From an uncultured Algimonas sp. (GTDB lineage Bacteria; Pseudomonadota; Alphaproteobacteria; Caulobacterales; Maricaulaceae): 64,000 nt of DNA. Of the stretch, positions 1-64,000 are shown in pieces. The stretch is from assembly GCF_947498175.1 (NCBI RefSeq), contig NZ_CANMJB010000004.1, forward strand, positions 124,001 to 188,000, read 5' to 3'. A program made the translations under genes and the position numbers. Numbering within the stretch: the stretch's first letter is position 1; each line of letters opens with the position of its first letter. The notes beneath the pieces were generated by a model, which saw only the letters and a program-made list of their open reading frames with translations, searched no databases and was not told the DNA's origin.

Positions 1-1606
1 GCGGGATCGCGTCCACGACATGGATATGTTTCGGCACCTTGTAGGGGGCCATGTTGGCGCGGATCCAGTCGCGGATGCGGTCTTTCGCATCACGGTCTGA
101 GCCCGCGCTGTCCGGGGCGCGCTGCACGAAGAGGTGCACGATATCGTTGCCGGGACGCGCTTCGTCCGGTGCGCCGACAACGGCGCTCTCGGCCACGTCC
201 GGATGCGCCTTCAGCTTGTCCTCGACTTCCACGGAGAACACCTTGAACCCCCCGACGACCAGCATGTCCTTGGCGCGGTCGCACAGGAAGACGTACCCGT
301 CCGCGTCCAGATATCCGACATCGCCGGTGAACATGTAGCGCCGCCCCTCGATCTCGCGCAGGGCTCGCGCGCTCTCGCCGGGCAGGCCGAGATAGCCGCG
401 CATCACCTGCGGTCCGGCGGTGACGATCTCGCCCGGTTCGCCGGCCGGCATCTCGGTCGTGCCGGTTTCGACATCCATGATCTTCAGGTCGGTTCCGGGC
501 ATGGGCACGCCGATGCTGCCCAGCTTGTAGCGGCTGACGGGATGGGCGATGTGGCAAGGGCCGGTTTCGGTCATGCCGAATACGTCGGCGATCTTGTTCG
601 CGCCGATCACCGCGGACAGTTTGTCATACGTCGTGCGGGTCAGCGGCGCGGCGCCGGATTTCGCCACTTTCAATCGCGACCAATCCACTTGCGCAAAGCC
701 CGGATGGGCCAGCAGCATGTCGTAGAGCGCAGGCACGCCCGCCAGGATCGTCGGCGGATGAGCCCGCATCATGTCCACGAAATGATCCACGTCGCGCGGA
801 TCGGGCAACAGGAACAATTCCGCGCCGTGGATCACGGCGCTGCAGATCATCGACAGACCCGCAATATGGAAGAAGGGAAAGGCGGAGGCGTAGCGCTCCG
901 CATAGGCTTCCAGATCCGGGTCGAGCGCGGCGACCATGCGCGGATTGTGCATCACGTTGCGATGGCTCAACTCCGCGCCTTTGGGCCGGCCGGTCGTCCC
1001 GCCCGTATACTGGATCATGAAGGTGTCGTGCGGGTCGACATCGACCTGGGCGAAGGTGTCCGGCGCCTCCGCCGTCAGATTCTGCCACGTATGGCCGTCC
1101 ACGCCCGCCAGGTCCATCGGCGCAATGTCCGGCGCGCCTAGCGTGTCGCCCGCCCCGACGCTGATGAGGTGCTCCAGACCGTCCGGCACATGTGGCATGG
1201 CGGCCAAGGCAGGCGCGAAGTCCGACAGGGTGACCAGCAGCGAGATGCCCGCATCGTCGATCTGGTGGGCCAGCTCCGGCGGAGCCAGCAAAGGCGACAC
1301 GCCAGATCCGATCGCGCCCAGCTTCGACAGGGCGGCGACAGCGACAGCGTATTGCGGAATGTTGGGCATGTGCAGCCCGACCACATCCCCGCGCCCCACG
1401 CCCAGTCCGGCCAGTACATTGGCGAAGCGGTTGGCCAGCCGGTCCAGCTTGCCATAGGTCGTCGCGGACTGCATGAAGCGCAGAGCCACGGCGTCCGGAT
1501 TGTTGCGGGCATGGCGTTCGACATAGCCGCCGAAGGGCAGGTCCTGGAAGTCGGGCGGCACCGCGCCCAACGCCTCGTGAACTTTCAACCAAGCCCGCTC
1601 CGCCAT
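1..1606 (-). CDS. AMP-dependent acyl-CoA synthetase/ligase (3' end outside window)
   Basis: Adenylate-forming enzyme that activates a carboxylic acid with ATP and transfers it to CoA; the acyl substrate cannot be read from sequence. The translation from ATG at 1606 (preceded by GGGAGAG) is open to the window edge for 535 codons. It shows the ATP-binding P-loop YTGGTTGRPKG near residue 198, a FGMTETGP motif in the middle, and the TGDVGYLD hinge followed by a C-terminal domain reading IRDWIRANMAPYKVPK at the edge, the usual lysine-bearing end. Only the last few residues are missing. It stands alone on its strand; the next gene is an unrelated AT-rich ORF. Family assignment is firm, substrate unknown. 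Confidence 0.93.
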   Translation of the reverse strand, partial: MAERAWLKVHEALGAVPPDFQDLPFGGYVERHARNNPDAVALRFMQSATTYGKLDRLANRFANVLAGLGVGRGDVVGLHMPNIPQYAVAVAALSKLGAIGSGVSPLLAPPELAHQIDDAGISLLVTLSDFAPALAAMPHVPDGLEHLISVGAGDTLGAPDIAPMDLAGVDGHTWQNLTAEAPDTFAQVDVDPHDTFMIQYTGGTTGRPKGAELSHRNVMHNPRMVAALDPDLEAYAERYASAFPFFHIAGLSMICSAVIHGAELFLLPDPRDVDHFVDMMRAHPPTILAGVPALYDMLLAHPGFAQVDWSRLKVAKSGAAPLTRTTYDKLSAVIGANKIADVFGMTETGPCHIAHPVSRYKLGSIGVPMPGTDLKIMDVETGTTEMPAGEPGEIVTAGPQVMRGYLGLPGESARALREIEGRRYMFTGDVGYLDADGYVFLCDRAKDMLVVGGFKVFSVEVEDKLKAHPDVAESAVVGAPDEARPGNDIVHLFVQRAPDSAGSDRDAKDRIRDWIRANMAPYKVPKHIHVVDAIP

Positions 1607-1798
1607 CTCCACTCTCCCACGATCACCGGGCCGTTATCGGCCTCTCGGATATGAGGATTGCCAGTGCGGGCGGGGCGAGGGCAAGGACAATCGGTGCAGA
1701 TGGGTATGGCTATCTGTAGGGTGATGCGTAGAGATAGAAAAGCGTTGTCTTCCATCAGTTCGTTTCGATAACGCTATGTGACAAAAGGCTTAAGAGAA

Positions 1799-3100
1799 TT
1801 AGATTTCCAGATAATGGTCACAGAAATGGGACAAGCTCTGTTCCACAAGATCTATAACACTTTTCCGGCTGCTGACTTTGCTTGCAACACCAATTGGGCA
1901 ATACTGTAACTCAACGTATTGAACCGTATCCTTATCGTTGTTTATTAGCCGGTTTTTTGACAATTCGCCATTTGAAACATCCTGCATAGCATCAAATAGT
2001 GTAGTGCTTGTCATGTTAGAGACATAAGGCCATTTCACGCTTATTCGCATTCCCTCATGCTGCCCATCTTCGGCTTCTTCATCCTTGCCAGCAATCTTAC
2101 GAATAAAATGCTCTATCCGTTTGTGAGGAGTTTTGACATTTTTTGGGAGCTCGCATCTTTTAGAAATTCGTAATGTTCTTTGATCAATCTCTAAGCAAAT
2201 CGATAAATAATTGTTGCCATCTCCAACATCAAACTCAGCTTTAAGGTCTCCGGTTTTCATTAGGTGCTCAACATCTTTGTCGAGTCTCGCCTCTCTAGTT
2301 TTCGTCGTTTTTGAAAGAACTTGTGTTACGCGCTGACCTAGGCAACTAGATAACTGAAAAGATAAATCAGCACATTCTTGATGCCAATCTGAAACAGCTT
2401 GTTCAAAAAACTCTTGAGGTGTTCCTGCTGCACGTGTTCGTAAATCTTCAACCAGCTCTTTCCAATGCTTTCCCATTTGCTTAAAGCCTTCTACGCCTGT
2501 AGCAGAGTCTTGAAGAAATCTGACAAATTCTGAGAGAATGTAACGCTGGCCCTCATCATCAAAGTTGTCGTCTTCTAGTAGATTCATAGCTTGATGACGT
2601 ATAGCCGACCATGACCAATGGAAATGTTCAATATCTTTAAGCTTTCTGTCTGAAGTCTTTAGTCGAAGAGGCGGTCGATCTGGAGATATGCACATCTCAT
2701 TTGATATTGTAACCAGTGCATTAAATCCATGCTCGCTAGCTTGCTTAAGATAGCGTTCAAGTTGCGGCAGATCGAGGTCGCTTGATTTTACCTTGACTTC
2801 TACAGCAGCTCGCCAAATTGCATCGCCCCTTTTATGCTGAATCATGCCATCAGGAATATCGGTGTTGGAGTATTTGCCACGAAATGACGGATGCAATTCA
2901 GCTTGTATGTCGTTTCCAGATTTTCTAACAGAGCGCCCGATAGACTTCATGAGTGCCTGCCTAAATGCAAAGACGCTAATGAACACAGCTAGGAAACTGG
3001 AGGTCGCCCTGTCTTCGTCTGATTTATTACTAGGAATCAGTCGGGGCTTCTGCCCAGTAAAAAGTTGGGACACTACATGCTCGCGAATGCTTAATATCAA
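1799..3100 (-). CDS. Orphan RecB-like PD-(D/E)XK nuclease-domain protein, AT-rich
   Basis: I do not recognise a named family. Residues 81-117 carry the layout of a PD-(D/E)XK nuclease: D84 in IPDG, E101-V-K103, then Q113 and Y117 as a QxxxY motif (QLERY) typical of the RecB-like branch. The rest (about 140-433) is mostly helical and charged with no motif I know. Base composition is clearly poorer in G+C than every neighbour and codon choice differs (many AAA, ATA, TTA), suggesting horizontal acquisition. The start is uncertain: TTG at 3100 is the first possible start and has no clear Shine-Dalgarno; the first ATG would remove 50 residues. No methylase, helicase or mobile gene lies beside it, so a defence role is only a guess. 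Confidence 0.75.
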   Translation of the reverse strand: MILSIREHVVSQLFTGQKPRLIPSNKSDEDRATSSFLAVFISVFAFRQALMKSIGRSVRKSGNDIQAELHPSFRGKYSNTDIPDGMIQHKRGDAIWRAAVEVKVKSSDLDLPQLERYLKQASEHGFNALVTISNEMCISPDRPPLRLKTSDRKLKDIEHFHWSWSAIRHQAMNLLEDDNFDDEGQRYILSEFVRFLQDSATGVEGFKQMGKHWKELVEDLRTRAAGTPQEFFEQAVSDWHQECADLSFQLSSCLGQRVTQVLSKTTKTREARLDKDVEHLMKTGDLKAEFDVGDGNNYLSICLEIDQRTLRISKRCELPKNVKTPHKRIEHFIRKIAGKDEEAEDGQHEGMRISVKWPYVSNMTSTTLFDAMQDVSNGELSKNRLINNDKDTVQYVELQYCPIGVASKVSSRKSVIDLVEQSLSHFCDHYLEI

Positions 3101-3165
3101 ACCATAACTGCATCAATTTTAAAATATGCGCAACTTTTATATATGTGCTATAGTCAAGTGTAGTT

Positions 3166-4023
3166 TTACGGCCACTTCACGATCGGAGGCATGCTGCTGA
3201 GAATGGTCGCGACATTGCCGCCGGTCTTCAGGCCGAAGGTCGTGCCGCGGTCCCAGAGCAGGTTGAATTCGACATAGCGCCCGCGCAGGATCAGCTGTTC
3301 CTCGCGTTCCGCCTCGGTCCAGGGCTCACTCATCCGGCCGCGCGCGATTGCCGAGTAGGTAGACAGGAAGGCGCGGCCGACATCCTGGGTGAAGGCGAAG
3401 TCGGCCTTCCAATCTCCGCTATTGTAGCGGTCGTAGAAGATGCCGCCAATGCCTCTGGGTTCGTCGCGGTGGTGCAGGTGGAAATATTCGTCGCACCAAT
3501 CGCGGAAGCGGACATAGTCCACGCCGTGCGCCTCGCAGGGCGCGCGCATCCCGGCATGGAACGCCACCGCGTCCGGATTGTCCTGGGTGCGCTGCGCCTG
3601 CAAAGTGGGCGTCAGATCCGCCCCGCCGCCGAACCAGTCCTGTGTGGTGACGATGTAGCGCGTGTTCATGTGCACGGCCGGAACGCGCGGATTGCGCAGA
3701 TGCGCGATCAGACTGATGCCTGCCGCCCAGAAACGCGGATCGTCCGCCGCGCCGGGGATGCTGGCGGCCATTTCGGGCGTGAATTCGCCTTTGACCATGC
3801 TGACATGCACGCCGCATTTCTCGAAGAAACGCCCGCGCAGCATGCCGCCAGTGCCGCCGCCGCCGTCTTCGACCTGTCGCTGCCAATCCGTGTACTCGAA
3901 CGTGCCGGGCTCGCCCGGATAGAGATCGGCCGGGGCTTCGCGTTCCAGCGCCTCGAACTCGGCGCAGATCTGGTCGCGCAGGTCCCGGAACCAGGCCGAG
4001 GCCATATCCTGTCTGTCGGTCAT
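3166..4023 (-). CDS. hemF: Aerobic coproporphyrinogen-III oxidase
   Basis: Oxygen-dependent decarboxylation of coproporphyrinogen III to protoporphyrinogen IX in haem synthesis, cytosolic homodimer. The 285-residue protein carries the family signatures: [19 protein letters not shown] near residue 53, [10 protein letters not shown] with the conserved His, [28 protein letters not shown] and the C-terminal [23 protein letters not shown]. Start chosen at ATG 4023, which overlaps the stop of the upstream SnoaL-like gene (ATGA), rather than the longer frame that reads back into that gene. Last gene of the trmL-IspZ-like-SnoaL-like-hemF operon. Confidence 0.97.
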
Positions 4024-4415
4024 CGCGACGCTTTCATGCTGGCCAGCCTTTCGCCCATCTTCCGGTGGACGATGTCCATGGCCTGGAGCGGTCGCACCAT
4101 GACCTTGAAATCGGTGATCAGGCCGCTTTCGTCCCATTCGATCATGTCCACGCCGTTGACGGCGATGCCGTCCATTTCGGTGCGGAATTCCAGCACGGCG
4201 GTGTTGGCGTCCACCACCTCGCGCAGATATTCGAAACTGTCAGAGCCCAGCGTTTCGCTCGCCGCCCACAGATAGGCGAAGGTGAGCGCCTTGCCGCGCT
4301 GCGGGGTATGAACGACGGGCGAATGGAAGACGACGTCGTCGTGCAGCAGAGCGTTCAATGCGTCCGGCGTGGGCGCGTCAATATAGGCATGCCAGCGGGC
4401 AAGCGGGTCGGTCAT
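4020..4415 (-). CDS. SnoaL-like / nuclear transport factor 2 family protein
   Basis: A 131-residue single-domain protein of the NTF2-like cone fold: opening helix ([21 protein letters not shown]), then [28 protein letters not shown] and a run of beta strands ending [19 protein letters not shown]. Such domains bind or isomerise small hydrophobic ligands but no substrate can be assigned. The gene overlaps both neighbours by ATGA (start 4415 with the stop of the membrane-protein gene, stop 4020 with the hemF start), so it is translationally coupled and co-expressed with haem synthesis. Whether it acts in that pathway is unknown. Confidence 0.85.
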
Positions 4416-5353
4416 GATCCGGTCCCTCTGTCGCGCGCCAGATACATGGCGCCGAGGATGATCGGCAGGGCGATCAACATGTCGAGAAAGGCATTGTACC
4501 AGATCCACTGCTCCGTCGTCAGAATGAAGGCGAGCGGCGTGTCGATCGCCATGATGAGCAAGGTCGCGCCCGCCAGAGCGAAAGACGCGCGCCGGGGGTC
4601 GATCGGGCCGAGCCCCTCCATGTACATCGCCATGCGCTTGCCCAGATAGCCGCCTTTCAGGACAAGGGCATCGAACAGGGCGGCCGCCGCGCCGATCAAG
4701 GCCATGACCGTGCCGCGCAGCTTGATCGCCAGGTCGTCCTGGAATCCCCAGGCCAGCCCCGCGCTGATCAACGCCATGGCCGCGCCGAAGGCGGCGAACC
4801 CGCCCAGCAGATCCCACCGCACGAACGGGTTGATCAGGAACAGCGCGAAAGTCGCGCCCGCGCCCGTCAGGGCCGCCGTGACCAGGCCGAACTCGCGCGC
4901 TACGAAAAAGAAGGCCAGCCCGAAGGCCAGATCGACATAGAGCGACGGCTGCAGCGCCTTCTGCCGTTCGGCGCGGGCGCGCTGTTCGGGACTTGGGTTC
5001 GGCGGATCGGCGGCTTCGGCGTTCCATATCTCCAGTGTCTCGTCGAACCGTCCGGGCTCGCGGAACGGCTTGTCCGTACTGCGCCAGACGATCTTTTGCC
5101 CACGGCGCGCAACGGTGCCGTACCGCAGAAGATCGACGGCGCCGTATTCGATCTCCAGATCGTGTTCCGGCACGCGGACGCAATTCGCTCCGCTGATCGC
5201 TATGTCTGTCGAGCCGAGGGTTTCCTCATGGACGGTCTGCCCGTCTCTGGTGAGCCGGAATGTCCGTTCGAACGGGAAAAGCCGGTCCTTGACCCGGAAG
5301 GTCCAGCGCACCGGGTCGTCCGGCAATTCGAACTTGTAAGTCTTGCTTAGCAC
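4412..5353 (-). CDS. Membrane protein: soluble N-terminal domain plus IspZ/YciB-like septation domain
   Basis: 313 residues. Residues 1-115 are a beta-rich soluble region (FELPDDPVRWTFRVKDRLFPFERTFRLT...) I cannot name. Residues about 135-305 form some six membrane segments resembling inner-membrane septation protein A (IspZ/YciB): FGLAFFFVAREFGLVTAALTG, ALISAGLAWGFQDDLAIKLRGTV, then GKRMAMYMEGLGPIDPRRASFALAG and EQWIWYNAFLDMLIALPIILG. The likely place of action is the inner membrane. It starts 9 bases after trmL ends and its stop overlaps the SnoaL-like start. The IspZ relationship is by pattern only; the added N-terminal domain is not usual for IspZ. Confidence 0.75.
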   Translation of the reverse strand: MLSKTYKFELPDDPVRWTFRVKDRLFPFERTFRLTRDGQTVHEETLGSTDIAISGANCVRVPEHDLEIEYGAVDLLRYGTVARRGQKIVWRSTDKPFREPGRFDETLEIWNAEAADPPNPSPEQRARAERQKALQPSLYVDLAFGLAFFFVAREFGLVTAALTGAGATFALFLINPFVRWDLLGGFAAFGAAMALISAGLAWGFQDDLAIKLRGTVMALIGAAAALFDALVLKGGYLGKRMAMYMEGLGPIDPRRASFALAGATLLIMAIDTPLAFILTTEQWIWYNAFLDMLIALPIILGAMYLARDRGTGS

Positions 5354-5362
5354 GCGCGCCTC

Positions 5363-5800
5363 CTAGGGCAGGCCGCCTGTCTGCCGCAAGGCCTCGAACA
5401 GGGCGATGGCGACCGCGTTGGACAGGTTGAGGGACCGGCCCCGGATCGGGATGACGACGCGGGCGTCACAGGCCTCGTGGACTGCGTCCGGCACGCCGGA
5501 GGACTCGTTGCCGAAGACCAACCGGTCGGTCGGCGCGAAGGCGAAATCCTGAAGCGGCTGGGCGGCGCGCGTGGTGAACAAGACGGTCCGGCCGGACAGT
5601 GGCGCGAACGCGTCCCAATTGGCGTGGCGGATCAGGTCCACATCCGCCCCGTAATCCATCGCGGCCCGGCGGACATCCTTGGCGGCAAGCGGAAAGCCGG
5701 TCGGTTCGATCACGGACAGAGGCACGCCGAAACAGGCGCAGGACCGCAGGATGTTGCCGAAGTTGGCGGCGATGCCGGGGGTGTGGAGGGCGATCTGCAT
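5363..5800 (-). CDS. trmL: tRNA (cytidine(34)-2'-O)-methyltransferase
   Basis: SPOUT-class methyltransferase that 2'-O-methylates the wobble nucleotide of tRNA-Leu isoacceptors using SAM. The 145-residue length and motifs fit TrmL: N-terminal IALHTPGIAANFGNILRSCACFG with the conserved N-x-G-x-I-x-R, a central RRAAMDYGAD, then the knotted SAM site LVFGNESSGVP and IPIRGRSLNLSNAVAIALFE. First gene of a four-gene operon ending in hemF. The start is the first ATG; a long palindromic repeat lies just upstream. Confidence 0.96.
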   Translation of the reverse strand: MQIALHTPGIAANFGNILRSCACFGVPLSVIEPTGFPLAAKDVRRAAMDYGADVDLIRHANWDAFAPLSGRTVLFTTRAAQPLQDFAFAPTDRLVFGNESSGVPDAVHEACDARVVIPIRGRSLNLSNAVAIALFEALRQTGGLP

Positions 5801-5832
5801 GGGGAAGCTCTAGATGGGCAACGAAAGAAAAT

Positions 5833-5945
5833 CTTCCTCCTTCCAGAGGGAGAAGGCGGTCCGCAGGACCGGATGAGAAGGACGCGGCGGTCGCGGCATC
5901 ATTCCGACGGCCTGCCGCCCTTTTCCCTCATCCGATCCTTCAAGG
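5833..5945. repeat. Intergenic palindromic repeat (family 1, copy A)
   Basis: A G+C-rich imperfect inverted repeat between phoD and trmL. The left arm contains GAGGGAGAAGGCGGTCC and CAGGACCGGATGAGAAGG, the right arm CCCTCATCCGATCCTTC. Its reverse complement reads CTCATCCGG..CCTGCGG..CC.CCTTCTCCC and matches the copy at 31585-31620 near base for base. This pattern is typical of the mosaic palindromic elements scattered between genes in many alphaproteobacteria. Confidence 0.75.
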
Positions 5946-6063
5946 CACACCCAATCCCGGAGAGAAGGAATCCATGATCATCTCGCCCGGCAAGCTCGCC
6001 TTCTCGCAAACTCCGACGTGGACCGCGATCTCGAAGACGTCCGCGCGCCACCGGCTTCGCGGT

Positions 6064-7821
6064 CTAACCCAACCCCATGAACAGCGCCCGCTGCTTGACG
6101 TTCAGGCCTCGCGGCCGTCCGATGCGCAGGCTGTCCTTGCCGTCCCGGTCGCGCTTTGTGACGCGGAAGGCGGCCTGGCGGAAACTGCCGTAATCGCGGC
6201 TGTTGACGTTATCGACGGCAAACATGGAGATCTGCGCGTTCTCGCGGCCCAGTTCGACGTCCATGAACCCGTTGCGAAGGGCGGAGTAGTAGCGCGCATC
6301 CTCGTTCTCGCGTGTCATCAGCAGATTATGCTGCGCCGTCGCGTCGCCCAGATAGGCGGTCAGCGTCTTGGACGAGACGCTGCTGGTCACGAACTCCGCG
6401 CCCATCGGCGTCGCGTCGTCCTTCGTCAGATCCAGTGCCCAGAATTCATGCGCGTCGCCCGTCACCACCAAGAGGTCGTTCACCCCCGCCGCGTCCAGAT
6501 CGGCGAACAGACGTTCGCGCGCGACCGGGTAGCCGTCCCAACTGTCCGGATAGAAGGGCAGGCCATATTTGGACAAGGTCAGGAAATCGTGGATGCCGGG
6601 CCAGTCCTTCTCGATGGCGTCCGTCGCTTCCTGCGTGACGTAAGGGGTGAAATCCGGCGTCATCACCCGGCCCAGGATCACCTGGTTGGCGAGCATGCGC
6701 CACGCCACACCGGACTGCTTGGACTTCGCGAACATGTCCACGATGAAATCGCGTTGTTCCGCCCCCAGCATGCGCCGGTCCGGATCGTTCAGATAATCGG
6801 CTCGGAAAGCGTCCACATCGCTCACGACCCGGTCCACATAGTCCTCGATGATCAAGGGCGCGGCGCGCGCCGTCAGCCGCGTCTCGATGGCGACCAGGCT
6901 CAACAGGTCGCCGAACTGGAAGGACCGGTAGAACGCCTCGCGCGCCCGGCCGGGCACGGGTTCGCGCACCGGCATCCATTCGTAATAGGCGCGCAAGGCC
7001 GCCTCTTTGCGGGCTTCCCACGGGCCTTCGCCGGGATCGTGGTTCTGCGCGCCGCCGCGCCAGCTGTCATTGGCGGTTTCGTGATCGTCCCACAGGGCGA
7101 TCATCGGCATCAGGCGCGTGACGTCCTGCAGGTTCGGATCGCGGCGGTGTTGCGCGTGGCGGGTGCGGTAGTCGGCCAGCGTGACCGTTTCGTGCGGCGG
7201 TTCGTGATGGCGGTTCGGCGGCTTGTCGGGCGCATCGTAAGTGTCGGCCCCGTATTCGTAGTAATAGTCGCCCAGATGGATCAGCGCGTCGTAATCCGCC
7301 GCGCCGGATCGCTGCCGCCGGGCGATCAGGTCGTATACATTGTAGAAGCCGTGCTCGTAATTGGCGCAGGACACGACGGCCAAGCGCAGATCGTCCGGGC
7401 TGCCGTTCGGCAGCGTCCGCGTCCGGCCGACCGGCGAAACGTCCGCGCCGGTGCGGAACCGGTAATGGTAGGTCGTGCCGGGCTTCAATCCGGTCGCCTC
7501 CACCTTGAGGGTGAAATCGCGCGCCGCTCGCGCGACCGTTTCGCCGCGCACCGGGTTCGCAAAGGCCGGATCCGTATCGATCTCCCAGACGACGGGAACG
7601 CGCCCGCTCTCCTGCGGGGTGACGCGGGTCCAAAGGATGACCGACCCCGCCTGCGGGTCGCCCGACGCCACCCCGTGCTCGAACGTGCCGGTGGCGGCCG
7701 CCTCGCCGGAACGGGCCAGGTCGACGGACGGCGCGCAGGCCGCGGTCGCCCCGCCCAGGCCCAGCAGGGCCAGCGCATCGCGCCGGGTGGCGCGGATGCC
7801 GGATTTGTGCCTGTCGTCCAT
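6064..7821 (-). CDS. phoD: PhoD-family alkaline phosphatase, Tat-exported lipoprotein
   Basis: Exported phosphodiesterase/alkaline phosphatase of the PhoD metallophosphatase family, likely scavenging phosphate from organic phosphates. From ATG 7821 the 585-residue protein begins with a twin-arginine signal (TRRDALALLGLGGATAAC) with a Cys at 29 that could be lipidated. Then come the N-terminal beta domain (FEHGVASGDP, ILWTRVTP, YHYRFRTG) and the catalytic core with metal-ligand motifs VVSCANYEHGFYNVY, ALIHLGDYYYEYG, ALWDDHETANDSW and VVTGDAHEFWALDL. The start lies 5 bases after the SDR gene stop, so it is the last gene of the glycosyltransferase-SDR-phoD operon. A longer frame upstream lies inside the SDR gene and was not used. 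Confidence 0.95.
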   Translation of the reverse strand: MDDRHKSGIRATRRDALALLGLGGATAACAPSVDLARSGEAAATGTFEHGVASGDPQAGSVILWTRVTPQESGRVPVVWEIDTDPAFANPVRGETVARAARDFTLKVEATGLKPGTTYHYRFRTGADVSPVGRTRTLPNGSPDDLRLAVVSCANYEHGFYNVYDLIARRQRSGAADYDALIHLGDYYYEYGADTYDAPDKPPNRHHEPPHETVTLADYRTRHAQHRRDPNLQDVTRLMPMIALWDDHETANDSWRGGAQNHDPGEGPWEARKEAALRAYYEWMPVREPVPGRAREAFYRSFQFGDLLSLVAIETRLTARAAPLIIEDYVDRVVSDVDAFRADYLNDPDRRMLGAEQRDFIVDMFAKSKQSGVAWRMLANQVILGRVMTPDFTPYVTQEATDAIEKDWPGIHDFLTLSKYGLPFYPDSWDGYPVARERLFADLDAAGVNDLLVVTGDAHEFWALDLTKDDATPMGAEFVTSSVSSKTLTAYLGDATAQHNLLMTRENEDARYYSALRNGFMDVELGRENAQISMFAVDNVNSRDYGSFRQAAFRVTKRDRDGKDSLRIGRPRGLNVKQRALFMGLG

Positions 7822-7826
7822 TGCCG

Positions 7827-8618
7827 TCAGCCCAGAGTCTGGCCGTCGTCGATGGTCGTGACCGTGCCGGTGACCTGACGCGACGCATCGGAACACAGGA
7901 ACAGAACGGCCCCGTCCAGTGCGTCGGCGTCGATGACGCGGCGGCGCGGCCAGCGGGCCAGCAAGGCTTGCCCGTAGGGCGTGTCGAACATCCCGTCGTT
8001 TATCTCGGTCTGGATGTAGCCCGGCGCGATCATGTTGACGTTCACGCCCATGCGCGCCCAGTCCAGCGCCAGCACCCGGCCCATCTGCGACACGCCCGCC
8101 TTGGAGGCGGCGTAGAACGGCATGTTGGGCGACACGTCGTAGCTGGTGATGGAACTGATAATGAGGATGCGCCCGCGCTCTGAGTCTCTCGATCCGTTTT
8201 CCATCATCCGCTTGGCCCCTTCGCGCGCTGTCAGGAACGCGCCCTTCATGTTGACGTCGAAGGTGGCCTGGAAATCTTCCACCGGATTGTCGGTCGCCCG
8301 GCCCCGGTCGCGCGCCATGCCGGCATTGGCGACGACCGTGTCCACGGCGCCCAGTTCGCCCGCGATCCGGTCATAGGCTTCGAGCGTCTGCGCTTCGTCG
8401 CTCACGTCTAGCTCCACGGCGATCGCCGTGCCGCCATGATCCTTGATCTCGGCTTTCAGGGCCGCCAGCCGGTCCGTGCGCCGTGCCGCCAGCGCGACCT
8501 TCGCCCCGTGCGCGGCCAGCACCTTGGCCATGCGTTCGCCCAGCCCGGACGACGCGCCCGTGACGAGCGCCACCCGGTCCGAGAGATCGTAGGTGAAGGG
8601 GGAGTGGGGATCGCGCAT
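7827..8618 (-). CDS. Short-chain dehydrogenase/reductase
   Basis: Classical SDR of 263 residues with the Rossmann cofactor motif TGASSGLG (20-27), NAG (98-100), catalytic Ser near 155 and Y169-x3-K173 (FYAASKAG), and the tail TGTVTTIDDGQTLG seen in FabG-like enzymes. Arg residues right after the second strand (AARRTDR) favour NADP(H). Substrate cannot be told. It lies in one operon between a family 2 glycosyltransferase (27 bases upstream) and phoD (5 bases downstream). Confidence 0.93.
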   Translation of the reverse strand: MRDPHSPFTYDLSDRVALVTGASSGLGERMAKVLAAHGAKVALAARRTDRLAALKAEIKDHGGTAIAVELDVSDEAQTLEAYDRIAGELGAVDTVVANAGMARDRGRATDNPVEDFQATFDVNMKGAFLTAREGAKRMMENGSRDSERGRILIISSITSYDVSPNMPFYAASKAGVSQMGRVLALDWARMGVNVNMIAPGYIQTEINDGMFDTPYGQALLARWPRRRVIDADALDGAVLFLCSDASRQVTGTVTTIDDGQTLG

Positions 8619-8645
8619 GCGCGCGTCATATGAGACGCGACAGGT

Positions 8646-9650
8646 TTAGGGAAGAGGCTGGACCCGGTTCAGCCGCCCGGTCAGGCGCGAGGGACGCTTG
8701 ACGAGAACGGGCCAGAGGGCGCGGCTGCCCTTGGGGTAGGCGCGGCGGGTGCGGATCATGGCTGGCGCACCCCTGAGGCCGTGCCAGAGGCCGCGCGCGG
8801 TCGGCCGGAACCGCCCGGACCGGACCGCGCTCCAGAGCAGGAGCGCCAGATTGGCGGCCAGAGTGACCGGCAACAGACCGATCATCAGACCCAGCGGCAT
8901 GGATGAAAACCAGGTCCAGAGGCGGTTGCGCGTGCCGTGATAGACGGCGAAATCGGACGCCGTGCCGGTGATCCCGGAGCCGACATGGTGGACGACGGCG
9001 TCGTGGACTTGCACGGCCCGGCCGCCCAGCCGGCGCATCTTGAGCGCCAGATCGACATCCTCGTGATAGCAGAAGAAGCGTTCGTCGAACCCGCCGACGG
9101 CCTCGAACGCCTCGCGACGGTAGGCCGCAGCGGCGGCGCAGGGCCCGAAGACGGGAAAGTCTTCCGTAACGGTGCGCACAGCCTGGCCGTAGCCAGCCCG
9201 GTAGGCGACGCCGTAGATGGAATATTCGTCGCCCGTGCCGTCGAAGGTCGGCGCGGCTCCGGGGGGTCTGTCCGCTGTGATCTGCATCGAGCCGAGCATG
9301 GTGACGAAAGGATGCCGGGTCGTGGCGCGGTGCAGGGCGCGCAGCCAGTCGGGACGTGCGAACGCGTCGGGGTTCAGAGCCACGATCCAGTTGCCGCGTG
9401 CCCGCCGGGCCGCGAGATTGTTGCCCGCCGCAAAACCCAGATTTGCGCCCGCTTCGATGACCGTGAACCGTGCGTCCAGCTCCGGCAGGGTGGCCAGCGA
9501 TCCGTCCGTGCTGCCATTGTCCACGATGAAGGCTTCGAAACGGGTGAAATCCTGCGCGGCCAGCGCGGCGACGGCCCGGCGCAGATAGTCGCCGCCGTTG
9601 TAATTGACGATGATGACGGAAAAGAACGGAATGTCGGATGCGGTGTCGAT
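8646..9650 (-). CDS. Family 2 glycosyltransferase, apparently starting at ATC
   Basis: GT-A inverting glycosyltransferase resembling rhamnosyltransferases of cell-envelope polysaccharide assembly. The reading frame opens IPFFSVIIVNYNGGDYLRR, then IVDNGSTDGS, NLGFAAGNNLA, IVALNPDAFARPDWL (acceptor/metal region) and GGFDERFFCYHEDVDLALKMRRLGG. The C-terminus has one hydrophobic stretch (MPLGLMIGLLPVTLAANLALLLWSAV). The frame has an in-frame TAG just 3 codons before 9650 and no ATG, GTG or TTG before the first beta strand; an AGGAG followed by six bases and ATC at 9650 is the best start. Starting at the first internal ATG would delete the nucleotide-binding strand. First gene of the operon with the SDR and phoD. 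Confidence 0.88.
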   Translation of the reverse strand: MDTASDIPFFSVIIVNYNGGDYLRRAVAALAAQDFTRFEAFIVDNGSTDGSLATLPELDARFTVIEAGANLGFAAGNNLAARRARGNWIVALNPDAFARPDWLRALHRATTRHPFVTMLGSMQITADRPPGAAPTFDGTGDEYSIYGVAYRAGYGQAVRTVTEDFPVFGPCAAAAAYRREAFEAVGGFDERFFCYHEDVDLALKMRRLGGRAVQVHDAVVHHVGSGITGTASDFAVYHGTRNRLWTWFSSMPLGLMIGLLPVTLAANLALLLWSAVRSGRFRPTARGLWHGLRGAPAMIRTRRAYPKGSRALWPVLVKRPSRLTGRLNRVQPLP

Positions 9651-9710
9651 GGGGCGCTCCTAATCGCGCCGGTCGCGCGGCACAATCCCGCCCGTTCGAC
9701 ATGAGTCGGT

Positions 9711-9734
9711 GACATATAAAGGAATTGTTATGTC
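9711..9734. promoter_or_regulatory. Palindromic operator upstream of ahcY (SahR-type candidate)
   Basis: An AT-rich imperfect palindrome with outer arms GACATA and TATGTC and an inner ATAAAG/TTGTTA. It lies 54 bases before the ahcY start. The half-site pattern ATATAAAG resembles the motif reconstructed for SAH-responsive ArsR-type regulators of methionine-cycle genes in alphaproteobacteria. That link is from memory of the motif and not proven here. Confidence 0.5.
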
Positions 9735-9787
9735 TCGGGCGCTAGTCTATCAGGTCCGCACCTCCATCGATCGAAAGCTTTTCCGCC

Positions 9788-11197
9788 ATGAGCGCACACG
9801 ACTATGTCGTCAAAGACATTTCCCTCTCCGACTATGGTCGCAAGGAGCTCGACATCGCCGAGACCGAAATGCCGGGCCTGATGGCCCTGCGCGAGGAATT
9901 CGGCGAGAGCCAGCCTTTGGCTGGTGCGCGCATCGTCGGCTCGCTGCACATGACGATCCAGACCGCCGTGCTGATCGAGACACTGACGGCGCTGGGCGCG
10001 GATGTGCGTTGGGCGTCGTGCAACATCTTCTCGACGCAGGACCATGCGGCCGCCGCCATCGCGGCATCGGGCGTTCCGGTCTTCGCCATCAAGGGGCAGA
10101 CATTGGAAGAGCATTGGGACTATCTGGACAAGAGTTTCCTGTTCCCTGAGGGCGCGAACATCATTCTCGACGATGGCGGCGATGCGACATTGTATGTCCT
10201 GCTCGGCGCGCGGGTCGAAAACGGCGAACCGGAACTGATCGAAGGCGAGCCGGACTCCGAAGAGGAAGCCGCCATCTTCGCGCAGATCAAGAAGCGTATG
10301 AAAGCCTCGCCGGGCTGGTTCACCAAGACGCGCGACGACATTGTCGGCGTGTCCGAAGAAACCACGACGGGCGTTCATCGGCTCTATGAATTGCAGCGCG
10401 AAGGCCGTCTGCCGTTCCCCGCGATCAATGTGAATGACAGCGTCACCAAGTCGAAGTTCGACAACAAATATGGCTGCAAGGAAAGCCTCGTGGACGGCAT
10501 CCGCCGCGCGACCGACACGATGATGGCGGGCAAGACCGCTGTCGTGCTCGGCTACGGCGATGTTGGCAAGGGTTCAGCGGCCTCGCTTCGGGGTGCAGGC
10601 GCGCGCGTGAAAGTCACCGAAGTCGACCCGATCTGCGCGCTGCAAGCCGCGATGGACGGGTTCGAGGTCACGACGCTGGAAGACACGGTCAAGGACGCTG
10701 ACATCTTCGTCACCACGACCGGCAACAAGGACGTTATCCGTATCGAGCACATGCGCGAGATGAAGGACATGGCGATCGTGGGAAACATCGGCCACTTCGA
10801 CAACGAAATTCAGGTCGCCGCGCTGCAGAACCACCAATGGACCAACATCAAGGACCAGGTGGACATGATCACCTTCCCGGGCGGCAACCGCATGATCCTG
10901 TTGAGCCAAGGCCGCCTGCTGAACCTCGGCAATGCGACCGGCCACCCGTCCTTCGTGATGAGCGCGTCCTTCACCAATCAGGTGCTGGCGCAGATCGAAC
11001 TATGGGAAGATTCAAAGCGCGACACGCCGAAATACAAGAACGAAGTCTACATGCTGCCCAAGCATCTGGACGAGAAAGTCGCCCGTCTGCATCTGGAAAA
11101 GATCGGCGTGAAGCTGACCGAAATGTCCAAGGAACAGGCCGACTATATCGGCGTCCCGCAACAGGGCCCGTTCAAGCCGGAGCATTACCGCTACTAA
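9788..11197 (+). CDS. ahcY: Adenosylhomocysteinase (SAH hydrolase)
   Basis: Reversible hydrolysis of S-adenosylhomocysteine to adenosine and homocysteine, closing the methyl cycle; cytosolic, NAD-dependent tetramer. 469 residues, the usual bacterial length with the extra insert near 145-175. Seen: [33 protein letters not shown], the catalytic-region [18 protein letters not shown] site [12 protein letters not shown] (255-262), [23 protein letters not shown] and the C-terminal FKPEHYRY. It is directly followed by metK (97 bases), pairing SAH removal with SAM synthesis. A palindromic operator precedes it. Confidence 0.98.
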
Positions 11198-11203
11198 AAA
11201 TGC

Positions 11204-11230
11204 CGACCCCGGCATTCATTGCCGGGGTCG
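11204..11230. other. Strong stem-loop between ahcY and metK
   Basis: A perfect ten-pair stem CGACCCCGGC / GCCGGGGTCG with a seven-base loop, starting six bases after the ahcY stop. No T-run follows on the plus strand, so it is not a canonical terminator for ahcY. It could stabilise the ahcY 3' end or be the first hairpin of a metK leader. Confidence 0.6.
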
Positions 11231-11294
11231 ATCCAAACCATCCAGGCCCTGATAAAAACAAAAAGCGCAGAGCCTTAAAATCCTGGAGCCCATC

Positions 11295-12494
11295 ATGAGC
11301 CGCCAATCCTACGAATTCACCTCCGAGTCCGTTTCCGAAGGCCATCCCGACAAGGTCAGCGACCGCATCTCGGACGAGATCGTCGACCTCTATTTCCGCG
11401 AAGCCCTCAAAGTCGGCATGGACCCGTGGCAGGTCCGCGTCGCGGCCGAGACCCTGACCACGACCAACACGGTCGTCATCGCCGGCGAAACGCGCGGTCC
11501 CGACACGATCACGCCCGACCGTATCGAAGCGCTGGCACGCGAAGCCATCAAGGATATCGGCTACGAACAGGACGGTTTCCACCACGAGACCTGCGATGTG
11601 CAGGTGCTGCTGCATCCGCAATCCGTCGACATCGCCCAAGGCGTGGATACGGGCACGGGCCTGCACGCCGAAGACGGGGCGGGCGACCAGGGCATCATGT
11701 TCGGCTATGCCAGCCTCGACGTGCCGGGCGCGCTCATGCCGGCGCCGGTCCATTACAGCCACAAGATTCTTGAACGGCTGGCCAAGGCGCGTAAGGAAGA
11801 AGGCCAGGACTGGCTCGGCCCGGACAGCAAGTCCCAGGTCACGGTGCAGTATCACAATGGCCGCCCCGTCGGCGCCAATGCCATTGTTCTCTCCACCCAG
11901 CATCTGGACGGAAACCTGACCTCGGCCGACATCCGCGAGCGTGTCCAACCCTATATCGAAGACGTGCTGCCCGTCGGCTGGATTTCCGACCAGACGGTCT
12001 GGCACATCAATCCGACCGGCAAGTTCGTGATCGGCGGGCCGGACGGAGACGCCGGCCTGACGGGCCGCAAGATCATCGTGGACACTTACGGCGGCATGGC
12101 GCCGCATGGGGGCGGTGCGTTCTCCGGCAAGGATCCGACGAAGGTGGACCGCTCGGCCGCCTATGCCACGCGCTATCTGGCCAAGAACCTGGTCGCGGCC
12201 GGAGTCGCGCCCTGGGTCGAGATCCAGGTCAGCTATGCCATCGGCGTGGCCGCGCCGACCTCGATCTACGTCAATGTGGACGACAACAACCCCGTCACGG
12301 GCGACCGGATCGAAACCATCATCCGCCAGGTCATGGACCTGACGCCGCGCGGCATCCGCACCCATCTGGACCTCAACAAGCCGATCTACGCGCCGACCGC
12401 CGCCTACGGCCATTTCGGCCGCGAGCCCGGACCGGACGGCGCGTTTTCGTGGGAGAAGACCGATCTGGTGGACGAGATCAAGGCGCGCCTCTAG
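11295..12494 (+). CDS. metK: S-adenosylmethionine synthetase
   Basis: Makes SAM from methionine and ATP. 399 residues, slightly longer than the E. coli enzyme, with the signatures [21 protein letters not shown] (8-28), [12 protein letters not shown] and the P-loop-like [19 protein letters not shown]. The ATG at 11295 follows CTGGAG. The 5-base sequence CCAGG at 11242-11246 can pair with CCTGG at 11282-11286, which would cover part of this ribosome binding site. Together with ahcY upstream it forms a SAM-cycle locus. Confidence 0.98.
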
Positions 12495-12589
12495 GCGCGT
12501 CTTCGCGGTCCGTTAACCGCGTCTTCCAACGCGGTCTTAGCGTTGTGCGGTTACCCCGTGGGACATTCGATCCTGTTGGAGACCCGATC

Positions 12590-13264
12590 ATGAAACGCCC
12601 CGACGCGACCGACCCGGCATCTTTCCGCTACCGCCTGCGCAAGCGGCGGTTCCGGCATGTAGAGCGCATCATCCGCAGCGTCGCCGCGGCGCAAGCCAAG
12701 GTGACGATCCTGGATGTCGGTGGGCGCCGGGATTATTGGGACTATCTGCCGGACGATCTGCGACCGATCGTGTCGATCACGCTCGTCAATTTCGAGGACG
12801 AACTGACGAATTTCGCGCAGAAGACGGACGGGCTGGACCTGACCACGGTCGTCGGCGACGGGTGCGACATGCCGCAATTCGCAGACGACAGCTTCGATAT
12901 CGTCCATTCCAACAGCGTGATCGAACATGTCGGCAGCCTCGCCAATATGGGCCGGTTCGCCGCCGAGACGCGCCGTATCGGCAAGCGCTATTATGTCCAG
13001 GCGCCCTATCTGTGGTTCCCGATCGAGCCGCATTACGGCGTACCGATCCTGGCCTGGCTGCCGCCGCCGACACGCGCGGCGATCACGCACAAGCACAAGG
13101 TCGGCTATTCCGACACGCCCATCCCCGATTACGGCGAGGCCTTGTTCGAAGCGGACTTCATCAACCTGCCGGACAAGACCCTGTTCCGGAAGCTGTTCCC
13201 GGACGCCGAACAGAAGCGCGAACGCTTCATCGGGCTGACGAAATCGCTCATCGCGGTGGGGTGA
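12590..13264 (+). CDS. Class I SAM-dependent methyltransferase
   Basis: 224 residues. Motif I is VTILDVGGRRDYWDYLP (about 40-56), motif II region VVGDGCDMPQFADDSFDIVHSNSVIEHVG and post-motif PYLWFPIEPHYGVPILAWLP. This is the methyltransferase type 11 pattern found for small-molecule or glycan methylation; the substrate is not evident. ATG at 12590 follows TTGGAGA at good spacing; a longer frame beginning inside metK is ignored. It stands alone between metK and rimM. Confidence 0.87.
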   Translation: MKRPDATDPASFRYRLRKRRFRHVERIIRSVAAAQAKVTILDVGGRRDYWDYLPDDLRPIVSITLVNFEDELTNFAQKTDGLDLTTVVGDGCDMPQFADDSFDIVHSNSVIEHVGSLANMGRFAAETRRIGKRYYVQAPYLWFPIEPHYGVPILAWLPPPTRAAITHKHKVGYSDTPIPDYGEALFEADFINLPDKTLFRKLFPDAEQKRERFIGLTKSLIAVG

Positions 13265-13315
13265 GACCGCAAAAGATGTCGCGCCCCGCGCGCCCATGCT
13301 GTAGCGGCCTGCCCC

Positions 13316-13849
13316 ATGTCCAAACCCCACCTCACCTGCGTCGGCGCCGTGGCGGGCGCGCACGGCGTCCACGGCAACATCAAGGTCAAGGCCTTCACCG
13401 CCGATCCGGCCGCGTTCGCGGCTTACGGGCCGTTGCTGGACGAACGCGGCGAGCGTCTTTTCACGCCCAAGACCGCCCGGCCGGTCGGCAAGTTCTTCTC
13501 GCTGTCCGTGACCGAAAAGTTCACCCGCGAACAGGTCGAAGCGATGAAATCGACCAAGCTCTACGTGCCGCGCGACGCGCTCCCGGAGCCGGAGGACGAG
13601 GAATACTACTATGCCGATCTGGTCGGTCTGACGGTCGAGGACCAGAACGGCGCGGTCGTGGGAGAGGTTCAGGCCGTGCATGAATTCGGCGCCGGCGACA
13701 CGCTGGAGATCAAGCCGCCATCGGGTCCGAGCTTCTATCACCCCTTCACGAAAGCCCATGCGCCGAGCGTCGATCTGGCCGCTGGACGCCTCGTCATTGT
13801 GCGCGAAGAGGCCGAGGAGGCCCGCGGCGATGGGGCGCCTCCGGAGTAG
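13316..13849 (+). CDS. rimM: Ribosome maturation factor RimM
   Basis: Assists assembly of the 30S head by binding ribosomal protein S19. The 177-residue protein has the N-terminal RimM barrel (CVGAVAGAHGVHGNIKVKAFTADP, 8-31) and the C-terminal PRC-like barrel (YYYADLVGLTVEDQNGAVVGEV, then FGAGDTLEIK). In most bacteria rimM lies between rpsP and trmD; here neither gene is adjacent, and an intrinsic terminator follows it directly. Confidence 0.95.
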   Translation: MSKPHLTCVGAVAGAHGVHGNIKVKAFTADPAAFAAYGPLLDERGERLFTPKTARPVGKFFSLSVTEKFTREQVEAMKSTKLYVPRDALPEPEDEEYYYADLVGLTVEDQNGAVVGEVQAVHEFGAGDTLEIKPPSGPSFYHPFTKAHAPSVDLAAGRLVIVREEAEEARGDGAPPE

Positions 13850-13851
13850 AG

Positions 13852-13875
13852 GCCTGCGCTGCGCGCAGGCATTTT
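13852..13875 (+). terminator. Intrinsic terminator after rimM
   Basis: Stem GCCTGCGC / GCGCAGGC with loop TGC, followed by ATTTT, two bases after the rimM stop. Confidence 0.75.
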
Positions 13876-13991
13876 GCAATGTCCCGTTTGCGGCTCTGCG
13901 GGGCGCCCCGATTTTGTCCATGAGCGAGAATTAACGCGTCTCCGTGCTTTCGCCCTGACAAGCGCGCCTTCGATGCGCTAGGCTGGCCGGG

Positions 13992-16280
13992 ATGAGCGTC
14001 AATCCCGATATCGTCACCACCCCGCCCAAACTGATGCGCGCCATCCGCGCGGCGATGGAAGGCACGGAGTCGGTCCAGGAACGGCTTGACGATTTCGTCA
14101 CCGCCATCACGTCGTCCATGCGGGTCAACGTGGCGTCGATCTACCTGCTGCGCCAGAAGGGCGATGTGGGCGGGGAGCTGGAACTGTCGGCCACCAAGGG
14201 TTTGAAACGCTCGTCGGTGCACCGCACGCGGCTCAAGCCCGGCGAAGGGCTGGTCGGCCATGTCGCGCTGACGGCGCGGCCCATCAATTTGGCCGACGCG
14301 CCGTCCCACCCGCTCTTTTCATACCGGCCGGAAACGGGCGAAGATCCCTACAAGTCCTTCCTCGCCGTGCCGATCCTGCGCGGCGGACGCACGCTCGGCG
14401 TGCTGGTCGTCCAAAGCAAGGAGGCGCGCACATTCTCCGAAGACGAGGTCGAGGACCTGCTGACGGTCGCCATGGTGCTGGCCGAAATCATCGTCGACGA
14501 CGAACGGATCGGCGGCAAGAAGGCGGCCCTGAAGGGCATCCAGCTGACCCAGACCAAACCGGAGACGATCTCCGGCAAGGCGTTCGCGCCAGGTCTGGCG
14601 CGCGGGCATGCCGTGCTGCACCGCCCGCCCGTCGCGCCGGCCAACCTGCTGGCGTCCAACATCGCGCAGGAAGAGCTGCGGCTCGAAGACGCGATCACCC
14701 GCCTGCGCGCCCATGTCGACGTCATGGTGTCGGGCGAAACCGCGACCCTGACGCGGGCGTCCAAGGAGATCTACGAAGTCTACCGCACCTTTGCCTATGA
14801 CCGCAAATGGGTCGGCCGCTTGCGTGAGGCCGTCCACTCCGGCCTGACCGCCGAAGCCGCCGTGGAACGCACCCGCAACGAGCAGCGCGCCCGCCTGATG
14901 AAGGTGCGCGACCCCTATATGCGCGCTCGGCTGGGCGATCTGGAAGACCTGGCCAACCGCATGCTGCGCCTGTTGTCGGGCGAAACGGCCGCCCCGCAGA
15001 TCCCCGACGATGCGGTGCTGTTCGCGCGCGATCTCGGCCCGGCCGAACTGCTCGACTACGATCACGACAAGCTCGCCGCGCTGGTGCTGGAGGAAGGCAC
15101 CATGTCGTCGCACACCTCGATCATCGCGCGCGCGTTGAGCTTGCCATTGGTGGGCCGCGCGGCCGGCGTGCTCGACCGGGTGGAGACGGGCGACGACGTG
15201 CTGGTCGATGCCGAAGAGGGGTATGTTCACTTGCGCCCGCTCGACACGCAGCTGGGCGGCTTCCAGATGCGGCTGAACATTCGCGGCGAGATGAGCCGCG
15301 CCTACGACCAGCTTCGCTTCCGCCGCGCGGTCACGCAATGCGGGACGGAAGTCGATCTGATGCTCAATGCCGGCCTGCTGGTCGATCTGCCGCAACTCGA
15401 TCAGGCGGGGGCGGACGGGATCGGGCTGTTCCGCACCGAATTCCAGTTCATGGTGTCCGATTTCATGCCGAGACTGAGTCAGCAGACGGACCTCTACCGC
15501 AAGGCGATCATCGCGGCGGGCGACCGGCCCGTCACCTTCCGCACGCTCGATCTCGGCGGCGACAAGATCCTGCCCTATATGGACCCCGTGCCCGAAGAGA
15601 ACCCGGCGATCGGATGGCGCGCCATCCGCATCGGCCTGGATCGTCCGGGCCTGATGCGGTACCAACTGCGCGCGCTGGTCGCGGCCGGGGCCGGACGGCA
15701 CTTGCGCGTCATGTTCCCCATGGTCACGACCGTGCAGGAAATGATCGATGCGCGCGCCCTGTTCGACCGCGAGATCGAACGCGCCAAGCGGCTGGGCCAG
15801 GAGCTGCCGGCCAAGGTCGAAGTCGGCGTGATGCTGGAAACGCCGGCGCTGGCCTGGCAGGTCAACCAGGTCTGCGACGTGGCGGATTTCGTCTCCGTCG
15901 GGGCGAACGATCTGATGCAGTTCTTCTTCGCCGCCGACCGCGACAATGCGCGCGTGGCCGACCGCTACGACCCGCTCTCGCCCGCCGCCCTGTCGATCCT
16001 GTCCTTCATCGCGGACGGCTGCCGGATCAATGATACACCGGTCTCCGTCTGCGGGGAGATCGCCGGACGTCCGCTGGAGGCGGCCTGCCTCGTCGCACTG
16101 GGCTTCGATACGCTGTCCATGCCGGTGACCGGGATCGGCCCGGTAAAAAGCGCGATCATGGCGCTGGATGCGAGGGCGCTGCGCGACCTCATCCTGCCCA
16201 ACATCAAGGTCACGACGCGCCTGTCGTCCTTGCGCGACACGGTGCGGGCGTTCTGTCTCGACACTGGCGTGCCCGTCTAG
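13992..16280 (+). CDS. ptsP: Phosphoenolpyruvate-protein phosphotransferase PtsP (EI-Ntr)
   Basis: Enzyme I of the nitrogen-related phosphotransferase relay; it takes phosphate from PEP and passes it to NPr. 762 residues: N-terminal GAF domain about 20-160 (VQERLDDFVTAITSSM ... VVQSKEARTFSEDEVEDLL), EI N-terminal domain, the phosphohistidine segment GTMSSHTSIIARAL near 370-383, and the PEP-binding barrel (LFRTEFQFM, RTLDLGGDKILPYM, SVGANDLMQFFFAADRDN, CGEIAGRP). The GAF domain distinguishes it from sugar-PTS enzyme I. A lipoprotein gene follows 38 bases downstream. Confidence 0.97.
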   Translation: MSVNPDIVTTPPKLMRAIRAAMEGTESVQERLDDFVTAITSSMRVNVASIYLLRQKGDVGGELELSATKGLKRSSVHRTRLKPGEGLVGHVALTARPINLADAPSHPLFSYRPETGEDPYKSFLAVPILRGGRTLGVLVVQSKEARTFSEDEVEDLLTVAMVLAEIIVDDERIGGKKAALKGIQLTQTKPETISGKAFAPGLARGHAVLHRPPVAPANLLASNIAQEELRLEDAITRLRAHVDVMVSGETATLTRASKEIYEVYRTFAYDRKWVGRLREAVHSGLTAEAAVERTRNEQRARLMKVRDPYMRARLGDLEDLANRMLRLLSGETAAPQIPDDAVLFARDLGPAELLDYDHDKLAALVLEEGTMSSHTSIIARALSLPLVGRAAGVLDRVETGDDVLVDAEEGYVHLRPLDTQLGGFQMRLNIRGEMSRAYDQLRFRRAVTQCGTEVDLMLNAGLLVDLPQLDQAGADGIGLFRTEFQFMVSDFMPRLSQQTDLYRKAIIAAGDRPVTFRTLDLGGDKILPYMDPVPEENPAIGWRAIRIGLDRPGLMRYQLRALVAAGAGRHLRVMFPMVTTVQEMIDARALFDREIERAKRLGQELPAKVEVGVMLETPALAWQVNQVCDVADFVSVGANDLMQFFFAADRDNARVADRYDPLSPAALSILSFIADGCRINDTPVSVCGEIAGRPLEAACLVALGFDTLSMPVTGIGPVKSAIMALDARALRDLILPNIKVTTRLSSLRDTVRAFCLDTGVPV

Positions 16281-16318
16281 AACGAAACTCCTCCGAGTTC
16301 CCGCGCGTAAGGATTCCC

Positions 16319-16867
16319 ATGACGTCTCAAACGATCCGGCCCCTGAAGTTCGCCTCCGTCCCAGGTCTTGCCTTGGCGCTGGCCATGGGCCTGGCCTCCT
16401 GCGGGGCAGAAGTCGAAGAGAGGCCGGACGCGGTGGAGCTCGCGACCCGGCCCGAAGCGCCTGTGATCGTTTCGACCGGTGATGCGCAGCCAGCGGCATC
16501 CGATGCGGCGGCGGCGATGGATGCCGACGGCCGCGTCGTCCTGACCGTGGACCGCCTTGTCTCCGAAGACGCGGCCTGCCTGCTGATGATCGACGTGGCC
16601 AACGGCACGGACGCGGCTGTCACCGCCGGGCTGTTCGCCTTCGACGTGACCGGCAACGGCGAAAGTTCAGGCGCGAACATGTTTCCGCAGACGGCCGGGC
16701 CCGGCACGGTCGCCACGGCGCAGATCATCCTGCCCGGCGCGGATTGCGCCAACGCACTGGCCATCGAAGGCGGGCAGATCAATTGTCGCGTCGTGGACAC
16801 GGGCGAGAGCTGCGTTGACATCACCGAACTGCGCGACGGAGCGATCGATTTCACAGCCGCCGACTGA
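16319..16867 (+). CDS. Putative lipoprotein of unknown function
   Basis: 182 residues with a lipoprotein signal: charged start, hydrophobic core (GLALALAMGL) and lipobox LASC near residue 28. The mature part is acidic and beta-rich, with three further Cys residues (AACLLMI, GADCAN, INCRV/ESCVDI). No family recognised. It follows ptsP closely and its last 53 bases overlap the FemAB-like frame downstream. Confidence 0.75.
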   Translation: MTSQTIRPLKFASVPGLALALAMGLASCGAEVEERPDAVELATRPEAPVIVSTGDAQPAASDAAAAMDADGRVVLTVDRLVSEDAACLLMIDVANGTDAAVTAGLFAFDVTGNGESSGANMFPQTAGPGTVATAQIILPGADCANALAIEGGQINCRVVDTGESCVDITELRDGAIDFTAAD

Positions 16868-18029
16868 TCCCGCGACGCAAGGCGCGGCGACGGCGCGACT
16901 GCTGCCGCGCATCGCGGACGTAGCGGCGGCCGATTGGGACGCGCTGATCCCGCCAGGTGCGCATCCTTTCCTGACCCACCGTTTCCTGCACGCGCTGGAA
17001 GCGTCCGGCTGCGCCGCGGCGGAGACCGGCTGGGCCCCGCGTCATGTCTGGGTGGAGGACGAAAACGGCGTGCCGCTCGCCGCCGCGCCGCTCTACGCCA
17101 AGATGCATAGCCAGGGCGAATATGTGTTCGACCATGGCTGGGCGGACGCGCTGGAACGGTCCGGACTGCCTTATTATCCCAAGCTGCAATGTTCTGTCCC
17201 GTTCACGCCCGCGACGGGTCCGCGCCTGCTGAGCCACAGCCTGGACGGAAGAATGGCCGCACTGGCGACGATGGTGCAGGCGGTCGATCAGCTCGACTGT
17301 TCCAGTGTGCATCTGACTTTCCTGACGGAGGCCGACCGCGCGGCCTGCGACGACGCCGGATTGCTCCACCGCACCGATCGGCAGTTCCATTTCGTCAATC
17401 GCGGCTACGCCGATTTCGACGCCTTCCTCGGCAGTCTGGCCTCGCGCAAACGCAAGAACATCCGCAAGGAACGCGCCCGCGCCCAGGACGGCGTGACGAT
17501 CCGGCGCCTGACGGGCGACGACCTGGAACCCCACCATTGGGATGCCTTCTACCGGTGCTATCTCGACACGGGGTCGCGCAAATGGGGACGGCCCTATCTG
17601 AACCGGGAGTTCTTCGCGCGCCTCCACGAGACCATGGCCGACGATGTGCTACTCGTCATGGCGTTCATGGACGACCAACCCGTCGCCGCCGCGCTCAATT
17701 TCATCGGCTCCGACGCGCTCTACGGCCGCTATTGGGGCGCGCTGGTCCACAAGCCCTTCCTGCATTTCGAGCTGAGCTACTACCAGGCGATCGACGCGGC
17801 GCTGGAGCGCGGCCTGCCGCGCGTCGAAGCGGGCGCGCAAGGCAAACACAAGCTCGCCCGCGGTTACAAGCCGGTCGCGACCCACAGCGCCCACTACATC
17901 GCCCATCCGGGCCTGCACGAGGCCATCGGCAACTATCTGGAGCGCGAACGCGCAGCGGTGGACTGGGACGTGAAAGCGTTGGAGCGACACGTGCCGTTCC
18001 GGAAAGGCGGCCACGCTTCGCGTGACTGA
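16815..18029 (+). CDS. FemAB/GNAT-like N-acyltransferase (DUF482 type)
   Basis: About 400 residues of the peptidogalycan-biosynthesis/DUF482 family, a double GNAT fold acting as an aminoacyl or acyl transferase; substrate unknown. Seen: ADWDALIPPGAHPFLTHRFLHALE near 35-60, ASRKRKNIRKERARAQ, WDAFYRCYLDTGSRKWGRPYLNREFF and the C-terminal FELSYYQAIDAALERGLPRVEAGAQGEH-like run (GAQGKHKLARGYKP). The start is uncertain. TTG at 16815 would overlap the lipoprotein by 53 bases; no ATG or GTG lies between it and the conserved LLPRIADVAAADWD. Confidence 0.85.
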   Translation: MTSPNCATERSISQPPTDPATQGAATARLLPRIADVAAADWDALIPPGAHPFLTHRFLHALEASGCAAAETGWAPRHVWVEDENGVPLAAAPLYAKMHSQGEYVFDHGWADALERSGLPYYPKLQCSVPFTPATGPRLLSHSLDGRMAALATMVQAVDQLDCSSVHLTFLTEADRAACDDAGLLHRTDRQFHFVNRGYADFDAFLGSLASRKRKNIRKERARAQDGVTIRRLTGDDLEPHHWDAFYRCYLDTGSRKWGRPYLNREFFARLHETMADDVLLVMAFMDDQPVAAALNFIGSDALYGRYWGALVHKPFLHFELSYYQAIDAALERGLPRVEAGAQGKHKLARGYKPVATHSAHYIAHPGLHEAIGNYLERERAAVDWDVKALERHVPFRKGGHASRD

Positions 18030-18391
18030 TAGAGTGTGCCCCTTCTAGCTTGCGAGGGAGGCGGACTACGCCATAAACGTGATAGAGGGGGAACGGATTG
18101 AAAAAGGCGCGCTTAGCACGTCCTTCGTGAATCAGGCACGCTCCGCCGTTCGACCGGCCATCGAGGTCCGGCGGGGCGCAAGCGTGGAAGAGGTCGGGGA
18201 CCATGCCCGCAGGTCCACAGGACACGTTAGGCGACATGTGGCGCCTGTATTGAGGGCGGCCTTTCGGCTTGGCCCCATGAGGTGCGCGACCTGCGGCGAT
18301 GCCGGGCAAGGACGAATGATCGGCCTGCCGTTCGGCATGGTCACCCTGCAACCTCTTGTCCCCGCCGCTCGCGCGTCCTACGCGGGTCCTC
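18030..18391. other. 362-base gap without a convincing gene
   Basis: No ORF in either strand resembles a protein. The stretch near 18055-18130 is richer in A+T, followed by several short inverted repeats (CCGCC/GGCGG around 18150-18172, CGGCCTTTCGGCTTGGCC around 18261-18278, TGCCGTTCGGCA around 18328-18339). It could hold a structured RNA, but no hallmark of tmRNA, RNase P RNA, SRP RNA or 6S RNA was found. Confidence 0.4.
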
Positions 18392-18826
18392 ATGTCCCTA
18401 TCCGGCACCTATGACCCCGAAAACGTCTTCGCGAAGATCCTGCGCGGGGAGATGCCCGCCGCCATGATCGTGGAGGAAGATCACGCCGTCGCCCTCATGG
18501 ATGCGTTCCCGCAGACGCGCGGCCATTGCCTGGTCGTGCCCAAGGCCGCCTCGCGCAACCTGTTGGAGGTCACGCCCAAGGATCTGGGGCGCATGTTCGG
18601 CTTGGTCCAACGCATCGCCAAAGCGGTCGATGCGGCGCTGGATCCGGACGGGATCATCGTGTCTCAATTCAACGGCGCCCCGGCGGGGCAGACCGTTTTC
18701 CACACCCACGTCCACATCATTCCGCGCTACGAGGCCTCCGACATGGCGGAACATGCGCGGGGGAAGACGGCCGACCGGGACGACCTGAACCGCCTTGCCG
18801 AGATGATCCGCGCCGCACTTGCCTGA
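18392..18826 (+). CDS. HIT family nucleotide-binding protein
   Basis: Histidine-triad hydrolase/transferase, 144 residues, acting on AMP-linked or related nucleotides. Typical opening NVFAKILRGEMPAAMIVEEDHAVALMDAFPQTRGHCLVVPK and the catalytic triad HTHVHIIPR near residue 108. ATG at 18392 was chosen because the family begins just before the FAKIL segment; the longer frame adds 12 unmatched residues. It stands alone after an unexplained gap. Confidence 0.93.
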   Translation: MSLSGTYDPENVFAKILRGEMPAAMIVEEDHAVALMDAFPQTRGHCLVVPKAASRNLLEVTPKDLGRMFGLVQRIAKAVDAALDPDGIIVSQFNGAPAGQTVFHTHVHIIPRYEASDMAEHARGKTADRDDLNRLAEMIRAALA

Positions 18827-18853
18827 CTAGCGGCGGCCTTTGCCGGATCGGTC

Positions 18854-19351
18854 CTAGCCTGCCGCCGAAACGGCGTTGAGCACCATCAGGCGGCGACCAT
18901 TATTCATGACCTCGAAGTCGATCAGTTCGCCGTCCGCCGTGCGGCCTTCGATCTCGTAGACCGTGTGGCCGTTGGGGCGGATGGAGCGTTCGACATATTG
19001 CGGCGTGGCGTCGGGATGGCTGAGGCGGAATTCCACCAGGACGGGCGTCTGGACCTGCGATAGCGGCGTCTCCCATTCGATTTCCTCCAGCGTACCGTCG
19101 GGCAGCACGTCGAGTTCCAGATGCAGCCCGTCCGCGTCCCGCGCGCCGAGTTCGAAGACCTTCACACCGTCTTCCATTTCGTAGCCGAACTCGGTGAAGG
19201 CGGCAGTCGGTGCGACGCTGCGCACGGTGCGCCAGACGGCGGGGGGGACATCGTCGCGGTCGATCCCGATATTGTCGGGCGTTTGGGCGATGACGGCCGT
19301 GGGCAGGGCGGTAGCGGCAAGAAGCAGGGAAGCCATGAAGGTGCGGGTCAT
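18854..19351 (-). CDS. Secreted protein of unknown function
   Basis: 165 residues starting at ATG 19351. A signal peptide is clear (MTRTFMASLLLAATALPTAVIAQ, cleavage after AQ likely). The mature part has two similar beta-rich halves (FTEFGYEMEDGVKVFELGARDADGLHLELDVLPDGTLEEIEWET and RSIRPNGHTVYEIEGRTADGELIDFEVMNNGR), reminiscent of PepSY-like repeats, but this is a weak resemblance. Likely periplasmic. Convergent with the HIT gene. Confidence 0.75.
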   Translation of the reverse strand: MTRTFMASLLLAATALPTAVIAQTPDNIGIDRDDVPPAVWRTVRSVAPTAAFTEFGYEMEDGVKVFELGARDADGLHLELDVLPDGTLEEIEWETPLSQVQTPVLVEFRLSHPDATPQYVERSIRPNGHTVYEIEGRTADGELIDFEVMNNGRRLMVLNAVSAAG

Positions 19352-19557
19352 GGGACGGTCTCCGGTAAGGCGCGATGACGGTTTGCACCGGGCGGTGCGT
19401 TCGCGCTGGCCGATAGTCGAGCTCCATGACAGGCGGACGGCAATCCCTTGAATCTTCGGCGACGCCTGCGTGAAAGCACTGACACAGTTCTTAACGAGGC
19501 ATTCAAGCTCAAGGGTTTCGCGGACACCACGCAAGGTATTGGGTTGGAAAACCCTGG

Positions 19558-19585
19558 ACAAAGGACGCAGCGCCGAGCGCTGCGT
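19558..19585 (-). terminator. Possible terminator of the YadA-like gene
   Basis: Perfect stem ACGCAGCGC / GCGCTGCGT with a three-base loop, about 30 bases past the stop on the minus strand, followed there by CCTTTG. The T-run is poor, so termination is probable but not certain. Confidence 0.5.
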
Positions 19586-19614
19586 TCCGTCGAAAGCGGG
19601 CATGTCTCCTGCGT

Positions 19615-20868
19615 CTAGAAGGAGATGCCGGCGCCGGCGCTCACTCCGGCATAGCCGTTCGTGTCGAGCGTGCCGCCGATCTTGACGACTCCGCTTTCCG
19701 ACGCGCTGGAAAAGCCGACGGCAAACGCCGTCTCGCCGCGATAATGGCCGATCGAGCCGCCGAACATGTTCCGGCCCCGCGTGATCGTCTGCGGGATGCC
19801 CGAGACGGCCAGCGCCGCCGCCGTGCCGGCGAAAGCTTCTTCGCGTACTTCCTCCAGGCTGACGGCCAGCGACTCCATGCCGAAGCCCAGTTCTTCCAGA
19901 CGCTGGTCGGTGTAGGCGCGGGACTGGGCCAGCGTCGTGGACATGCCGTCCTGCAACTGGCCGAGATTGACGGCGTCGCTGCGCGCCGTGCCGTCCGCGA
20001 CATTGCCGATGGTCGTGCCGCCAGCCCCGCCCAGCGTCACGCGGCCTTGCGCAGCGCTGTCATATTGGATCGACAGAGCGGTGGCCTCTTCGACCAGGCC
20101 TTGGACCTGGCGCAGGTTGGTCGCGTCGCTGGCCTGTGTTCCGGCCGCGACGTTGGTGATCTGGCGTTCCGCGCCGACCGAGCCGACGGACACGGAGCCG
20201 GCCGTGTCGAACGTGCCTGCGGTGCCGGGTGCGGCGACGCCGGTCTGGGGGCCGCGATCCGCGACGGAACCGTTGCCGAGCGCCACGCTGTTGGCCGCCG
20301 TGGCCGACGAACCCGTGCCGAGCGCGACCGCGCCGTCCGCACCCGCCGAGGTCGTGGCGTTATTGCCCAGCGCGACGGAATCGAGCCCGCCAGCCGTGGC
20401 GGTTTCGCCGTTCTGGCCCAGACCGGTGATCCGGTTGCCGCCGATCGAGATGCCGCCCTGGTCGTCGAGCCGCAGCGTGTCGGCGGTGAGGTTGCAGTCG
20501 TCTTCCGGCCCAACGACCGTGCCGTCGGTCGCCAAGGCTTGCAAGGTGACCGGCTCGCCAGCGGCGGCTGCAGCCAACAGAGCGCCTGCATCGATGTTGA
20601 GCGGGGCGAGAGCGGGTCCGGCCCCTGGCAGTCCGCCCAGAGCCGCGATCAGGGCGTTGACCCTGTCTTCAGTCGGCGTCACCACTCCGTTCACGACGGG
20701 CCCAAGTATTTCTGTGACAACCGAGGGTGGCAGGCTTACGCCCGTGCAGGCGCCGACCAGGGAATCCTGGGCATGTGCGGCCGACGGCATCATGAGCGCG
20801 GTGACCAGGCTGAAAGCGGATATGGAAAAGGCCGTCTTGCGGACGATCTTACGCGGTAGTTCGGACAT
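19615..20868 (-). CDS. YadA-type trimeric autotransporter adhesin (short)
   Basis: 417 residues from ATG 20868 (preceded by GGAGAC). Signal peptide TAFSISAFSLVTALMMPSAAHAQ, then a passenger with YadA-head style repeats (LDSVALGNNATTSAGADGAVALG, SSATAANSVALGNGS), neck motifs (ITNVAAGTQASDATNLRQVQ and IGNVADGTARSDAVNLGQLQ), a short coiled stretch, and a C-terminal membrane anchor ending YAGVSAGAGISF with terminal Phe. It would form a homotrimer in the outer membrane, exporting its own passenger. Small for the family. It lies downstream of ilvA but is separated by 196 bases. Confidence 0.9.
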   Translation of the reverse strand: MSELPRKIVRKTAFSISAFSLVTALMMPSAAHAQDSLVGACTGVSLPPSVVTEILGPVVNGVVTPTEDRVNALIAALGGLPGAGPALAPLNIDAGALLAAAAAGEPVTLQALATDGTVVGPEDDCNLTADTLRLDDQGGISIGGNRITGLGQNGETATAGGLDSVALGNNATTSAGADGAVALGTGSSATAANSVALGNGSVADRGPQTGVAAPGTAGTFDTAGSVSVGSVGAERQITNVAAGTQASDATNLRQVQGLVEEATALSIQYDSAAQGRVTLGGAGGTTIGNVADGTARSDAVNLGQLQDGMSTTLAQSRAYTDQRLEELGFGMESLAVSLEEVREEAFAGTAAALAVSGIPQTITRGRNMFGGSIGHYRGETAFAVGFSSASESGVVKIGGTLDTNGYAGVSAGAGISF

Positions 20869-21064
20869 CTCATGTCTCCAGATGAGTATGCCCCCCGGCG
20901 GCGCCCCCTGATGAGACACTGTGCTCCTGTCAATTTCGGCAAGGTTTTATAATGAACAAACCTTTAAGATCACTCGGAGAAACGTCTCAAGGTTGCATCC
21001 ATATTCGTCCTAAAAGTGGTGGCGGGCGCGCTATATCGAAGGCATCGAGGACGGGAAAATTTCC

Positions 21065-22582
21065 TTACAGGAACAAGGCGGTCGCAGGGTTTTCGGTTTC
21101 TTCCCAGACCGGGAAACCGATGGCTGCCAGACTGTCTTCCAGCTCCGTTTTGTCACCCTTGGGCAACTGGAAACCGCACAGCACATGGCCTTCGGCCGCG
21201 CCGTGGTTGCGGTAGTGGAACAGGCTGATGTTCCAGCGCGCATCCAGCGCGCTGAGGAACTGGCCAAGCGCGCCAGGGCGTTCCGGGAACTCGACGCGGT
21301 AGACGGCTTCTGGCAGATCGCTCTGGGGGCGGCCACCGACCAGATGGCGAAGGTGACGCTTGGCCAGGCGGTCGCCGGACAGGTCGCGGGCCGTGACTCC
21401 GGCCTCGCCCAGCGCACCCATGACCTGCTCGCGTTCCGAGCCGCTCTTGATCTTCAGCCCGACGAGCAGATGGGCTTCATCCGCGTCATGGTAGCGGTAG
21501 GAAAACTCCGTGACCGCCCGGTGGCCGAGCGCCTCGACGAAGGCACGGAAAGCTCCGCGTTGTTCCGGGATGACGGCGGAGAACAGCATTTCCTCGCCCG
21601 CGCCCAGTTCGGCGCGTTCGACCATGTGGCCGATCCGGTCGAAATTGACGTTCGCGCCCGACACGGTCACGACGCAATCGCCGTCCGGCGCGCGGCCGTC
21701 CATGACGTCGCGGCGCAGCGCCGCCAGCGCAAGCGCGCCTGCCGGTTCGACCACCGTGCGGGTGGCTTCGAAGATGTCGCGTACGGCGGCGCAGATCTCG
21801 TCGTTCGTGACGGTCACGCAATCGTCCACCACATCGCGGCAGAAATCGAAGGTCAGCGACCCGAACCGCCGGACCGCGACCCCGTCGGCAAACCCGTCCA
21901 CATGGTCCAGCGCGACCGGTTGCCCGGCGGCGAAGGCCGTCTTCAACGTGGCCGCGCCGACGGGTTCGGCAGCGATGATGCGCGTCTTCGGTGAGACCAC
22001 CTTGGCATAGGCGCCGATGCCGGACACCAGCCCGCCGCCGCCCGTGCAGACATAGACGGCGCCGACCGGCCGGGCCGCCTGTTCGAAGATCTCCTTGGCG
22101 ACCGTGCCTTGCCCGGCGATCACGTCCAGTTCGTCGAACGGATGGATGAAGACCGCGCCGGCCTTCCCGGAATGGGCCAAGGCGGCCTCGCACGCTTCGT
22201 CGTAGGTGTCGCCGACCAGCTTTATGCGTCCGCCCAGCGCCTCGACGGCGGCGATCTTGATGGGCGGGGTCGTGACCGGCATGAAGATCAACGCTTTGAT
22301 CCCGTAATGGCTCGCGCTCATGGCGACGCCCTGGGCGTGATTGCCCGCGCTGGCCGCGCAGACGCCCCGGTCGCGGGCGATATCGCCCAGACCTGCCATG
22401 CGGTTGGCCGCGCCGCGGATCTTGAACGAGAACACGTCCTGCATGTCCTCGCGTTTCAGCAGGACGCGGCGGCCCAGCTCCCGGCTCAGGCGCGGGGCAT
22501 GTTGCAACGGGGTGCGCCGGGCCAGAGCGTAAACCTTGGCGGCGTCGATGCGGGCGCGCAGATCGTGGATTTCATGCCGCAT
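21065..22582 (-). CDS. ilvA: Biosynthetic threonine dehydratase/deaminase
   Basis: PLP enzyme converting threonine to 2-oxobutanoate, first step of isoleucine synthesis. 505 residues: catalytic domain with PLP lysine K54 in FSFKIRGA, SAGNHAQG, and the phosphate-binding glycine loop CTGGGGLVSG; the C-terminal third has two ACT-like regulatory repeats (VIPEQRGAFRAFVEALG and VEFPERPGALGQFLSAL) for isoleucine feedback. ATG 22582 overlaps the end of leuB by 11 bases, making ilvA the last gene of the BCAA operon. Confidence 0.97.
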   Translation of the reverse strand: MRHEIHDLRARIDAAKVYALARRTPLQHAPRLSRELGRRVLLKREDMQDVFSFKIRGAANRMAGLGDIARDRGVCAASAGNHAQGVAMSASHYGIKALIFMPVTTPPIKIAAVEALGGRIKLVGDTYDEACEAALAHSGKAGAVFIHPFDELDVIAGQGTVAKEIFEQAARPVGAVYVCTGGGGLVSGIGAYAKVVSPKTRIIAAEPVGAATLKTAFAAGQPVALDHVDGFADGVAVRRFGSLTFDFCRDVVDDCVTVTNDEICAAVRDIFEATRTVVEPAGALALAALRRDVMDGRAPDGDCVVTVSGANVNFDRIGHMVERAELGAGEEMLFSAVIPEQRGAFRAFVEALGHRAVTEFSYRYHDADEAHLLVGLKIKSGSEREQVMGALGEAGVTARDLSGDRLAKRHLRHLVGGRPQSDLPEAVYRVEFPERPGALGQFLSALDARWNISLFHYRNHGAAEGHVLCGFQLPKGDKTELEDSLAAIGFPVWEETENPATALFL

Positions 22583-23663
22583 GACGCACTCGCTCCGCGA
22601 CGCGCGCGCCGACATCGGACGTGGACAGGGATCCCCCCAGATCGCCCGTGACGTCGCCCGCATCGAGCGTCGCCTCGACGGCCTGCTCCACGGCGTCCGC
22701 TTCGTCATCCAGCCCGAAGGATAGCCGTAGCATCCATGCCGCCGACAGGATCATGGCGAGCGGATTGGCGCGGTCCAGCCCCGCAATGTCCGGGGCGGAG
22801 CCGTGGATCGGCTCGAACAGGCCGACCGCGTAGCCGTCGCCTCTCATGTCGCTGAGCGAGGCCGACGGGATGACGCCCATCGATCCGCACAGGACCGAGG
22901 CTTCGTCCGTCAGGATGTCGCCGAACATGTTCCCGGTCAGCACCAAGTCGAAATCGGTCGGGCGCGTCAGCATGTGCATGGTCATGGCGTCGACCAGCAG
23001 ATGCTCCAGCTCCACATCCGGATAGTCGGCGGCGACGCGGTCCACCACTTCACGCCACAGGCGGGACGTGGCCAACACGTTGGACTTGTCCACGCTGGTG
23101 ATCTTGCGGCGGCGGGTCATGGCCAGGTCGAAGGCCTTGACCGCGATGCGTTCGACTTCCGCCACCGTGTAGCGGCATTCGTCATAGGCCGTGTCGCGCC
23201 CCGACGCATCCAGAAAGCGGCCCTTGTCGCCGAAATAGATGCCGCCCGTCAGTTCGCGCATGACGATGAAGTCCGTGCCGTCCAACCGGTCGCGCTTGAG
23301 CGGGGCGCGGTCCAGCAACGCCGCATAAGGCTTGCAGGGCCGGATGTTGGCATAGAGGTTCAGTCGCTTGCGCAGGGGCAGCAGCGCGCCGATTTCGGGC
23401 CGGGCTTCGTTGCGCAGATGATCCCATTTCGGCCCCCCCACCGCGCCGAGTAGGATCGCGCCGGTGCGCTGGCAGGATGCGAAGGTGGCATCCGGCAGCG
23501 GCGCTTCGCCCGCATCGATGGCGGCTCCGCCGATCAGCTGGTGGTCGGGCGAAAGGCCATGGCCGAACCGGTCGCCCACGGCCTCCAGCACGACGAGCGC
23601 CGCAGCGCCGACTTCAGGCCCGATCCCGTCGCCGGGAAGGTAGGTGAATTCGATGTCAGCCAT
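22572..23663 (-). CDS. leuB: 3-isopropylmalate dehydrogenase
   Basis: NAD-dependent oxidative decarboxylation of 3-isopropylmalate in leucine synthesis. 363 residues with YLPGDGIGPEV at the start, GAVGGPKWD, LRKRLNLYANIRP, the substrate-loop ELTGGIYFG, DKSNVLATSRLWRE, LTGNMFGDILTDE and EPIHGSAPDIAG. ATG 23663 was chosen because the family begins at this point. It is separated from leuD by 72 bases containing a palindromic repeat and overlaps ilvA. Confidence 0.98.
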   Translation of the reverse strand: MADIEFTYLPGDGIGPEVGAAALVVLEAVGDRFGHGLSPDHQLIGGAAIDAGEAPLPDATFASCQRTGAILLGAVGGPKWDHLRNEARPEIGALLPLRKRLNLYANIRPCKPYAALLDRAPLKRDRLDGTDFIVMRELTGGIYFGDKGRFLDASGRDTAYDECRYTVAEVERIAVKAFDLAMTRRRKITSVDKSNVLATSRLWREVVDRVAADYPDVELEHLLVDAMTMHMLTRPTDFDLVLTGNMFGDILTDEASVLCGSMGVIPSASLSDMRGDGYAVGLFEPIHGSAPDIAGLDRANPLAMILSAAWMLRLSFGLDDEADAVEQAVEATLDAGDVTGDLGGSLSTSDVGARVAERVRHAA

Positions 23664-23674
23664 AATGTCTCGTC

Positions 23675-23753
23675 TCATCCCGGGTTCGACGACCCTGCCC
23701 CGGACTCCGGTCCACGGACCCAAGATCCGCAAGGGTCATCGGATCCGGGATGA
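23675..23753. repeat. Palindromic repeat (family 2) reaching into leuD
   Basis: Perfect nine-base arms TCATCCCGG and CCGGGATGA about 60 bases apart, with further G+C-rich complementary sequence between them. The right arm lies inside the last codons of leuD. TCATCCCGG arms are common in dispersed palindromic units of alphaproteobacteria. Confidence 0.65.
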
Positions 23754-24335
23754 GGAATCCTCTTTTCTGGTTTCGAACGCGGCGATCGCGTCGCTTTGCT
23801 GTTCCAGATATCCGAGCTCGTCCACGCCTTGCATCAGGCAGTGACGCGAGAAGTCGTCCACCTCGAAATCGTAGGTGCCGCCATTGCCGGGCAGGCGGAT
23901 CTGCCGGGCGCCCAGATCGACCGTCACTTCGGCGCCCGGATGGTCGAGCAGCCAGCGATGGGCGCGGGGATCGATCACGATGGGCAGCAGGCCGTTCTTG
24001 ACCGCATTGCTGCGGAAGATGTCCGCGATTTCGGAGCTGATGACGACGCGGAAGCCGTAATCGCTCAGCGCCCAGGGCGCATGTTCGCGCGAACTCCCGC
24101 AGCCGAAATTGTGCCCGCCGACGAGGATCCGGCTGGCCTGTGCGTCCGGCGTGTTCAGCAGGTGGTCCGTCGGGCTGCCGTCGGCGGCCCAGCGCCAGTC
24201 GTTGAAGGCATGCACGCCGAGTCCGTCGCGCGTGGTGACGGACAGGAAACGCGCCGGAATGATCTGGTCCGTGTCGATGTTCTCGGTCGGCAGGACGACG
24301 GTGCGGGAGGTGAGTGTGGTGAGGGGTTCAATCAC
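23736..24335 (-). CDS. leuD: 3-isopropylmalate dehydratase small subunit
   Basis: Small subunit of the isopropylmalate isomerase, partner of LeuC. 199 residues; motifs [38 protein letters not shown] and [11 protein letters not shown]. The start is GTG at 24335, following GGAGAC by eight bases and overlapping the end of the small ORF upstream by 8 bases; the longer ATG frame runs back through that ORF. The extreme C-terminus (EDSSSRIR) is encoded by one arm of a palindromic repeat, so it is probably not ancestral. Confidence 0.96.
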
Positions 24336-24504
24336 GCGATGTCTCCTGCCGCCGGGCGAGAGTGCGCGCGGTTCGAGCGCGGTGCATCCGTGTGCGCCGC
24401 TCGTCCCTCGCACTGTCTTCCTCCACCCGGATCATGAAATGAAGGAAAGCAAAGATTGCAAGGCTGGGGGCCATGATCAACATCGCGAGGACGAGGGCGC
24501 TCAT
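24328..24504 (-). CDS. Small membrane protein ORF between leuC and leuD (58 aa)
   Basis: 58 residues: one membrane helix at 2-23 ([20 protein letters not shown]) followed by a strongly basic tail ([17 protein letters not shown]). Start ATG 24504 shares bases with the leuC stop (ATGA) and its stop overlaps the leuD GTG by 8 bases, which argues that it is translated as part of the operon. No family recognised. One of four such ORFs in successive junctions of this operon. Confidence 0.65.
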
Positions 24505-25886
24505 TCTTCCAACCCCGCCACGCTCGTCACATATCCCGCCACCGCACTCGCCGCCGCCGTTTCCGGGCTGGCCAGCACGGTCCGCGCGCCCGGTCCCTGC
24601 CGTCCGGCGAAGTTGCGGTTGCTCGTGCTCACGACCAGCTCGCCGGGTTCCGCCTTGTCGCCATTCATGGCGATGCACATGGAGCATCCCGGCTCTCGCC
24701 ATTCCGCGCCCGCTAGCCGGACGATCCGGTCCAGCCCTTCGGCTTCGGCAGAGGCTTTCACACTTTCGGACCCCGGCACGACGATCATCCGCACATGGGG
24801 GGCGACGACCCGGCCGCGCAGCACATCGGCCGTCGCACGCATGTCTTCCAGCCGCCCATTGGTGCAGGACCCGACGAAGACACGGTCCACGTTCTGCGCG
24901 GACAGGCGCTCGCCGGAGCGGACCTTCATGTAGGTGAGGGCCCTTTCGTCCGCCTCGCCGAAAACGTCTGGGATGAGGTCGTCGACAGGGGCGGCATGGC
25001 CCGGATGGGTGCCGTAGGTCGCCATGGGACGAATGGCGGACGCGTCCATGCGGACGGTCTTGTCGAAGGTCGCGCCGTCGTCGGTCCTCAGTGCGCGCCA
25101 GCGTTCGACGGCGGCGTCGTAGTCTTCAGGCGCATGCGGCCGTCCGCGCAAATATCGATAGGTCGTCTCGTCCGGCGCGATCAGACCGCAGCGCGCGCCC
25201 GCCTCGATGGACATGTTGCAGACCGTCATCCGGCCTTCCATGCTCATCTGTTCGAACACGCGTCCGCGATATTCCAGCGCGTAGCCCGTACCCCCGCCGA
25301 CGCCGATTTCGGCGATGATGGCCAGGATCACGTCCTTGGGCGTCACGCCCTGGGACAGCTCGCCCTCCAGCTCGATGGCCATGGTCTTGGGCTTGCGCAT
25401 CAGAAGGCACTGCGTCGCGAGCACGTGGCCGACCTGCGTGGTGCCGATGCCGAACGCGATAGAGCCGAACGCGCCGTGAGTGCTGGTGTGGCTGTCGCCG
25501 CAGACGATGGTCATGCCTGGTTGAACCGCGCCCAGCTCCGGTCCCATCACATGGACGACACCGCGCGCGTCACTGTCCCAGCCATGGGTCTCGATGCCGT
25601 GCGCGGCAGTGTTGGCGAGCAAGGTCGCGACCTGGGTGCGGGACTGCTCGGATACATAGAGCGGCTCGCCAGTCTCGTCCTTCAGGGTCGGCGTGGAATG
25701 ATCGATCGTCGCCAGCGTCCGGTCCGGACGGCGCACCGGAAGACCGCGCTCGCGCAGCACGGTGAAGGCCTGGGGCGAAGTGACCTCATGGATCAGGTGC
25801 AGGTCGATGTAGAGCGTCGCCGGATTGGCGCGGCTCTCGGGCGTGACGACATGCGCGTCCCAGATCTTGTCGAAGAGGGTCTTCAC
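24501..25886 (-). CDS. leuC: 3-isopropylmalate dehydratase large subunit
   Basis: Aconitase-type [4Fe-4S] enzyme isomerising 2- to 3-isopropylmalate with LeuD. 461 residues; [12 protein letters not shown] opening, [29 protein letters not shown], and cluster cysteines in [10 protein letters not shown] and [12 protein letters not shown]. Start set at GTG 25886: it overlaps the stop of the preceding small ORF (GTGA) and gives the usual family N-terminus; an upstream GTG adds five residues. Coupled to small ORFs on both sides. Confidence 0.97.
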
Positions 25887-26059
25887 TTTTGCCAACTCCA
25901 CCGGGCCGTTTTGAGAAACGGAATGGAGCCGATTCCGAGACAGAAACCTACGCAGGCAATTTGGACGACCCTATAGGAATATGCCGTATATATATAAAGC
26001 AGACATGCGGCTGCGGACGAGAGCGACCATAAATAGTCAAGTGCGTTGAGAGGTTTCAT
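25883..26059 (-). CDS. Small membrane protein ORF between leuA and leuC (58 aa)
   Basis: 58 residues with two hydrophobic segments (about 12-28 [17 protein letters not shown] and 33-50 [18 protein letters not shown]) and a basic/aromatic end (KTARWSWQK). ATG 26059 overlaps the leuA stop (TGATG) and its TGA overlaps the leuC GTG. Lower G+C than the flanking enzymes (a run reading TATATATAAA lies inside). Unknown function; likely inner membrane. Confidence 0.65.
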
Positions 26060-27606
26060 CAATGCTGCGCCGCCAGTTTGCCTTGCCGAACGGCGCGCCG
26101 CTCGATCCGGTTGATGACGTCGAGCCACGCCTGCGCGCTGGCCAGCACCGTGTCCGTGCTGGCACCGCGACCTTGATAGCTCTCATATTCGGTCGCCACG
26201 CGCACGGTCGCTTCGGCCATGGCGTCTTCGCCGCCTGAAACGGAATTCACGCTGTAATGCTCCAGCTGCATCGGCGTGTCGGTGATCTGGCTGATCGCGT
26301 CGAAGACAGCGTTCATCGGACCTTTGCTGCGGCTGACATGTTCCTCGCGGCGGCCGTCCGCGTGGGATAGCATGACGCGGGCCTCCGGCATGCGGTCGGC
26401 GTCCGATCCGGCGGAGACGGACAGGCTTTCGATCTCCCACGGGCCGCTCTGTCCGACCGCTTCGCCCAGCATAAGCGCCTCGATGTCGCTGTCGAACACT
26501 TCCTTCTTGGCGTCCGCCAGTTCCTTGAAGGCGACGAAGACGGATTGGAGCTGGTTGTCCGACAGGGTGAAGCCGAGTTTGCTCGCCCGGTTTTTCAATG
26601 CCGCCCGTCCCGAATGTTTGCCCAGCACCAGATTGTCCGTGCTGACGCCCACATGTTCAGGCTTCATGATCTCGTAGGTTTCCCGGTTCGCCAGCACGCC
26701 GTGCTGGTGAATGCCGGACTCGTGCGCGAAGGCGTTTTTGCCAACGATGGCTTTGTTACGGGGCACCATCTGGCCCGTGATGGCGGAGAGCAGCTTCGAT
26801 GCCCCATAGAGCCCTTCCGTGCGGACATTCGTGTCCAGTCCGAAGAAATCCTTCCGGGTCCGGAGCGCCATCACGACTTCCTCCATCGCGCAATTACCCG
26901 CGCGTTCGCCGATGCCGTTCAGCGCGCATTCCACCTGCCGCGCTCCACCCCGAATGGCGGCGAGCGAATTGGCGACGGCGAGGCCCAGATCGTCATGGCA
27001 GTGAGCCGACCAGATCACCGTGTCCGCGCCCTCGACTTCGGTCGTCAGAAAACGGAACAGGTCTCCGATCTCTTCGGGCGTGGTGTAGCCGACCGTGTCG
27101 GGCATGTTGATCGTGGTCGCGCCGGCGCGGATCACGGCCTCGCAGACGCGTTTCATGTAGTCGCGCTCGGTCCGGATCGCGTCTTCGCAGGAGAATTCGA
27201 CGTCGTCCGTATATTGGCGGGCCAGTTCGACGCCTTGCGTCGCGCGACGCACGATCTCGTCCTTGTCCATTTTCAGCTTGAATTCGCGGTGCAGCGGGGA
27301 TGTGGCGATAAAGGTGTGGATGCGGCCGGACTTGGCGGGCCGGATCGCCTCGCCCGACGCTCGGATATCGCCGTCGTTGCAGCGGGCGAGCGAGCAGACG
27401 GTGACGTCCTGCACGGCTTCCGCGATGGCCTTGATGCCCTCGAAATCGCCGGGCGACGCGGCGGCGAACCCCGCTTCGATCACGTCCACGCGCAACCCCT
27501 CCAGCGCCTCCGCCATGGCGAGCTTCTGCCCGGCCGACATGGAAAAGCCGGGCGCCTGTTCGCCGTCGCGCAGAGTGGTGTCGAAGATTTTGACGGCGGG
27601 GGTCAT
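26059..27606 (-). CDS. leuA: 2-isopropylmalate synthase
   Basis: First committed step of leucine synthesis: condenses acetyl-CoA with 2-oxoisovalerate. 515 residues; catalytic TIM barrel (KIFDTTLRDGEQAPGFSM, INMPDTVGYTTPEEIG, WSAHCHDDLGLAVANSLAA, ALNGIGERAGNCAMEEVVMAL), subdomain with GIHQHGVL and GKHSGRAALKNR, and a C-terminal leucine-sensing domain (about 380-515). ATG 27606 overlaps the stop of the small ORF upstream (ATGA). Confidence 0.98.
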   Translation of the reverse strand: MTPAVKIFDTTLRDGEQAPGFSMSAGQKLAMAEALEGLRVDVIEAGFAAASPGDFEGIKAIAEAVQDVTVCSLARCNDGDIRASGEAIRPAKSGRIHTFIATSPLHREFKLKMDKDEIVRRATQGVELARQYTDDVEFSCEDAIRTERDYMKRVCEAVIRAGATTINMPDTVGYTTPEEIGDLFRFLTTEVEGADTVIWSAHCHDDLGLAVANSLAAIRGGARQVECALNGIGERAGNCAMEEVVMALRTRKDFFGLDTNVRTEGLYGASKLLSAITGQMVPRNKAIVGKNAFAHESGIHQHGVLANRETYEIMKPEHVGVSTDNLVLGKHSGRAALKNRASKLGFTLSDNQLQSVFVAFKELADAKKEVFDSDIEALMLGEAVGQSGPWEIESLSVSAGSDADRMPEARVMLSHADGRREEHVSRSKGPMNAVFDAISQITDTPMQLEHYSVNSVSGGEDAMAEATVRVATEYESYQGRGASTDTVLASAQAWLDVINRIERRAVRQGKLAAQH

Positions 27607-27821
27607 GAGATGCGTTCCGCCCTCAAAATCTTGTAGCGGCGCAGTAGCATCAAGTGGGAAACCGAAACCCATATGACGAGAACGATGCCGCCCAACTCGG
27701 CCATCAGACCCCAAGGTCGGCCACCGCCTGTCAGCCAGGCAATAGTAAAAGACGCGGCCCCGAAGAGCCCTGCCGTTTGTAAGGCGATCACGATGTAGAG
27801 AATGTATTCTCGCGTAATCAT
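27603..27821 (-). CDS. Small membrane protein ORF between the ACT subunit and leuA (72 aa)
   Basis: 72 residues with two predicted membrane helices (YILYIVIALQTAGLFGAASF near 6-25 and GGIVLVIWVSVSHLMLL near 44-60) and a basic end (RRYKILRAER). Start ATG 27821 overlaps the stop of the ACT-domain gene, stop overlaps the leuA start; both are four-base ATGA overlaps. No family recognised. Confidence 0.68.
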   Translation of the reverse strand: MITREYILYIVIALQTAGLFGAASFTIAWLTGGGRPWGLMAELGGIVLVIWVSVSHLMLLRRYKILRAERIS

Positions 27822-28123
27822 CCAGCTCGCTCCGCCCGCTTGCGCCGCCCGACCTTTTCTGCGCTCACCACATTGTAGAGCCGCTCCAACTGGCGGCAGA
27901 GAATATCCAGATTGCGCGGCCCGCCAATATCCTCGATCCGCACCAGCAAGTCGAAATCCCCGTCCACGCGCTGCGTGCAATGCACGTCGCGATAGTCGTA
28001 GCCCCGCCGCTCGATCGTCCCGAGCGCGCGGATCAGCGTGCCGGACACGTCGTGCAGCACGACCTTGAGCGTGCCGGACACGCCGGAGGGTCCGAAGGTC
28101 TTGTCGCGTTGGAGTTCAGTCAT
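27818..28123 (-). CDS. ACT-domain acetolactate synthase small subunit (IlvM-like length)
   Basis: 101 residues with a single ACT domain (GTLKVVLHDVSGTLIRALGTIERRGYDYRDV ... DLLVRIEDIGGPRNLDILCRQLERLYNV). Position right after ilvB identifies it as the regulatory subunit of acetohydroxyacid synthase. It lacks the second domain of usual IlvN (about 160 residues or more) and so resembles IlvM in size. ATG 28123 overlaps the stop region of the small ORF upstream by 8 bases. Confidence 0.82.
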   Translation of the reverse strand: MTELQRDKTFGPSGVSGTLKVVLHDVSGTLIRALGTIERRGYDYRDVHCTQRVDGDFDLLVRIEDIGGPRNLDILCRQLERLYNVVSAEKVGRRKRAERAG

Positions 28124-28421
28124 CGACTTTTCCCGTCACCTCTCGTGCCGACCGGATCATGCGCACTGCCATTGCGCTCAAGGATGAAGCGTTTGGATGG
28201 CGGGCCAATCGGGCGATGATAATGGCGACAAGGCCGAGAATCAGCCCTTCGAGAACATATCCAAACAAGCTTCCAAGACGCACTAGCCGGTCCCACACAG
28301 TGGGTTCGGTCGTGCTCATCGAGATGTTCATCGTGGTAATCATGTTTCCGAACGCCCAGATGAGCGTGAACGCGATCAGAAACCAGCCGCAGATTTCGAG
28401 TGTGTAGCTAAGTTTTTTCAT
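28116..28421 (-). CDS. Small membrane protein ORF between ilvB and its small subunit (101 aa)
   Basis: 101 residues with two hydrophobic helices (LEICGWFLIAFTLIWAFGNMI near 8-28 and LFGYVLEGLILGLVAIIIARLA near 52-73) joined by a polar linker, and a basic C-terminus. It begins two bases after the ilvB stop and ends 8 bases into the ACT gene. It splits the catalytic and regulatory subunits of one enzyme, which is unusual. No family recognised. Confidence 0.68.
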   Translation of the reverse strand: MKKLSYTLEICGWFLIAFTLIWAFGNMITTMNISMSTTEPTVWDRLVRLGSLFGYVLEGLILGLVAIIIARLARHPNASSLSAMAVRMIRSAREVTGKVDD

Positions 28422-28423
28422 TT

Positions 28424-30163
28424 CTACCGCTCCATCATATCCGCATTGGACCGCCCCGGAGGGACGAGGGGCCAGACGTTCTCGTTCGGGTCGATCTTGA
28501 CGTGCATCAGGACGGGGCCCTTCGTCGCTAGCAAACGGTCGATGCCGGCATCGACTTCGTCGGCGGTGCGCACGAGGAAGCTCTCGATGCGGAACGCCTC
28601 GCCGACTTTCGTGAACTCCGGATTGTCGTCCAGATTCACTTCGGAGAAGTTGCGGTCGAAGAAGACTTCCTGCCACTGCCGCACCATGCCGAGCGCGCTA
28701 TTGTCGAGCAGCACGATCTTGAGCGGGATGCCGTAGCGGTGCAGCGTCTGCAGCTCCTGGATGTTCATCATGATCGAGCCGTCGCCGGAGACCGTGATGA
28801 CGGTGCGGTCCGGCGCGCCGAGCTTCGCTCCCAATCCAGCCGGAAGGCCGAAACCCATCGTGCCGAGGCCGCCCGACGTGATGTGGTCCTTGGGGTCGTC
28901 GAAATAGCAATGCTGCGCGACCCACATCTGGTGCTGGCCGACATCGCAGGTGATGATGGCGCTCTCGGGCGCGCGGCGTGACAGATCGTGTAGGAGCTTT
29001 GGCGCATAAACGCCCGGTGCGGCGTTTTCCTGCGCGCCGTCATAATCCCATTCATGTTGCGTGCGGCGCGAAAAACACAGGTCCCGCCATGGCTGCACTT
29101 GCGCCTTCTCGTAAGGCTCGTTTCTGAACGGGTCGAGCGCGGCGAGATTCTTCTTCAGGCTCCCGTCGAGAAACACATCCGTCGCGCGCAGCTTGGAATT
29201 CTCCGCCACGTCGATATCCATGTGGATGACCTTGGCGTGCGGAGCGAACGTGTCGAGCTTGCCGGTCGCCCGGTCGTCGAACCGCGCGCCCGCCACGATC
29301 AGCAGGTCGCATTCCTGCACGGCATAGTTGGCCGCCTTCAGCCCGTGCATGCCCAGCATTCCCAGATAATGCGGATGATCCGATGGCAGGGAGCCGAGGC
29401 CCTTTAGGGTGGAGACGACTGGAATTTCCGTGCGTTCGACCAGCTCTCGCAATTCCGCGACACCGTCGCCCTGCGCGATACCGCCGCCAATATAGAAGAG
29501 CGGCTTGTCGGCCTGACGGATCAGCGCTTCGGCCTTGGCGATATTGTCCGACGTGCCCATTTCGGGTTTCTGTTTCGGATAGGGCCGCCAGCGGTGACGC
29601 TCCGTCGTGACGGCGTTGGCGACATCCTTGGGCAGGTCGATCAGAACCGGGCCTGGGCGGCCTTCGGCGGCGATGAAATAGGCTTCGCGCACCATGCCGG
29701 GAATGTCGGCCGGATCGCGAACGATGTAGCTATGCTTCACGATCGGCATGGTGATGCCGACAATGTCGACTTCCTGAAAGGCGTCCGTGCCCATCAGATC
29801 GGACGGCACTTGCCCGGTGATGAAGACGACCGGAACGCTGTCCAGATAGGCGTCGGCGATGGCGGTGACGAGGTTCGTCGCGCCCGGGCCGGAGGTCGCC
29901 AAGGCCGTTCCAGTCTTTCCGGTCGCGCGGGCATAGCCGATGGCCGCCATGCCGCAGCCCTGTTCGTGACGGCAGAGGATATGGGTCAGGGACGTCTTGG
30001 GAAGCACGTCATAGACGGGCATGATCGCCCCGCCCGGATAGCCGAAAATGATGTCCACGCCTTCGCGCTCGATCGCTTCCAACAGAAGCTGAGCGCCGGA
30101 TTTCGGATCGCGGTCGGAATAGACCTCGGTGGCCTGCTTCTCGAATTTCGTGGCTGTGGTCAT
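28424..30163 (-). CDS. ilvB: Acetolactate synthase large subunit
   Basis: ThDP/FAD enzyme forming acetolactate or acetohydroxybutyrate from pyruvate. 579 residues: N-terminal GVDIIFGYPGGAIMPVYD and the cofactor-activating Glu in LCRHEQGCGMAAIGYARATG, central FAD region (DDRATGKLDTFAPHAKVIHMDID), and C-terminal ThDP motif GDGSIMMNIQELQTLHRYGIPLKIVLLDN. A 283-base spacer with a mosaic repeat separates it from ilvC. Confidence 0.98.
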   Translation of the reverse strand: MTTATKFEKQATEVYSDRDPKSGAQLLLEAIEREGVDIIFGYPGGAIMPVYDVLPKTSLTHILCRHEQGCGMAAIGYARATGKTGTALATSGPGATNLVTAIADAYLDSVPVVFITGQVPSDLMGTDAFQEVDIVGITMPIVKHSYIVRDPADIPGMVREAYFIAAEGRPGPVLIDLPKDVANAVTTERHRWRPYPKQKPEMGTSDNIAKAEALIRQADKPLFYIGGGIAQGDGVAELRELVERTEIPVVSTLKGLGSLPSDHPHYLGMLGMHGLKAANYAVQECDLLIVAGARFDDRATGKLDTFAPHAKVIHMDIDVAENSKLRATDVFLDGSLKKNLAALDPFRNEPYEKAQVQPWRDLCFSRRTQHEWDYDGAQENAAPGVYAPKLLHDLSRRAPESAIITCDVGQHQMWVAQHCYFDDPKDHITSGGLGTMGFGLPAGLGAKLGAPDRTVITVSGDGSIMMNIQELQTLHRYGIPLKIVLLDNSALGMVRQWQEVFFDRNFSEVNLDDNPEFTKVGEAFRIESFLVRTADEVDAGIDRLLATKGPVLMHVKIDPNENVWPLVPPGRSNADMMER

Positions 30164-30194
30164 GAGATTGTCTCGCTTTGCGAGGCTGAGGTTT

Positions 30195-30435
30195 CGTCAC
30201 CCCTTCCGACCTCACTGCGTTCGGCCACCTTCCCCCTTAAGGGGCACGGAGCGTCTTTGATCGGTCGTCCTGTGGACGGCCGATAGCGCAGTGCCGCACG
30301 GCCTCGCTGTGCGGTCCGAAGCGCATTGCGCTTCGGCAACTCCGCTACAGACATCCAAAGGGATGTCTGCTTAACGCTCCATGCCCCCTTGAGGGGGGAG
30401 CTGGCCGCGAAGCGGTCTGAGGGGGTGATACGGCT
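30195..30435. repeat. Mosaic palindromic repeat between ilvC and ilvB
   Basis: The outer arms are inverted: the left reads CACCTTCCCCCTTAAGGGG then CACGGAGCG, the right CGCTCCATGCCCCCTTGAGG then GGGGAG, ending in GAGGGGGTGA against TCACCCC on the left. Inside are smaller hairpins, for example CCGAAGCGCATTGCGCTTCGG-like (CCGAAGCGC/GCGCTTCGG) and AGACATCC/GGATGTCT. It looks like several palindromic modules nested in one element. No coding potential. Confidence 0.75.
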
Positions 30436-30446
30436 GGGCATGAGGG

Positions 30447-31623
<1,177 letters not shown>

Positions 31624-31638
31624 AGATCGAATACGCGG

Positions 31639-33312
31639 TCACGATGCATCTCCGAAAGGAAAGCTCGTCACCGCGCCCTTGGACGCAGAGCCGACGAGAG
31701 CGGCGAATTTGGCGTAGGCGCCGGAAGTGTCGCGCGGCGGAGACGGTTTCCACCCTTCTGCGCGCGCGGCGAGATCGGCGTCGACATTGATGGTCTGGGC
31801 TTCCACATCGATAGTGATGAGGTCGCCCTCCTCGACGAAGGCAATCGGGCCGCCATGTGCGGCTTCGGGGGCGACGTGACCGATGACGAAGCCGTAGCTC
31901 GCCCCGGAAAAGCGGCCATCCGTGATGAGCGCGACATGATCGGCCAGGTCTTGCCCGACCAGCGCGGCCGTCACGCCCAGCATTTCGCGCATGCCGGGTC
32001 CGCCGCGCGGACCTTCATTGCGGATAATGACGACGTCGCCCTTGTGAATGCCATTGTTCTGGACGACTTCGAAGCACGCTTCCTCGGACTCGAACACGCG
32101 GGCGCGGCCTTCGAAATGCAGTGCGCCGTGGCCTGCCAGTTTCACGACACAGCCTTGGGGTGCCAGATCGCCATAGAGAATACCGTAGCCGCCGCGAGAT
32201 TTGACGGGGTCGTCGAAGCTGCGAACCACGTCCTGACCGTTGGTTTCCGATGCCGCCTCAATCTCTTCGAACAAAGTGCGACCCGTGACGGTCTTCTGAT
32301 CCTGGATCCGCCCATCCGCGACCAGGCGTTTGCCGATCAGGCCCGATCCGCCTGCGGTGTAGAGGTCCGCGGCCATGTAGCGCCCGCCGGGTTTCAGATC
32401 ACCGATGACGGGCGTCGTGCGGCTGACATGATCGAAGGCGTCGATCTCGAAATCATTGATGCCCGCTTCCGTCGCGATGGCGAGCAGGTGCAGGATGGCA
32501 TTGGTCGAGGCCGCCGTGGCCGACAGAGCGATCGCCGCGTTCATCAGCGACTCTTTGGTGATCATCTCGCGCGGCTGGCGGTTCTCGTTCACGCAGTCCA
32601 CGACGCACATGCCGGCGTCATAGGCGGCGCGGGTCTTGTCCTCGTGGATGGCTGGAATGTCGTTCGTGCCCATGGGCGACAGGCCGAGAAAGGTCATGGC
32701 CATCGCCATGCTATTAGCCGTAAACTGCCCGCCGCACGCACCCGCGCCGGGGCAGGCGGCTTTCTCGATGTCTTTCAGTTCGTCCTCGTCGATGATCCCG
32801 GCGGCACAGGCGCCGACAGCTTCGAAGACGTCCTGCACGGACAGATCCTTGCCGTCATGATGACCGGGCATGATCGAGCCTCCATAGAGCACGACACCGG
32901 GCACATTCATTCTGGCGAGCGCCATGCCCGCCGCCGGTATGGTCTTGTCGCAGCCGACCAGGATGATGACGCCGTCGAGCGAGTGACCGCGCACGGCCAG
33001 CTCGATGGAATCGCAAATGACTTCGCGAGACATCAGGCTGGCGCGCATCCCGTCGCTGCCCATGGTGATGCCGTCGCTGACCGCGATGGAGTTGAAGTCG
33101 ACCGGCGTCCCGCCCGCCGCGCGGATGCCCGCCCGGACCGGAACCGCCAGCTGGTCGAGATGCATGTTGCACGGGCCCATATTGGTCCAGGTGTTGAAGA
33201 CCGCGACGATCGGACCTTCGAAACTTTCGTCGGTCATGCCGGATGCGCGCAGCATGGCGCGCGCCGCACTGCGGTCCCGGCCTTTGACGATCGCATCAGA
33301 TCGCTTGTTCAT
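31639..33312 (-). CDS. ilvD: Dihydroxy-acid dehydratase
   Basis: Fe-S enzyme making 2-oxo acids from dihydroxy acids, shared third step of valine and isoleucine synthesis. 557 residues from ATG 33312, chosen over ATG 33318 because AGGA then sits about seven bases upstream. Motifs: [38 protein letters not shown] with cluster cysteines, [15 protein letters not shown] and [20 protein letters not shown]. First enzyme gene of the BCAA operon; a leader ORF and terminator-like hairpin precede it. Confidence 0.98.
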
Positions 33313-33344
33313 GGTCATTCCTGCATCGGGGCGCAACGAACGCA

Positions 33345-33373
33345 TAAAAAAACCCGCCTCGGATGGGCGGGTT
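33345..33373 (-). terminator. Attenuator terminator in the ilvD leader
   Basis: On the minus strand AACCCGCC / GGCGGGTT with a seven-base loop is followed by TTTTT, a textbook intrinsic terminator, only about 30 bases before the ilvD start. The 5' arm overlaps ACAACCCG (33368-33375), which can instead pair with CGGGTTGT at 33399-33406 at the end of the leader ORF, giving a mutually exclusive antiterminator. Confidence 0.82.
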
Positions 33374-33396
33374 GTTCGTCGGCCTGTGAAAACTGC

Positions 33397-33522
33397 CTAC
33401 AACCCGTTCGCAACCCCGATGAGGAGTACGACTAGACCAGCAATCAGAATAAGCTCGATGCCCATCCCTTGGATGCGGGCTTCGACCTTCACTCTGGGCT
33501 CGTCTTCGCGAAACGGGTTCAT
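33397..33522 (-). CDS. BCAA-rich leader peptide of the ilv-leu operon (41 aa)
   Basis: 41 codons starting ATG 33522 after AAGGCTCCC. The second half is packed with branched-chain codons: residues 22-37 read IELILIAGLVVLLIGV, twelve of sixteen being Ile, Leu or Val. The stop lies 24 bases before the terminator hairpin. Codons 2-4 (AACCCGTT) can pair with AACGGGTT at the end of the ORF, so three alternative pairings exist as in classical ribosome-mediated attenuation. Alternatively it could be a real one-helix membrane peptide; the RNA structures favour a leader. Confidence 0.72.
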   Translation of the reverse strand: MNPFREDEPRVKVEARIQGMGIELILIAGLVVLLIGVANGL

Positions 33523-33623
33523 GGGAGCCTTAAACCTTAAACCTTAAACCGCGCATCGGCTCAAGGAAAAAATCTACTACGGATTTGTGGAATTTCCCAA
33601 GCAATCATGATTTCATGCCTCGA

Positions 33624-34763
33624 TCAGGGTCGTATGGAGGCAAGGGATTTCTCCAGCGCGTCGAGCAGGTCGTCCTCTGCCTCGATGCCCGTCGAGATCC
33701 GGATCAGGCTTTCATCCAATCCGGCGGCGGCGCGCGCTTCGGGCGCCATGCCCCGATGGGTCATGGTGGCGGGCTGGCAGATCAGGCTCTCGACACCGCC
33801 CAAGGAGGCAGCGAGTCGGAACAGCGCAATGCGCTTCATGACGGATGCGGCCGCATCCGCCCCACCATCCACTCGGAAGGACAGCATGGCACCGGGTCCG
33901 GATTGCTGCTGCGTGGCCAGTCCGGCATCCGGATAGTAGACATCCGTGACGGCCTCGTGAGCCCGCAAGAAGGCGACGATGGCCTTGGCGTTGTCCTCGG
34001 CCGCGTTCACGCGCAGCGCCAGCGTGCGCAGGCCCCGCAGCGTCTGATAGGCATCGAAGGGCGATCCGGTCAGGCCGACGGCGTTGGCCCACCAAGCCAG
34101 CCGTTCGGTCAGCGCGTCCGTCTTCGCCACAACCACGCCGCCGACTACATCGCTATGGCCGTTGAGATATTTGGTCGTCGATTGCACGGCCATGTCCGAG
34201 CCCAGCTCCAGAGGGCGTTGGCGCAAGGGGGTCAGGAACGTATTGTCCACGACGGACAGGGCGCCCGCTTCCCGCGCAAGGTCGCAGACGGCCGCCACGT
34301 CTGTCAGTCGCATCAGCGGATTGCTGGGCGTTTCGACCATCACCAGATCCGTGCCGGGAGTCACAATGGCGCGGACGATGTCCAGATCGCCTTGGTCGAC
34401 GAAGTCGCAGCGGATCTTTCCCTGATCGTGCCGGGCGGCGAGCAGCCGGTGCGTGCCGCCGTAGCAGTCATGCGGCGCCACGACATGCGCGCCGGACGGC
34501 AGCAGGTTCAGCACCAGATCGATCGCCGCCATGCCGGAACTGGTCACGACCGCGCCCGCCCCGCCGTCCAGTTCCGCCAGCGCATTGGCCAGCAGGTCAC
34601 GGTTCGGATTGTTCGTCCGCCCGTAATCGTAAGGCCCCTTGGAGGCCACGTCGGCTTCAGGCCAGACATAGGTGGACGACAGGTAGAGCGGCGGCACGAC
34701 CGCGCCGTAAGCCGGATCCCAGGCGATGCCGGACTGGACGAGTTTGGTGGTGGGGGAGGTCAT
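33624..34763 (-). CDS. metB: Cystathionine gamma-synthase-type PLP enzyme
   Basis: Cys/Met-metabolism PLP enzyme, 379 residues, joining an acylated homoserine to cysteine or sulfide. Seen: YDYGRTNNPNRDLLANALAELDGG, VTSSGMAAI, DCYGGTHRLL, VETPSNPLMRLTD, DNTFLTPLRQRPLELG and PLP lysine K198 in QSTTKYLNGHSDVVGG. Its start overlaps the metX stop (ATGA). Whether it works as MetB (transsulfuration) or as a direct sulfhydrylase cannot be settled by sequence reading; the neighbour suggests O-succinyl- or O-acetylhomoserine as substrate. Confidence 0.9.
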   Translation of the reverse strand: MTSPTTKLVQSGIAWDPAYGAVVPPLYLSSTYVWPEADVASKGPYDYGRTNNPNRDLLANALAELDGGAGAVVTSSGMAAIDLVLNLLPSGAHVVAPHDCYGGTHRLLAARHDQGKIRCDFVDQGDLDIVRAIVTPGTDLVMVETPSNPLMRLTDVAAVCDLAREAGALSVVDNTFLTPLRQRPLELGSDMAVQSTTKYLNGHSDVVGGVVVAKTDALTERLAWWANAVGLTGSPFDAYQTLRGLRTLALRVNAAEDNAKAIVAFLRAHEAVTDVYYPDAGLATQQQSGPGAMLSFRVDGGADAAASVMKRIALFRLAASLGGVESLICQPATMTHRGMAPEARAAAGLDESLIRISTGIEAEDDLLDALEKSLASIRP

Positions 34764-35719
34764 GTCCAGATGTCTTTCATGAACGCCGCCAGTCGCGGCT
34801 CCATCGCGTCATATTCCTTGAGGAACGCATCGTGACCGTAGAGGGAGGTGAAGGTGAACAGCTCGCTGTCGCCTGCCAGGCGGTCGCGCAGTTCGCGCAT
34901 GTCGGGCAGGGGAGCGAGCTGGTCCGAGATGGCGGTCATCAGCAGGGTCGGCGTGTCGATGGTTTCCGGTTCGACGCGGTGCAGGTCGATGGACTCGGAC
35001 AGGGCCAGGAAACGCGCAGCGTCCATATGCGCGGCCAATGCGTCGCCGCGGCTGCCGAGATAGTCGCAAATGTCGAAACTTACGGGAGCCGTGCCGGTTT
35101 CTTCCAAGGCGAACCGGTCGGCGAATTCCTCGGGCGTGCGGTAGGTGGTCATGGCCAGTTCGCGCGCCAGTTTCAGGCCCGCTTCGGGGCGTCCGGCGTC
35201 GAGCGCCAATCGCACCACGCGCCGTTGGATGCCGCGCCAGGCCACGCCGATCGGATAGGGTTTGTGGGCCGCGCCGATGATGCAAAGACGTTCCACGGCG
35301 TCCGGATAGTCGCGGGCGAAGGCCAGCGCACACATGCCGCCATAGGAACTGCCGATGACGGCGCGGGCCGGGCCCAGATCGTGAGCGTCCAGCAAAGCCT
35401 TGAGCCGTGTGGCCTGGTCTGCTGTCGTGATGGTTTCCGGACAGTCCAGCCCGCCATCGTTCGGCGCGAAATCCAGGCCAAGGACCTGCACGCGGTTCAG
35501 ATCGACCGCACCGCCGCGCCGGACCAGTCGCGACCACCAACCCCGATCCTTGGGCGGGCCGTCCGCAACGTGCCGCGTCGCCGAAATCCCGCCGAGCACG
35601 ATGACGAGCGCAGACCCATCGGGCCCATAGAGGCGACCTCGCACGACATCGCCGCGCATCGCGCAGCCGCGCGACAACATCCAGTCGCCGAGGGTCGTTT
35701 CGATGTCGCGAGCCTGCAC
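34760..35719 (-). CDS. metX: Homoserine O-acyltransferase (MetX family)
   Basis: Alpha/beta-hydrolase fold enzyme acylating homoserine at the entry to methionine synthesis. 319 residues from GTG 35719, chosen because GGGAGG lies six bases before it; upstream ATGs have no ribosome binding site. Motifs: VLGGISATRH oxyanion region, DFAPNDGG, nucleophile elbow GSSYGGM with Ser125, then Asp in TAISDQLAPL and His in YGHDAFLKE. The family contains acetyl and succinyl enzymes; specificity is not assigned. Preceded by a SAM riboswitch and coupled to metB. Confidence 0.9.
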   Translation of the reverse strand: MQARDIETTLGDWMLSRGCAMRGDVVRGRLYGPDGSALVIVLGGISATRHVADGPPKDRGWWSRLVRRGGAVDLNRVQVLGLDFAPNDGGLDCPETITTADQATRLKALLDAHDLGPARAVIGSSYGGMCALAFARDYPDAVERLCIIGAAHKPYPIGVAWRGIQRRVVRLALDAGRPEAGLKLARELAMTTYRTPEEFADRFALEETGTAPVSFDICDYLGSRGDALAAHMDAARFLALSESIDLHRVEPETIDTPTLLMTAISDQLAPLPDMRELRDRLAGDSELFTFTSLYGHDAFLKEYDAMEPRLAAFMKDIWT

Positions 35720-35786
35720 GGACCGCCTCCCGATGCGGTGCGCGGCCATGCGAGAGGAAGGGGAGGCCGCCCGGGCTGGGCGCGCT

Positions 35787-35907
35787 CTCATCTTCCGGGA
35801 AACCCGCAGGACGTGGCACCTGTTGCGATGTCGCCATCGCCGGTTGCCCCGGAGGTCGCCCCCTGCGAAGAGGATCGGGCCTTGTCCCTCGCTCCGGTCT
35901 TGATGAG
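35787..35907 (-). promoter_or_regulatory. SAM riboswitch (SAM-I clan) controlling metX-metB
   Basis: On the minus strand P1 is formed by CTCATC (35907-35902) and GATGAG (35792-35787). Between them lie the conserved core pieces in order: GAGCGAGGGACAAGGCCCGAT, GGGGCAACCGGC, CAACAGGTGCCACGTCC, TGCGGG and GGAAGATGAG. These are the S-box signatures (GAGGGA..GCCC, GGCAACC, GGUGCCA..UCC, AGAUGAG). Downstream, GCCTCCC (35767-35761) can pair with GGGAGGC (35731-35725), which is the metX Shine-Dalgarno, so SAM binding probably blocks translation. Whether it is SAM-I proper or a SAM-I/IV variant needs a covariance search. Confidence 0.87.
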
Positions 35908-36022
35908 TGGGAAGGCTATGGCGGGCGGGAAAGAACGGGTCAAGATTTCGTTTGGACAGGCTGGTTGGCGACGGTCTGCTTTGCGGTCTTCGGGCCTCCT
36001 CGCGAGAACGCCAATCAATGGG

Positions 36023-36397
36023 CTAGCCTGACGTGGGCGCTCCCTTGTCCCAGATGATGGCCATGAACAGACCCTTCATGGGTTGCAGCAAGAGAACGCA
36101 GAGTGCGGCCAGAAACAGGCTGACACCCGTGATGGACGCCCATACCGGCCAGTCTTCGCGGAATACGATCCAGTGGAAGACCGGTGCCGTCAGATGTCCG
36201 GCGACGAGCATCGAGGCCCAGGCCGGGCCGTCATCGGCGCGCACCTCGCCCCAGTTCACGCCGCAACACGCACAGTGCTCGACGGGTTTGAGGAAGGCGC
36301 GGAAGAGCTTGGCCTCACCGCAATTCGGGCACGACATCTTCAATCCGCGCCAGAGCTTGGGCCGCAAGGGGCCGGTCGGTTTGGGGCCTTCGATCAT
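36023..36397 (-). CDS. DUF983 zinc-ribbon membrane protein
   Basis: 124 residues: an N-terminal CPNCGEAKLF...HCACCG double-Cys zinc ribbon (about 23-47) followed by two membrane helices (PVFHWIVF.. and SITGVSLFLAALCVLLLQP). This matches DUF983, a family of unknown function found beside cytochrome oxidase or repair genes in alphaproteobacteria. It is 23 bases downstream of its promoter-proximal neighbour udgX in the same direction and may share its transcript. Confidence 0.85.
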   Translation of the reverse strand: MIEGPKPTGPLRPKLWRGLKMSCPNCGEAKLFRAFLKPVEHCACCGVNWGEVRADDGPAWASMLVAGHLTAPVFHWIVFREDWPVWASITGVSLFLAALCVLLLQPMKGLFMAIIWDKGAPTSG

Positions 36398-36420
36398 GTG
36401 CGGGCCATAGGGGGTTCGGC

Positions 36421-37860
36421 CTAGGCTGCCAACAGCGCGGCGACCTTGCGCAGATCCGCCACCATTTGCGGGTAGGCGGTCGGCGCGTCCTCGTAGCGCT
36501 GGACCCGCAGGATGTAGGACGGGTGCGAGGTGATGAAGAATTTCAGGCCGTCGGGACGCTCCAGCACGCGGCCGCGATTTTCACCGACCTTGACGGGGCG
36601 TCCGTTGATCGCACGCGCGGCCGATCCGCCCAGACAGAGAACGATGTCGGGCTTCACCAGTTCGATTTCGCGCTCCAGCCAGACATTGCAGGCCTTGATC
36701 TCCGAAACGGAAGGGTTCTTGTGGATGCGGCGTTGGCCGCGCACCTCGTATTTGAAATGTTTGACGGCGTTGGTGACGTAGGACGTCTCGCGCGACAGGC
36801 CGGCTTCCTCCAGCGCCTGGGTCAGAATCTGTCCGGCCGGGCCGACAAAGGGTTCGCCGGCTAGGTCTTCCTTGTCGCCGGGCTGTTCGCCGACGATCAT
36901 CAGGCGGGCATTGTCCGGGCCGACCCCGGCCACGCCCTGCGTCGCGCCTTCCCACAGATCGCAGCGGCGGCAGGCCTCGACCTGCTCCCATAAGGCGGCG
37001 ATGTCCGGCGGGCTGAGGTCTTCGTCGGTCTGGTCGGGCTGGTAGGTCGCCTTCTCGGCGATGGGATTGGGCTCGTGGTTCAGGCTGTCCATCATCATTC
37101 TCTCCCGGGTCTTTGCGGTCTGGATCAATGAGGGAATAAGGGCGGCCTCGGGCAGGTTGTTCCAGTACTTCTTCGGCATTTCGGCCGTCATGGCTGCGAC
37201 TTTCAGACGCGACGGATTGAAGATGGACGAAAAATAGGTCTTCCATTGCTCCTCCACGACGTCCTCGTCGGGCACGTCGTCCCGGGTGCCGCCGGGCTCG
37301 AAGCGGAGCGCCTCGCCGTCCCAGACGGCGGTCCGGAAGGGCGTGACGATCGCCCAATCCATGTTGGGAAACCGGCGCGTGAAAAAAGGGGTGGCCAGAT
37401 CGACAATGTAGTGGCTGGGTTCGAACCAGGCCATGAAACGCTCGCGCCCCGTCTCGCTGTCACCGACTTTGCGAAAGCGCACGAAGGCGTGCATCTTGTG
37501 GCGGTCGCGGCGGATCGCCTTGTCGGCCTCGACCATCCAGCGCACATCGTCATCGACCGTGTTGCGCATCAGGCTCGGCTGCGCCTGCAGACGCCAGAGC
37601 AGATGATAAAGACGGTCATAGCGTTCGGGGTCGCTATGACAGGCCACCCGTTCGGCCCGGTCCATGAAATCGCGCGAAGTCACGACGTTACGGCGATTGT
37701 TCATCAGCGCCATCATGCCGAGATCCAGAATGGGGTCGTCTCGGTCGGGCGGCGCGAAGCGGACCTGGCCCGGAGGAATGCGTGCGGCGCAGAGATCGCG
37801 CGCCTGCACTTTCCACGCCTCGAAATCGGCATGGGCGTCGAGTGTGATCGTATGAACCAT
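36421..37860 (-). CDS. udgX: UdgX-family uracil-DNA glycosylase fused to DUF4130 domain
   Basis: 479 residues with two parts. 1-250: DUF4130-type domain linked to radical-SAM repair genes (DRLYHLLWRLQAQPSLM, KMHAFVRFRKVGD, FTRRFPNMDWAIVTP). 285-479: family 4-like Fe-S uracil glycosylase with cluster cysteines C297/C300, motif GEQPGDKEDLAGEPFVGPAG (324-343), the R-loop RRIHKNPS with H380, and SHPSYILR. In characterised UdgX proteins that His binds excised uracil covalently to the enzyme. It lies 8 bases after the radical-SAM gene; the pair recurs together in bacteria. Confidence 0.93.
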   Translation of the reverse strand: MVHTITLDAHADFEAWKVQARDLCAARIPPGQVRFAPPDRDDPILDLGMMALMNNRRNVVTSRDFMDRAERVACHSDPERYDRLYHLLWRLQAQPSLMRNTVDDDVRWMVEADKAIRRDRHKMHAFVRFRKVGDSETGRERFMAWFEPSHYIVDLATPFFTRRFPNMDWAIVTPFRTAVWDGEALRFEPGGTRDDVPDEDVVEEQWKTYFSSIFNPSRLKVAAMTAEMPKKYWNNLPEAALIPSLIQTAKTRERMMMDSLNHEPNPIAEKATYQPDQTDEDLSPPDIAALWEQVEACRRCDLWEGATQGVAGVGPDNARLMIVGEQPGDKEDLAGEPFVGPAGQILTQALEEAGLSRETSYVTNAVKHFKYEVRGQRRIHKNPSVSEIKACNVWLEREIELVKPDIVLCLGGSAARAINGRPVKVGENRGRVLERPDGLKFFITSHPSYILRVQRYEDAPTAYPQMVADLRKVAALLAA

Positions 37861-37868
37861 GAAAGGCG

Positions 37869-39131
37869 CTAGAGAGCGAGCGCCAGCTGCTCCGGCGCAG
37901 GCGCGAAGCGGGCGCGAAGATTCGTCGTGTCGAGTAGGCCGCCCGGATGGTAATCCGCCGTCTGGATGAATGGCATGGCCTTGCGCACCGTGTTGGTGAG
38001 CTTGGTCAGGTCGGTGAGCCGGACCGCCGTCATCCGCCGCGCTTCGATCAACCGGTCCACCGTCTTGGCACCCAGACCCGGAATGCGCAGCATGAGGTGA
38101 CGCGGCGCGCGGTTCACATCGATCGGGAAGGTTTCACGATGCCGCAGCGCCCAGGCCAATTTCGGATCGATGTCGAGATCGAGCATGCCGTCCGTCGTCG
38201 CCGCGTCGATTTCCGATCGTTCGAAATCATAGAAGCGCAGCAGCCAATCGGCTTGGTAGAGCCGGTGTTCGCGCATCAGGGGCGGACGGACCGGCGGCAG
38301 GTCGAGCGATGCATCCTGCATCGGCGAAAAGGCGGAGTAATAGACGCGCCGCAATCCATATCCCGAGTAGAGATCGGTCGATGTCTTGAGAATGTCGCTG
38401 TCGGTGCTCTTGTCCGCGCCGATGATCATCTGCGTGGATTGGCCGCCCGGTGCGAAGACGGGCGCCTTGGCCTTGCGCAGAATGCGGCTATCGCGCGCGT
38501 CTTGCACATCGTCCAGACGAACCTTCACACCCGCCATGGCCTTGCGGATGACCGGTTGGGATTTTTCCGGCGCGAAATGCTCCAGCGAACTTTCCTTGGG
38601 CAATTCGACATTGATCGAAACCCGGTCGGCGAGCTCGCCGGCTTTCTGGATCAGGAGCGGATCGGCTTCGGGGATCGTCTTCAGATGGATGTAGCCGCGG
38701 AAATTGTGATCCTCGCGCAAAACGCGTGCGACCTCGACGATTTGTTCCATCGTATAATCGGGGGACTGGATGATGCCGGAGCTCAGAAACAGCCCTTCGA
38801 TATAATTGCGCTTGTAGAAATCGAGCGTGAGCCGGACGACTTCGTCCACCGTGAAACGGGCGCGTTCGACGTTGGAGCTGACGCGATTCACGCAATAGCG
38901 GCAGTCGAAAATGCAGAAATTCGTCAGCAAGATCTTCAGCAGGCTGATGCAACGGCCGTCCGGCGCGTAGGCATGGCAAATACCCATGCCCTCGGTCGAT
39001 CCCAGACCCTCCTTCGCTCCGTTCTTGCCGAGCGAGCTGCGTGTCGCGGTGCCCGAACTGGCGCAGGATGCATCGTATTTCGCCGCGTCCGCGAGAATGG
39101 CAAGCTTGTCGATGAGGGTTTTACGGGCCAC
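37869..39131 (-). CDS. Putative DNA modification/repair radical SAM protein
   Basis: 420 residues. The radical-SAM cluster motif is a CxxxCxxC at C73, C77, C80 (NFCIFDCRYCVNR), after a conserved opening KLAILADAAKYDASCASSG. The C-terminus has a helix-hairpin-helix unit (LMLRIPGLGAKTVDRLIEARR) suited to DNA binding. This is the family always met beside the DUF4130-UdgX protein, as here; its reaction is not established. The start is GTG 39131, giving the family N-terminus. Confidence 0.92.
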   Translation of the reverse strand: MARKTLIDKLAILADAAKYDASCASSGTATRSSLGKNGAKEGLGSTEGMGICHAYAPDGRCISLLKILLTNFCIFDCRYCVNRVSSNVERARFTVDEVVRLTLDFYKRNYIEGLFLSSGIIQSPDYTMEQIVEVARVLREDHNFRGYIHLKTIPEADPLLIQKAGELADRVSINVELPKESSLEHFAPEKSQPVIRKAMAGVKVRLDDVQDARDSRILRKAKAPVFAPGGQSTQMIIGADKSTDSDILKTSTDLYSGYGLRRVYYSAFSPMQDASLDLPPVRPPLMREHRLYQADWLLRFYDFERSEIDAATTDGMLDLDIDPKLAWALRHRETFPIDVNRAPRHLMLRIPGLGAKTVDRLIEARRMTAVRLTDLTKLTNTVRKAMPFIQTADYHPGGLLDTTNLRARFAPAPEQLALAL

Positions 39132-39228
39132 CGTTTTTCATGAAACAAAACGGGAACGGGCGCAAGACGACGAAGCACATATGTCGCGCCCTAAACCGGT
39201 CAAAGATCGGCCGAGACCGGCCCGAACA

Positions 39229-39486
39229 CTATTCGGCGAGGTGATTGCCCGTCAGTTGAACGTAGCTGCCCTTGAGCCTGACATGTTCGATGGGAAGGCG
39301 GCGGCCATCCGACAGTTCGATCATGGCGACCCGTTCCGTATCCGGGTCGACCAGCATGTCCTTGACGGTAATTTCGGTATTGCCGTCCTCGGCGAGGATC
39401 TGGCGACCGCGCAGATCCAGACTTTCGTCGACGAGGAAATAGTCCGACACGGGTTCGTACGCGCCCGAACTGGGAACGATGCGCAT
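39229..39486 (-). CDS. Small PRC-barrel-like protein
   Basis: 85 residues: VSDYFLVDESLDLRGRQILAEDGNTEITVKDMLVDPDTERVAMIELSDGRRLPIEHVRL has the strand pattern of a PRC barrel. ATG 39486 follows AGGAG by seven bases. An EcfG-like promoter (minus strand, 39552-39576) lies upstream, and a second one faces away toward the secreted protein at 39695, so both probably belong to the stress regulon. Confidence 0.75.
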   Translation of the reverse strand: MRIVPSSGAYEPVSDYFLVDESLDLRGRQILAEDGNTEITVKDMLVDPDTERVAMIELSDGRRLPIEHVRLKGSYVQLTGNHLAE

Positions 39487-39551
39487 GCCCGTCTCCTGCA
39501 GGGAGGTCAGGCGTCTGGCCGGTATGTCGGAACCCTCTTTCACGAGCGAAC

Positions 39552-39576
39552 AACTCCCCGCCGACGGGGCGGTTCC
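39552..39576 (-). promoter_or_regulatory. EcfG-like promoter, GGAAC-N16-AGTT
   Basis: Minus-strand -35 GGAAC (39576-39572) and -10 AGTT (39555-39552), about 65 bases before the PRC-like start at 39486. One mismatch to the CGTT consensus. Confidence 0.55.
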
Positions 39577-39631
39577 CACACCATGATACGGATCATCCCT
39601 GTATCCGGATCCAACGGCTCGGGTACGGGTC

Positions 39632-39656
39632 GGAACGAGTCGGGGGTGCGGGCGTT
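39632..39656 (+). promoter_or_regulatory. EcfG-type promoter, GGAAC-N16-CGTT
   Basis: Perfect match to the alphaproteobacterial sigma-EcfG pattern, 39 bases before the start of the secreted protein at 39695. Confidence 0.8.
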
Positions 39657-39694
39657 TGATTGTCAGTAGATTACGAAAATCATATGAGGACGAC

Positions 39695-40111
39695 ATGAAC
39701 TTTCTGGCCCGCACGACACTCGGTTTCGCATCCGCCGCCCTTCTGGCCGGCGCAGCGAACGCCGGAACGATGGATGGGGACAAGGTGAAGGTCGACAAAA
39801 ACAAGCCGGAAACGGTTGTGGCGACCACGACCCGAACCGTCCAGACGCTCGACGCGGATGGCCAGGTCGGACAATTGACGCTCGTCGAAATCGACCGCGA
39901 CGCCGAAACCACGGCGGTTCTCGGCGCGCTCGCGATGCAGACGACCGATGCTTATATCGTCAAGGACAATGACGGCGATCTGTTCATCAACCACCTTGTC
40001 CCGGTCGAGGAGTTGCCGGATCCCACACTCATGGTCGATGCGGTCGAGACCTACGAAATCACACATCGCGGCATGACGTTCACCAACAAGGTGGTCGTCG
40101 AGCCTCGCTAG
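39695..40111 (+). CDS. Secreted stress-island protein, unknown function
   Basis: 138 residues with a signal peptide (MNFLARTTLGFASAALLAGAANA, cleavage likely after ANA). The mature part is charged and beta-rich (VATTTRTVQTLDADGQVGQLTLVEIDRDAETT); no family recognised, though the pattern slightly recalls PRC-barrel strands. ATG 39695 follows GAGGACG. An exact EcfG promoter match lies upstream and a strong terminator follows, so it is a monocistronic unit of the general stress regulon. Confidence 0.8.
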   Translation: MNFLARTTLGFASAALLAGAANAGTMDGDKVKVDKNKPETVVATTTRTVQTLDADGQVGQLTLVEIDRDAETTAVLGALAMQTTDAYIVKDNDGDLFINHLVPVEELPDPTLMVDAVETYEITHRGMTFTNKVVVEPR

Positions 40112-40136
40112 AAGCGGCACACATGACTTGATTTCG

Positions 40137-40166
40137 CGGGCCCGTGCGAACGGGCCCGTTTTTTTA
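40137..40166 (+). terminator. Intrinsic terminator
   Basis: Stem CGGGCCCGT / ACGGGCCCG with tetraloop GCGA and a run of seven T. It ends the unit of the secreted protein at 39695. Confidence 0.9.
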
Positions 40167-40193
40167 TGCCGGAAACCAGCTATGGAAGACGTC

Positions 40194-40640
40194 ATGACCT
40201 CATATTCCGATAACCGACCTCCGACCCTGGCAGACCAGGAAGCCGTCCTGGCACGTCATGCCGCCGAGCGCGTCAAACTGGAGCGCGTCGAATCCCTGGC
40301 CAAGACCATGGATGCGGCTTTCAACGTGCCCGGAACGAACATACCGTTGGGCGTCGATACGCTGGTCGGGCTGGTGCCGGGCATCGGCGATACGGTCAGC
40401 TTGGGCATCGCCGGTTACATTGCCAGCCACGGTATCGGATTGAAGGCCCGGAAACGGCACATGGTCACGATGGGTGGCAACATCTTCGTCGATTGGTTAA
40501 TCGGATTGGTCCCCGTGATCGGGGACCTCTTTGATATTGGCTGGCGCGGCAATCTACGCAATGCAGCTTTGCTCCGGCGCGTCACGGAACAGCGTTGGGC
40601 CGAGGAACGCGTCGCTGTCGGAATCATAGATCACGACTGA
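40194..40640 (+). CDS. DUF4112 domain protein
   Basis: 148 residues. The conserved part reads AFNVPGTNIPLGVDTLVGLVPGIGDTVSLGIAGYI and NIFVDWLIGLVPVIGDLFDIGWRGNLRNAALL, with the two G-L-V-P-x-I-G-D repeats that mark DUF4112. Two hydrophobic hairpins suggest membrane attachment. ATG 40194 follows GGAAG; an upstream in-frame ATG four codons earlier has no ribosome site. No EcfG promoter was seen directly in front. Confidence 0.9.
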   Translation: MTSYSDNRPPTLADQEAVLARHAAERVKLERVESLAKTMDAAFNVPGTNIPLGVDTLVGLVPGIGDTVSLGIAGYIASHGIGLKARKRHMVTMGGNIFVDWLIGLVPVIGDLFDIGWRGNLRNAALLRRVTEQRWAEERVAVGIIDHD

Positions 40641-40720
40641 GTGCCGTCCGAAACCCTTGGCATGCACGTGCCGGGACCGGCGGGGCGCCCGTCTCCGCTC
40701 ACTCATGATGTGCAACCACG

Positions 40721-40750
40721 AAAAAACCCGCCATCCGAAGATGGCGGGTT
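40721..40750 (-). terminator. Intrinsic terminator of the acidic membrane protein gene
   Basis: Stem AACCCGCCATC / GATGGCGGGTT with loop CGAA. A six-A run on the plus side gives the T-run on the minus strand, 35 bases past the stop at 40786. Confidence 0.85.
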
Positions 40751-40785
40751 CTTGGTCGTTGCGTGGCGACGCATTCAGGCTGAGC

Positions 40786-41163
40786 TTAGCGAGGCTCATT
40801 CTCGACATCGACGTCAACGTCGGCATCGACATCGACTTCGATGTCATCGGCCAGGTCGTCGGTCTCGTTTTCCTCTTCGGGAAGATCGATGTCGACAGTC
40901 GGAACCTCGACAGTCACCTCTTCGCTACCGAGATCGATATCGGCGACATCAAGGTCGACAGCTGGCATCTGACCGCCCTCGACATTCACTTCCGGCAGTT
41001 CAGCCGTCTGTGTCAGGTCGATATCGGTCAGGTAGATGAGTGCGGCACCGATGGCGAGAAGCGCCAGGCCGCCGATGACCCAACCGGCAATGCTTTTCTT
41101 TTCGGTGTCTTCGCGGTGATAGACCTTGATATCGTCGTCGGTCTTGTTGTCAAAATCAGTCAT
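40786..41163 (-). CDS. Single-pass membrane protein with acidic repeat tail
   Basis: 125 residues: a polar N-terminus, one membrane helix (SIAGWVIGGLALLAIGAALIYL, about 24-45), then a very acidic tail built of D-V/I alternations (VDLDVADIDLG, EVDVDADVDVDVENE). The tail suggests calcium or cation binding or simple repeat expansion; no family recognised. It has its own terminator. No clear EcfG site was found upstream. Confidence 0.8.
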   Translation of the reverse strand: MTDFDNKTDDDIKVYHREDTEKKSIAGWVIGGLALLAIGAALIYLTDIDLTQTAELPEVNVEGGQMPAVDLDVADIDLGSEEVTVEVPTVDIDLPEEENETDDLADDIEVDVDADVDVDVENEPR

Positions 41164-41213
41164 AATGGGTTTCCTTGTTTGGAGTGGAGGTTAGGCTCGC
41201 TCTAGGCGACGCC

Positions 41214-41387
41214 CTAATTGGCTTTGGGTCCGATGAAGAACCAGACGATCAGGCCAACGAGTGGAGCGATCAGCACGAAGAGAGTCCAGAGGACTTTCGC
41301 CAGTGTCGATGCTGCAGACTGCCAGATATTAATGGCGGCCCAGATCCACACGATCACGTGTATCAGGCCGAGAATGCCTTCTAACAT
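41214..41387 (-). CDS. Small two-helix membrane protein (PLDc_N-like)
   Basis: 57 residues, too short for usual gene calls: MLEGILGLIHVIVWIWAAINIW, LWTLFVLIAPLVGLIVWFF and an end in IGPKAN. The helix-turn-helix with W..L..L.P.VG..VWF is the pattern of the cardiolipin-synthase N-terminal (PLDc_N) family found as stand-alone peptides. An EcfG-like promoter (minus, 41446-41470) lies about 60 bases upstream. Confidence 0.8.
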   Translation of the reverse strand: MLEGILGLIHVIVWIWAAINIWQSAASTLAKVLWTLFVLIAPLVGLIVWFFIGPKAN

Positions 41388-41445
41388 CAGGTAGCTCCTT
41401 TCGTCACGCTATTGACGGCGAGGCCGAATTGCCTTGCTTCTACAC

Positions 41446-41470
41446 AACTCACTTGCTGGGGGCGCGTTCC
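41446..41470 (-). promoter_or_regulatory. EcfG-like promoter, GGAAC-N16-AGTT
   Basis: Minus strand, in front of the PLDc_N-like gene. The same AGTT variant as at 39552. Confidence 0.55.
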
Positions 41471-41629
41471 CAAAAACATTTTCGCTTTTGTGGACGATCG
41501 GACCTGGCAAGAGTGCTTGACCGGGTAATCTTGTCGCAGTTCGGGAACGTGTTTCCAAACCATACGATTATAGAGCATTCGCTGGCGAGCAGACGCCATT
41601 GCGCAATTCGCCGTGAGGGGCTCGCCAGA

Positions 41630-42673
41630 ATGTCCGCAATGCCCAGCAGGCTCCGTCATTCCAGCCAGGACGAACCCGGTTTTTCGCGCCGTCGGCGCGG
41701 GCGCGGCTTCTCCTATCTGAACGATGCCGGCAAGCCGATCCGCTGCGAAAAGACGCTGGCCCGGATCCAGGCGCTCGGGCTTCCCCCTGCCTATGAGGAT
41801 GTATGGATCTGCCGCGACGCGAACGGGCATCTGCAAGCGGCCGGGACGGATGAACGCGGGCGGCGGCAATATCGCTATCATCCAGACTGGCGGACGTTCC
41901 GGGACCGCCAGAAATACGACAGGCTCGAGAGTTTCGGGCGCGCCTTGCCGCGCCTCAGGCGGCAGGTCGCGGCCGATCTGCGCCGCAACCGTCCGGACCG
42001 GGCGCATGTCAGTGCCGCGCTGGTCCGCTTGATCGACATGGCCGCCTTGCGTGTCGGGACCGAACGCTATGCCGACGAGAACGGCAGTTTCGGTGCAGCG
42101 ACCTTGCGCTCGCGGCATGTACGCTTCGATGGGCCGCGCCTGCGCCTGTCCTTCCGGGCGAAGGGGGGCAAGCGCGTGCGGAAGCAAGTCAAGGACCGGA
42201 CTCTGGCCCGGGTCCTGGAACGGATCGGCGATCTACCCGGCCAGGTGCTGTTCACCTGTCTGGGTGAGGACGACGAAACCTATCCCGTCCATTCCGAAGA
42301 CGTGAACCGCTATATCGCGGAGGCCACGGACGATGCCGGTTTCACGGCCAAGACCTTCCGCACATGGCACGGCACGCTCTGTGCCCTCGACACGGCCGTC
42401 GCGGCGCAAAACGGCCTGACCATCAAGATGATGAGCGAGGCAGCGGCGGAGAAGCTGCACAATTCCGCGACCATCGCGCGCAACAGCTACATCCATCCGG
42501 CCGTGATCGCCTTGGCAGACCTCGGAGAGGCCGCGCGAAAGTCATTGCTGGACGACATCGATCTGCGTCTGGCGCCCAATGGGCTGGACCGGCCGGAAAA
42601 AAGACTGGTCGCCTTGCTGGCCGGGGAACATGCCGATGCGGGGTCGGGAACTACACAGCGCTCCCGTCCGTAG
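41630..42673 (+). CDS. DNA topoisomerase IB (poxvirus type)
   Basis: Relaxes supercoils through a 3'-phosphotyrosyl intermediate. 347 residues from ATG 41630. Seen: the N-terminal GRGFSYLNDAGKPIRCEKTLARIQALGLPPAYEDVWIC, core RVGTERYADENGSFGAATLRSRHV with catalytic Arg, FRTWHGTLCAL, and the active Tyr in HNSATIARNSYIHP near 317. The long upstream extension in frame lacks homologous pattern. A weak EcfG-like site (GGAAC-N16-CGAT, 41544-41568) precedes it; these topoisomerases are often stress-regulated in the class. Confidence 0.93.
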   Translation: MSAMPSRLRHSSQDEPGFSRRRRGRGFSYLNDAGKPIRCEKTLARIQALGLPPAYEDVWICRDANGHLQAAGTDERGRRQYRYHPDWRTFRDRQKYDRLESFGRALPRLRRQVAADLRRNRPDRAHVSAALVRLIDMAALRVGTERYADENGSFGAATLRSRHVRFDGPRLRLSFRAKGGKRVRKQVKDRTLARVLERIGDLPGQVLFTCLGEDDETYPVHSEDVNRYIAEATDDAGFTAKTFRTWHGTLCALDTAVAAQNGLTIKMMSEAAAEKLHNSATIARNSYIHPAVIALADLGEAARKSLLDDIDLRLAPNGLDRPEKRLVALLAGEHADAGSGTTQRSRP

Positions 42674-42717
42674 AATAGACGAAGATTCCTCAGATCGCTC
42701 AAAAGGATTATTGCCTC

Positions 42718-42828
42718 ATGTTCCGTTTCATTCTCCGCACCGTCGTCGCCACAGCGCTGTCCTTCGCCGTGAAACAGTATCTGGAAGGCGAATCCGGCAA
42801 AACGGGCAAAAAACGCGTGACACGATAG
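42718..42828 (+). CDS. Small ORF, 36 residues
   Basis: MFRFILRTVVATALSFAVKQ then a polar end (YLEGESGKTGKKRVTR). Amphipathic or weakly membrane-bound helix. AAGGA lies ten bases before the ATG, and a strong terminator follows 30 bases after the stop, which supports a transcribed unit. Could share the topoisomerase transcript. Confidence 0.5.
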   Translation: MFRFILRTVVATALSFAVKQYLEGESGKTGKKRVTR

Positions 42829-42857
42829 GCGTCGAAACTTCCGCGTTCCGCTAAAAC

Positions 42858-42889
42858 GAAAAAGCCCGCCTGCATGGCGGGCTTTTCAT
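42858..42889. terminator. Bidirectional intrinsic terminator
   Basis: AAAAAGCCCGCC / GGCGGGCTTTT around TGCAT. Runs of A before and T after allow it to serve both the small ORF (+) and creA (-). Confidence 0.85.
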
Positions 42890-42923
42890 TTCATCTGAGA
42901 CCGACCTCGCTTGGCCTTGCGGC

Positions 42924-43424
42924 TTAACCCGGTCGCCTGCCTGTCCAGCTCACTTCTTCACCATGCAGGGGGACGGCGGCGATACTCATCTTGGCAGAGC
43001 CGTCCACGATGCGTCTGGAATAGACGAGATAGACCAAGCTGTCATTGTCGGAGTCGTAGATCCGGCGCACCGTCAGCTTCTTGAAGATGATCGACTGGCT
43101 CTGGCGGAACACTTCCTCGCCCTTTTGACCGGTTTCGATGTCGCCGATCACGATCGGTCCCGTCACGCTGCAATCGATGGAGCCGTTGGACGGATTTTCG
43201 AACCAATCGCCCTTTCGCAACCTGTCGATCACGCCGCGGTCGAAATGCGCCATGTGGCAAGTGACGCCGGAGACCTTTTCGTCCTGGAGCGACTCGATCT
43301 TGATCTCGTTGCCGGTCCAGTCATTGTTGATTTCCGCGACCTGCTGGCCGCCACCGCCGCAGGCGGACAGCAGAAACGCGGCTGCGGCGCCGTATATGAG
43401 GGTGCCATGGATCCGTCTGTACAT
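42924..43424 (-). CDS. creA: CreA family lipoprotein
   Basis: 166 residues. Lipoprotein signal with lipobox LSAC, then the CreA domain: CHMAHFDRGVIDRLRKGDWFENPSNGSIDCSVTGPI, SIIFKKLTVRRIYDSDNDSLVYLVYSRRIVDGSAKMSIAAVPL. Periplasmic, function unknown; E. coli CreA lacks an assigned role. The minus-strand promoter pattern GGAAC-N17-CGTA (43477-43502) suggests EcfG control. Confidence 0.92.
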   Translation of the reverse strand: MYRRIHGTLIYGAAAAFLLSACGGGGQQVAEINNDWTGNEIKIESLQDEKVSGVTCHMAHFDRGVIDRLRKGDWFENPSNGSIDCSVTGPIVIGDIETGQKGEEVFRQSQSIIFKKLTVRRIYDSDNDSLVYLVYSRRIVDGSAKMSIAAVPLHGEEVSWTGRRPG

Positions 43425-43476
43425 TCGTGTCTCCTGCGCAGGCGATCATCTGCCCAAAATCGCCCAAAGGGATGTT

Positions 43477-43502
43477 TACGCCCAAACTGTTAATCCCGTT
43501 CC
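43477..43502 (-). promoter_or_regulatory. EcfG-type promoter, GGAAC-N17-CGTA (creA)
   Basis: Minus strand, about 50 bases before the creA start. It shares the CGTA form with the sRNA, nepR and ParB-like promoters. It stands back to back with the receiver-gene promoter 21 bases away. Confidence 0.65.
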
Positions 43503-43522
43503 GCTATTATGTGTCAGCTTCA

Positions 43523-43548
43523 GGAACATGTTCCGGCTTGATGACGTT
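43523..43548 (+). promoter_or_regulatory. EcfG-type promoter, GGAAC-N17-CGTT (receiver gene)
   Basis: Perfect pattern. It contains the upstream ATG at 43528, which shows that the true start of the receiver gene is the later ATG at 43576. Confidence 0.8.
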
Positions 43549-43575
43549 GTATATGCGGAAGGTTTTAGAACGGTC

Positions 43576-43950
43576 ATGGCAACCCTAGAGGTCACGAAAA
43601 AGCAGCAAGTGCTCATCGTCGAAGACGACGCTTTCATCGCGCTGGATATCGAAAGCGTCATGGATGCGGCCGGTTTCGACGTGATCGGCTGTGCCGGTCG
43701 TGTGGACGAGGCGCTCGACCTGCTCGACCGTCACGCGCCGGACATCGTGTTGCTCGACTTCAATCTGCGCGACGAGACCTCAATCCCGATCGCCAAGCTG
43801 TTGCAAAAGACGGGGATCCCATTCCTGTTCATCTCGGGCCAGACCCGCGAGGTCGTTCTGGCCGACATGGCAGACGACTACAAAGTGATCCCCAAGCCGT
43901 TCCGTCCGAAACACCTTGTCAACAACGTCAGAAGCCTCACGCAACACTAG
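43576..43950 (+). CDS. Single-domain response regulator (receiver only)
   Basis: 124 residues, one CheY-like receiver and nothing else: acidic pair D17-D18 (VEDDAF), phosphoacceptor D61 in LLDFNLRD, Ser/Thr position FISGQ and K107 in IPKPFRP. Without an output domain it probably modulates kinases or phosphorelays; in several alphaproteobacteria such proteins (SdrG/LovR type) tune the GSR. The EcfG promoter in front fits a feedback role, which is inference. Convergent with the DUF2254 gene. Confidence 0.9.
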   Translation: MATLEVTKKQQVLIVEDDAFIALDIESVMDAAGFDVIGCAGRVDEALDLLDRHAPDIVLLDFNLRDETSIPIAKLLQKTGIPFLFISGQTREVVLADMADDYKVIPKPFRPKHLVNNVRSLTQH

Positions 43951-43959
43951 GCTGCGGTC

Positions 43960-45300
43960 TTAATATCCGAACGGCGGTCCGCCCCTGAGGCGGGCTTTCT
44001 GGGCTTGGCCCAGGCCGGATTCCCGGATCGCGGTTTTCAGCTGCTCGATGTGTTTGTCCAGAACCGGTTCGGTTGCCTCCGTTGCCCGGCGCTTCATGTG
44101 GTAAAGGACTTCAAGCGTTTCGCGCGCGGCATTCTCGTCCTGGCAAATGTACTGGCGCGATTGTCCGAACAGCGTGGCGCATAGGCTTTCGAAGCCTACC
44201 GACCGCGCCCAGATACGGGGCGTTCCGGAGCTGTCGAGAACGCAATCCTGCGCTGCAGGTGCGTTGATCATGGCCAATCCGATATGGCCGAACCAGTGTA
44301 TGCAGTTAACGGCCGTGAACGGATCGTTGACGCCGGGCGACAAGGCGCGACTGGCGATCTCGACCAATTCGTCGGCCAGGAATAGAAGGTTCTGGTGCAC
44401 GGTCCGTTCCCGGCCGGTGGCGATGAACGACCAGATCTCCGGCGAGATCTCGTCGCGGAACGCCTCGGTGTCGAACGCTGCTTGGCTGTCATCGGCCATC
44501 ACTTCGACCAGACCGTCGCTTTCCATGACGAAGTCGCCGGGAACTTTCAAAAGCCTGAGCCTGTATCCTTCCTCTTCCGCCCATTCCATCATGCCCTTGA
44601 GGGAAATCGCCTGGATATAGCCCGATGCCGGACTTCGGACCGTCTGTGTCAGATCGGGATCGAACGGATTGCCCAGCGGTTCGCAATTGGTCGTTTCCAG
44701 ATCCTGGCCGCCAGGAAAACGGCCGAGTTCGATCTGGCCGATCAATCCCTTGGAAACCTTGCCGGTTATCGTGCCGACATTGAGAGTTTCCGGAATGTGG
44801 TGGACGAAGAAGATCAGCACGGCGACACTGATCACGGTCAGGATGAGCGCGACGAGCACCGACAGGCTGGGGGAGAGGCCGACCGTGCTCTGACTGTCGA
44901 TCACGATCTCTTCGGAAACGGATTTCAACACGACCATGCAATAAAGGAACGTCGCGAGGAACATGCCAAGCGTGACCTGATTGGCCCGGTCGCGCATGAA
45001 GTTGCCGATCAGGCGCGGGCCATATTGTCCGGATGCGGTCGTGACGGCCACCATCGTCAAGGAAAAGGTGACGGCGGCGACGCTGATCATCGAACCCGCA
45101 ATTGTGGTCAGGACGGACCGTGCGCTGGTCACGGTCGAGGCGAAGAACCATCCCAATATGTCGCGGATTTCGGCTTGGTAACGCAGGTCGATCAGGGTCG
45201 TCAGAACGCCCAGCCCGACTGCGGCCATCCCCATCAAGGCGGGAATGAAATAATAGCTCGCCCGCAGGCGCAGCAAAGATTGAATGATCCAGGCGCTCAC
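43960..45300 (-). CDS. DUF2254 membrane protein
   Basis: 446 residues. Four N-terminal membrane helices (near 15-38, 58-86, 108-124, 146-167) followed by a soluble domain with SPASGYIQAISLKGMMEWAEEEG and ALSPGVNDPFTAVNCIHWFG, the conserved block of DUF2254. Inner membrane, function unknown. Third gene of the DUF2945-mscS-DUF2254 unit, 33 bases after mscS, under an EcfG promoter. Confidence 0.9.
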   Translation of the reverse strand: MSAWIIQSLLRLRASYYFIPALMGMAAVGLGVLTTLIDLRYQAEIRDILGWFFASTVTSARSVLTTIAGSMISVAAVTFSLTMVAVTTASGQYGPRLIGNFMRDRANQVTLGMFLATFLYCMVVLKSVSEEIVIDSQSTVGLSPSLSVLVALILTVISVAVLIFFVHHIPETLNVGTITGKVSKGLIGQIELGRFPGGQDLETTNCEPLGNPFDPDLTQTVRSPASGYIQAISLKGMMEWAEEEGYRLRLLKVPGDFVMESDGLVEVMADDSQAAFDTEAFRDEISPEIWSFIATGRERTVHQNLLFLADELVEIASRALSPGVNDPFTAVNCIHWFGHIGLAMINAPAAQDCVLDSSGTPRIWARSVGFESLCATLFGQSRQYICQDENAARETLEVLYHMKRRATEATEPVLDKHIEQLKTAIRESGLGQAQKARLRGGPPFGY

Positions 45301-45333
45301 AGAGGGTCCTTGTATAAATCGGTTCGACCCGCC

Positions 45334-46341
45334 TTAGGCGCTATCGCCTGCCTTGTCCCGGTCTTCCCCTTTGGCCTCCGTGTCATCGCCCTTGTCCGGC
45401 CCGGACGGTTTGACGCTGACGAGATGCGGATAGGGGATTTCTATTCCAGCCTTGTCGAGGGCCAGTTTGACCGCGCGGACGGCCCGGCCCCGGATGCGGA
45501 CCTGCTCGGCCTTCTCTGCCTTGGTCCACCAGCGCGCCAATATGTTGACGCTGCTATCGCCGAGTTCCCACGTGTGGGCTTCGGGGGGCGGATCGTCGGA
45601 AATCTCTTCGATCTTGGACAGTTCCTGTTCGATCAGTTCCAGAACCTGGTCGATGTCGGCGTCGTAGGAAACCCCGATCGTGTACTCACCGCGGCTGATG
45701 CTGGTTTTGGTCTTGACGAGAACGGAGTTGGTGTAGAGCTCGGAATTGGGGATGATGGCGTGTTCGCCCTCATAGGTCTTGAGGATCGTCGCGCGCGTTT
45801 CGATCGATTCCACCGTGCCTTCGAAGCCGGCCGCTTCGATCTGGTCGCCGATCTGGAACGGTTGGCGCAGAAGGATGAGCATGCCGGCCAGCCAGTTCTG
45901 AAGAATGTCCTTGAATGCGAACCCGATCGCCACGGAGCCGACGCCCAAGGAGCCGATCAGCGTGCTGAGTTTCACGGATGGCGCGACGACGGCGATGGCG
46001 ATGGCGATGCCGATCACGATCACGAAAATCTTGGCCAAGCGTCCCAAGGCCTGGCCCAGGCTCGGCCGTTCATGATTGCGGAAGCGCTTCGCCAGCTGCT
46101 TTTTCGCCAGGCTTGCCAGCCACCAGAACAGCAACAGGATCAGGGCCGCGAGAACCAGGTTCGGCAGAATGGAGATGAAGCCTTCGGCCCAGCTTTCCAC
46201 CCGGTCCATGGCCGCTTCGAGACTGAAGCCCTCGGCGAGCGGCTCGTTGATCGTGTCATCGGAGGTGGCGGCATCCTGATTGCCGCTGTCCTGAGTACCA
46301 GAGTTCTGAGTGCCAGAGTTCTGAGTGTTGGAGTCTTGCAC
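45334..46341 (-). CDS. MscS-family mechanosensitive channel
   Basis: 335 residues. Low-complexity N-terminus (SGTQNSGTQDSGNQDAATS), membrane helices about 53-78 and 106-126, pore-lining TM3 LIGSLGVGSVAIGFAFKDILQNWLAGMLILL, then the beta domain PFQIGDQIEAAGFEGTVESIETRATILKTYEGEHAIIPNSE. Opens on membrane tension to release solutes after osmotic downshift. It lies in a stress-controlled operon with DUF2945 upstream. Confidence 0.94.
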   Translation of the reverse strand: MQDSNTQNSGTQNSGTQDSGNQDAATSDDTINEPLAEGFSLEAAMDRVESWAEGFISILPNLVLAALILLLFWWLASLAKKQLAKRFRNHERPSLGQALGRLAKIFVIVIGIAIAIAVVAPSVKLSTLIGSLGVGSVAIGFAFKDILQNWLAGMLILLRQPFQIGDQIEAAGFEGTVESIETRATILKTYEGEHAIIPNSELYTNSVLVKTKTSISRGEYTIGVSYDADIDQVLELIEQELSKIEEISDDPPPEAHTWELGDSSVNILARWWTKAEKAEQVRIRGRAVRAVKLALDKAGIEIPYPHLVSVKPSGPDKGDDTEAKGEDRDKAGDSA

Positions 46342-46349
46342 GACCGACC

Positions 46350-46565
46350 TTAGGCTTTCGTCACTTCGGAGTGAGATTTGAGCACGCGGCCGCCATCGTC
46401 CTGCTCGATCATGTAAGCGGGCTCGTCCGAGCTGGCCTTGCGTTTGATTTCCGTGCCTTCGATCGTACGGCTCACATCCTCGATGAAACGTTCAGCGACC
46501 TTGCCCGTCCCTTTTCCGTTGCCCCACTCCCACTCGACTTTCGTTCCTGTTTCATAGCCGGCCAT
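46350..46565 (-). CDS. DUF2945 (HVA1-like) small protein
   Basis: 71 residues: YETGTKVEWEWGNGKGTGKVAERFIEDVSRTIEGTEIKRKAS..EPAYMIEQDDGGRVLKSHSEV. The KVEW.WG.G.G.G.V and Y.I.Q.DGG..LKS.SE pattern is that of DUF2945/hypervirulence-associated protein homologues. First gene of the mscS operon, behind an exact EcfG promoter (46611-46635). Confidence 0.88.
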   Translation of the reverse strand: MAGYETGTKVEWEWGNGKGTGKVAERFIEDVSRTIEGTEIKRKASSDEPAYMIEQDDGGRVLKSHSEVTKA

Positions 46566-46610
46566 CGAGGATTCCTCTCTTCGCTGCGTGGGGTCATGCG
46601 ACGAATTGGC

Positions 46611-46635
46611 AACGCCGATCGGTCATTACGGTTCC
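46611..46635 (-). promoter_or_regulatory. EcfG-type promoter, GGAAC-N16-CGTT (DUF2945-mscS operon)
   Basis: Perfect match on the minus strand, 46 bases before the DUF2945 start. Confidence 0.8.
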
Positions 46636-46710
46636 ATGACAGCAAGGACAGGCGGATGCGGAACCGACGGCCGGTCTGCGGCATTGATTAGGTGAACAAG
46701 GACAAACCCA

Positions 46711-47199
46711 ATGCTGAGACTGCTTTTCTGTACCGCCGCCATTTTGCCCATCGGCATCATTCCGTGGGTGAGCACCAAGGCGGACACGGTCGAGATGGAG
46801 GCTCCAGAGGCGAGCTATGCAGAGCTCGTGAAGGCCCCGAACATCGATGCGCTTTCGAATTGCGAAACCGGCGAGCTTCCGGTCTTCTTCCACGACAGCC
46901 TCGTGACGACGCACAGCGCCGAATTCATTCTCGACGGGTTGGAGGCGGCCGAGGATTGCGGCGATGTGGACGTCACCATCATTCCCGTTCTGCCCGAAGG
47001 CGCCAATGCGGCCGATATGTCCCAGTCCGTCCAACGGACTGCGGAGCTGAGCGAATATGTCGAAGCCGCCGCCGACGCCGGAACGTTCGATGTCGCGCTC
47101 GACATCGCGAAAGCCCCGACCGAGGAAGAGATATCCACCCTTTACATAAACGGCCGCGCCGCCATCTTGCGGATCGATCCGGAGAGCAGTGCCGAGTAA
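46711..47199 (+). CDS. Exported protein of unknown function
   Basis: 162 residues. A hydrophobic N-terminus (LRLLFCTAAILPIGIIPWVS) acts as signal or anchor; the rest is acidic (EMEAPEASYAEL, AADMSQSVQRTAELSEYVEAAADAG). It has Cys residues at NCETGE and DCGDVD that could bond. No family recognised. A weak EcfG-like site GGAAC-N17-CATT (46660-46685) precedes it. Confidence 0.75.
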   Translation: MLRLLFCTAAILPIGIIPWVSTKADTVEMEAPEASYAELVKAPNIDALSNCETGELPVFFHDSLVTTHSAEFILDGLEAAEDCGDVDVTIIPVLPEGANAADMSQSVQRTAELSEYVEAAADAGTFDVALDIAKAPTEEEISTLYINGRAAILRIDPESSAE

Positions 47200-47251
47200 G
47201 GCTTCCGCGAATTGGCCGTTCGCCGAACGAACCTGACGCGGGATTTTGACC

Positions 47252-47977
47252 ATGGATAGATTCGTTCGCCGCATGAAACATTATGTCGATATCGGCGACG
47301 CGGATCTCGCGCCGCTGATCGCGCTCCAGCACCGGGAGCAGACCTTCAAGTCGGGTCAGACGATCGTCGCGCTCAACGAACCGATGGACAAGATCCATAT
47401 CGTTCTCGACGGCTGGTCGTTGCGGGCGCGCTATTTGGACAATGGCCGCCGTCAGATCATCAATTTCCAATTGCCCGGCGACTATTTCGACCTCATGTCT
47501 CTGGTCGGCGCCCGCTCGGACCACACGATCACGGCGGCGACCGATACGGTCTTGCGCATCTATGACGGCCGCGAGTTTCTCGACATCATCCAGAACGCCC
47601 ATCGTCTGGCGTCGGCCTTCTGGTGGGTAACGGTGCAAGAGGAAACGATTTTGCGTCAGCAGATCGTGCGTATCGGGCGCATGAGTGCGCGCGAACGCAT
47701 CGCCAACTTCATTCTGGAACTCAACCGGCGCCAGAACATCGCCCAGGACAGCGAGGGCGACTTCGTGCCTCTGCCCGTGCCCCAAGCCTATCTGGCGGAC
47801 GCGCTGGGCCTCTCCGTCGTCCATATTTCCCGCTCGCTGACGTCCATGAAGGCGCAGGGCCTGATCCGGACGAGCCGACGCGGCATCGACATCGTGGACC
47901 GGAATGCCTTGATGGAACTGGCCGAGTACAATCCCGCGCTGATGTGCCCCGACCCGATCGTGATCGCGGCGCAATAG
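47252..47977 (+). CDS. Crp/Fnr family transcription regulator
   Basis: 241 residues: N-terminal cyclic-nucleotide-binding-like barrel (about 15-130, FKSGQTIVALNEPMDKIHIVLDGWSLRARYLDNGRRQIINFQLPGDYFDLMSL), long dimer helix, and C-terminal winged helix (LPVPQAYLADALGLSVVHISRSLTSMKAQGLIRTSRRG). No Fnr cysteine set. The ATG at 47252 follows GGA; a TTG two codons earlier is less likely. Convergent with phyR, so it may take part in stress control. Confidence 0.92.
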   Translation: MDRFVRRMKHYVDIGDADLAPLIALQHREQTFKSGQTIVALNEPMDKIHIVLDGWSLRARYLDNGRRQIINFQLPGDYFDLMSLVGARSDHTITAATDTVLRIYDGREFLDIIQNAHRLASAFWWVTVQEETILRQQIVRIGRMSARERIANFILELNRRQNIAQDSEGDFVPLPVPQAYLADALGLSVVHISRSLTSMKAQGLIRTSRRGIDIVDRNALMELAEYNPALMCPDPIVIAAQ

Positions 47978-47985
47978 CGGCGCGC

Positions 47986-48756
47986 TCAGCTGTCGTGGAA
48001 GAACAAAGCCTGGCTGATGGCAGCCTTGACGTTTGACGGCTTGAACGGTTTCGAGATCAGATAGGCCGGCTCGGGCTTGTCGCCGGTCAAGAGGCGTTCC
48101 GGGAAGGCGGTGATGAAGATCACGGGAACGTCGTAATCCGTCAGAATGTCGTCGACCGCATCGATCCCGGACGAACCATCGGCAAGTTGCACATCCGCCA
48201 GAACGATCCCGGGCTTGCGTTGCCCGGCCATTTTGACGGCTTCGGTGCGCGTCGCGGCCACACCGTCCACCTCGTGGCCCAGGTCTGACACCAGCTCCTC
48301 GATATCGGCGGCGATGATCGGTTCGTCCTCGATGATGAGAACGTTGGTGCGCAGTTCCTTCTCGATGTCGGCTTCGGCCTGATCGAGCATTTCGCGCGCG
48401 CCGTCCTCGGACACATTCATGACATCCGCGATCTCGTCGAGCGAAAGCCCTTCCAGTGCCGAGAGCAGGAAGGCCTGCCGGGAGACCGGAGTCAAACGCC
48501 GGATCCGGTCCGTCGGTGTGTCGGAGCCGTCCGCCGGTTCTTCGAGTTGCGCGCCGGTCGAGCCCCAGATGCCGAGAAACATGCGGTAGAGCGCGGTGCG
48601 CGGTGGCAAGCGGTCATCGATGACGGCATCGCCTGCGACCAAGGCTTCCAATGCAGTGCGGACGTAACGGTCGCCATCGGTCTGGGACCCCGTCAGAGCG
48701 CGCGAAAAGCGGCGCAGATACGGAAGATAGGGTGCATAGGTATCGACTAGACTCAC
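47986..48756 (-). CDS. phyR: GSR response regulator / anti-anti-sigma factor PhyR
   Basis: 256 residues. Residues 1-135 are a sigma-factor-like domain (YLPYLRRFSRALTG, SRQAFLLSALEGLSLDEIADVMNVSEDGAREML) that mimics EcfG to capture NepR; residues 138-256 are a receiver with E143-D144, phospho-site D188 in VLADVQLADG and K236 in ISKPF. Upon phosphorylation PhyR binds NepR and frees EcfG. Start is GTG 48756 after GGGGA. It is divergent from nepR-ecfG, the standard arrangement. Confidence 0.97.
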   Translation of the reverse strand: MSLVDTYAPYLPYLRRFSRALTGSQTDGDRYVRTALEALVAGDAVIDDRLPPRTALYRMFLGIWGSTGAQLEEPADGSDTPTDRIRRLTPVSRQAFLLSALEGLSLDEIADVMNVSEDGAREMLDQAEADIEKELRTNVLIIEDEPIIAADIEELVSDLGHEVDGVAATRTEAVKMAGQRKPGIVLADVQLADGSSGIDAVDDILTDYDVPVIFITAFPERLLTGDKPEPAYLISKPFKPSNVKAAISQALFFHDS

Positions 48757-48841
48757 GTTGGGGTCCCCTTTTAGACAATCCGGTGGCGCATGCGCATTCG
48801 CCCGCCCCTTGCAGCTTGTCGGCTGCGGTTCAAGGTGTTTA

Positions 48842-48866
48842 AACCGGCGGGAACCCATTTGGTTCC
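48842..48866 (-). promoter_or_regulatory. EcfG-like promoter of phyR, GGAAC-N16-GGTT
   Basis: Minus strand. Its -35 overlaps the opposite nepR promoter within the perfect inverted repeat GGAACCCATTTGGTTCC. Confidence 0.6.
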
Positions 48867-48874
48867 CAAGCGTA
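48850..48874 (+). promoter_or_regulatory. EcfG-type promoter of nepR-ecfG, GGAAC-N16-CGTA
   Basis: Plus strand, 42 bases before the nepR start; indicates autoregulation of the sigma factor. Confidence 0.7.
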
Positions 48875-48915
48875 AGCTTGCGGTAAATCCGGGGAAAAGG
48901 ACCACGATCCAGTCT

Positions 48916-49131
48916 ATGACCGATGACTCACAATCTTCGCGCCGCAGCCACAAGCGCGCCGACTCCGGCCAAGCGCCTTTCGACAAGGAAGCCTTGCCGG
49001 ACAAGATCGGGTCTTCCTTGCGCAACCTCTATGACAAGGTCCTGAACGAAGACGTTCCCGACGACTTCCTGAGTCTGCTGCGCCAGGCCGACAAAGCCCC
49101 AGCGCCGAAAACCGGCAGGGGCGCCAAGTGA
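48916..49131 (+). CDS. nepR: Anti-sigma factor NepR
   Basis: 71 residues with the NepR core LPDKIGSSLRNLYDKVLNEDVPDDFLSLLRQADKA (about 28-62), two helices that clamp EcfG and, on stress, PhyR-P. The N-terminus is polar and likely disordered. ATG 48916 is the only sensible start. Its TGA overlaps the ecfG GTG (GTGA), coupling anti-sigma and sigma translation. Confidence 0.96.
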   Translation: MTDDSQSSRRSHKRADSGQAPFDKEALPDKIGSSLRNLYDKVLNEDVPDDFLSLLRQADKAPAPKTGRGAK

Positions 49132-49748
49132 GCCAGAACCCCACCGACACATCGTCGGAAGAAGAGGTGTTGGAACTCGACGAAGACCAGTTCCGCGATG
49201 ATCTGACGGCCCTGATCCCGCATCTGCGCGCATTCTCCCGGTCGCTCTGCGGCAATGCGACCTTGGCGGACGATGTCGCCCAAGACGCGCTTCTGAAAGC
49301 CTGGAACGCGCGCGACAAGTTCAAGCCCGGATCCAATCTCAAGGCTTGGACCTTCACGATCCTGCGCAACCAGTTCTATTCGATCAAGCGCCGGTCATGG
49401 CGGGCGACGTCGCTGGAACCCGAGGTCGCCGAGCAGACCATCATCGCCAATACGGATCCGGAACAGAGCGTTCACCTCAACGAATTGCGGCGCGGTCTCG
49501 ACATGCTGAAGGACGATCAGCGCGAAGCGCTCATCCTCGTCGGGGCGTCGGGTCTGTCTTACGAAGAAGCGGCGGAAATCTGCGATTGCGCCGTCGGTAC
49601 CATCAAAAGCCGTGTATCGCGCGCTCGCAAGGCGCTGGAGACCATCATGAAATCCGGGCGGTTCGACAATGCGCCCGACAAGGTCCGCGCGCTGGACGCC
49701 ATGACGACGATTCTGTCCGAGGCCGATACTTTGGCCGGCAAGACTTAG
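49128..49748 (+). CDS. ecfG: ECF sigma factor EcfG (general stress response)
   Basis: 206 residues. Sigma-2: LIPHLRAFSRSLCGNATLADDVAQDALLKAWNARDKFKPGSNLKAWTFTILRNQFYS; sigma-4: LDMLKDDQREALILVGASGLSYEEAAEICDCAVGTIKSRVSRARKAL. This is the EcfG/ECF15 family that directs RNA polymerase to GGAAC..CGTT promoters. It begins with GTG overlapping nepR. A sensor kinase gene follows 91 bases downstream. Confidence 0.97.
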   Translation: MSQNPTDTSSEEEVLELDEDQFRDDLTALIPHLRAFSRSLCGNATLADDVAQDALLKAWNARDKFKPGSNLKAWTFTILRNQFYSIKRRSWRATSLEPEVAEQTIIANTDPEQSVHLNELRRGLDMLKDDQREALILVGASGLSYEEAAEICDCAVGTIKSRVSRARKALETIMKSGRFDNAPDKVRALDAMTTILSEADTLAGKT

Positions 49749-49839
49749 AGGATTTTCAAACGTCTGCCGTGGCTTACTGCGGCCGAATTTCGAGGGTTTA
49801 ATCCTAGATAAGCGACGCGCATCTCGCTAGAGGGCAGTG

Positions 49840-51582
49840 ATGACGGTGACCCCGACCGACAGTCCCGCTTCCCCTCGGCCCGACCCGTACGCCGTCCCAT
49901 CGCTCGAGACGCGCTGGTGGCAGAGTGTCCGTGTCCGCTACGGTTTCCTGCTGGCGCTCGCCTTGATGCCATGGCTATTGGTGACCGGCCTGGAAGCCCT
50001 GTCCACATTGGACCGCAATCGCGTTTCGCAAAACCAGCTCGCCGACGTCGTGGCGACGAACACGGTCCGCGAAATCGCCAGAACTCTCGAAGCCGGCCGT
50101 CTCGGCTTGGACGCCGTGCCGCAGATCATCGCCGAACTTGGCTGCGATGCAGGCTCGGAGGAGGTGTTGGAGCGGCTCGATGTATTCGAAGCGCTCATCG
50201 TCAACGAAACAGAGGGCACGCCCATCTGCCAGAACCCGGTCTCGCTGAACGGCCTCGTCCTGGAAAATCCGCAACCGTTCACACAAGACCGATCGTTCCG
50301 CATCGAGCGAGGCAGGATCGACGATGACGGAACGTCGCGCCATGTGATCGTGCTCCAGTCCATAGTGCGCAGTTCGGGCCGGACCTACACGCTCGTTCTG
50401 CCGCAAGATATCGGACTGCGCGGCATGTTGGATGCGACGCTCGGAGCCGATTCCATCATCGTGCTGGCCAAGCCCGACGGCTCAGGCGTCGTCGGCGCTT
50501 CGGATTTCATGAGCGATGCCGGGCAGGATCTGGCCATGATCCCATTCGGCCGTGAGACATTGCTGGACATGGTCGATGCGGACGGTGTGGCCTGGCGCAT
50601 TGCATCGCGGTATTTCCGGGATCTGGATCTCTACGTCATGGTGGGGCGATCGGCGCGTTTCGGCAACCTCCATGCATTCATCAATCCCCTGACGTCCGTC
50701 CTATTGCCCATTTTGGCGTGGCTAATCGGATTCGGCCTCATTTGGCTCGGCACCCAAACGATGCTGCTGACACCGATCGCCAAGGTCCGCCGGACGGCCC
50801 GTCAATTCGCCAGCGGACGATTGGGGTCGCGCGTCAACCTGTCCGGGTCGGCCGCGAACGAGGTCCAGGGACTTGCCAACTCCTTCAACCGCATGGCGCA
50901 TCAGCTGCAGGAGCGCGAAAACAGGATCGCCGAGAACCTGGATGAAAAGGACACGCTGATGCGGGAGATCCACCACCGGGTGAAAAACAATCTCCAGATC
51001 ATCATCAGCCTTCTCAACATGCAGGAGCGCAAGGCCCAGAGCCAGGATGCGATCGAGGCTATTTCCGCCACGCGGACACGGATCAACGCCATCGCAATCG
51101 TGCATCGCGGTCTTTACGAAAGCACCGGATTGCGGCGCATCGATATCGGTCCGTTCATATCCAGATTGCTGGCCGCCATGGGCGAAAGCCTGGGCACCGA
51201 CGAGGCCGGCATCCATCTGACGCATTCCGTCGAACCGTGCCATCTGAATGCCGACAATGCGATTCCCATCGCTCTGTTCATCGTGGAAGCCATCAGCAAT
51301 GCCGTTGAACACGGCATAGAGCGCGGCGGTTCCGTCCATATCGAGATCGTCTTGCCGGACGACGACACCATGGTCATTACGGTGACGGATAACGGGCGCG
51401 GGGTCGGCGATCCGCAAACGATGCGCGGCATCGGCACCAAATTGATGAAGGGGTTTGCGCGGCAACTGTCCGGCACGCTCGAATTCAGCGACAATTCCCC
51501 CGGACTGACGGCGCGTTTGAGCTTTCCCATAGACGACACGCCCGAACAGCCTTTCCAGGTCAGCCGCAAGCGCCGCGACTGA
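49840..51582 (+). CDS. HisKA_2-type membrane sensor histidine kinase
   Basis: 580 residues. TM1 about 33-53 (YGFLLALALMPWLLVTGLEAL), a periplasmic sensor region, TM2 about 285-305, HAMP (TPIAKVRRTARQFASGRLGSRV...), then the H-box MREIHHRVKNNLQIIISLLNMQERK with phospho-His near 377 and the ATPase N-box IVEAISNAVEHG. HisKA_2/HWE kinases of this sort phosphorylate PhyR (PhyK type), and the position next to ecfG fits that, though partnership is inferred. ATG 49840 follows AGAGGG. Confidence 0.93.
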   Translation: MTVTPTDSPASPRPDPYAVPSLETRWWQSVRVRYGFLLALALMPWLLVTGLEALSTLDRNRVSQNQLADVVATNTVREIARTLEAGRLGLDAVPQIIAELGCDAGSEEVLERLDVFEALIVNETEGTPICQNPVSLNGLVLENPQPFTQDRSFRIERGRIDDDGTSRHVIVLQSIVRSSGRTYTLVLPQDIGLRGMLDATLGADSIIVLAKPDGSGVVGASDFMSDAGQDLAMIPFGRETLLDMVDADGVAWRIASRYFRDLDLYVMVGRSARFGNLHAFINPLTSVLLPILAWLIGFGLIWLGTQTMLLTPIAKVRRTARQFASGRLGSRVNLSGSAANEVQGLANSFNRMAHQLQERENRIAENLDEKDTLMREIHHRVKNNLQIIISLLNMQERKAQSQDAIEAISATRTRINAIAIVHRGLYESTGLRRIDIGPFISRLLAAMGESLGTDEAGIHLTHSVEPCHLNADNAIPIALFIVEAISNAVEHGIERGGSVHIEIVLPDDDTMVITVTDNGRGVGDPQTMRGIGTKLMKGFARQLSGTLEFSDNSPGLTARLSFPIDDTPEQPFQVSRKRRD

Positions 51583-51606
51583 ACGCTCTGGATATTCATG
51601 AGGGGC

Positions 51607-51703
51607 AAAAGAATAAGCCCGGACGCCGTGCAGGGGAGAAACGGGGTCCGGGCTTAAAAACACCGGGATGAAGGGGAGGTACCTGGTGTTTGTCTGTTGT
51701 TAT
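51607..51703 (-). ncRNA. GsrN-like stress sRNA candidate
   Basis: A roughly 97-base minus-strand transcript is predicted from an EcfG-type promoter (51710-51735). It would fold into two hairpins. The first has arms AACACC / GGTGTT (51690-51685 with 51664-51659) and a loop containing ACCTCCCC; the second has ten-pair arms AAGCCCGGAC / GTCCGGGCTT (51655-51646 with 51624-51615), a loop containing TTTCTCCCC, and a tail ATTCTTTT acting as terminator. Repeated C-rich loops plus sigma-EcfG control match what is known of GsrN in Caulobacter. The name rests on structure and context only. Confidence 0.65.
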
Positions 51704-51709
51704 AGGGAT

Positions 51710-51735
51710 TACGCCTTAATGGTCGAAAGGGTTCC
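51710..51735 (-). promoter_or_regulatory. EcfG-type promoter of the sRNA, GGAAC-N17-CGTA
   Basis: Minus strand; the predicted transcript starts about seven bases after CGTA, near 51703. Confidence 0.68.
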
Positions 51736-51795
51736 CGCGAATTTTGAACCTGCCTGCATTTTTTAAATAGCTCGGCATCGCGCTCCTTGTTCGCG

Positions 51796-52011
51796 CTATT
51801 CCTCTTCTTCGTCCAATCGCGGATTTTCGCCGAAGATTTCCTTCGCCATGTGGGAGGCCCGCGGGAACTCGGCCTCCTCGAGGCTTGCGCTCAACTCCGC
51901 GCGTGTCGGGTTTTCCGGTACGGGTACGGTTTCGCTCGGTGTCTCCGATGCCGCGTCTTGCGATGCCCCGTCTCGCGCACGGGTCGGCTTTGTCTTTTCG
52001 TTATCGGCCAA
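51796..52011 (-). CDS. Small acidic protein of unknown function (71 aa)
   Basis: 71 polar residues: LADNEKTKPTRARDG..., then TRAELSASLEEAEFPRASHMAKEIFGENPRLDEEEE, with an acidic end. Start set at TTG 52011, which has AAGGA seven bases before it; a longer frame reaches 52131 but without a ribosome site. A weak EcfG-like site (GGAAC-N17-CATT, 52075-52100) lies upstream. Likely disordered; no family recognised. Confidence 0.6.
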   Translation of the reverse strand: MADNEKTKPTRARDGASQDAASETPSETVPVPENPTRAELSASLEEAEFPRASHMAKEIFGENPRLDEEEE

Positions 52012-52137
52012 GTTGAAATCCTTTATATCGTAAAGCTGTGGAACCCCGTCCGGAGACAGGCGTGTTGCAAATATAATGAGCCTGGAGACCGCTTCGTTCC
52101 CTTGCGTTTGCTCTGATCCGAAAAGCGACACGCAAAT

Positions 52138-52163
52138 GGAACGAAATGTCGCGTGGTCTCGTT
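52138..52163 (+). promoter_or_regulatory. EcfG-type promoter, GGAAC-N17-CGTT (DUF883 gene)
   Basis: Exact match, 67 bases before the DUF883 start. Confidence 0.8.
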
Positions 52164-52230
52164 GAAGTCATGAACGCGCGCCACGAGGGCGCGTTACACT
52201 GAAATTTTCCACGAGAAGGACATCGAAATC

Positions 52231-52593
52231 ATGGCTACTGCCAAAGTTACCCCGAAAGCCACTCCGAAGAAGACGGCCGCGAAGCGCCCGTCCGTCACGG
52301 CGACGACAAGCGACAGCGTCGCACCGATGGATAATGAACTTTCCAATCAACTCGACACGCTGCGCGCCGATCTTAAGATGTTGGCCAAGACGGTCAAGGA
52401 CCAGGCGCTGTCCAAGGTCGAAGGCCGCACCGAGACCGCCCGTGCGGTCGCCGTCGAACAGAAGGACGCCGCCATCGCCCGTTACGACGAGTTGACGTCC
52501 AAGGCCGAAGTGCAGATCCGTGAAAAGCCGCTTTCCTCCATGGCCATGGCCGTGGGCGCCGGTCTCGTGCTGGGCGCCATCCTGCGCGGCTAG
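52231..52593 (+). CDS. DUF883 (ElaB/YqjD-like) membrane-anchored protein
   Basis: 120 residues: Lys/Ala-rich N-terminus resembling a DNA- or ribosome-binding tail (ATPKKTAAKRPS), an amphipathic coiled-coil (NQLDTLRADLKMLAKTVKDQALSKVEGR...), and the family end REKPLSSMAMAVGAGLVLGAILRG, a C-terminal membrane anchor. E. coli relatives tie ribosomes to the membrane in stationary phase. Exact EcfG promoter upstream and terminator downstream. Confidence 0.92.
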   Translation: MATAKVTPKATPKKTAAKRPSVTATTSDSVAPMDNELSNQLDTLRADLKMLAKTVKDQALSKVEGRTETARAVAVEQKDAAIARYDELTSKAEVQIREKPLSSMAMAVGAGLVLGAILRG

Positions 52594-52609
52594 GCTGCCA
52601 ATGGATCAT

Positions 52610-52642
52610 GACCCGGCGCCTTTCCGTGCGCCGGGTCTTTTT
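52610..52642 (+). terminator. Intrinsic terminator after the DUF883 gene
   Basis: Stem ACCCGGCGC / GCGCCGGGT followed by CTTTTT. Confidence 0.87.
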
Positions 52643-52684
52643 AGTTCTACAGATCCAGTTACGGGTCCATCCTAGGAGACGCGG

Positions 52685-53149
52685 GTGCTGAGATACGCAA
52701 CATTCATTGCGCCATTGCTGATGCGCAAGGGCACGCCCAATCCGGTCAGGGTTCTGACGGGCTATATGGGGGCATTGTTCCTGAGCATATTCGCCGGCAT
52801 CTTTTTTCTGGCCGCCCTGTTTACCTGGATCGCGACGACATATGGTTTGGACGTCGCCTTCCTTGTCATTGCCCTCATCCTGAGCGTCGGGGCCATCGGT
52901 CTGACGATCATGGCGCGCGTGTCACAGACGATCGCGCTGAAGAAGGCCAAGGACCGCCATGCGCGCATCAAGGGCATGCTGGCAGCCAAGGAAGACCCTC
53001 TGTCCGAACACATACCGGAGGAAATCCTGACCCACCCGATCAGTCAGAAGATACTGGCCCAAGTGGAAGACAAACCATTCGTCGCCGGTGCCACGGCGCT
53101 CGGTCTGGGCATCATGCTGTCCCGTCAACTCTTAGGCGAAGGCGATTGA
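52685..53149 (+). CDS. Phage-holin-family-like membrane protein (DUF1469 type)
   Basis: 154 residues with two adjacent membrane helices (about 25-50 and 56-77) and a basic/coiled C-terminal part ending in KPFVAGATALGLGIMLSRQLLGEGD. Starts GTG 52685 after AGGAG. The layout matches the putative Actinobacteriophage-holin/DUF1469 proteins that accompany DUF883 genes in stress loci. It is not evidence of a phage. Likely inner membrane; separated from DUF883 by a terminator. Confidence 0.75.
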   Translation: MLRYATFIAPLLMRKGTPNPVRVLTGYMGALFLSIFAGIFFLAALFTWIATTYGLDVAFLVIALILSVGAIGLTIMARVSQTIALKKAKDRHARIKGMLAAKEDPLSEHIPEEILTHPISQKILAQVEDKPFVAGATALGLGIMLSRQLLGEGD

Positions 53150-53211
53150 GGCAGACCGGATCATGTCGCGCTGCGGCGCAACGGCCCTAACAATAAGAAA
53201 GCAGACCGACT

Positions 53212-53367
53212 ATGACAGATCATCATTCCGATCGCGATCCCGCCGACCTCGATCATGTCGAAGCACAGTCCGGACGCCGCTCGTCGCGCTTCTGGTGGAT
53301 GTTCGTCATTTCGACCACGCTGATCGTCCTTGCCATGATCGCTGTATTTGTAGGCGTGGCCGGATAG
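53212..53367 (+). CDS. Small single-pass membrane protein (51 aa)
   Basis: 51 residues: polar acidic N-terminus (MTDHHSDRDPADLDHVEAQ), RRSSRF, then one membrane helix (WWMFVISTTLIVLAMIAVFVGVAG) to the end. It follows the holin-like gene by 62 bases and a strong terminator lies 41 bases further on, so it likely ends that transcript. No family recognised. Confidence 0.65.
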   Translation: MTDHHSDRDPADLDHVEAQSGRRSSRFWWMFVISTTLIVLAMIAVFVGVAG

Positions 53368-53408
53368 GTTTGGCATGCGGCGCGAGCCGTCTTGACGAAT
53401 GCTCAAGC

Positions 53409-53446
53409 GCCTGGTCGTCTTCGTATAGACGGCCAGGCTTTTTTTC
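53409..53446 (+). terminator. Intrinsic terminator
   Basis: GCCTGGTCGTCT / AGACGGCCAGGC with loop TCGTAT and seven T. It ends the unit with the 51-residue membrane protein. Confidence 0.9.
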
Positions 53447-53683
53447 GGTCTCAGGCAGGACAGAGGCCGCCTTCACATAATGACCGTCCATGCATTGTCA
53501 GAACACGACCCATCAACGCAGGTAAATAAGGTTCGCAAACCCACCCTATTTAGAAACCTTGAGCGGTTTTATGGTAGCGCCTTCAACGATTAAAACTGCT
53601 TCCGAACAGCTGTGACCGAATACACATGGTGCAAGATGTTCCTCGGCTTGTAAAACCGCTTTCAGTATTAGAAAAAAGCTCAC
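53447..53683. other. AT-rich spacer without a recognised gene
   Basis: Between two terminators. No ORF with support. Locally lower in G+C (AACGATTAAAACTGC, AGGTAAATAAGG) than its surroundings, ending in a bidirectional terminator, so a short plus-strand RNA is possible, but no promoter match was found. Confidence 0.4.
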
Positions 53684-53714
53684 AAAAAAAAAGCCGCTCT
53701 TGAGCGGCTTTTTC
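53684..53714. terminator. Bidirectional intrinsic terminator
   Basis: AAAAAAAAGCCGCTC / GAGCGGCTTTTT with loop TT. It serves the DUF2141 gene on the minus strand and any plus-strand transcript. Confidence 0.88.
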
Positions 53715-53756
53715 TTGCTTATGGAAATGGTCGAGCGAGCTCTCTCGTAAGTGACC

Positions 53757-54236
53757 TTAGTCGAGATCGATCGTCTGCGTCATCCGACCGTTCGGCAGGG
53801 AAAACTTGGTTTCTTCCCACTCCGGCGCGCTGAACGGATCGGATGCGTTGTTGGAGAAGCCATAGGGCTCGGACGGAATGCCGAGGCCGTTCGTGTCCAG
53901 TTCGCTGTCGCCGTCTTCGTCATGGAAGACCTTGATGGCATAATTGCCGACTGGAAGGCCGTCGAAGACGATCTGTGTCGTTTCGCCGTCGACGGGCACG
54001 GTCTTGCCGATCGTTTCCTGTTCGGCCTCGAATCCGCTTTCGGTATCGTACAAGCCAACGAGAAGCTGGCCTTGCCTGGATTCCAGCCCTTCGACCTTCA
54101 GGATCAGTTTGGAAGCGGCCGTTCCGCCGGCGCTCTGCGCGGCGAGAAAGGCCGATGTCTGGGCCTTGGCGCCGAGCGGCAAGGCGAGCGCGGCTGCAAG
54201 GGCTCCGGCCAGTGCAATGGATCGTTTCGTCATCAT
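53757..54236 (-). CDS. DUF2141 secreted protein
   Basis: 159 residues. Signal peptide (IALAGALAAALALPLGAKAQ), then the DUF2141 beta sandwich: LILKVEGLESRQGQLLVGLYDTESGFEAE, IVFDGLPVGNYAIKVFHDEDGDSELDTNGLGIPSEPYGFSNNA. The FHDEDGDSELD stretch suggests calcium binding. ATG 54236 follows AGGA. An exact EcfG promoter lies upstream (54309-54333). Periplasmic, role unknown. Confidence 0.92.
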   Translation of the reverse strand: MMTKRSIALAGALAAALALPLGAKAQTSAFLAAQSAGGTAASKLILKVEGLESRQGQLLVGLYDTESGFEAEQETIGKTVPVDGETTQIVFDGLPVGNYAIKVFHDEDGDSELDTNGLGIPSEPYGFSNNASDPFSAPEWEETKFSLPNGRMTQTIDLD

Positions 54237-54308
54237 GATGGTGTCCTCTCTATGGCCCGTCGCGGTCCCACAGGGAGCCGGGCATGCGTTTGAATTCTAC
54301 CCTCAAAC

Positions 54309-54333
54309 AACGCCCCATCGAGCGGCGCGTTCC
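54309..54333 (-). promoter_or_regulatory. EcfG-type promoter, GGAAC-N16-CGTT (DUF2141 gene)
   Basis: Exact match on the minus strand, 73 bases before the DUF2141 start. Confidence 0.8.
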
Positions 54334-54370
54334 TACCAGGACGCAGAAAGAACGTTTTTACGCCAATGCC

Positions 54371-54829
54371 TTAGTCGGATTCCGAACGGGTCACGTGGGC
54401 CGTCTGGTGACGCAGTTCGACATCGTGTTCCACCGTCTCAACCGATTGTTGTCGCGTGATGTGGATCTCTTCCGTCAGCACGAGTTCCTTTTTCAGAACG
54501 AGACGTTCGCGAAGGACCGGAACGATTGTGGTGCGGCCTTCGCGTCGAACGGTCGGGCGTTCGGTTACGGGACGGTCGATCGGAACCCGGACGACGTCGA
54601 CGGTTTCAGACCTCAGCTCTTCGGACAGGTTATGAATTTCCGATTCGGTTTCGACGTCGATCCGGACGCGGTCGCCAAGGACCGTGCGTTTTTCGATATC
54701 CACTTCCTCGGACAGGATCGGCACGACTGCTTCGATGTCGGTTTTGGACCGGGCGAGGGGATCCTTCGCCTCCCCGACGACGGGAAGATCGTCGATCGTC
54801 TTGCGTTCGCCTTTCAACCATTCAAACAT
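54371..54829 (-). CDS. DUF2382 (YsnF/AvaK) domain protein
   Basis: 152 residues built of DUF2382 half-repeats: VVPILSEEVDIEKRTVLGDRVRIDVETESE, ETVDVVRVPIDRPV, TIVPVLRERLVLKKELVLTEEIHITRQQ. These acidic/basic alternating stress proteins are cytosolic with no known activity. It follows the PRC-barrel gene, but a strong terminator stands between the two, so it may depend on read-through or on an unseen promoter. Confidence 0.88.
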   Translation of the reverse strand: MFEWLKGERKTIDDLPVVGEAKDPLARSKTDIEAVVPILSEEVDIEKRTVLGDRVRIDVETESEIHNLSEELRSETVDVVRVPIDRPVTERPTVRREGRTTIVPVLRERLVLKKELVLTEEIHITRQQSVETVEHDVELRHQTAHVTRSESD

Positions 54830-54851
54830 AGTCTGCTCCTGAAATGCTTAC

Positions 54852-54878
54852 AAAAAAGGCCGGCCGCGAGGGCCGGCC
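54852..54878 (-). terminator. Intrinsic terminator between the PRC-DUF2382 genes
   Basis: GGCCGGCC / GGCCGGCC with loop GCGAG; on the minus strand followed by TTTTTT. It sits 26 bases past the stop at 54904 and 23 bases before the next start. Confidence 0.85.
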
Positions 54879-54903
54879 CGTCTGTCGGGGAAATGTGACC
54901 GGA

Positions 54904-55641
54904 TTATGCGTTGCGCTTATCCAGATCGGTCGCGACGACTGTAGCATCGACATCGACGTCAGTGTCGACGTCCACGACCGTACGGCGTGCCGTCTCGGAA
55001 ACGGTTTCGATTTCCGTGTCCGTCACCTTGCCGACTTCGACTTCACCCGTCACGACGGCGCGTTTGCCGACGACGGCTTCTTCGTTGACTTCGGCGACTT
55101 CGATGACCTTCTCTTCGAACAGCTCATCGGCGTCCGCTGTGGAAACGACGCGTTCGGTCGGGTTGGTCTGAACGTAGACTTCTTCCTTCCGCAGGGCGAC
55201 GTCTTCGGTCACGACATCCGTTACGACTTTCGACGTCACGCGGATGGCGTCGCCGGCGACGGCGCGTTTGCCGATAGCGACTTCTTCCTCAACGATCTGG
55301 ATCGTCTCGTCGGCGTCGGCATCGATAGTGGCGTCCGTTTCGCGCGCTTCGGCGACATAGGCGGTCGTGGCACCGGCGGGCTGATAGATCACGCGGTCAG
55401 CATAGATCTCGAGATTCTCGGCAGGAGCGATCCGGCCGTCTTCGAGACGGACAGCGGAAACGCGCTCGCTCGAACGATCGACGAGCATGTCGTCGATAAT
55501 ACCGAGGGTTTGACCTTCAGCGGTCACGAGCGGACGATTGCGGATGTCCTGGCTCGGGTTTTCGAGCGCCCAATCCTGCAGCTCTTCCAGCTCTGGCAGA
55601 TTGTCGACTTCAGCGAATGTGTATTCAGTATCATAGTCCAT
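54904..55641 (-). CDS. PRC-barrel plus DUF2382 stress protein
   Basis: 245 residues from ATG 55641. N-terminal PRC barrel (about 35-95: RNRPLVTAEGQTLGIIDDMLVDRSSERVSAVRLEDGRIAPAENLEI), then DUF2382 units (QIVEEEVAIGKRAVAGDAIRVTSKV, VALRKEEVYVQTNPTERVV, KVIEVAEVNEEAVVGKRAVVTGEVEV) and a V-D repeat tail. Domain order PRC then DUF2382 is the common one for this family. Cytosolic; unknown activity, osmotic or oxidative stress associated by context. Confidence 0.9.
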   Translation of the reverse strand: MDYDTEYTFAEVDNLPELEELQDWALENPSQDIRNRPLVTAEGQTLGIIDDMLVDRSSERVSAVRLEDGRIAPAENLEIYADRVIYQPAGATTAYVAEARETDATIDADADETIQIVEEEVAIGKRAVAGDAIRVTSKVVTDVVTEDVALRKEEVYVQTNPTERVVSTADADELFEEKVIEVAEVNEEAVVGKRAVVTGEVEVGKVTDTEIETVSETARRTVVDVDTDVDVDATVVATDLDKRNA

Positions 55642-55681
55642 GGGGTAGTCCTTCTCTTGGTTGGGGCGGAGTGACAAAATG

Positions 55682-55897
55682 TCAGCCGGTCGGGGTGTCG
55701 GTTCGGGGTTGATCCAACGTTGCGCTGACAGGCGTGTCAGCAGTTTCGGCATCGCTTTGCGTCGCGACATTCGCTCCCAACGAGAACAGAAGCCAGATCA
55801 GCGAGGCAAGGGCGGCAAGCCCCAGTAGTCCGGCCCATGTGGGCAAGGACGTCACACTCTGCAGATCGGGTCTGTGTTCGACGGGAATGTCGGCCAC
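55682..55897 (-). CDS. Small single-pass membrane protein (71 aa)
   Basis: 71 residues: polar N-terminus, one helix (WAGLLGLAALASLIWLLFSLG, about 21-41), then a Thr/Asp/Pro-rich tail. It starts at ATG 55897 after GGAGACGATCGTG and is 40 bases upstream of the PRC-DUF2382 gene, so it probably leads that operon. No family recognised. Confidence 0.65.
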   Translation of the reverse strand: MADIPVEHRPDLQSVTSLPTWAGLLGLAALASLIWLLFSLGANVATQSDAETADTPVSATLDQPRTDTPTG

Positions 55898-56196
55898 GAT
55901 CGTCTCCTTTCGATGATGATCGCCGCCTTGGCACGGGCGGTTGATCGTATGGCTGAACCGGCGAGCGCCGAAATGGGAATGCCGTTGCCCGACGGTTCAT
56001 CTAATCTATGTGCAGAGGTCGGCTTTGTTCCATTTTGTCGGTCAAACGCGTCGTTTCGCGGTTCGGACCAGGAATATCGGACGCCGGTCGTTAGAGCAGA
56101 ACCCGGATCGCAGCGACGCTCGACCGGCGGCGGACCGGTTTCGCTATCCGCGCCGCCAACGGTCGCGACATGATGGGGGAAATCCCGTTGCGGACG
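55898..56196. other. Spacer of about 300 bases, nothing clear
   Basis: Only short inverted repeats were seen (CCGCC..GGCGG near 55921-55940). No EcfG pattern and no plausible ORF. It must contain the promoter of the 71-residue membrane-protein gene. Confidence 0.4.
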
Positions 56197-56826
56197 TCAG
56201 GCCGCGATCCGGCTGCGCTGTCTGGCGGCTTCGTCCCATTGCAGGATCTGGTCCGGCAGCGCCGTGGGTCCGAGATGGCGGAACCGGCGGAGTTGCTCGG
56301 CTTGGTCGGGCACTGCGGCGAAAGCGCGGGCTTGCGCGAAATCGATCGTCCGGTCGAAAAACGCGTTGCGGACGCTCGGTGCGAGACGATCGAGGAGCAG
56401 GATGTCGCGGACGCATTGTCGCGAGACGTTCAGGTCGGTTGCTAACGCGTCAAGATCCTGCCCGTTCTTCCAGCGCCTCTGGACGAGTGCGAAGAGATCG
56501 GCGTTCGCCACGAGACGCGGTGCGCGCCGGTCCGCCTGGGACAGATCGTTGATCAGCAGGAAGGGGACCTGCGACAGGGATCGCGGCAGCTTCCCGTCAA
56601 AAGCCATCCGCTTGAGCGCCGTGAGCCTCTTGCGGCCATCCACGACGATCAGGCGCCCGGCGCGGCGGATCGCGATGACGGGTGTCAAGAGCCCGAACCG
56701 GGAAATGCTGTTCTGCAGGGCCTGGATTTCCCGCAAGGAATCGCCGAACAGGGCTTTGGACCTGAGAAGGTCGAACATATCCACAGATGCGTGATGGGGT
56801 ATGTTGTTATGCGCTATCCAGGACAT
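56197..56826 (-). CDS. Orphan ParB/Srx-like domain protein, copy 1
   Basis: 209 residues. ParB-like N-terminal domain: REIQALQNSISRFGLLTPVIAIRRAGRLIVVDGRKRLTALKRM (about 32-74, box like PIxV..x..G.R.. with VVDGRKR), followed by a helix-turn-helix (GQDLDALATDLNVSRQCVRDILLLDRLAP). The C-terminus DQILQWDEAARQ ends the protein without the ParB dimer domain. No parA or parS-like cluster is nearby, so it is more likely a regulator or RepB-like remnant than the chromosome partition protein. ATG 56826 follows GGAGG. The promoter looks EcfG-type. Confidence 0.85.
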   Translation of the reverse strand: MSWIAHNNIPHHASVDMFDLLRSKALFGDSLREIQALQNSISRFGLLTPVIAIRRAGRLIVVDGRKRLTALKRMAFDGKLPRSLSQVPFLLINDLSQADRRAPRLVANADLFALVQRRWKNGQDLDALATDLNVSRQCVRDILLLDRLAPSVRNAFFDRTIDFAQARAFAAVPDQAEQLRRFRHLGPTALPDQILQWDEAARQRSRIAA

Positions 56827-56861
56827 TGCGAGCCTCCAACCCGTATGGTTAACAATGTGGA

Positions 56862-56887
56862 TACGTCTTTTAACATGAAGAAGTTCC
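56862..56887 (-). promoter_or_regulatory. EcfG-type promoter, GGAAC-N17-CGTA (ParB-like copy 1)
   Basis: Minus strand, 36 bases before the start at 56826. Two ATGGTTAAC elements (56844-56852 and 56915-56923) flank it and could be operators. Confidence 0.6.
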
Positions 56888-57028
56888 CTCTAACCCCTTA
56901 AAACTTAACCAGAATGGTTAACGCGTCATTAACCTTTTGCGGACGCGGGAAGACCGTCGCGCGATGAAACCCAGTTCTGTCTGCATATGATGCGCCTGAC
57001 GTTCCCATGTTGGGCTTTGCCGACAGAC

Positions 57029-57628
57029 CTAGCCTTCGCTTAATATATCTTCCGGACGTGCTCTCGGTCCGAGCCTTTCAAACGCCTCCTGTTGTCGCCG
57101 ACATGTCGGCAAGGCGGCGAACGCATAGGCCTGGTCGAAATCGATGATCCGGGCGAACATGGCGCCGCGCAGTTCGCCGGTCAGTCTGGACAGCGACATG
57201 ATGTCCCCGACTGTCTGGCGCGAGATGCCCAATTTCGCCATGATAGTTTCGACATCCAATCCAGTCTTGGAATGGTTGAGAACCTTGCGGAACAGGATTT
57301 CGTCGAAGGGCAGGGGCGCATACGACGCATTGCCGCCGCGACGACGGTCGAGCGTGCGGTAGGGAAGCGTGCGAAGCGCGTCCGGAAGGCGTCCTTCGAA
57401 AGCAAGGCCCCGCAAAGCCGCCAGCCGCTTTCGGCCGTCCACTGCGACGAAGAGACCGTTCCGGGGAATGACAACGATCGGCGAGAGAAGCCCGACACGC
57501 TCGATGCTGTGCCGCAAAGTCCGAATGTCGTGCAACAGAGGCCCGGTGAGCAGTTTTGCCCGGATCAGCGTGAAACGCTCCAGCGGGGCGCGCTGGTTCG
57601 TTCTGTCACGAACCGTATCGAAATGCAT
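57029..57628 (-). CDS. Orphan ParB/Srx-like domain protein, copy 2
   Basis: 199 residues from ATG 57628 (AGGAG seven bases before it). Same layout as copy 1: HDIRTLRHSIERVGLLSPIVVIPRNGLFVAVDGRKRLAALRGL, then helix-turn-helix GLDVETIMAKLGISRQTVGDIMSLSRL, and a similar end (ARIIDFDQAYAFAALPTCRRQQEAFERLGPRARPEDIL) matching copy 1 (RTIDFAQARAFAAVPDQAEQLRRFRHLGPTALPDQIL). The two are clear paralogues 202 bases apart in tandem. Its own promoter was not identified. Confidence 0.85.
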   Translation of the reverse strand: MHFDTVRDRTNQRAPLERFTLIRAKLLTGPLLHDIRTLRHSIERVGLLSPIVVIPRNGLFVAVDGRKRLAALRGLAFEGRLPDALRTLPYRTLDRRRGGNASYAPLPFDEILFRKVLNHSKTGLDVETIMAKLGISRQTVGDIMSLSRLTGELRGAMFARIIDFDQAYAFAALPTCRRQQEAFERLGPRARPEDILSEG

Positions 57629-57734
57629 TGCGGATCTCCTGCCATTGCGGCGATCCCCCAGCGACCGGTTAGCATGGAGGCGGATCCGTAAAATCGAATT
57701 CAATTTTCAGGGTTAATCGTGACTTAATCCCGGC

Positions 57735-58547
57735 TCATCCTGACATCGGCTCGTCATGGACGCCTCTCGTCGCGACCGTGACATAGTTGATCGACGTATC
57801 GTCGCCGATCCGCCAGCTCTCGGTCAGCGGATTCAGGCTCATTCCGATGATGCGGTCGACCTGCAGCCCGGCTTGTTCGAGATAGTGTCGAAGCTCGCCC
57901 GGTTTGACCAGCTTGTCATATTGGTGCGTGCCGCGCGGCAGCCAGCGCAGAATATACTCCGCGCCAACGATGGCGAAGGCAAACGCCTTGAGCGTGCGGT
58001 TGATGGTCGAACAGATCATGATCCCCCCGGGGCCTCCTTCCTTCTGCCGGCCGACCATGGCCGTGCAATCGGCGATGAAATCTTGCGGATTGGCGACATG
58101 CTCGATCACTTCCATGTTCAGCACGACATCGAAGGCCGCTTCGCCGGCTTCGACCATTTGCTCGATCGTGCCGTGGCGATAATCCACCGGGACACCGACC
58201 TGCTCGGCATGGGTCTTGGCAGTCTTGACGTTGCGCTCCAACGCATCGACACCAGTCACTTGCGCGCCGAGACGGACCATGGGTTCGCACAACAATCCGC
58301 CCCCGCAGCCGATATCCAGCAACCGCAGTCCCTCGAGTGGGCGGTCCGCGTCTGGATCCCTGCCGAAATGATCGCAGACGGACTGCTTGATCAGGTCGAT
58401 GCGCGCGCCGTTCATCACATGCAGCGGACGGAACATCCCATCCGGATTCCACCAGTCATGCGCCATGCGCGAGAAGCTTTCCATCTCGCGCGGGTCAACC
58501 GACACGGATGTCAGATGGTCGGGAGCGGATGCTGTATCGTGGGCCAT
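57735..58547 (-). CDS. ubiG: Ubiquinone biosynthesis O-methyltransferase
   Basis: SAM-dependent O-methylation at two steps of ubiquinone synthesis. 270 residues; VDPREMESFSRMAHDWWNPDGMFRPLHVMNGARI is the family opening, motif I LRLLDIGCGGGLLCEPMVRLGA, VTGVDALERNV, and FDVVLNMEVIEHV, then STINRTLKAFAFAIVGAEYILRWLPRGTHQYDK, all UbiG signatures. ATG 58547 was preferred to longer frames lacking family match. Divergent from csbD. Confidence 0.96.
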   Translation of the reverse strand: MAHDTASAPDHLTSVSVDPREMESFSRMAHDWWNPDGMFRPLHVMNGARIDLIKQSVCDHFGRDPDADRPLEGLRLLDIGCGGGLLCEPMVRLGAQVTGVDALERNVKTAKTHAEQVGVPVDYRHGTIEQMVEAGEAAFDVVLNMEVIEHVANPQDFIADCTAMVGRQKEGGPGGIMICSTINRTLKAFAFAIVGAEYILRWLPRGTHQYDKLVKPGELRHYLEQAGLQVDRIIGMSLNPLTESWRIGDDTSINYVTVATRGVHDEPMSG

Positions 58548-58576
58548 GACCCTACATACGCATTGCAGCCCATTTC

Positions 58577-58602
58577 GGAACCATGAAGCGATGCATCCCG
58601 TT
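58577..58602 (+). promoter_or_regulatory. EcfG-type promoter, GGAAC-N17-CGTT (csbD)
   Basis: Exact match, 41 bases before the CsbD start. Confidence 0.82.
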
Positions 58603-58642
58603 GAATGTGTGCATCCCCGCACCCAATCGAAAGGAGACTATA

Positions 58643-58810
58643 ATGGAAAGCGAACACATCAAAGCCGGTTACAACAAGACCGTCGGCAAGGCGAAAGAAG
58701 AGATCGGCGAAGCGACGAACGACCGCTCGCTGGAGGCCAAAGGCCACGCACAACAAGCCAAAGCCAAGGCGCAGGACGCCGTCGGCGACGCCAAAGACGC
58801 TGTCGAATAG
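58643..58810 (+). CDS. CsbD family stress protein
   Basis: 55 residues: MESEHIKAGYNKTVGKAKEEIGEATNDRSLEAKGHAQQ with Ala/Lys repeats to the end (AKAKAQDAVGDAKDAVE). Exactly the CsbD pattern G..(x)..G..KE..G..T.D..L..KG. Small, very hydrophilic; stress-induced in many bacteria, mechanism unknown. AAGGAG lies before the ATG. EcfG promoter upstream and terminator downstream make it a single-gene unit of the regulon. Confidence 0.95.
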   Translation: MESEHIKAGYNKTVGKAKEEIGEATNDRSLEAKGHAQQAKAKAQDAVGDAKDAVE

Positions 58811-58832
58811 ACTCAGATTCATTCGAATGGGG

Positions 58833-58859
58833 AAACCGGGCCTTTGCGCCCGGTTTTTT
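58833..58859. terminator. Intrinsic terminator after csbD
   Basis: AAACCGGGC / GCCCGGTTT with six-base loop and six T; the A-run on the other side is weak, so it serves mainly the plus strand. Confidence 0.88.
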
Positions 58860-58882
58860 CATGCGCTGAAAACGGATCCCCC

Positions 58883-59533
58883 TCAGATTGACTGGCCGGT
58901 TTTCTCCCAATCCTTCATGAATGCCTTCAAGCCTTTGTCTGTCAGGGGGTGCTCGGCCATGGACCGGATCACGGCGGGCGGCGCGGTGATCACGTCCGCG
59001 CCGATCAGGGCGCAGTCCCGGACATGATTGACCGACCGGATAGAGGCGGCGAGGATCTCGGTCTCGTAGCCGTAATTGTCATAGACCAGACGGATATCCC
59101 GGATCAGTTCCAATCCGTTGAGGCCGATGTCGTCCAGCCGCCCGATGAAGGGCGAAATGTAGGTCGCCCCGGCTTTTGCAGCCAGCAAGGCCTGATTGGC
59201 GGAGAAGCAAAGCGTGACATTGGTCGGCGTGCCCTCTGCGGACAAGATCCTGCACGCTTTCAGCCCTTCCAGGGTCAGGGGGAGTTTCACACAGACATTG
59301 TCGGCGATGGCGTGAAGCGTGCGGCCTTCCCGAACCATGTCCGGTGCTTCTGTGGCGACGACCTCGGCCGAGACATGGCCGTCCGTCAGCGTGCAGATTT
59401 CCGCCACGACGTCTTTGAAGTCGCGACCCGATTTGGCGATGATGGACGGGTTCGTCGTGACCCCATCGACCAGGCCGATATCCGACAGGGCCTTGATCGC
59501 TTCGATATCGGCGGAATCGATGAAGAATTTCAT
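58883..59533 (-). CDS. fsa: Transaldolase / fructose-6-phosphate aldolase family
   Basis: 216 residues, the short TalC/Fsa class of class I aldolases. Seen: [36 protein letters not shown] opening, [15 protein letters not shown] with the Schiff-base Lys (about 87), [31 protein letters not shown] and [12 protein letters not shown]. Short enzymes of this group can act as transaldolase in alphaproteobacteria, so the exact activity (tal or fsa) is open. Divergent from priA, 63 bases apart. Confidence 0.93.
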
Positions 59534-59596
59534 GCGGGGTGCATCCTTTATGACAAAAAGTCCGGGCGTATTCTGCGCAGGCTGATAACACAGCGC

Positions 59597-61759
59597 ATGG
59601 GCCTGAAAAACGCTCAAATCCTGTTTCCCGTCAATGTGCCCGGCGCGTTCGATTACGCCGTGCCAGACCATATCCGCTTGGACCGCGGCGCCTTCGTTTT
59701 CGCCCCGATCGGCAAGCAGATGAAGCTCGGCGTCGTCATGGGTCTTGATGAGGCGGAACCGGACCGCGAGCTCAAGGAAATCGCCGAAGTGAAGGCAACG
59801 CGGCCGCTGCCGGAGCCGATGCTCGATTTCATCGATTGGGTCGCTGGCTACAATGTCGCCTCGCCGGGGCAGGTTCTGCGCATGGTGCTGCGGTCGTGGA
59901 AAGCGCTGGATCCATCTCCGGTCGCAACGCTCTACGAACCGACCGGAGAGCGGCCGCTCAACGTGACGCCGGCCCGGCGCGCGGCCTTGGACGAAGGCGG
60001 ACCGTTCCCGGCGCGGGCCTCCGATATCGCCAAGCGCGCCGGCATCTCGGCGGGCGTGATCAAGGGCATGGTCAAGGCCGGGCTGATGCGCGCCCAAGAG
60101 CGGCCCGTGGACCCACCGTTCGAAGAGCCCGATCCAGATATAGCGGGGCGTGTTCTGTCTCCGGCGCAGGCCATGGCTGCCTCCGAGCTGGTCACGCAGG
60201 TCCGCAAGGATTCCTACTCCGCTTCGTTGCTGGACGGGGTGACGGGGTCGGGCAAGACGGAAGTCTACTTCGAAGCCGTCGCGGAAGCCTTGCGGCAGGG
60301 ACGGCAGGTTCTGATCCTCGTGCCGGAAATCGCCCTGACGCAGGCGGGACTGTCTCGCTTCAAGCAGCGCTTCGGCGCAGAGCCCGTCGCGTGGCACAGC
60401 GCGATAACGGATATGGAACGCCGCCGCGCCTGGCGTGAAGTCGTGCAAGGACGGGCGAAGCTGGTGGTCGGCGCACGCTCGGCTCTGTTCCTGCCTTTCG
60501 CCAAGCTCGGCCTGATCGTGGTGGACGAAGAACACGATACGTCCTTCAAGCAGGAAGAAGGCGTGATCTACAATGCTCGCGACATGGCGGTCCTGCGCGC
60601 GCGGTTGGAAGACCGGCCCGTCATACTGGCATCGGCCACGCCGAGCCTGGAATCGCTGCACAATGCGCGCATGGGTCGCTATGCCCATATCGTCTTGCCG
60701 GAACGGCCCGGCGCGATCACCTTGCCGGACATCGGGCTGATCGACATGAAGACGCACAAGCCTGAGCCGGGATCGTTTCTTTCCGAGCCGATGGTGCAAG
60801 CCGTTGCGGAGCGCATTTCGCGCGGCGAGCAGTCGCTGCTCTACATGAACCGCCGTGGTTACGCCCCGCTGATCCTGTGCAAGGCGTGCGGGGAGCGGCT
60901 GCGCTCGCCCGACACGGATAGCTGGCTGGTGGAACACCGCGCGACGGGCCGCGCCGTTTGCCATCTGACGGGCTTCTCCATGCGCATGCCGCGCGAATGC
61001 CCGAAATGCGGGGCGAAGGACGGGCTGACCTCCATCGGGCCGGGCGTGGAGCGGATCGCGGACGAGGCGCAGACCCACTTCCCGCAGGCGCGGGTGGAGA
61101 TCCTGTCGTCCGACACGACCGCCACGCCCGACGAAATCAAGGCGCGCCTCGGCCGGATGGAACGCGGCGAGATCGATATTCTCGTCGGCACGCAGATGGT
61201 GGTGAAGGGCCACAACTTCCCGAAGCTGACATTCGTCGGCGTGGTCGATGGCGATTTGCTGATGGGCGGAGCGGACCCGCGCGCAGGCGAACGGACCTAC
61301 CAGACGCTGGTGCAGGTCGCGGGCCGCGCAGGCCGCGCCGACAAGGCGGGCGAAGCCCTGATCCAGACCCACCATCCGGATCATGAAGCGCTGCAGGCGC
61401 TGGTCGCCGGCGACCGGGAGATGTTCGTCGGTGTCGAAATGGCGATGCGCGACATGCTGGGCCTGCCGCCCTTTGGACGGCTGGCGGCGGTCATCGTCTG
61501 GGGCCCGGATCTGAAAAAAACGAAAGAGCTGGCGAAGGACTTCCTATCCAAGGCTCCGCGTGCGGACGGCGTGGAAATCCTGGGCCCGTCCGAGGCCCCC
61601 ATCGCCCGCCTGCGCGGCCTTTACCGCCGCCGCCTCTTCATCCGGGCGGACCCCGGCGTGAACCTGTCGAAATACATGACGGCCTGGCGGGCCAGGCAGA
61701 AGCGCATACCGGCAAAGTACAAGATCCAGATCGACATCGATCCGCAGAGTTTCGTGTAG
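59597..61759 (+). CDS. priA: Primosomal protein N' (replication restart helicase)
   Basis: 3'-5' superfamily 2 helicase that reloads replication at stalled forks. 720 residues from ATG 59597: N-terminal DNA-binding domain ([17 protein letters not shown]), Walker [16 protein letters not shown] (about 214-228), [16 protein letters not shown] box, ASATPSLES, zinc-binding cysteines CKACGERL and CPKCG, and motifs V/VI ([42 protein letters not shown]). The long upstream extension in frame is antisense to the aldolase gene and is not coding. Confidence 0.97.
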
Positions 61760-61897
61760 CTTCCGAAGCGATCTTGGTCCGAGAGCCGATAGCGGCCTTT
61801 TCTGGCAGAAGCTGCAAGTCCGGCGATGAAAAATAACGCGATTCGCACCGACAGTAGTTGCGAACGAATTTCAAGTGAGATAACGGCTCCGCCAAAC

Positions 61898-61912
61898 TGC
61901 GAATAGATCGCA
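61898..61912. promoter_or_regulatory. Inverted repeat upstream of the TonB receptor (iron-regulator candidate)
   Basis: TGCGA-N5-TCGCA, perfect arms, 15 bases before the receptor ATG. A related TTGCGAACGAATTTCAA lies at 61857-61873. Position and half-site suggest a repressor operator such as Fur; the identity is inferred. Confidence 0.45.
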
Positions 61913-61927
61913 ATTAGGACCGGTTCC

Positions 61928-64000
61928 ATGCTCTCTTCCTTTAAGGTCGTCGCACCCTCGGCGCTTGTGCTGACTGTCGCTCTCGCGACGACGTCCCCGT
62001 CCTTCGCACAGACGAGCCCTGGGGATGACGATTTGTATCAAGACGAAGTCGTCGTCACGGGATCGCAAGTCGATTTCGGCGGTACGTATGAAGGCGGCGA
62101 TATAGGCAAGGCTGCCCGAGCGGGCCTGCTCGGCAATCTGCCCTATCTCGACGCACCGTTTTCCAGCCTGTCGTTCACGGCGGAATTGGCCCGCGAACAG
62201 CAAGCGCTTTCGATCACCGACCTCATCCGCAACGACCCGACCGTCGGGACGGCCAAGGGTTTCGGAAATTTCCAGGAAGTGTACATTCTGCGGGGCTTTC
62301 CGGTCTTTTCCGACGATGTGACCTATAATGGCCTATACGGCATCCTGCCTCGCCAGTTCCTCGCTGCTGAACTGGTGGACCGGGTAGAAGTCTTCCGCGG
62401 CGCCAACGCTTTTCTGAACGGCGCCGCTCCGGGTACGTCGGGCGCGGGGGGCAATATCAATATCGTGCCCAAACGTGCGGACGCGGAAGATCTGAACCGA
62501 ATCACGCTGGGCCTGCGTTCAGGCGGCGAGTTCACGGGCGCCGCCGACATAGGCCGGCGTTTCGGTGCCCGGGACGAGATCGGCCTTAGGGCCAACGGCG
62601 TGTTCCGCAACGGACGGACCGCGATCGATCACCAACGGCGCGACCTCGGCGCCTTTGCGCTGGGTGCCAGTCGCGAAGGCGCACGTGCCCGCTTCTCGGC
62701 CGACCTGGGTTATCAGACCAATCGCCTGGACAATCCGCGCCCACAAATCACACCGTCCGGGGCGATCCCTGACGTGCCCGAAGCTGACGCCAATTATGCC
62801 ATCAAGGGCACGCTGACCGACGAACGACAAGTGTTCGGGGCATTCCGGGGCGAGTTCGACGTCACCGACGATGTCATGGGCTGGGCCGCCTTTGGTGGTC
62901 GTGAAGGCGAAGAGGCGAACGTTCTGGCCAATCCGACCGCCGATGCCGCCGGCGACTATACGGCATTCCGGTTCGACAATGCGCGCGAGGACCGCATCCT
63001 TTCCGGCGATGTCGGCGTCACTGCGACATTCGCCACAGGCGCGGTCGGTCACCGCCTCGTGGCATCGGGATCGGTCGTGGACTTGCAAAGCAAGAACGCG
63101 TTCGCCTTCAATTTCGCGGCCCTGTCCGGCAATATCTTCGACGACCGTCAGCCCGGCCTGAACGCGGTAGGCAACTTCACCGGTGGCGACCTGTCCAGTC
63201 CCCTGACGACAGAGCGCACGATCAACAGCTCGGCGGCGATCGCCGACACGCTCTCCTTTCTGGACGACCGTCTGCTTGCGACTGTCGGCGTTCGCTATCA
63301 ACACATCCAGACCGAAACATTCGATTTCAACACGGGCCGAGGCAATCCCGGCACCGATTTCTCGGAGAGTGCCTGGACACCCGCGTTCGGCATCGTTTTC
63401 AAGGCGGCCGATACCCTGTCCGTTTTCGGCAACTATGCCGAAAACCTGCAACCGGGTCAGATCGTACCGGCGGCGGTAGGAAGCACGGTCGTCAGGAATG
63501 CGGGCGACGTTCTCGACCCTTACCGCGGCACCCAGTACGAAGCCGGACTCAAATATGACGGCCGGGGTTTTGGCGCCACGTTCAGCGTGTTCGACCTGAC
63601 CCGGCCCAATGCGATCCTGACCAATCTGAGGACGGCTGGCGGCTTGACGACAGGCATCATCGCACCCGACGGGGAACAGTCCGTGCAGGGTCTGGAGGCG
63701 ACCGTTTACGGGTCGCCCATGGAGGGGCTGTCGCTGATCGGCGGCCTGACATGGCTCGACGCGGACCTTTCGCGCACGGAAGGCGGCGTGGACGAAGGCA
63801 ATAGCCTGATCGGGGTGCCGGACATCCGGGCCAGCCTGAATGCGCGCTATGACATTGCGGCTCTGGCGGGTCTCTCCATCGACGGTCGCGCGACCTATTC
63901 GGGGGAGCAGTTCACGAATACGGCCAACACTATATCGATCGACGATTTCGTCCGTTTCGATATCGGCGCCAGTTATCGCTGGAGCAACCGCCTTGATCAG
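61928..64000 (+). CDS. TonB-dependent (siderophore-type) receptor, 5' part
   Basis: Outer-membrane active transporter, 691 residues seen, cut by the window end. Signal peptide ends FAQ near 28; TonB box-like DEVVVTGSQ (about 38-46); plug domain ITDLIRNDPTVGTAKGFGNFQEVYILRGFPVFSDDVTYNGLYG and VEVFRGANAFLNGAAPGTSGAGGNINIVPKRA, the siderophore-receptor style plug; then barrel strands up to FRFDIGASYRWSNRLDQ. About 40-60 residues including the terminal strand are missing. Ligand cannot be told; a palindromic operator just before it suggests iron control. Confidence 0.93.
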   Translation, partial: MLSSFKVVAPSALVLTVALATTSPSFAQTSPGDDDLYQDEVVVTGSQVDFGGTYEGGDIGKAARAGLLGNLPYLDAPFSSLSFTAELAREQQALSITDLIRNDPTVGTAKGFGNFQEVYILRGFPVFSDDVTYNGLYGILPRQFLAAELVDRVEVFRGANAFLNGAAPGTSGAGGNINIVPKRADAEDLNRITLGLRSGGEFTGAADIGRRFGARDEIGLRANGVFRNGRTAIDHQRRDLGAFALGASREGARARFSADLGYQTNRLDNPRPQITPSGAIPDVPEADANYAIKGTLTDERQVFGAFRGEFDVTDDVMGWAAFGGREGEEANVLANPTADAAGDYTAFRFDNAREDRILSGDVGVTATFATGAVGHRLVASGSVVDLQSKNAFAFNFAALSGNIFDDRQPGLNAVGNFTGGDLSSPLTTERTINSSAAIADTLSFLDDRLLATVGVRYQHIQTETFDFNTGRGNPGTDFSESAWTPAFGIVFKAADTLSVFGNYAENLQPGQIVPAAVGSTVVRNAGDVLDPYRGTQYEAGLKYDGRGFGATFSVFDLTRPNAILTNLRTAGGLTTGIIAPDGEQSVQGLEATVYGSPMEGLSLIGGLTWLDADLSRTEGGVDEGNSLIGVPDIRASLNARYDIAALAGLSIDGRATYSGEQFTNTANTISIDDFVRFDIGASYRWSNRLDQ

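Follow-up and report, generated by a model that had tools for sequence, protein, structure and literature searches.

Small, mostly membrane-protein genes in the gaps of an alphaproteobacterial ilv-leu operon, with a hot spot between ilvB and ilvN

In ilv and leu operons, the leader peptides (IlvL, LeuL) are encoded at the 5' end, ahead of a terminator, and contain an unusually large share of Leu, Ile and Val. The primary work on ORFan or "alien" genes in operons is reportedly that of Price and colleagues. Such genes inside conserved operons have been reviewed (PMC10138114, in the part of the review drawn on here). The locus described here lies in the window, a 64,000-nucleotide stretch of contig NZ_CANMJB010000004.1 from an uncultured Algimonas sp., and carries four small ORFs, sm1 to sm4, between the enzyme genes of an ilv-leu operon. 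The features of the operon are as follows:

33397..33522, minus strand: leader ORF, 41 aa, Leu/Ile/Val-rich
33351..33373, minus strand: attenuator-like; terminator-like hairpin 3' of the leader ORF and immediately before ilvD
31469..31642, minus strand: ilvD-ilvC bridging ORF, 57 aa, non-hydrophobic, 4-nt overlap at each end
30160..30441, minus strand: ilvC-ilvB bridging ORF, 93 aa, non-hydrophobic; DNA partly repeated elsewhere in the genome
28424..30163, minus strand: ilvB, acetolactate synthase large subunit, named from sequence
28116..28421, minus strand: sm1, 101 aa, ilvB-ilvN gap; predicted two-helix membrane hairpin and C-terminal helix, family A member by sequence
27818..28123, minus strand: ilvN, short ACT subunit, which we take to be IlvM-like from its length
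27603..27821, minus strand: sm2, 72 aa, hydrophobic, ilvN-leuA gap
26059..27606, minus strand: leuA
25883..26059, minus strand: sm3, 58 aa, hydrophobic, leuA-leuC gap
24501..25886, minus strand: leuC; likely start at GTG 25886, which overlaps the stop of sm3; the reading frame stays open to 25901
24328..24504, minus strand: sm4, 58 aa, one hydrophobic segment and a basic tail, leuC-leuD gap
23736..24335, minus strand: leuD, GTG start
23656..23739, minus strand: leuD-leuB bridging ORF, 27 aa, non-hydrophobic

The junctions were read from the sequence and bear out the preliminary description of four small ORFs joined by short overlaps to the enzyme genes. The sm1 gene follows ilvB after 2 nt and overlaps ilvN by 8 nt, sm2 overlaps both ilvN and leuA by 4 nt (ATGA), sm3 overlaps leuA by 1 nt (TGATG) and leuC by 4 nt (GTGA), provided that leuC starts at GTG 25886, and sm4 overlaps leuC by 4 nt (ATGA) and leuD by 8 nt. 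These overlaps suggest that the small genes are co-expressed with their host operon. All four proteins exceed 1.9 in a 19-residue Kyte-Doolittle window. They match no Pfam or NCBIfam family, as the preliminary description had supposed, and nothing convincing in PADLOC or PHROGs. A hit of sm1 to ZorA (E 0.006, 13 bits) covered the membrane stretch and was taken as noise; none of the four has a defence annotation above noise, and the only operon insert with any is a PDC-S21/DUF4917 gene in a relative (see below). The remaining longer gaps of the window operon (ilvD-ilvC, ilvC-ilvB and leuD-leuB) are likewise bridged by ORFs, none of them hydrophobic, a point absent from the preliminary description. 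All of sm1 to sm4 were left uncalled by our gene caller, which is of a simple codon-usage type.

The distribution of the small genes was compared over 44 loci, the window included, in which the order of the enzyme genes is constant and the set of small genes is not. (The best named match to IlvB among the best 80 loci of the contig scan was Euryhalocaulis caribicus, at 61% identity.) Hydrophobic inserts, counted when at most 70 bases of the gap are left uncovered, occupy the ilvB-ilvN gap in 28 of 43 loci (29 without this limit) and at 38 of 307 junctions over the whole operon, counts that are not independent because the loci share ancestry. In samples from three genomes of the family (G000, G015 and G018), such an insert separates 9 of 352 gene pairs, and in 401 kb of the window's own genome, the window operon is the source of three of the four single-ORF membrane bridges, sm2 being hidden in this survey since the caller had set the leuA start too far upstream. 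A genome-wide habit of hydrophobic inserts was rejected. In other bacteria, the next ORF usually lies close behind ilvB, and a hydrophobic ORF directly 3' of ilvB was found in 2 of 78 checkable loci. The inserts at ilvB-ilvN sometimes form a chain of up to five ORFs, some non-hydrophobic, and 14 of the 43 loci have no hydrophobic ORF there, although both ilvB and ilvN are present. The ilvB-ilvN junction is thus a hot spot for small, mostly membrane-protein genes.

The two closest relatives are G006 (locus L033) and G015 (L034), with LeuA 91–92% identical. Neither has an insert at ilvN-leuA. At leuA-leuC, G006 has a 33-aa bridging ORF, and in the sister genome G015, the place of sm3 is taken by the PDC-S21/DUF4917 gene, a defence candidate. 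G015 is itself one of the four genomes, out of 200 of the order, in which relatives of this gene were found. At leuC-leuD, the genes overlap by 4 nt in G006, and a hydrolase gene occupies the gap of sm4 in G015. Only sm1 has a counterpart in a closest relative (G006), with 41% identity, compared to 93% for IlvN. With the host operon intact, sm2 to sm4 are therefore absent from the same gaps of both closest relatives and sm1 from one of the two, and the expectation that the small ORFs are kept along with the enzymes in close relatives failed for sm2, sm3 and sm4. Locus L049 carries an insert of 160 aa.

The sm1 protein belongs to an unnamed, fast-evolving family of two-helix proteins, here called family A, which is found at ilvB-ilvN in 13 genomes of six genera. 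Against an HMM of nine family A members from which sm1 had been left out, sm1 scored 16.9 bits, whereas 693 unrelated membrane windows reached at most 11.1 bits and 999 shuffles at most 9.1; its G006 counterpart, at 12.7 bits, is narrowly above the best control. A two-helix membrane hairpin followed by a C-terminal helix was predicted for sm1 with 15 alignment rows. In the family genome search with the A1 model, the sequences of the 13 matching genomes were already rows of the alignment, so that the only new find was G014, which carries a tandem pair outside the operon and another hydrophobic ORF in its ilvB-ilvN gap. An iterated HMM also took in L241, L259 and L265 (G105, G077 and G162), which had no match at E 0.1 in the A1 search and were not counted. 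Among 137 genomes of the family, no genome lacking the operon gave a match at E <0.01, and in 385 genomes drawn evenly from the class, with up to 12 candidates scored per genome, matches were limited to G000 and a weak one (6.5e-4) inside an 814-aa frame, so that in this sample sm1 has no homolog outside the lineage. In the same 137 genomes, sm2 has one homolog (L037), located in the ilvB-ilvN gap instead, sm4 has one (G007), directly upstream of leuD with the same 8-nt overlap, and sm3 has no credible homolog. One weak match to sm3 (E 0.007, 28% identity, two internal stops) was rejected. A homology of sm4 to ORFs of 53 and 57 aa in L037 and L040, suspected by eye, was rejected as well: compared both ways, the sequences did not stand out from shuffles and controls. 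A second fast-diverging family resides at leuA-leuC in four genera, and BLASTP leaves 26 of the 51 hydrophobic junction ORFs as singletons, mostly low in GC.

In shuffles, the chance of an ORF bridging the gap was 0.04 for sm1, 0.22 for sm2, 0.27 for sm3 and 0.52 for sm4. Bridging alone is therefore weak evidence for the last three, and their unusual property is hydrophobicity. Bridging and hydrophobicity combined almost never arose when the sampled gaps were shuffled. The window and the relatives together have 33 ilvB-ilvN gaps of at least 60 nt; a single ORF bridges 19 of these, where shuffles expect 1.2. Chance ORFs were rejected on these tests; the earlier assertion that the small ORFs are not accidental stands at least for sm1 and sm2. 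Since a gap was scored as hydrophobic solely when one hydrophobic ORF bridged it, it would be circular to say that every hydrophobic gap has a bridge, and totals were used for ilvB-ilvN and the remaining gaps for continuity, with enzyme starts in the relatives projected from BLAST alignments. With hydrophobic bridges excluded, one ORF bridges 28 of 30 gaps at ilvD-ilvC, leuA-leuC, leuC-leuD and leuD-leuB (6.2 expected); at ilvC-ilvB and ilvN-leuA, 12 of 41 are bridged (6.8 expected), and continuity hardly exceeds chance.

Selection was assessed from mismatches by codon position in nucleotide alignments, which avoid the bias of the protein-guided alignments behind the NG86 values. Eight hydrophobic pairs together gave 245, 169 and 327 mismatches at positions 1, 2 and 3 (p = 1e-11), and three overlapping pairs of a repeat-like ORF, which share members, gave 22, 23 and 20 (p = 0.90). 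As a group, the hydrophobic inserts evolve as proteins, and the one repeat-like set does not. Individually, the signal is weak for sm1 (46, 39 and 66; p = 0.02), absent at the protein level for the sm4 pair (26, 25 and 29; p = 0.85) and short of significance in two further pairs (p = 0.23 and 0.26); sm3 contributes no pair. The third-position excess means that sequence matters, not hydrophobicity alone.

We consider that the small genes are accessory passengers in operon gaps, tolerated at four tightly coupled junctions only as long as translation is kept continuous, and give this reading a probability of about 60%. The gaps, chiefly ilvB-ilvN, would receive small accessory genes, mainly for small membrane proteins, which are gained and lost across species around a constant set of enzymes. 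Both family A, which includes sm1, and the leuA-leuC family are fast-diverging residents of several genera. At the four coupled junctions, almost all inserts consist of a single ORF that spans the distance between the stop codon of the preceding gene and the start codon of the next; the inserts would be translated as operon members, and those that break coupling may be purged because the downstream enzyme would starve. The membrane proteins might have a fast-changing accessory role, for instance against phages or rivals or in envelope stress, the operon being used mainly for its steady expression rather than for branched-chain amino acid synthesis. The spread of family A over six genera and of the leuA-leuC family over four suggests, against the passenger reading, a longer residence than that of casual passengers.

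The preliminary description had proposed a membrane scaffold, a device for export or sensing of branched-chain amino acids, or tuners of translation. A dedicated pathway device is unsupported because the closest relatives lack three of the four small ORFs, and a scaffold, exporter or sensor required by the pathway is unlikely; the tuning idea holds in part, in so far as the inserts keep translation continuous at several junctions. An action on the pathway, above all by family A, holding the nascent synthase or the polysome at the membrane or modulating the enzyme or the export of amino acids, is unlikely. Hydrophobicity and position would then count most, letting the sequence drift, which fits the constant position and divergent sequence, the concentration between the two synthase subunits and the lack of a family A match (E <0.01) in those of the 137 genomes that have no such operon. 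However, the third-position excess, the G014 pair outside the operon, the usual closeness of the next ORF in other bacteria and the 14 loci without a hydrophobic ORF all argue against it; a synthase accessory subunit would be expected in every such operon. Another reading, also rather unlikely, is that the ilvB-ilvN gap of this clade holds a fast-evolving, sometimes arrayed membrane-protein module that draws on a housekeeping operon for its constant expression. Such a module might be an array for immunity or defence that is polymorphic, or else a convergent device through which any translated membrane helix ties the synthase mRNA or enzyme to the membrane.

That the ORFs have no protein function, the gap DNA merely having to remain translatable for coupling and AT-richer DNA reading as hydrophobic, is improbable for the group. 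Repeat-like DNA also forms bridging ORFs, half of the hydrophobic ORFs are singletons, and membrane proteins can emerge from thymine-rich sequence (PMC7005711, as far as the part consulted describes it), but recognisable families span genera, shuffled gaps hardly yield hydrophobic bridges, and the codon-position asymmetry is present in the pooled hydrophobic pairs and lacking in the repeat-like ones; for sm3 and sm4, this explanation may still hold. Least credible by far are internal leader peptides that sense Leu, Ile and Val by ribosome stalling. The ORFs are rich in these codons and placed to couple with the next enzyme, but the Leu+Ile+Val fraction of the 51 junction ORFs (0.513) is the same as that of 182 other membrane segments (0.497, p = 0.43), so that enrichment was rejected, and a sensing role based on such content is unsupported. 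Terminator-like sites in the region are at the level of shuffles (9 versus 8.2), the strongest preceding ilvD, where the attenuator-like leader probably regulates the operon already; no terminator hairpin follows sm1 to sm4, although sm2 contains a weak site of 5 pairs. Were ribosomes to stall in a coupled ORF during starvation, less of the next enzyme would be made, which is the wrong direction.

The locus offers a natural setting in which to see how new genes enter a tightly coupled operon, and which of its junctions enforce continuous translation and which do not. It also brings to light a family of membrane proteins, unnamed and rapidly evolving, that keeps a fixed location and is open to direct deletion and testing, and gives a warning that location within a pathway operon is poor evidence of pathway function.

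Compared with IlvL and LeuL, sm1 to sm4 are likewise short hydrophobic ORFs of branched-chain operons, but they are internal, no strong terminator follows them, and the junction ORFs are not enriched in Leu, Ile and Val. The membrane proteins that arise de novo from thymine-rich DNA, in the portion of PMC7005711 used here, are similarly small, lineage-restricted and hydrophobic, often with low GC, whereas the present ORFs lie inside an operon and include several cross-genus families with a third-codon-position excess. With the ORFan and alien operon genes, as the part of PMC10138114 considered here presents them, they share the presence of unrelated or lineage-restricted genes among pathway genes, presumably on the same transcript; here, in contrast, insertion is strongly concentrated at one junction, most of the guests encode small membrane proteins, and the inserts are fitted in through overlapping starts and stops.

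The operon lies on the minus strand of the window in the order ilvD, ilvC, ilvB, sm1, ilvN, sm2, leuA, sm3, leuC, sm4, leuD, leuB, where sm1–sm4 are small hydrophobic ORFs, and is followed by a threonine-dehydratase-like gene (named by eye). As proposed in the preliminary description, all four were present in the window sequence as open frames with the overlaps described, and their placement outside known families held up, with zero Pfam or NCBIfam matches. No convincing match was found in PADLOC or PHROGs. The predicted structure of sm1 has two long helices (2–36 and 42–74) and a C-terminal helix (78–100), with a mean pLDDT of 83. The Shine-Dalgarno-like motifs of leuC and leuD sit within the tails of sm3 and sm4, respectively. 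Parts of the ilvC-ilvB spacer (window 30164–30446) recur at other sites of the genome (nine matches, itself counted), but the spacer nonetheless yields a 93-aa bridging ORF, i.e., a single ORF from the upstream stop to the downstream start.

A short, IlvM-like ilvN was found in 44/137 genomes of the window's family, in 8/19 genera (E ≤ 1e-20). The window was compared with 43 further loci, of which 17 came from one set of 20 and 26 from additional searches; the remaining three of the 20 (L050–L052) were excluded as distant, and the contig of L049 (genome G005) is without ilvB and ilvN. The enzyme order was constant across the compared loci, while the gap content was variable.

Gap content by junction (loci that have both flanking genes; gaps measuring ≥60 nt; gaps containing a hydrophobic ORF)
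ilvD-ilvC: 36; 5; 0
ilvC-ilvB: 37; 22; 2
ilvB-ilvN: 43; 33; 29
ilvN-leuA: 42; 22; 1
leuA-leuC: 40; 18; 6
leuC-leuD: 37; 5; 1
leuD-leuB: 36; 9; 1
leuB-next gene: 36; 0; 0

At ilvN-leuA and at leuC-leuD, the lone hydrophobic case is that of the window; outside the compared loci, genome G007 provides a second at leuC-leuD. The two closest relatives are G006 (L033) and G015 (L034). In G006, sm1 is the sole small ORF with a counterpart, 41% identical (IlvN, 93%; IlvB, 85%). G015 has a 70-aa hydrophobic ORF at ilvB-ilvN, for which no relation to sm1 was detected, a 289-aa alpha/beta hydrolase at leuC-leuD, and a 343-aa gene at leuA-leuC (L034:10749-11780) that matches DUF4917 (5.7e-69) and the PADLOC defence candidate PDC-S21 (2.4e-120). 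This gene or its relatives were detected in 4/200 genomes of the order, G015 included. Non-hydrophobic guests of 139–177 aa in leuD-leuB and leuA-leuC gaps (L242:13009-13485, L036:3694-4113 and L260:11321-11854) had no convincing Pfam, PADLOC or PHROGs match.

The concentration at ilvB-ilvN was set against sampled gene pairs by one criterion, applied to both sets: gaps of ≤1300 nt were counted if ORFs covered them with ≤70 uncovered bases and one or more of these ORFs reached about 40 aa and had H ≥ 1.9. Such gaps made up 38/307 operon junctions overall and 28/43 at ilvB-ilvN. Among sampled gene pairs, they numbered 3/136 in genome G000 (operon omitted), 3/158 in G015, 3/58 in G018, 0/63 in G031, 5/75 in G040 and 2/71 in G059, and several of these control cases resemble, by eye, familiar genes of the usual kind. 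In other bacteria, 78 of 80 ilvB loci were checkable, and a hydrophobic ORF stood right behind ilvB in 2 of them.

When 109 junction ORFs (51 hydrophobic) were compared all against all, a few clusters emerged and 26 hydrophobic ORFs stayed singletons. The biggest cluster (11 ORFs, every member at ilvB-ilvN) is the core of family A, an unnamed two-helix membrane-protein family. A nine-member model built without sm1 scored sm1 at 16.9 bits and its G006 counterpart at 12.7 bits, against best control scores of 11.1 (693 unrelated membrane windows) and 9.1 (999 shuffles). Searching the 137 genomes of the window's family with a 15-sequence alignment (E < 1e-5) gave ilvB-ilvN matches in 13 genomes (genera g1, g2, g11, g12, g16 and g18), all already in the search alignment. 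The sole exception to this address was a tandem pair on another contig of genome G014 (L293:5820-6325), flanked by VOC-like and hydroxylase-like genes (both named by eye); by eye, it resembles two adjacent ORFs of L260 in matching order, and the 166-aa ORFs in L040 and in L253 have the look of a fused pair. The L260 ilvB-ilvN gap (1270 nt, about 7900–9210) holds a five-ORF chain, of which the HMM assigns three to family A. A second family, at leuA-leuC, comprises four ORFs of 139–158 aa from four genera, in two pairs (66% and 37% identical) linked at E 1e-4. The single homolog of sm2, in L037, is placed at ilvB-ilvN instead of ilvN-leuA; it scored 17.8 bits, whereas 1138 control windows gave at most 11.6 and 298 shuffles at most 8.3, but fell short of E 0.01 when whole genomes were searched. 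For sm4, G007 carries a homolog (E 4.9e-4), immediately 5' of leuD and also with an 8-nt overlap. No credible homolog of sm3 was found.

Eight hydrophobic pairs, aligned as nucleotides, together had 245/169/327 mismatches at codon positions 1/2/3 (p = 1e-11). The p-value varied by pair: leuA-leuC L037/L253, 0.0004; L042/L250, 0.0004; L043/L048, 0.002; L259/L265, 0.01; the sm1 pair, 0.02; L047/L261, 0.23; L037/L040, 0.26; and the sm4 pair, 0.85. Two pairs had a dS below that of their own ilvN (L047/L261, 0.29 vs. 1.07; L037/L040, 0.48 vs. 0.80), and thus exchange between species may account for some of the guests. A 50–52 aa bridging ORF at ilvD-ilvC in L047, L255, L260 and L264 showed DNA divergence far below that of ilvN synonymous sites and no codon-position signal (22/23/20 in three overlapping pairs, p = 0.90). 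With dN/dS of 0.81 and 0.94 at dS of 0.23 and 0.14 in two pairs (ilvN dS ≈ 1), this repeat-like stretch is conserved or exchanged as DNA rather than protein; it is perhaps a repeat family or RNA element.

Single ORFs bridged 69/114 gaps of ≥60 nt, where dinucleotide shuffles predict 15.2. With hydrophobic-bridged gaps left out of the junction-wise comparison, 28/30 gaps were bridged at ilvD-ilvC, leuA-leuC, leuC-leuD and leuD-leuB (6.2 expected), in contrast to 12/41 at ilvC-ilvB and ilvN-leuA (6.8 expected). Judging from this sequence pattern, leuC, leuD, leuB and ilvC seem to take upstream DNA only as a coupled ORF, whereas ilvB and leuA seem to put up with untranslated upstream DNA. At ilvB-ilvN, one ORF bridged 19/33 gaps (1.2 expected), and many remaining gaps are ORF chains.

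Attenuation is a classical mode of control in ilv and leu operons. In 31/33 loci, a short ORF 5' of ilvD had a 12-residue stretch with 8 or more Leu, Ile or Val (57/1650 shuffles), followed in 31/31 such loci by a hairpin and T run; the shuffle control covered the ORF alone. In the window, these are:

33522–33397, minus strand, leader ORF
33373–33351, minus strand, terminator-like hairpin

Rfam at gathering thresholds gave no match in the window, leader element included. The arrangement, conserved in 30 loci besides the window, looks like classical attenuation and makes an extra sensing role for sm1–sm4 unnecessary.

The small-ORF finding of the preliminary description is real, but our reading of it differs from the pathway device suggested there: the branched-chain operon takes a variable set of guests, of which sm1–sm4 are the form seen in the window. 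sm1 is a member of a fast-evolving protein family at its customary ilvB-ilvN address, sm2 probably corresponds to a genuine protein, and sm3 and sm4 are unproven as such; for the junction membrane proteins we infer an accessory role. The strongest general points are the ilvB-ilvN hot spot, of which we found no description among the matches listed in the open-access literature, and the apparent junction-specific need for continuous translation. ORFan and alien genes within operons are already known (PMC10138114).
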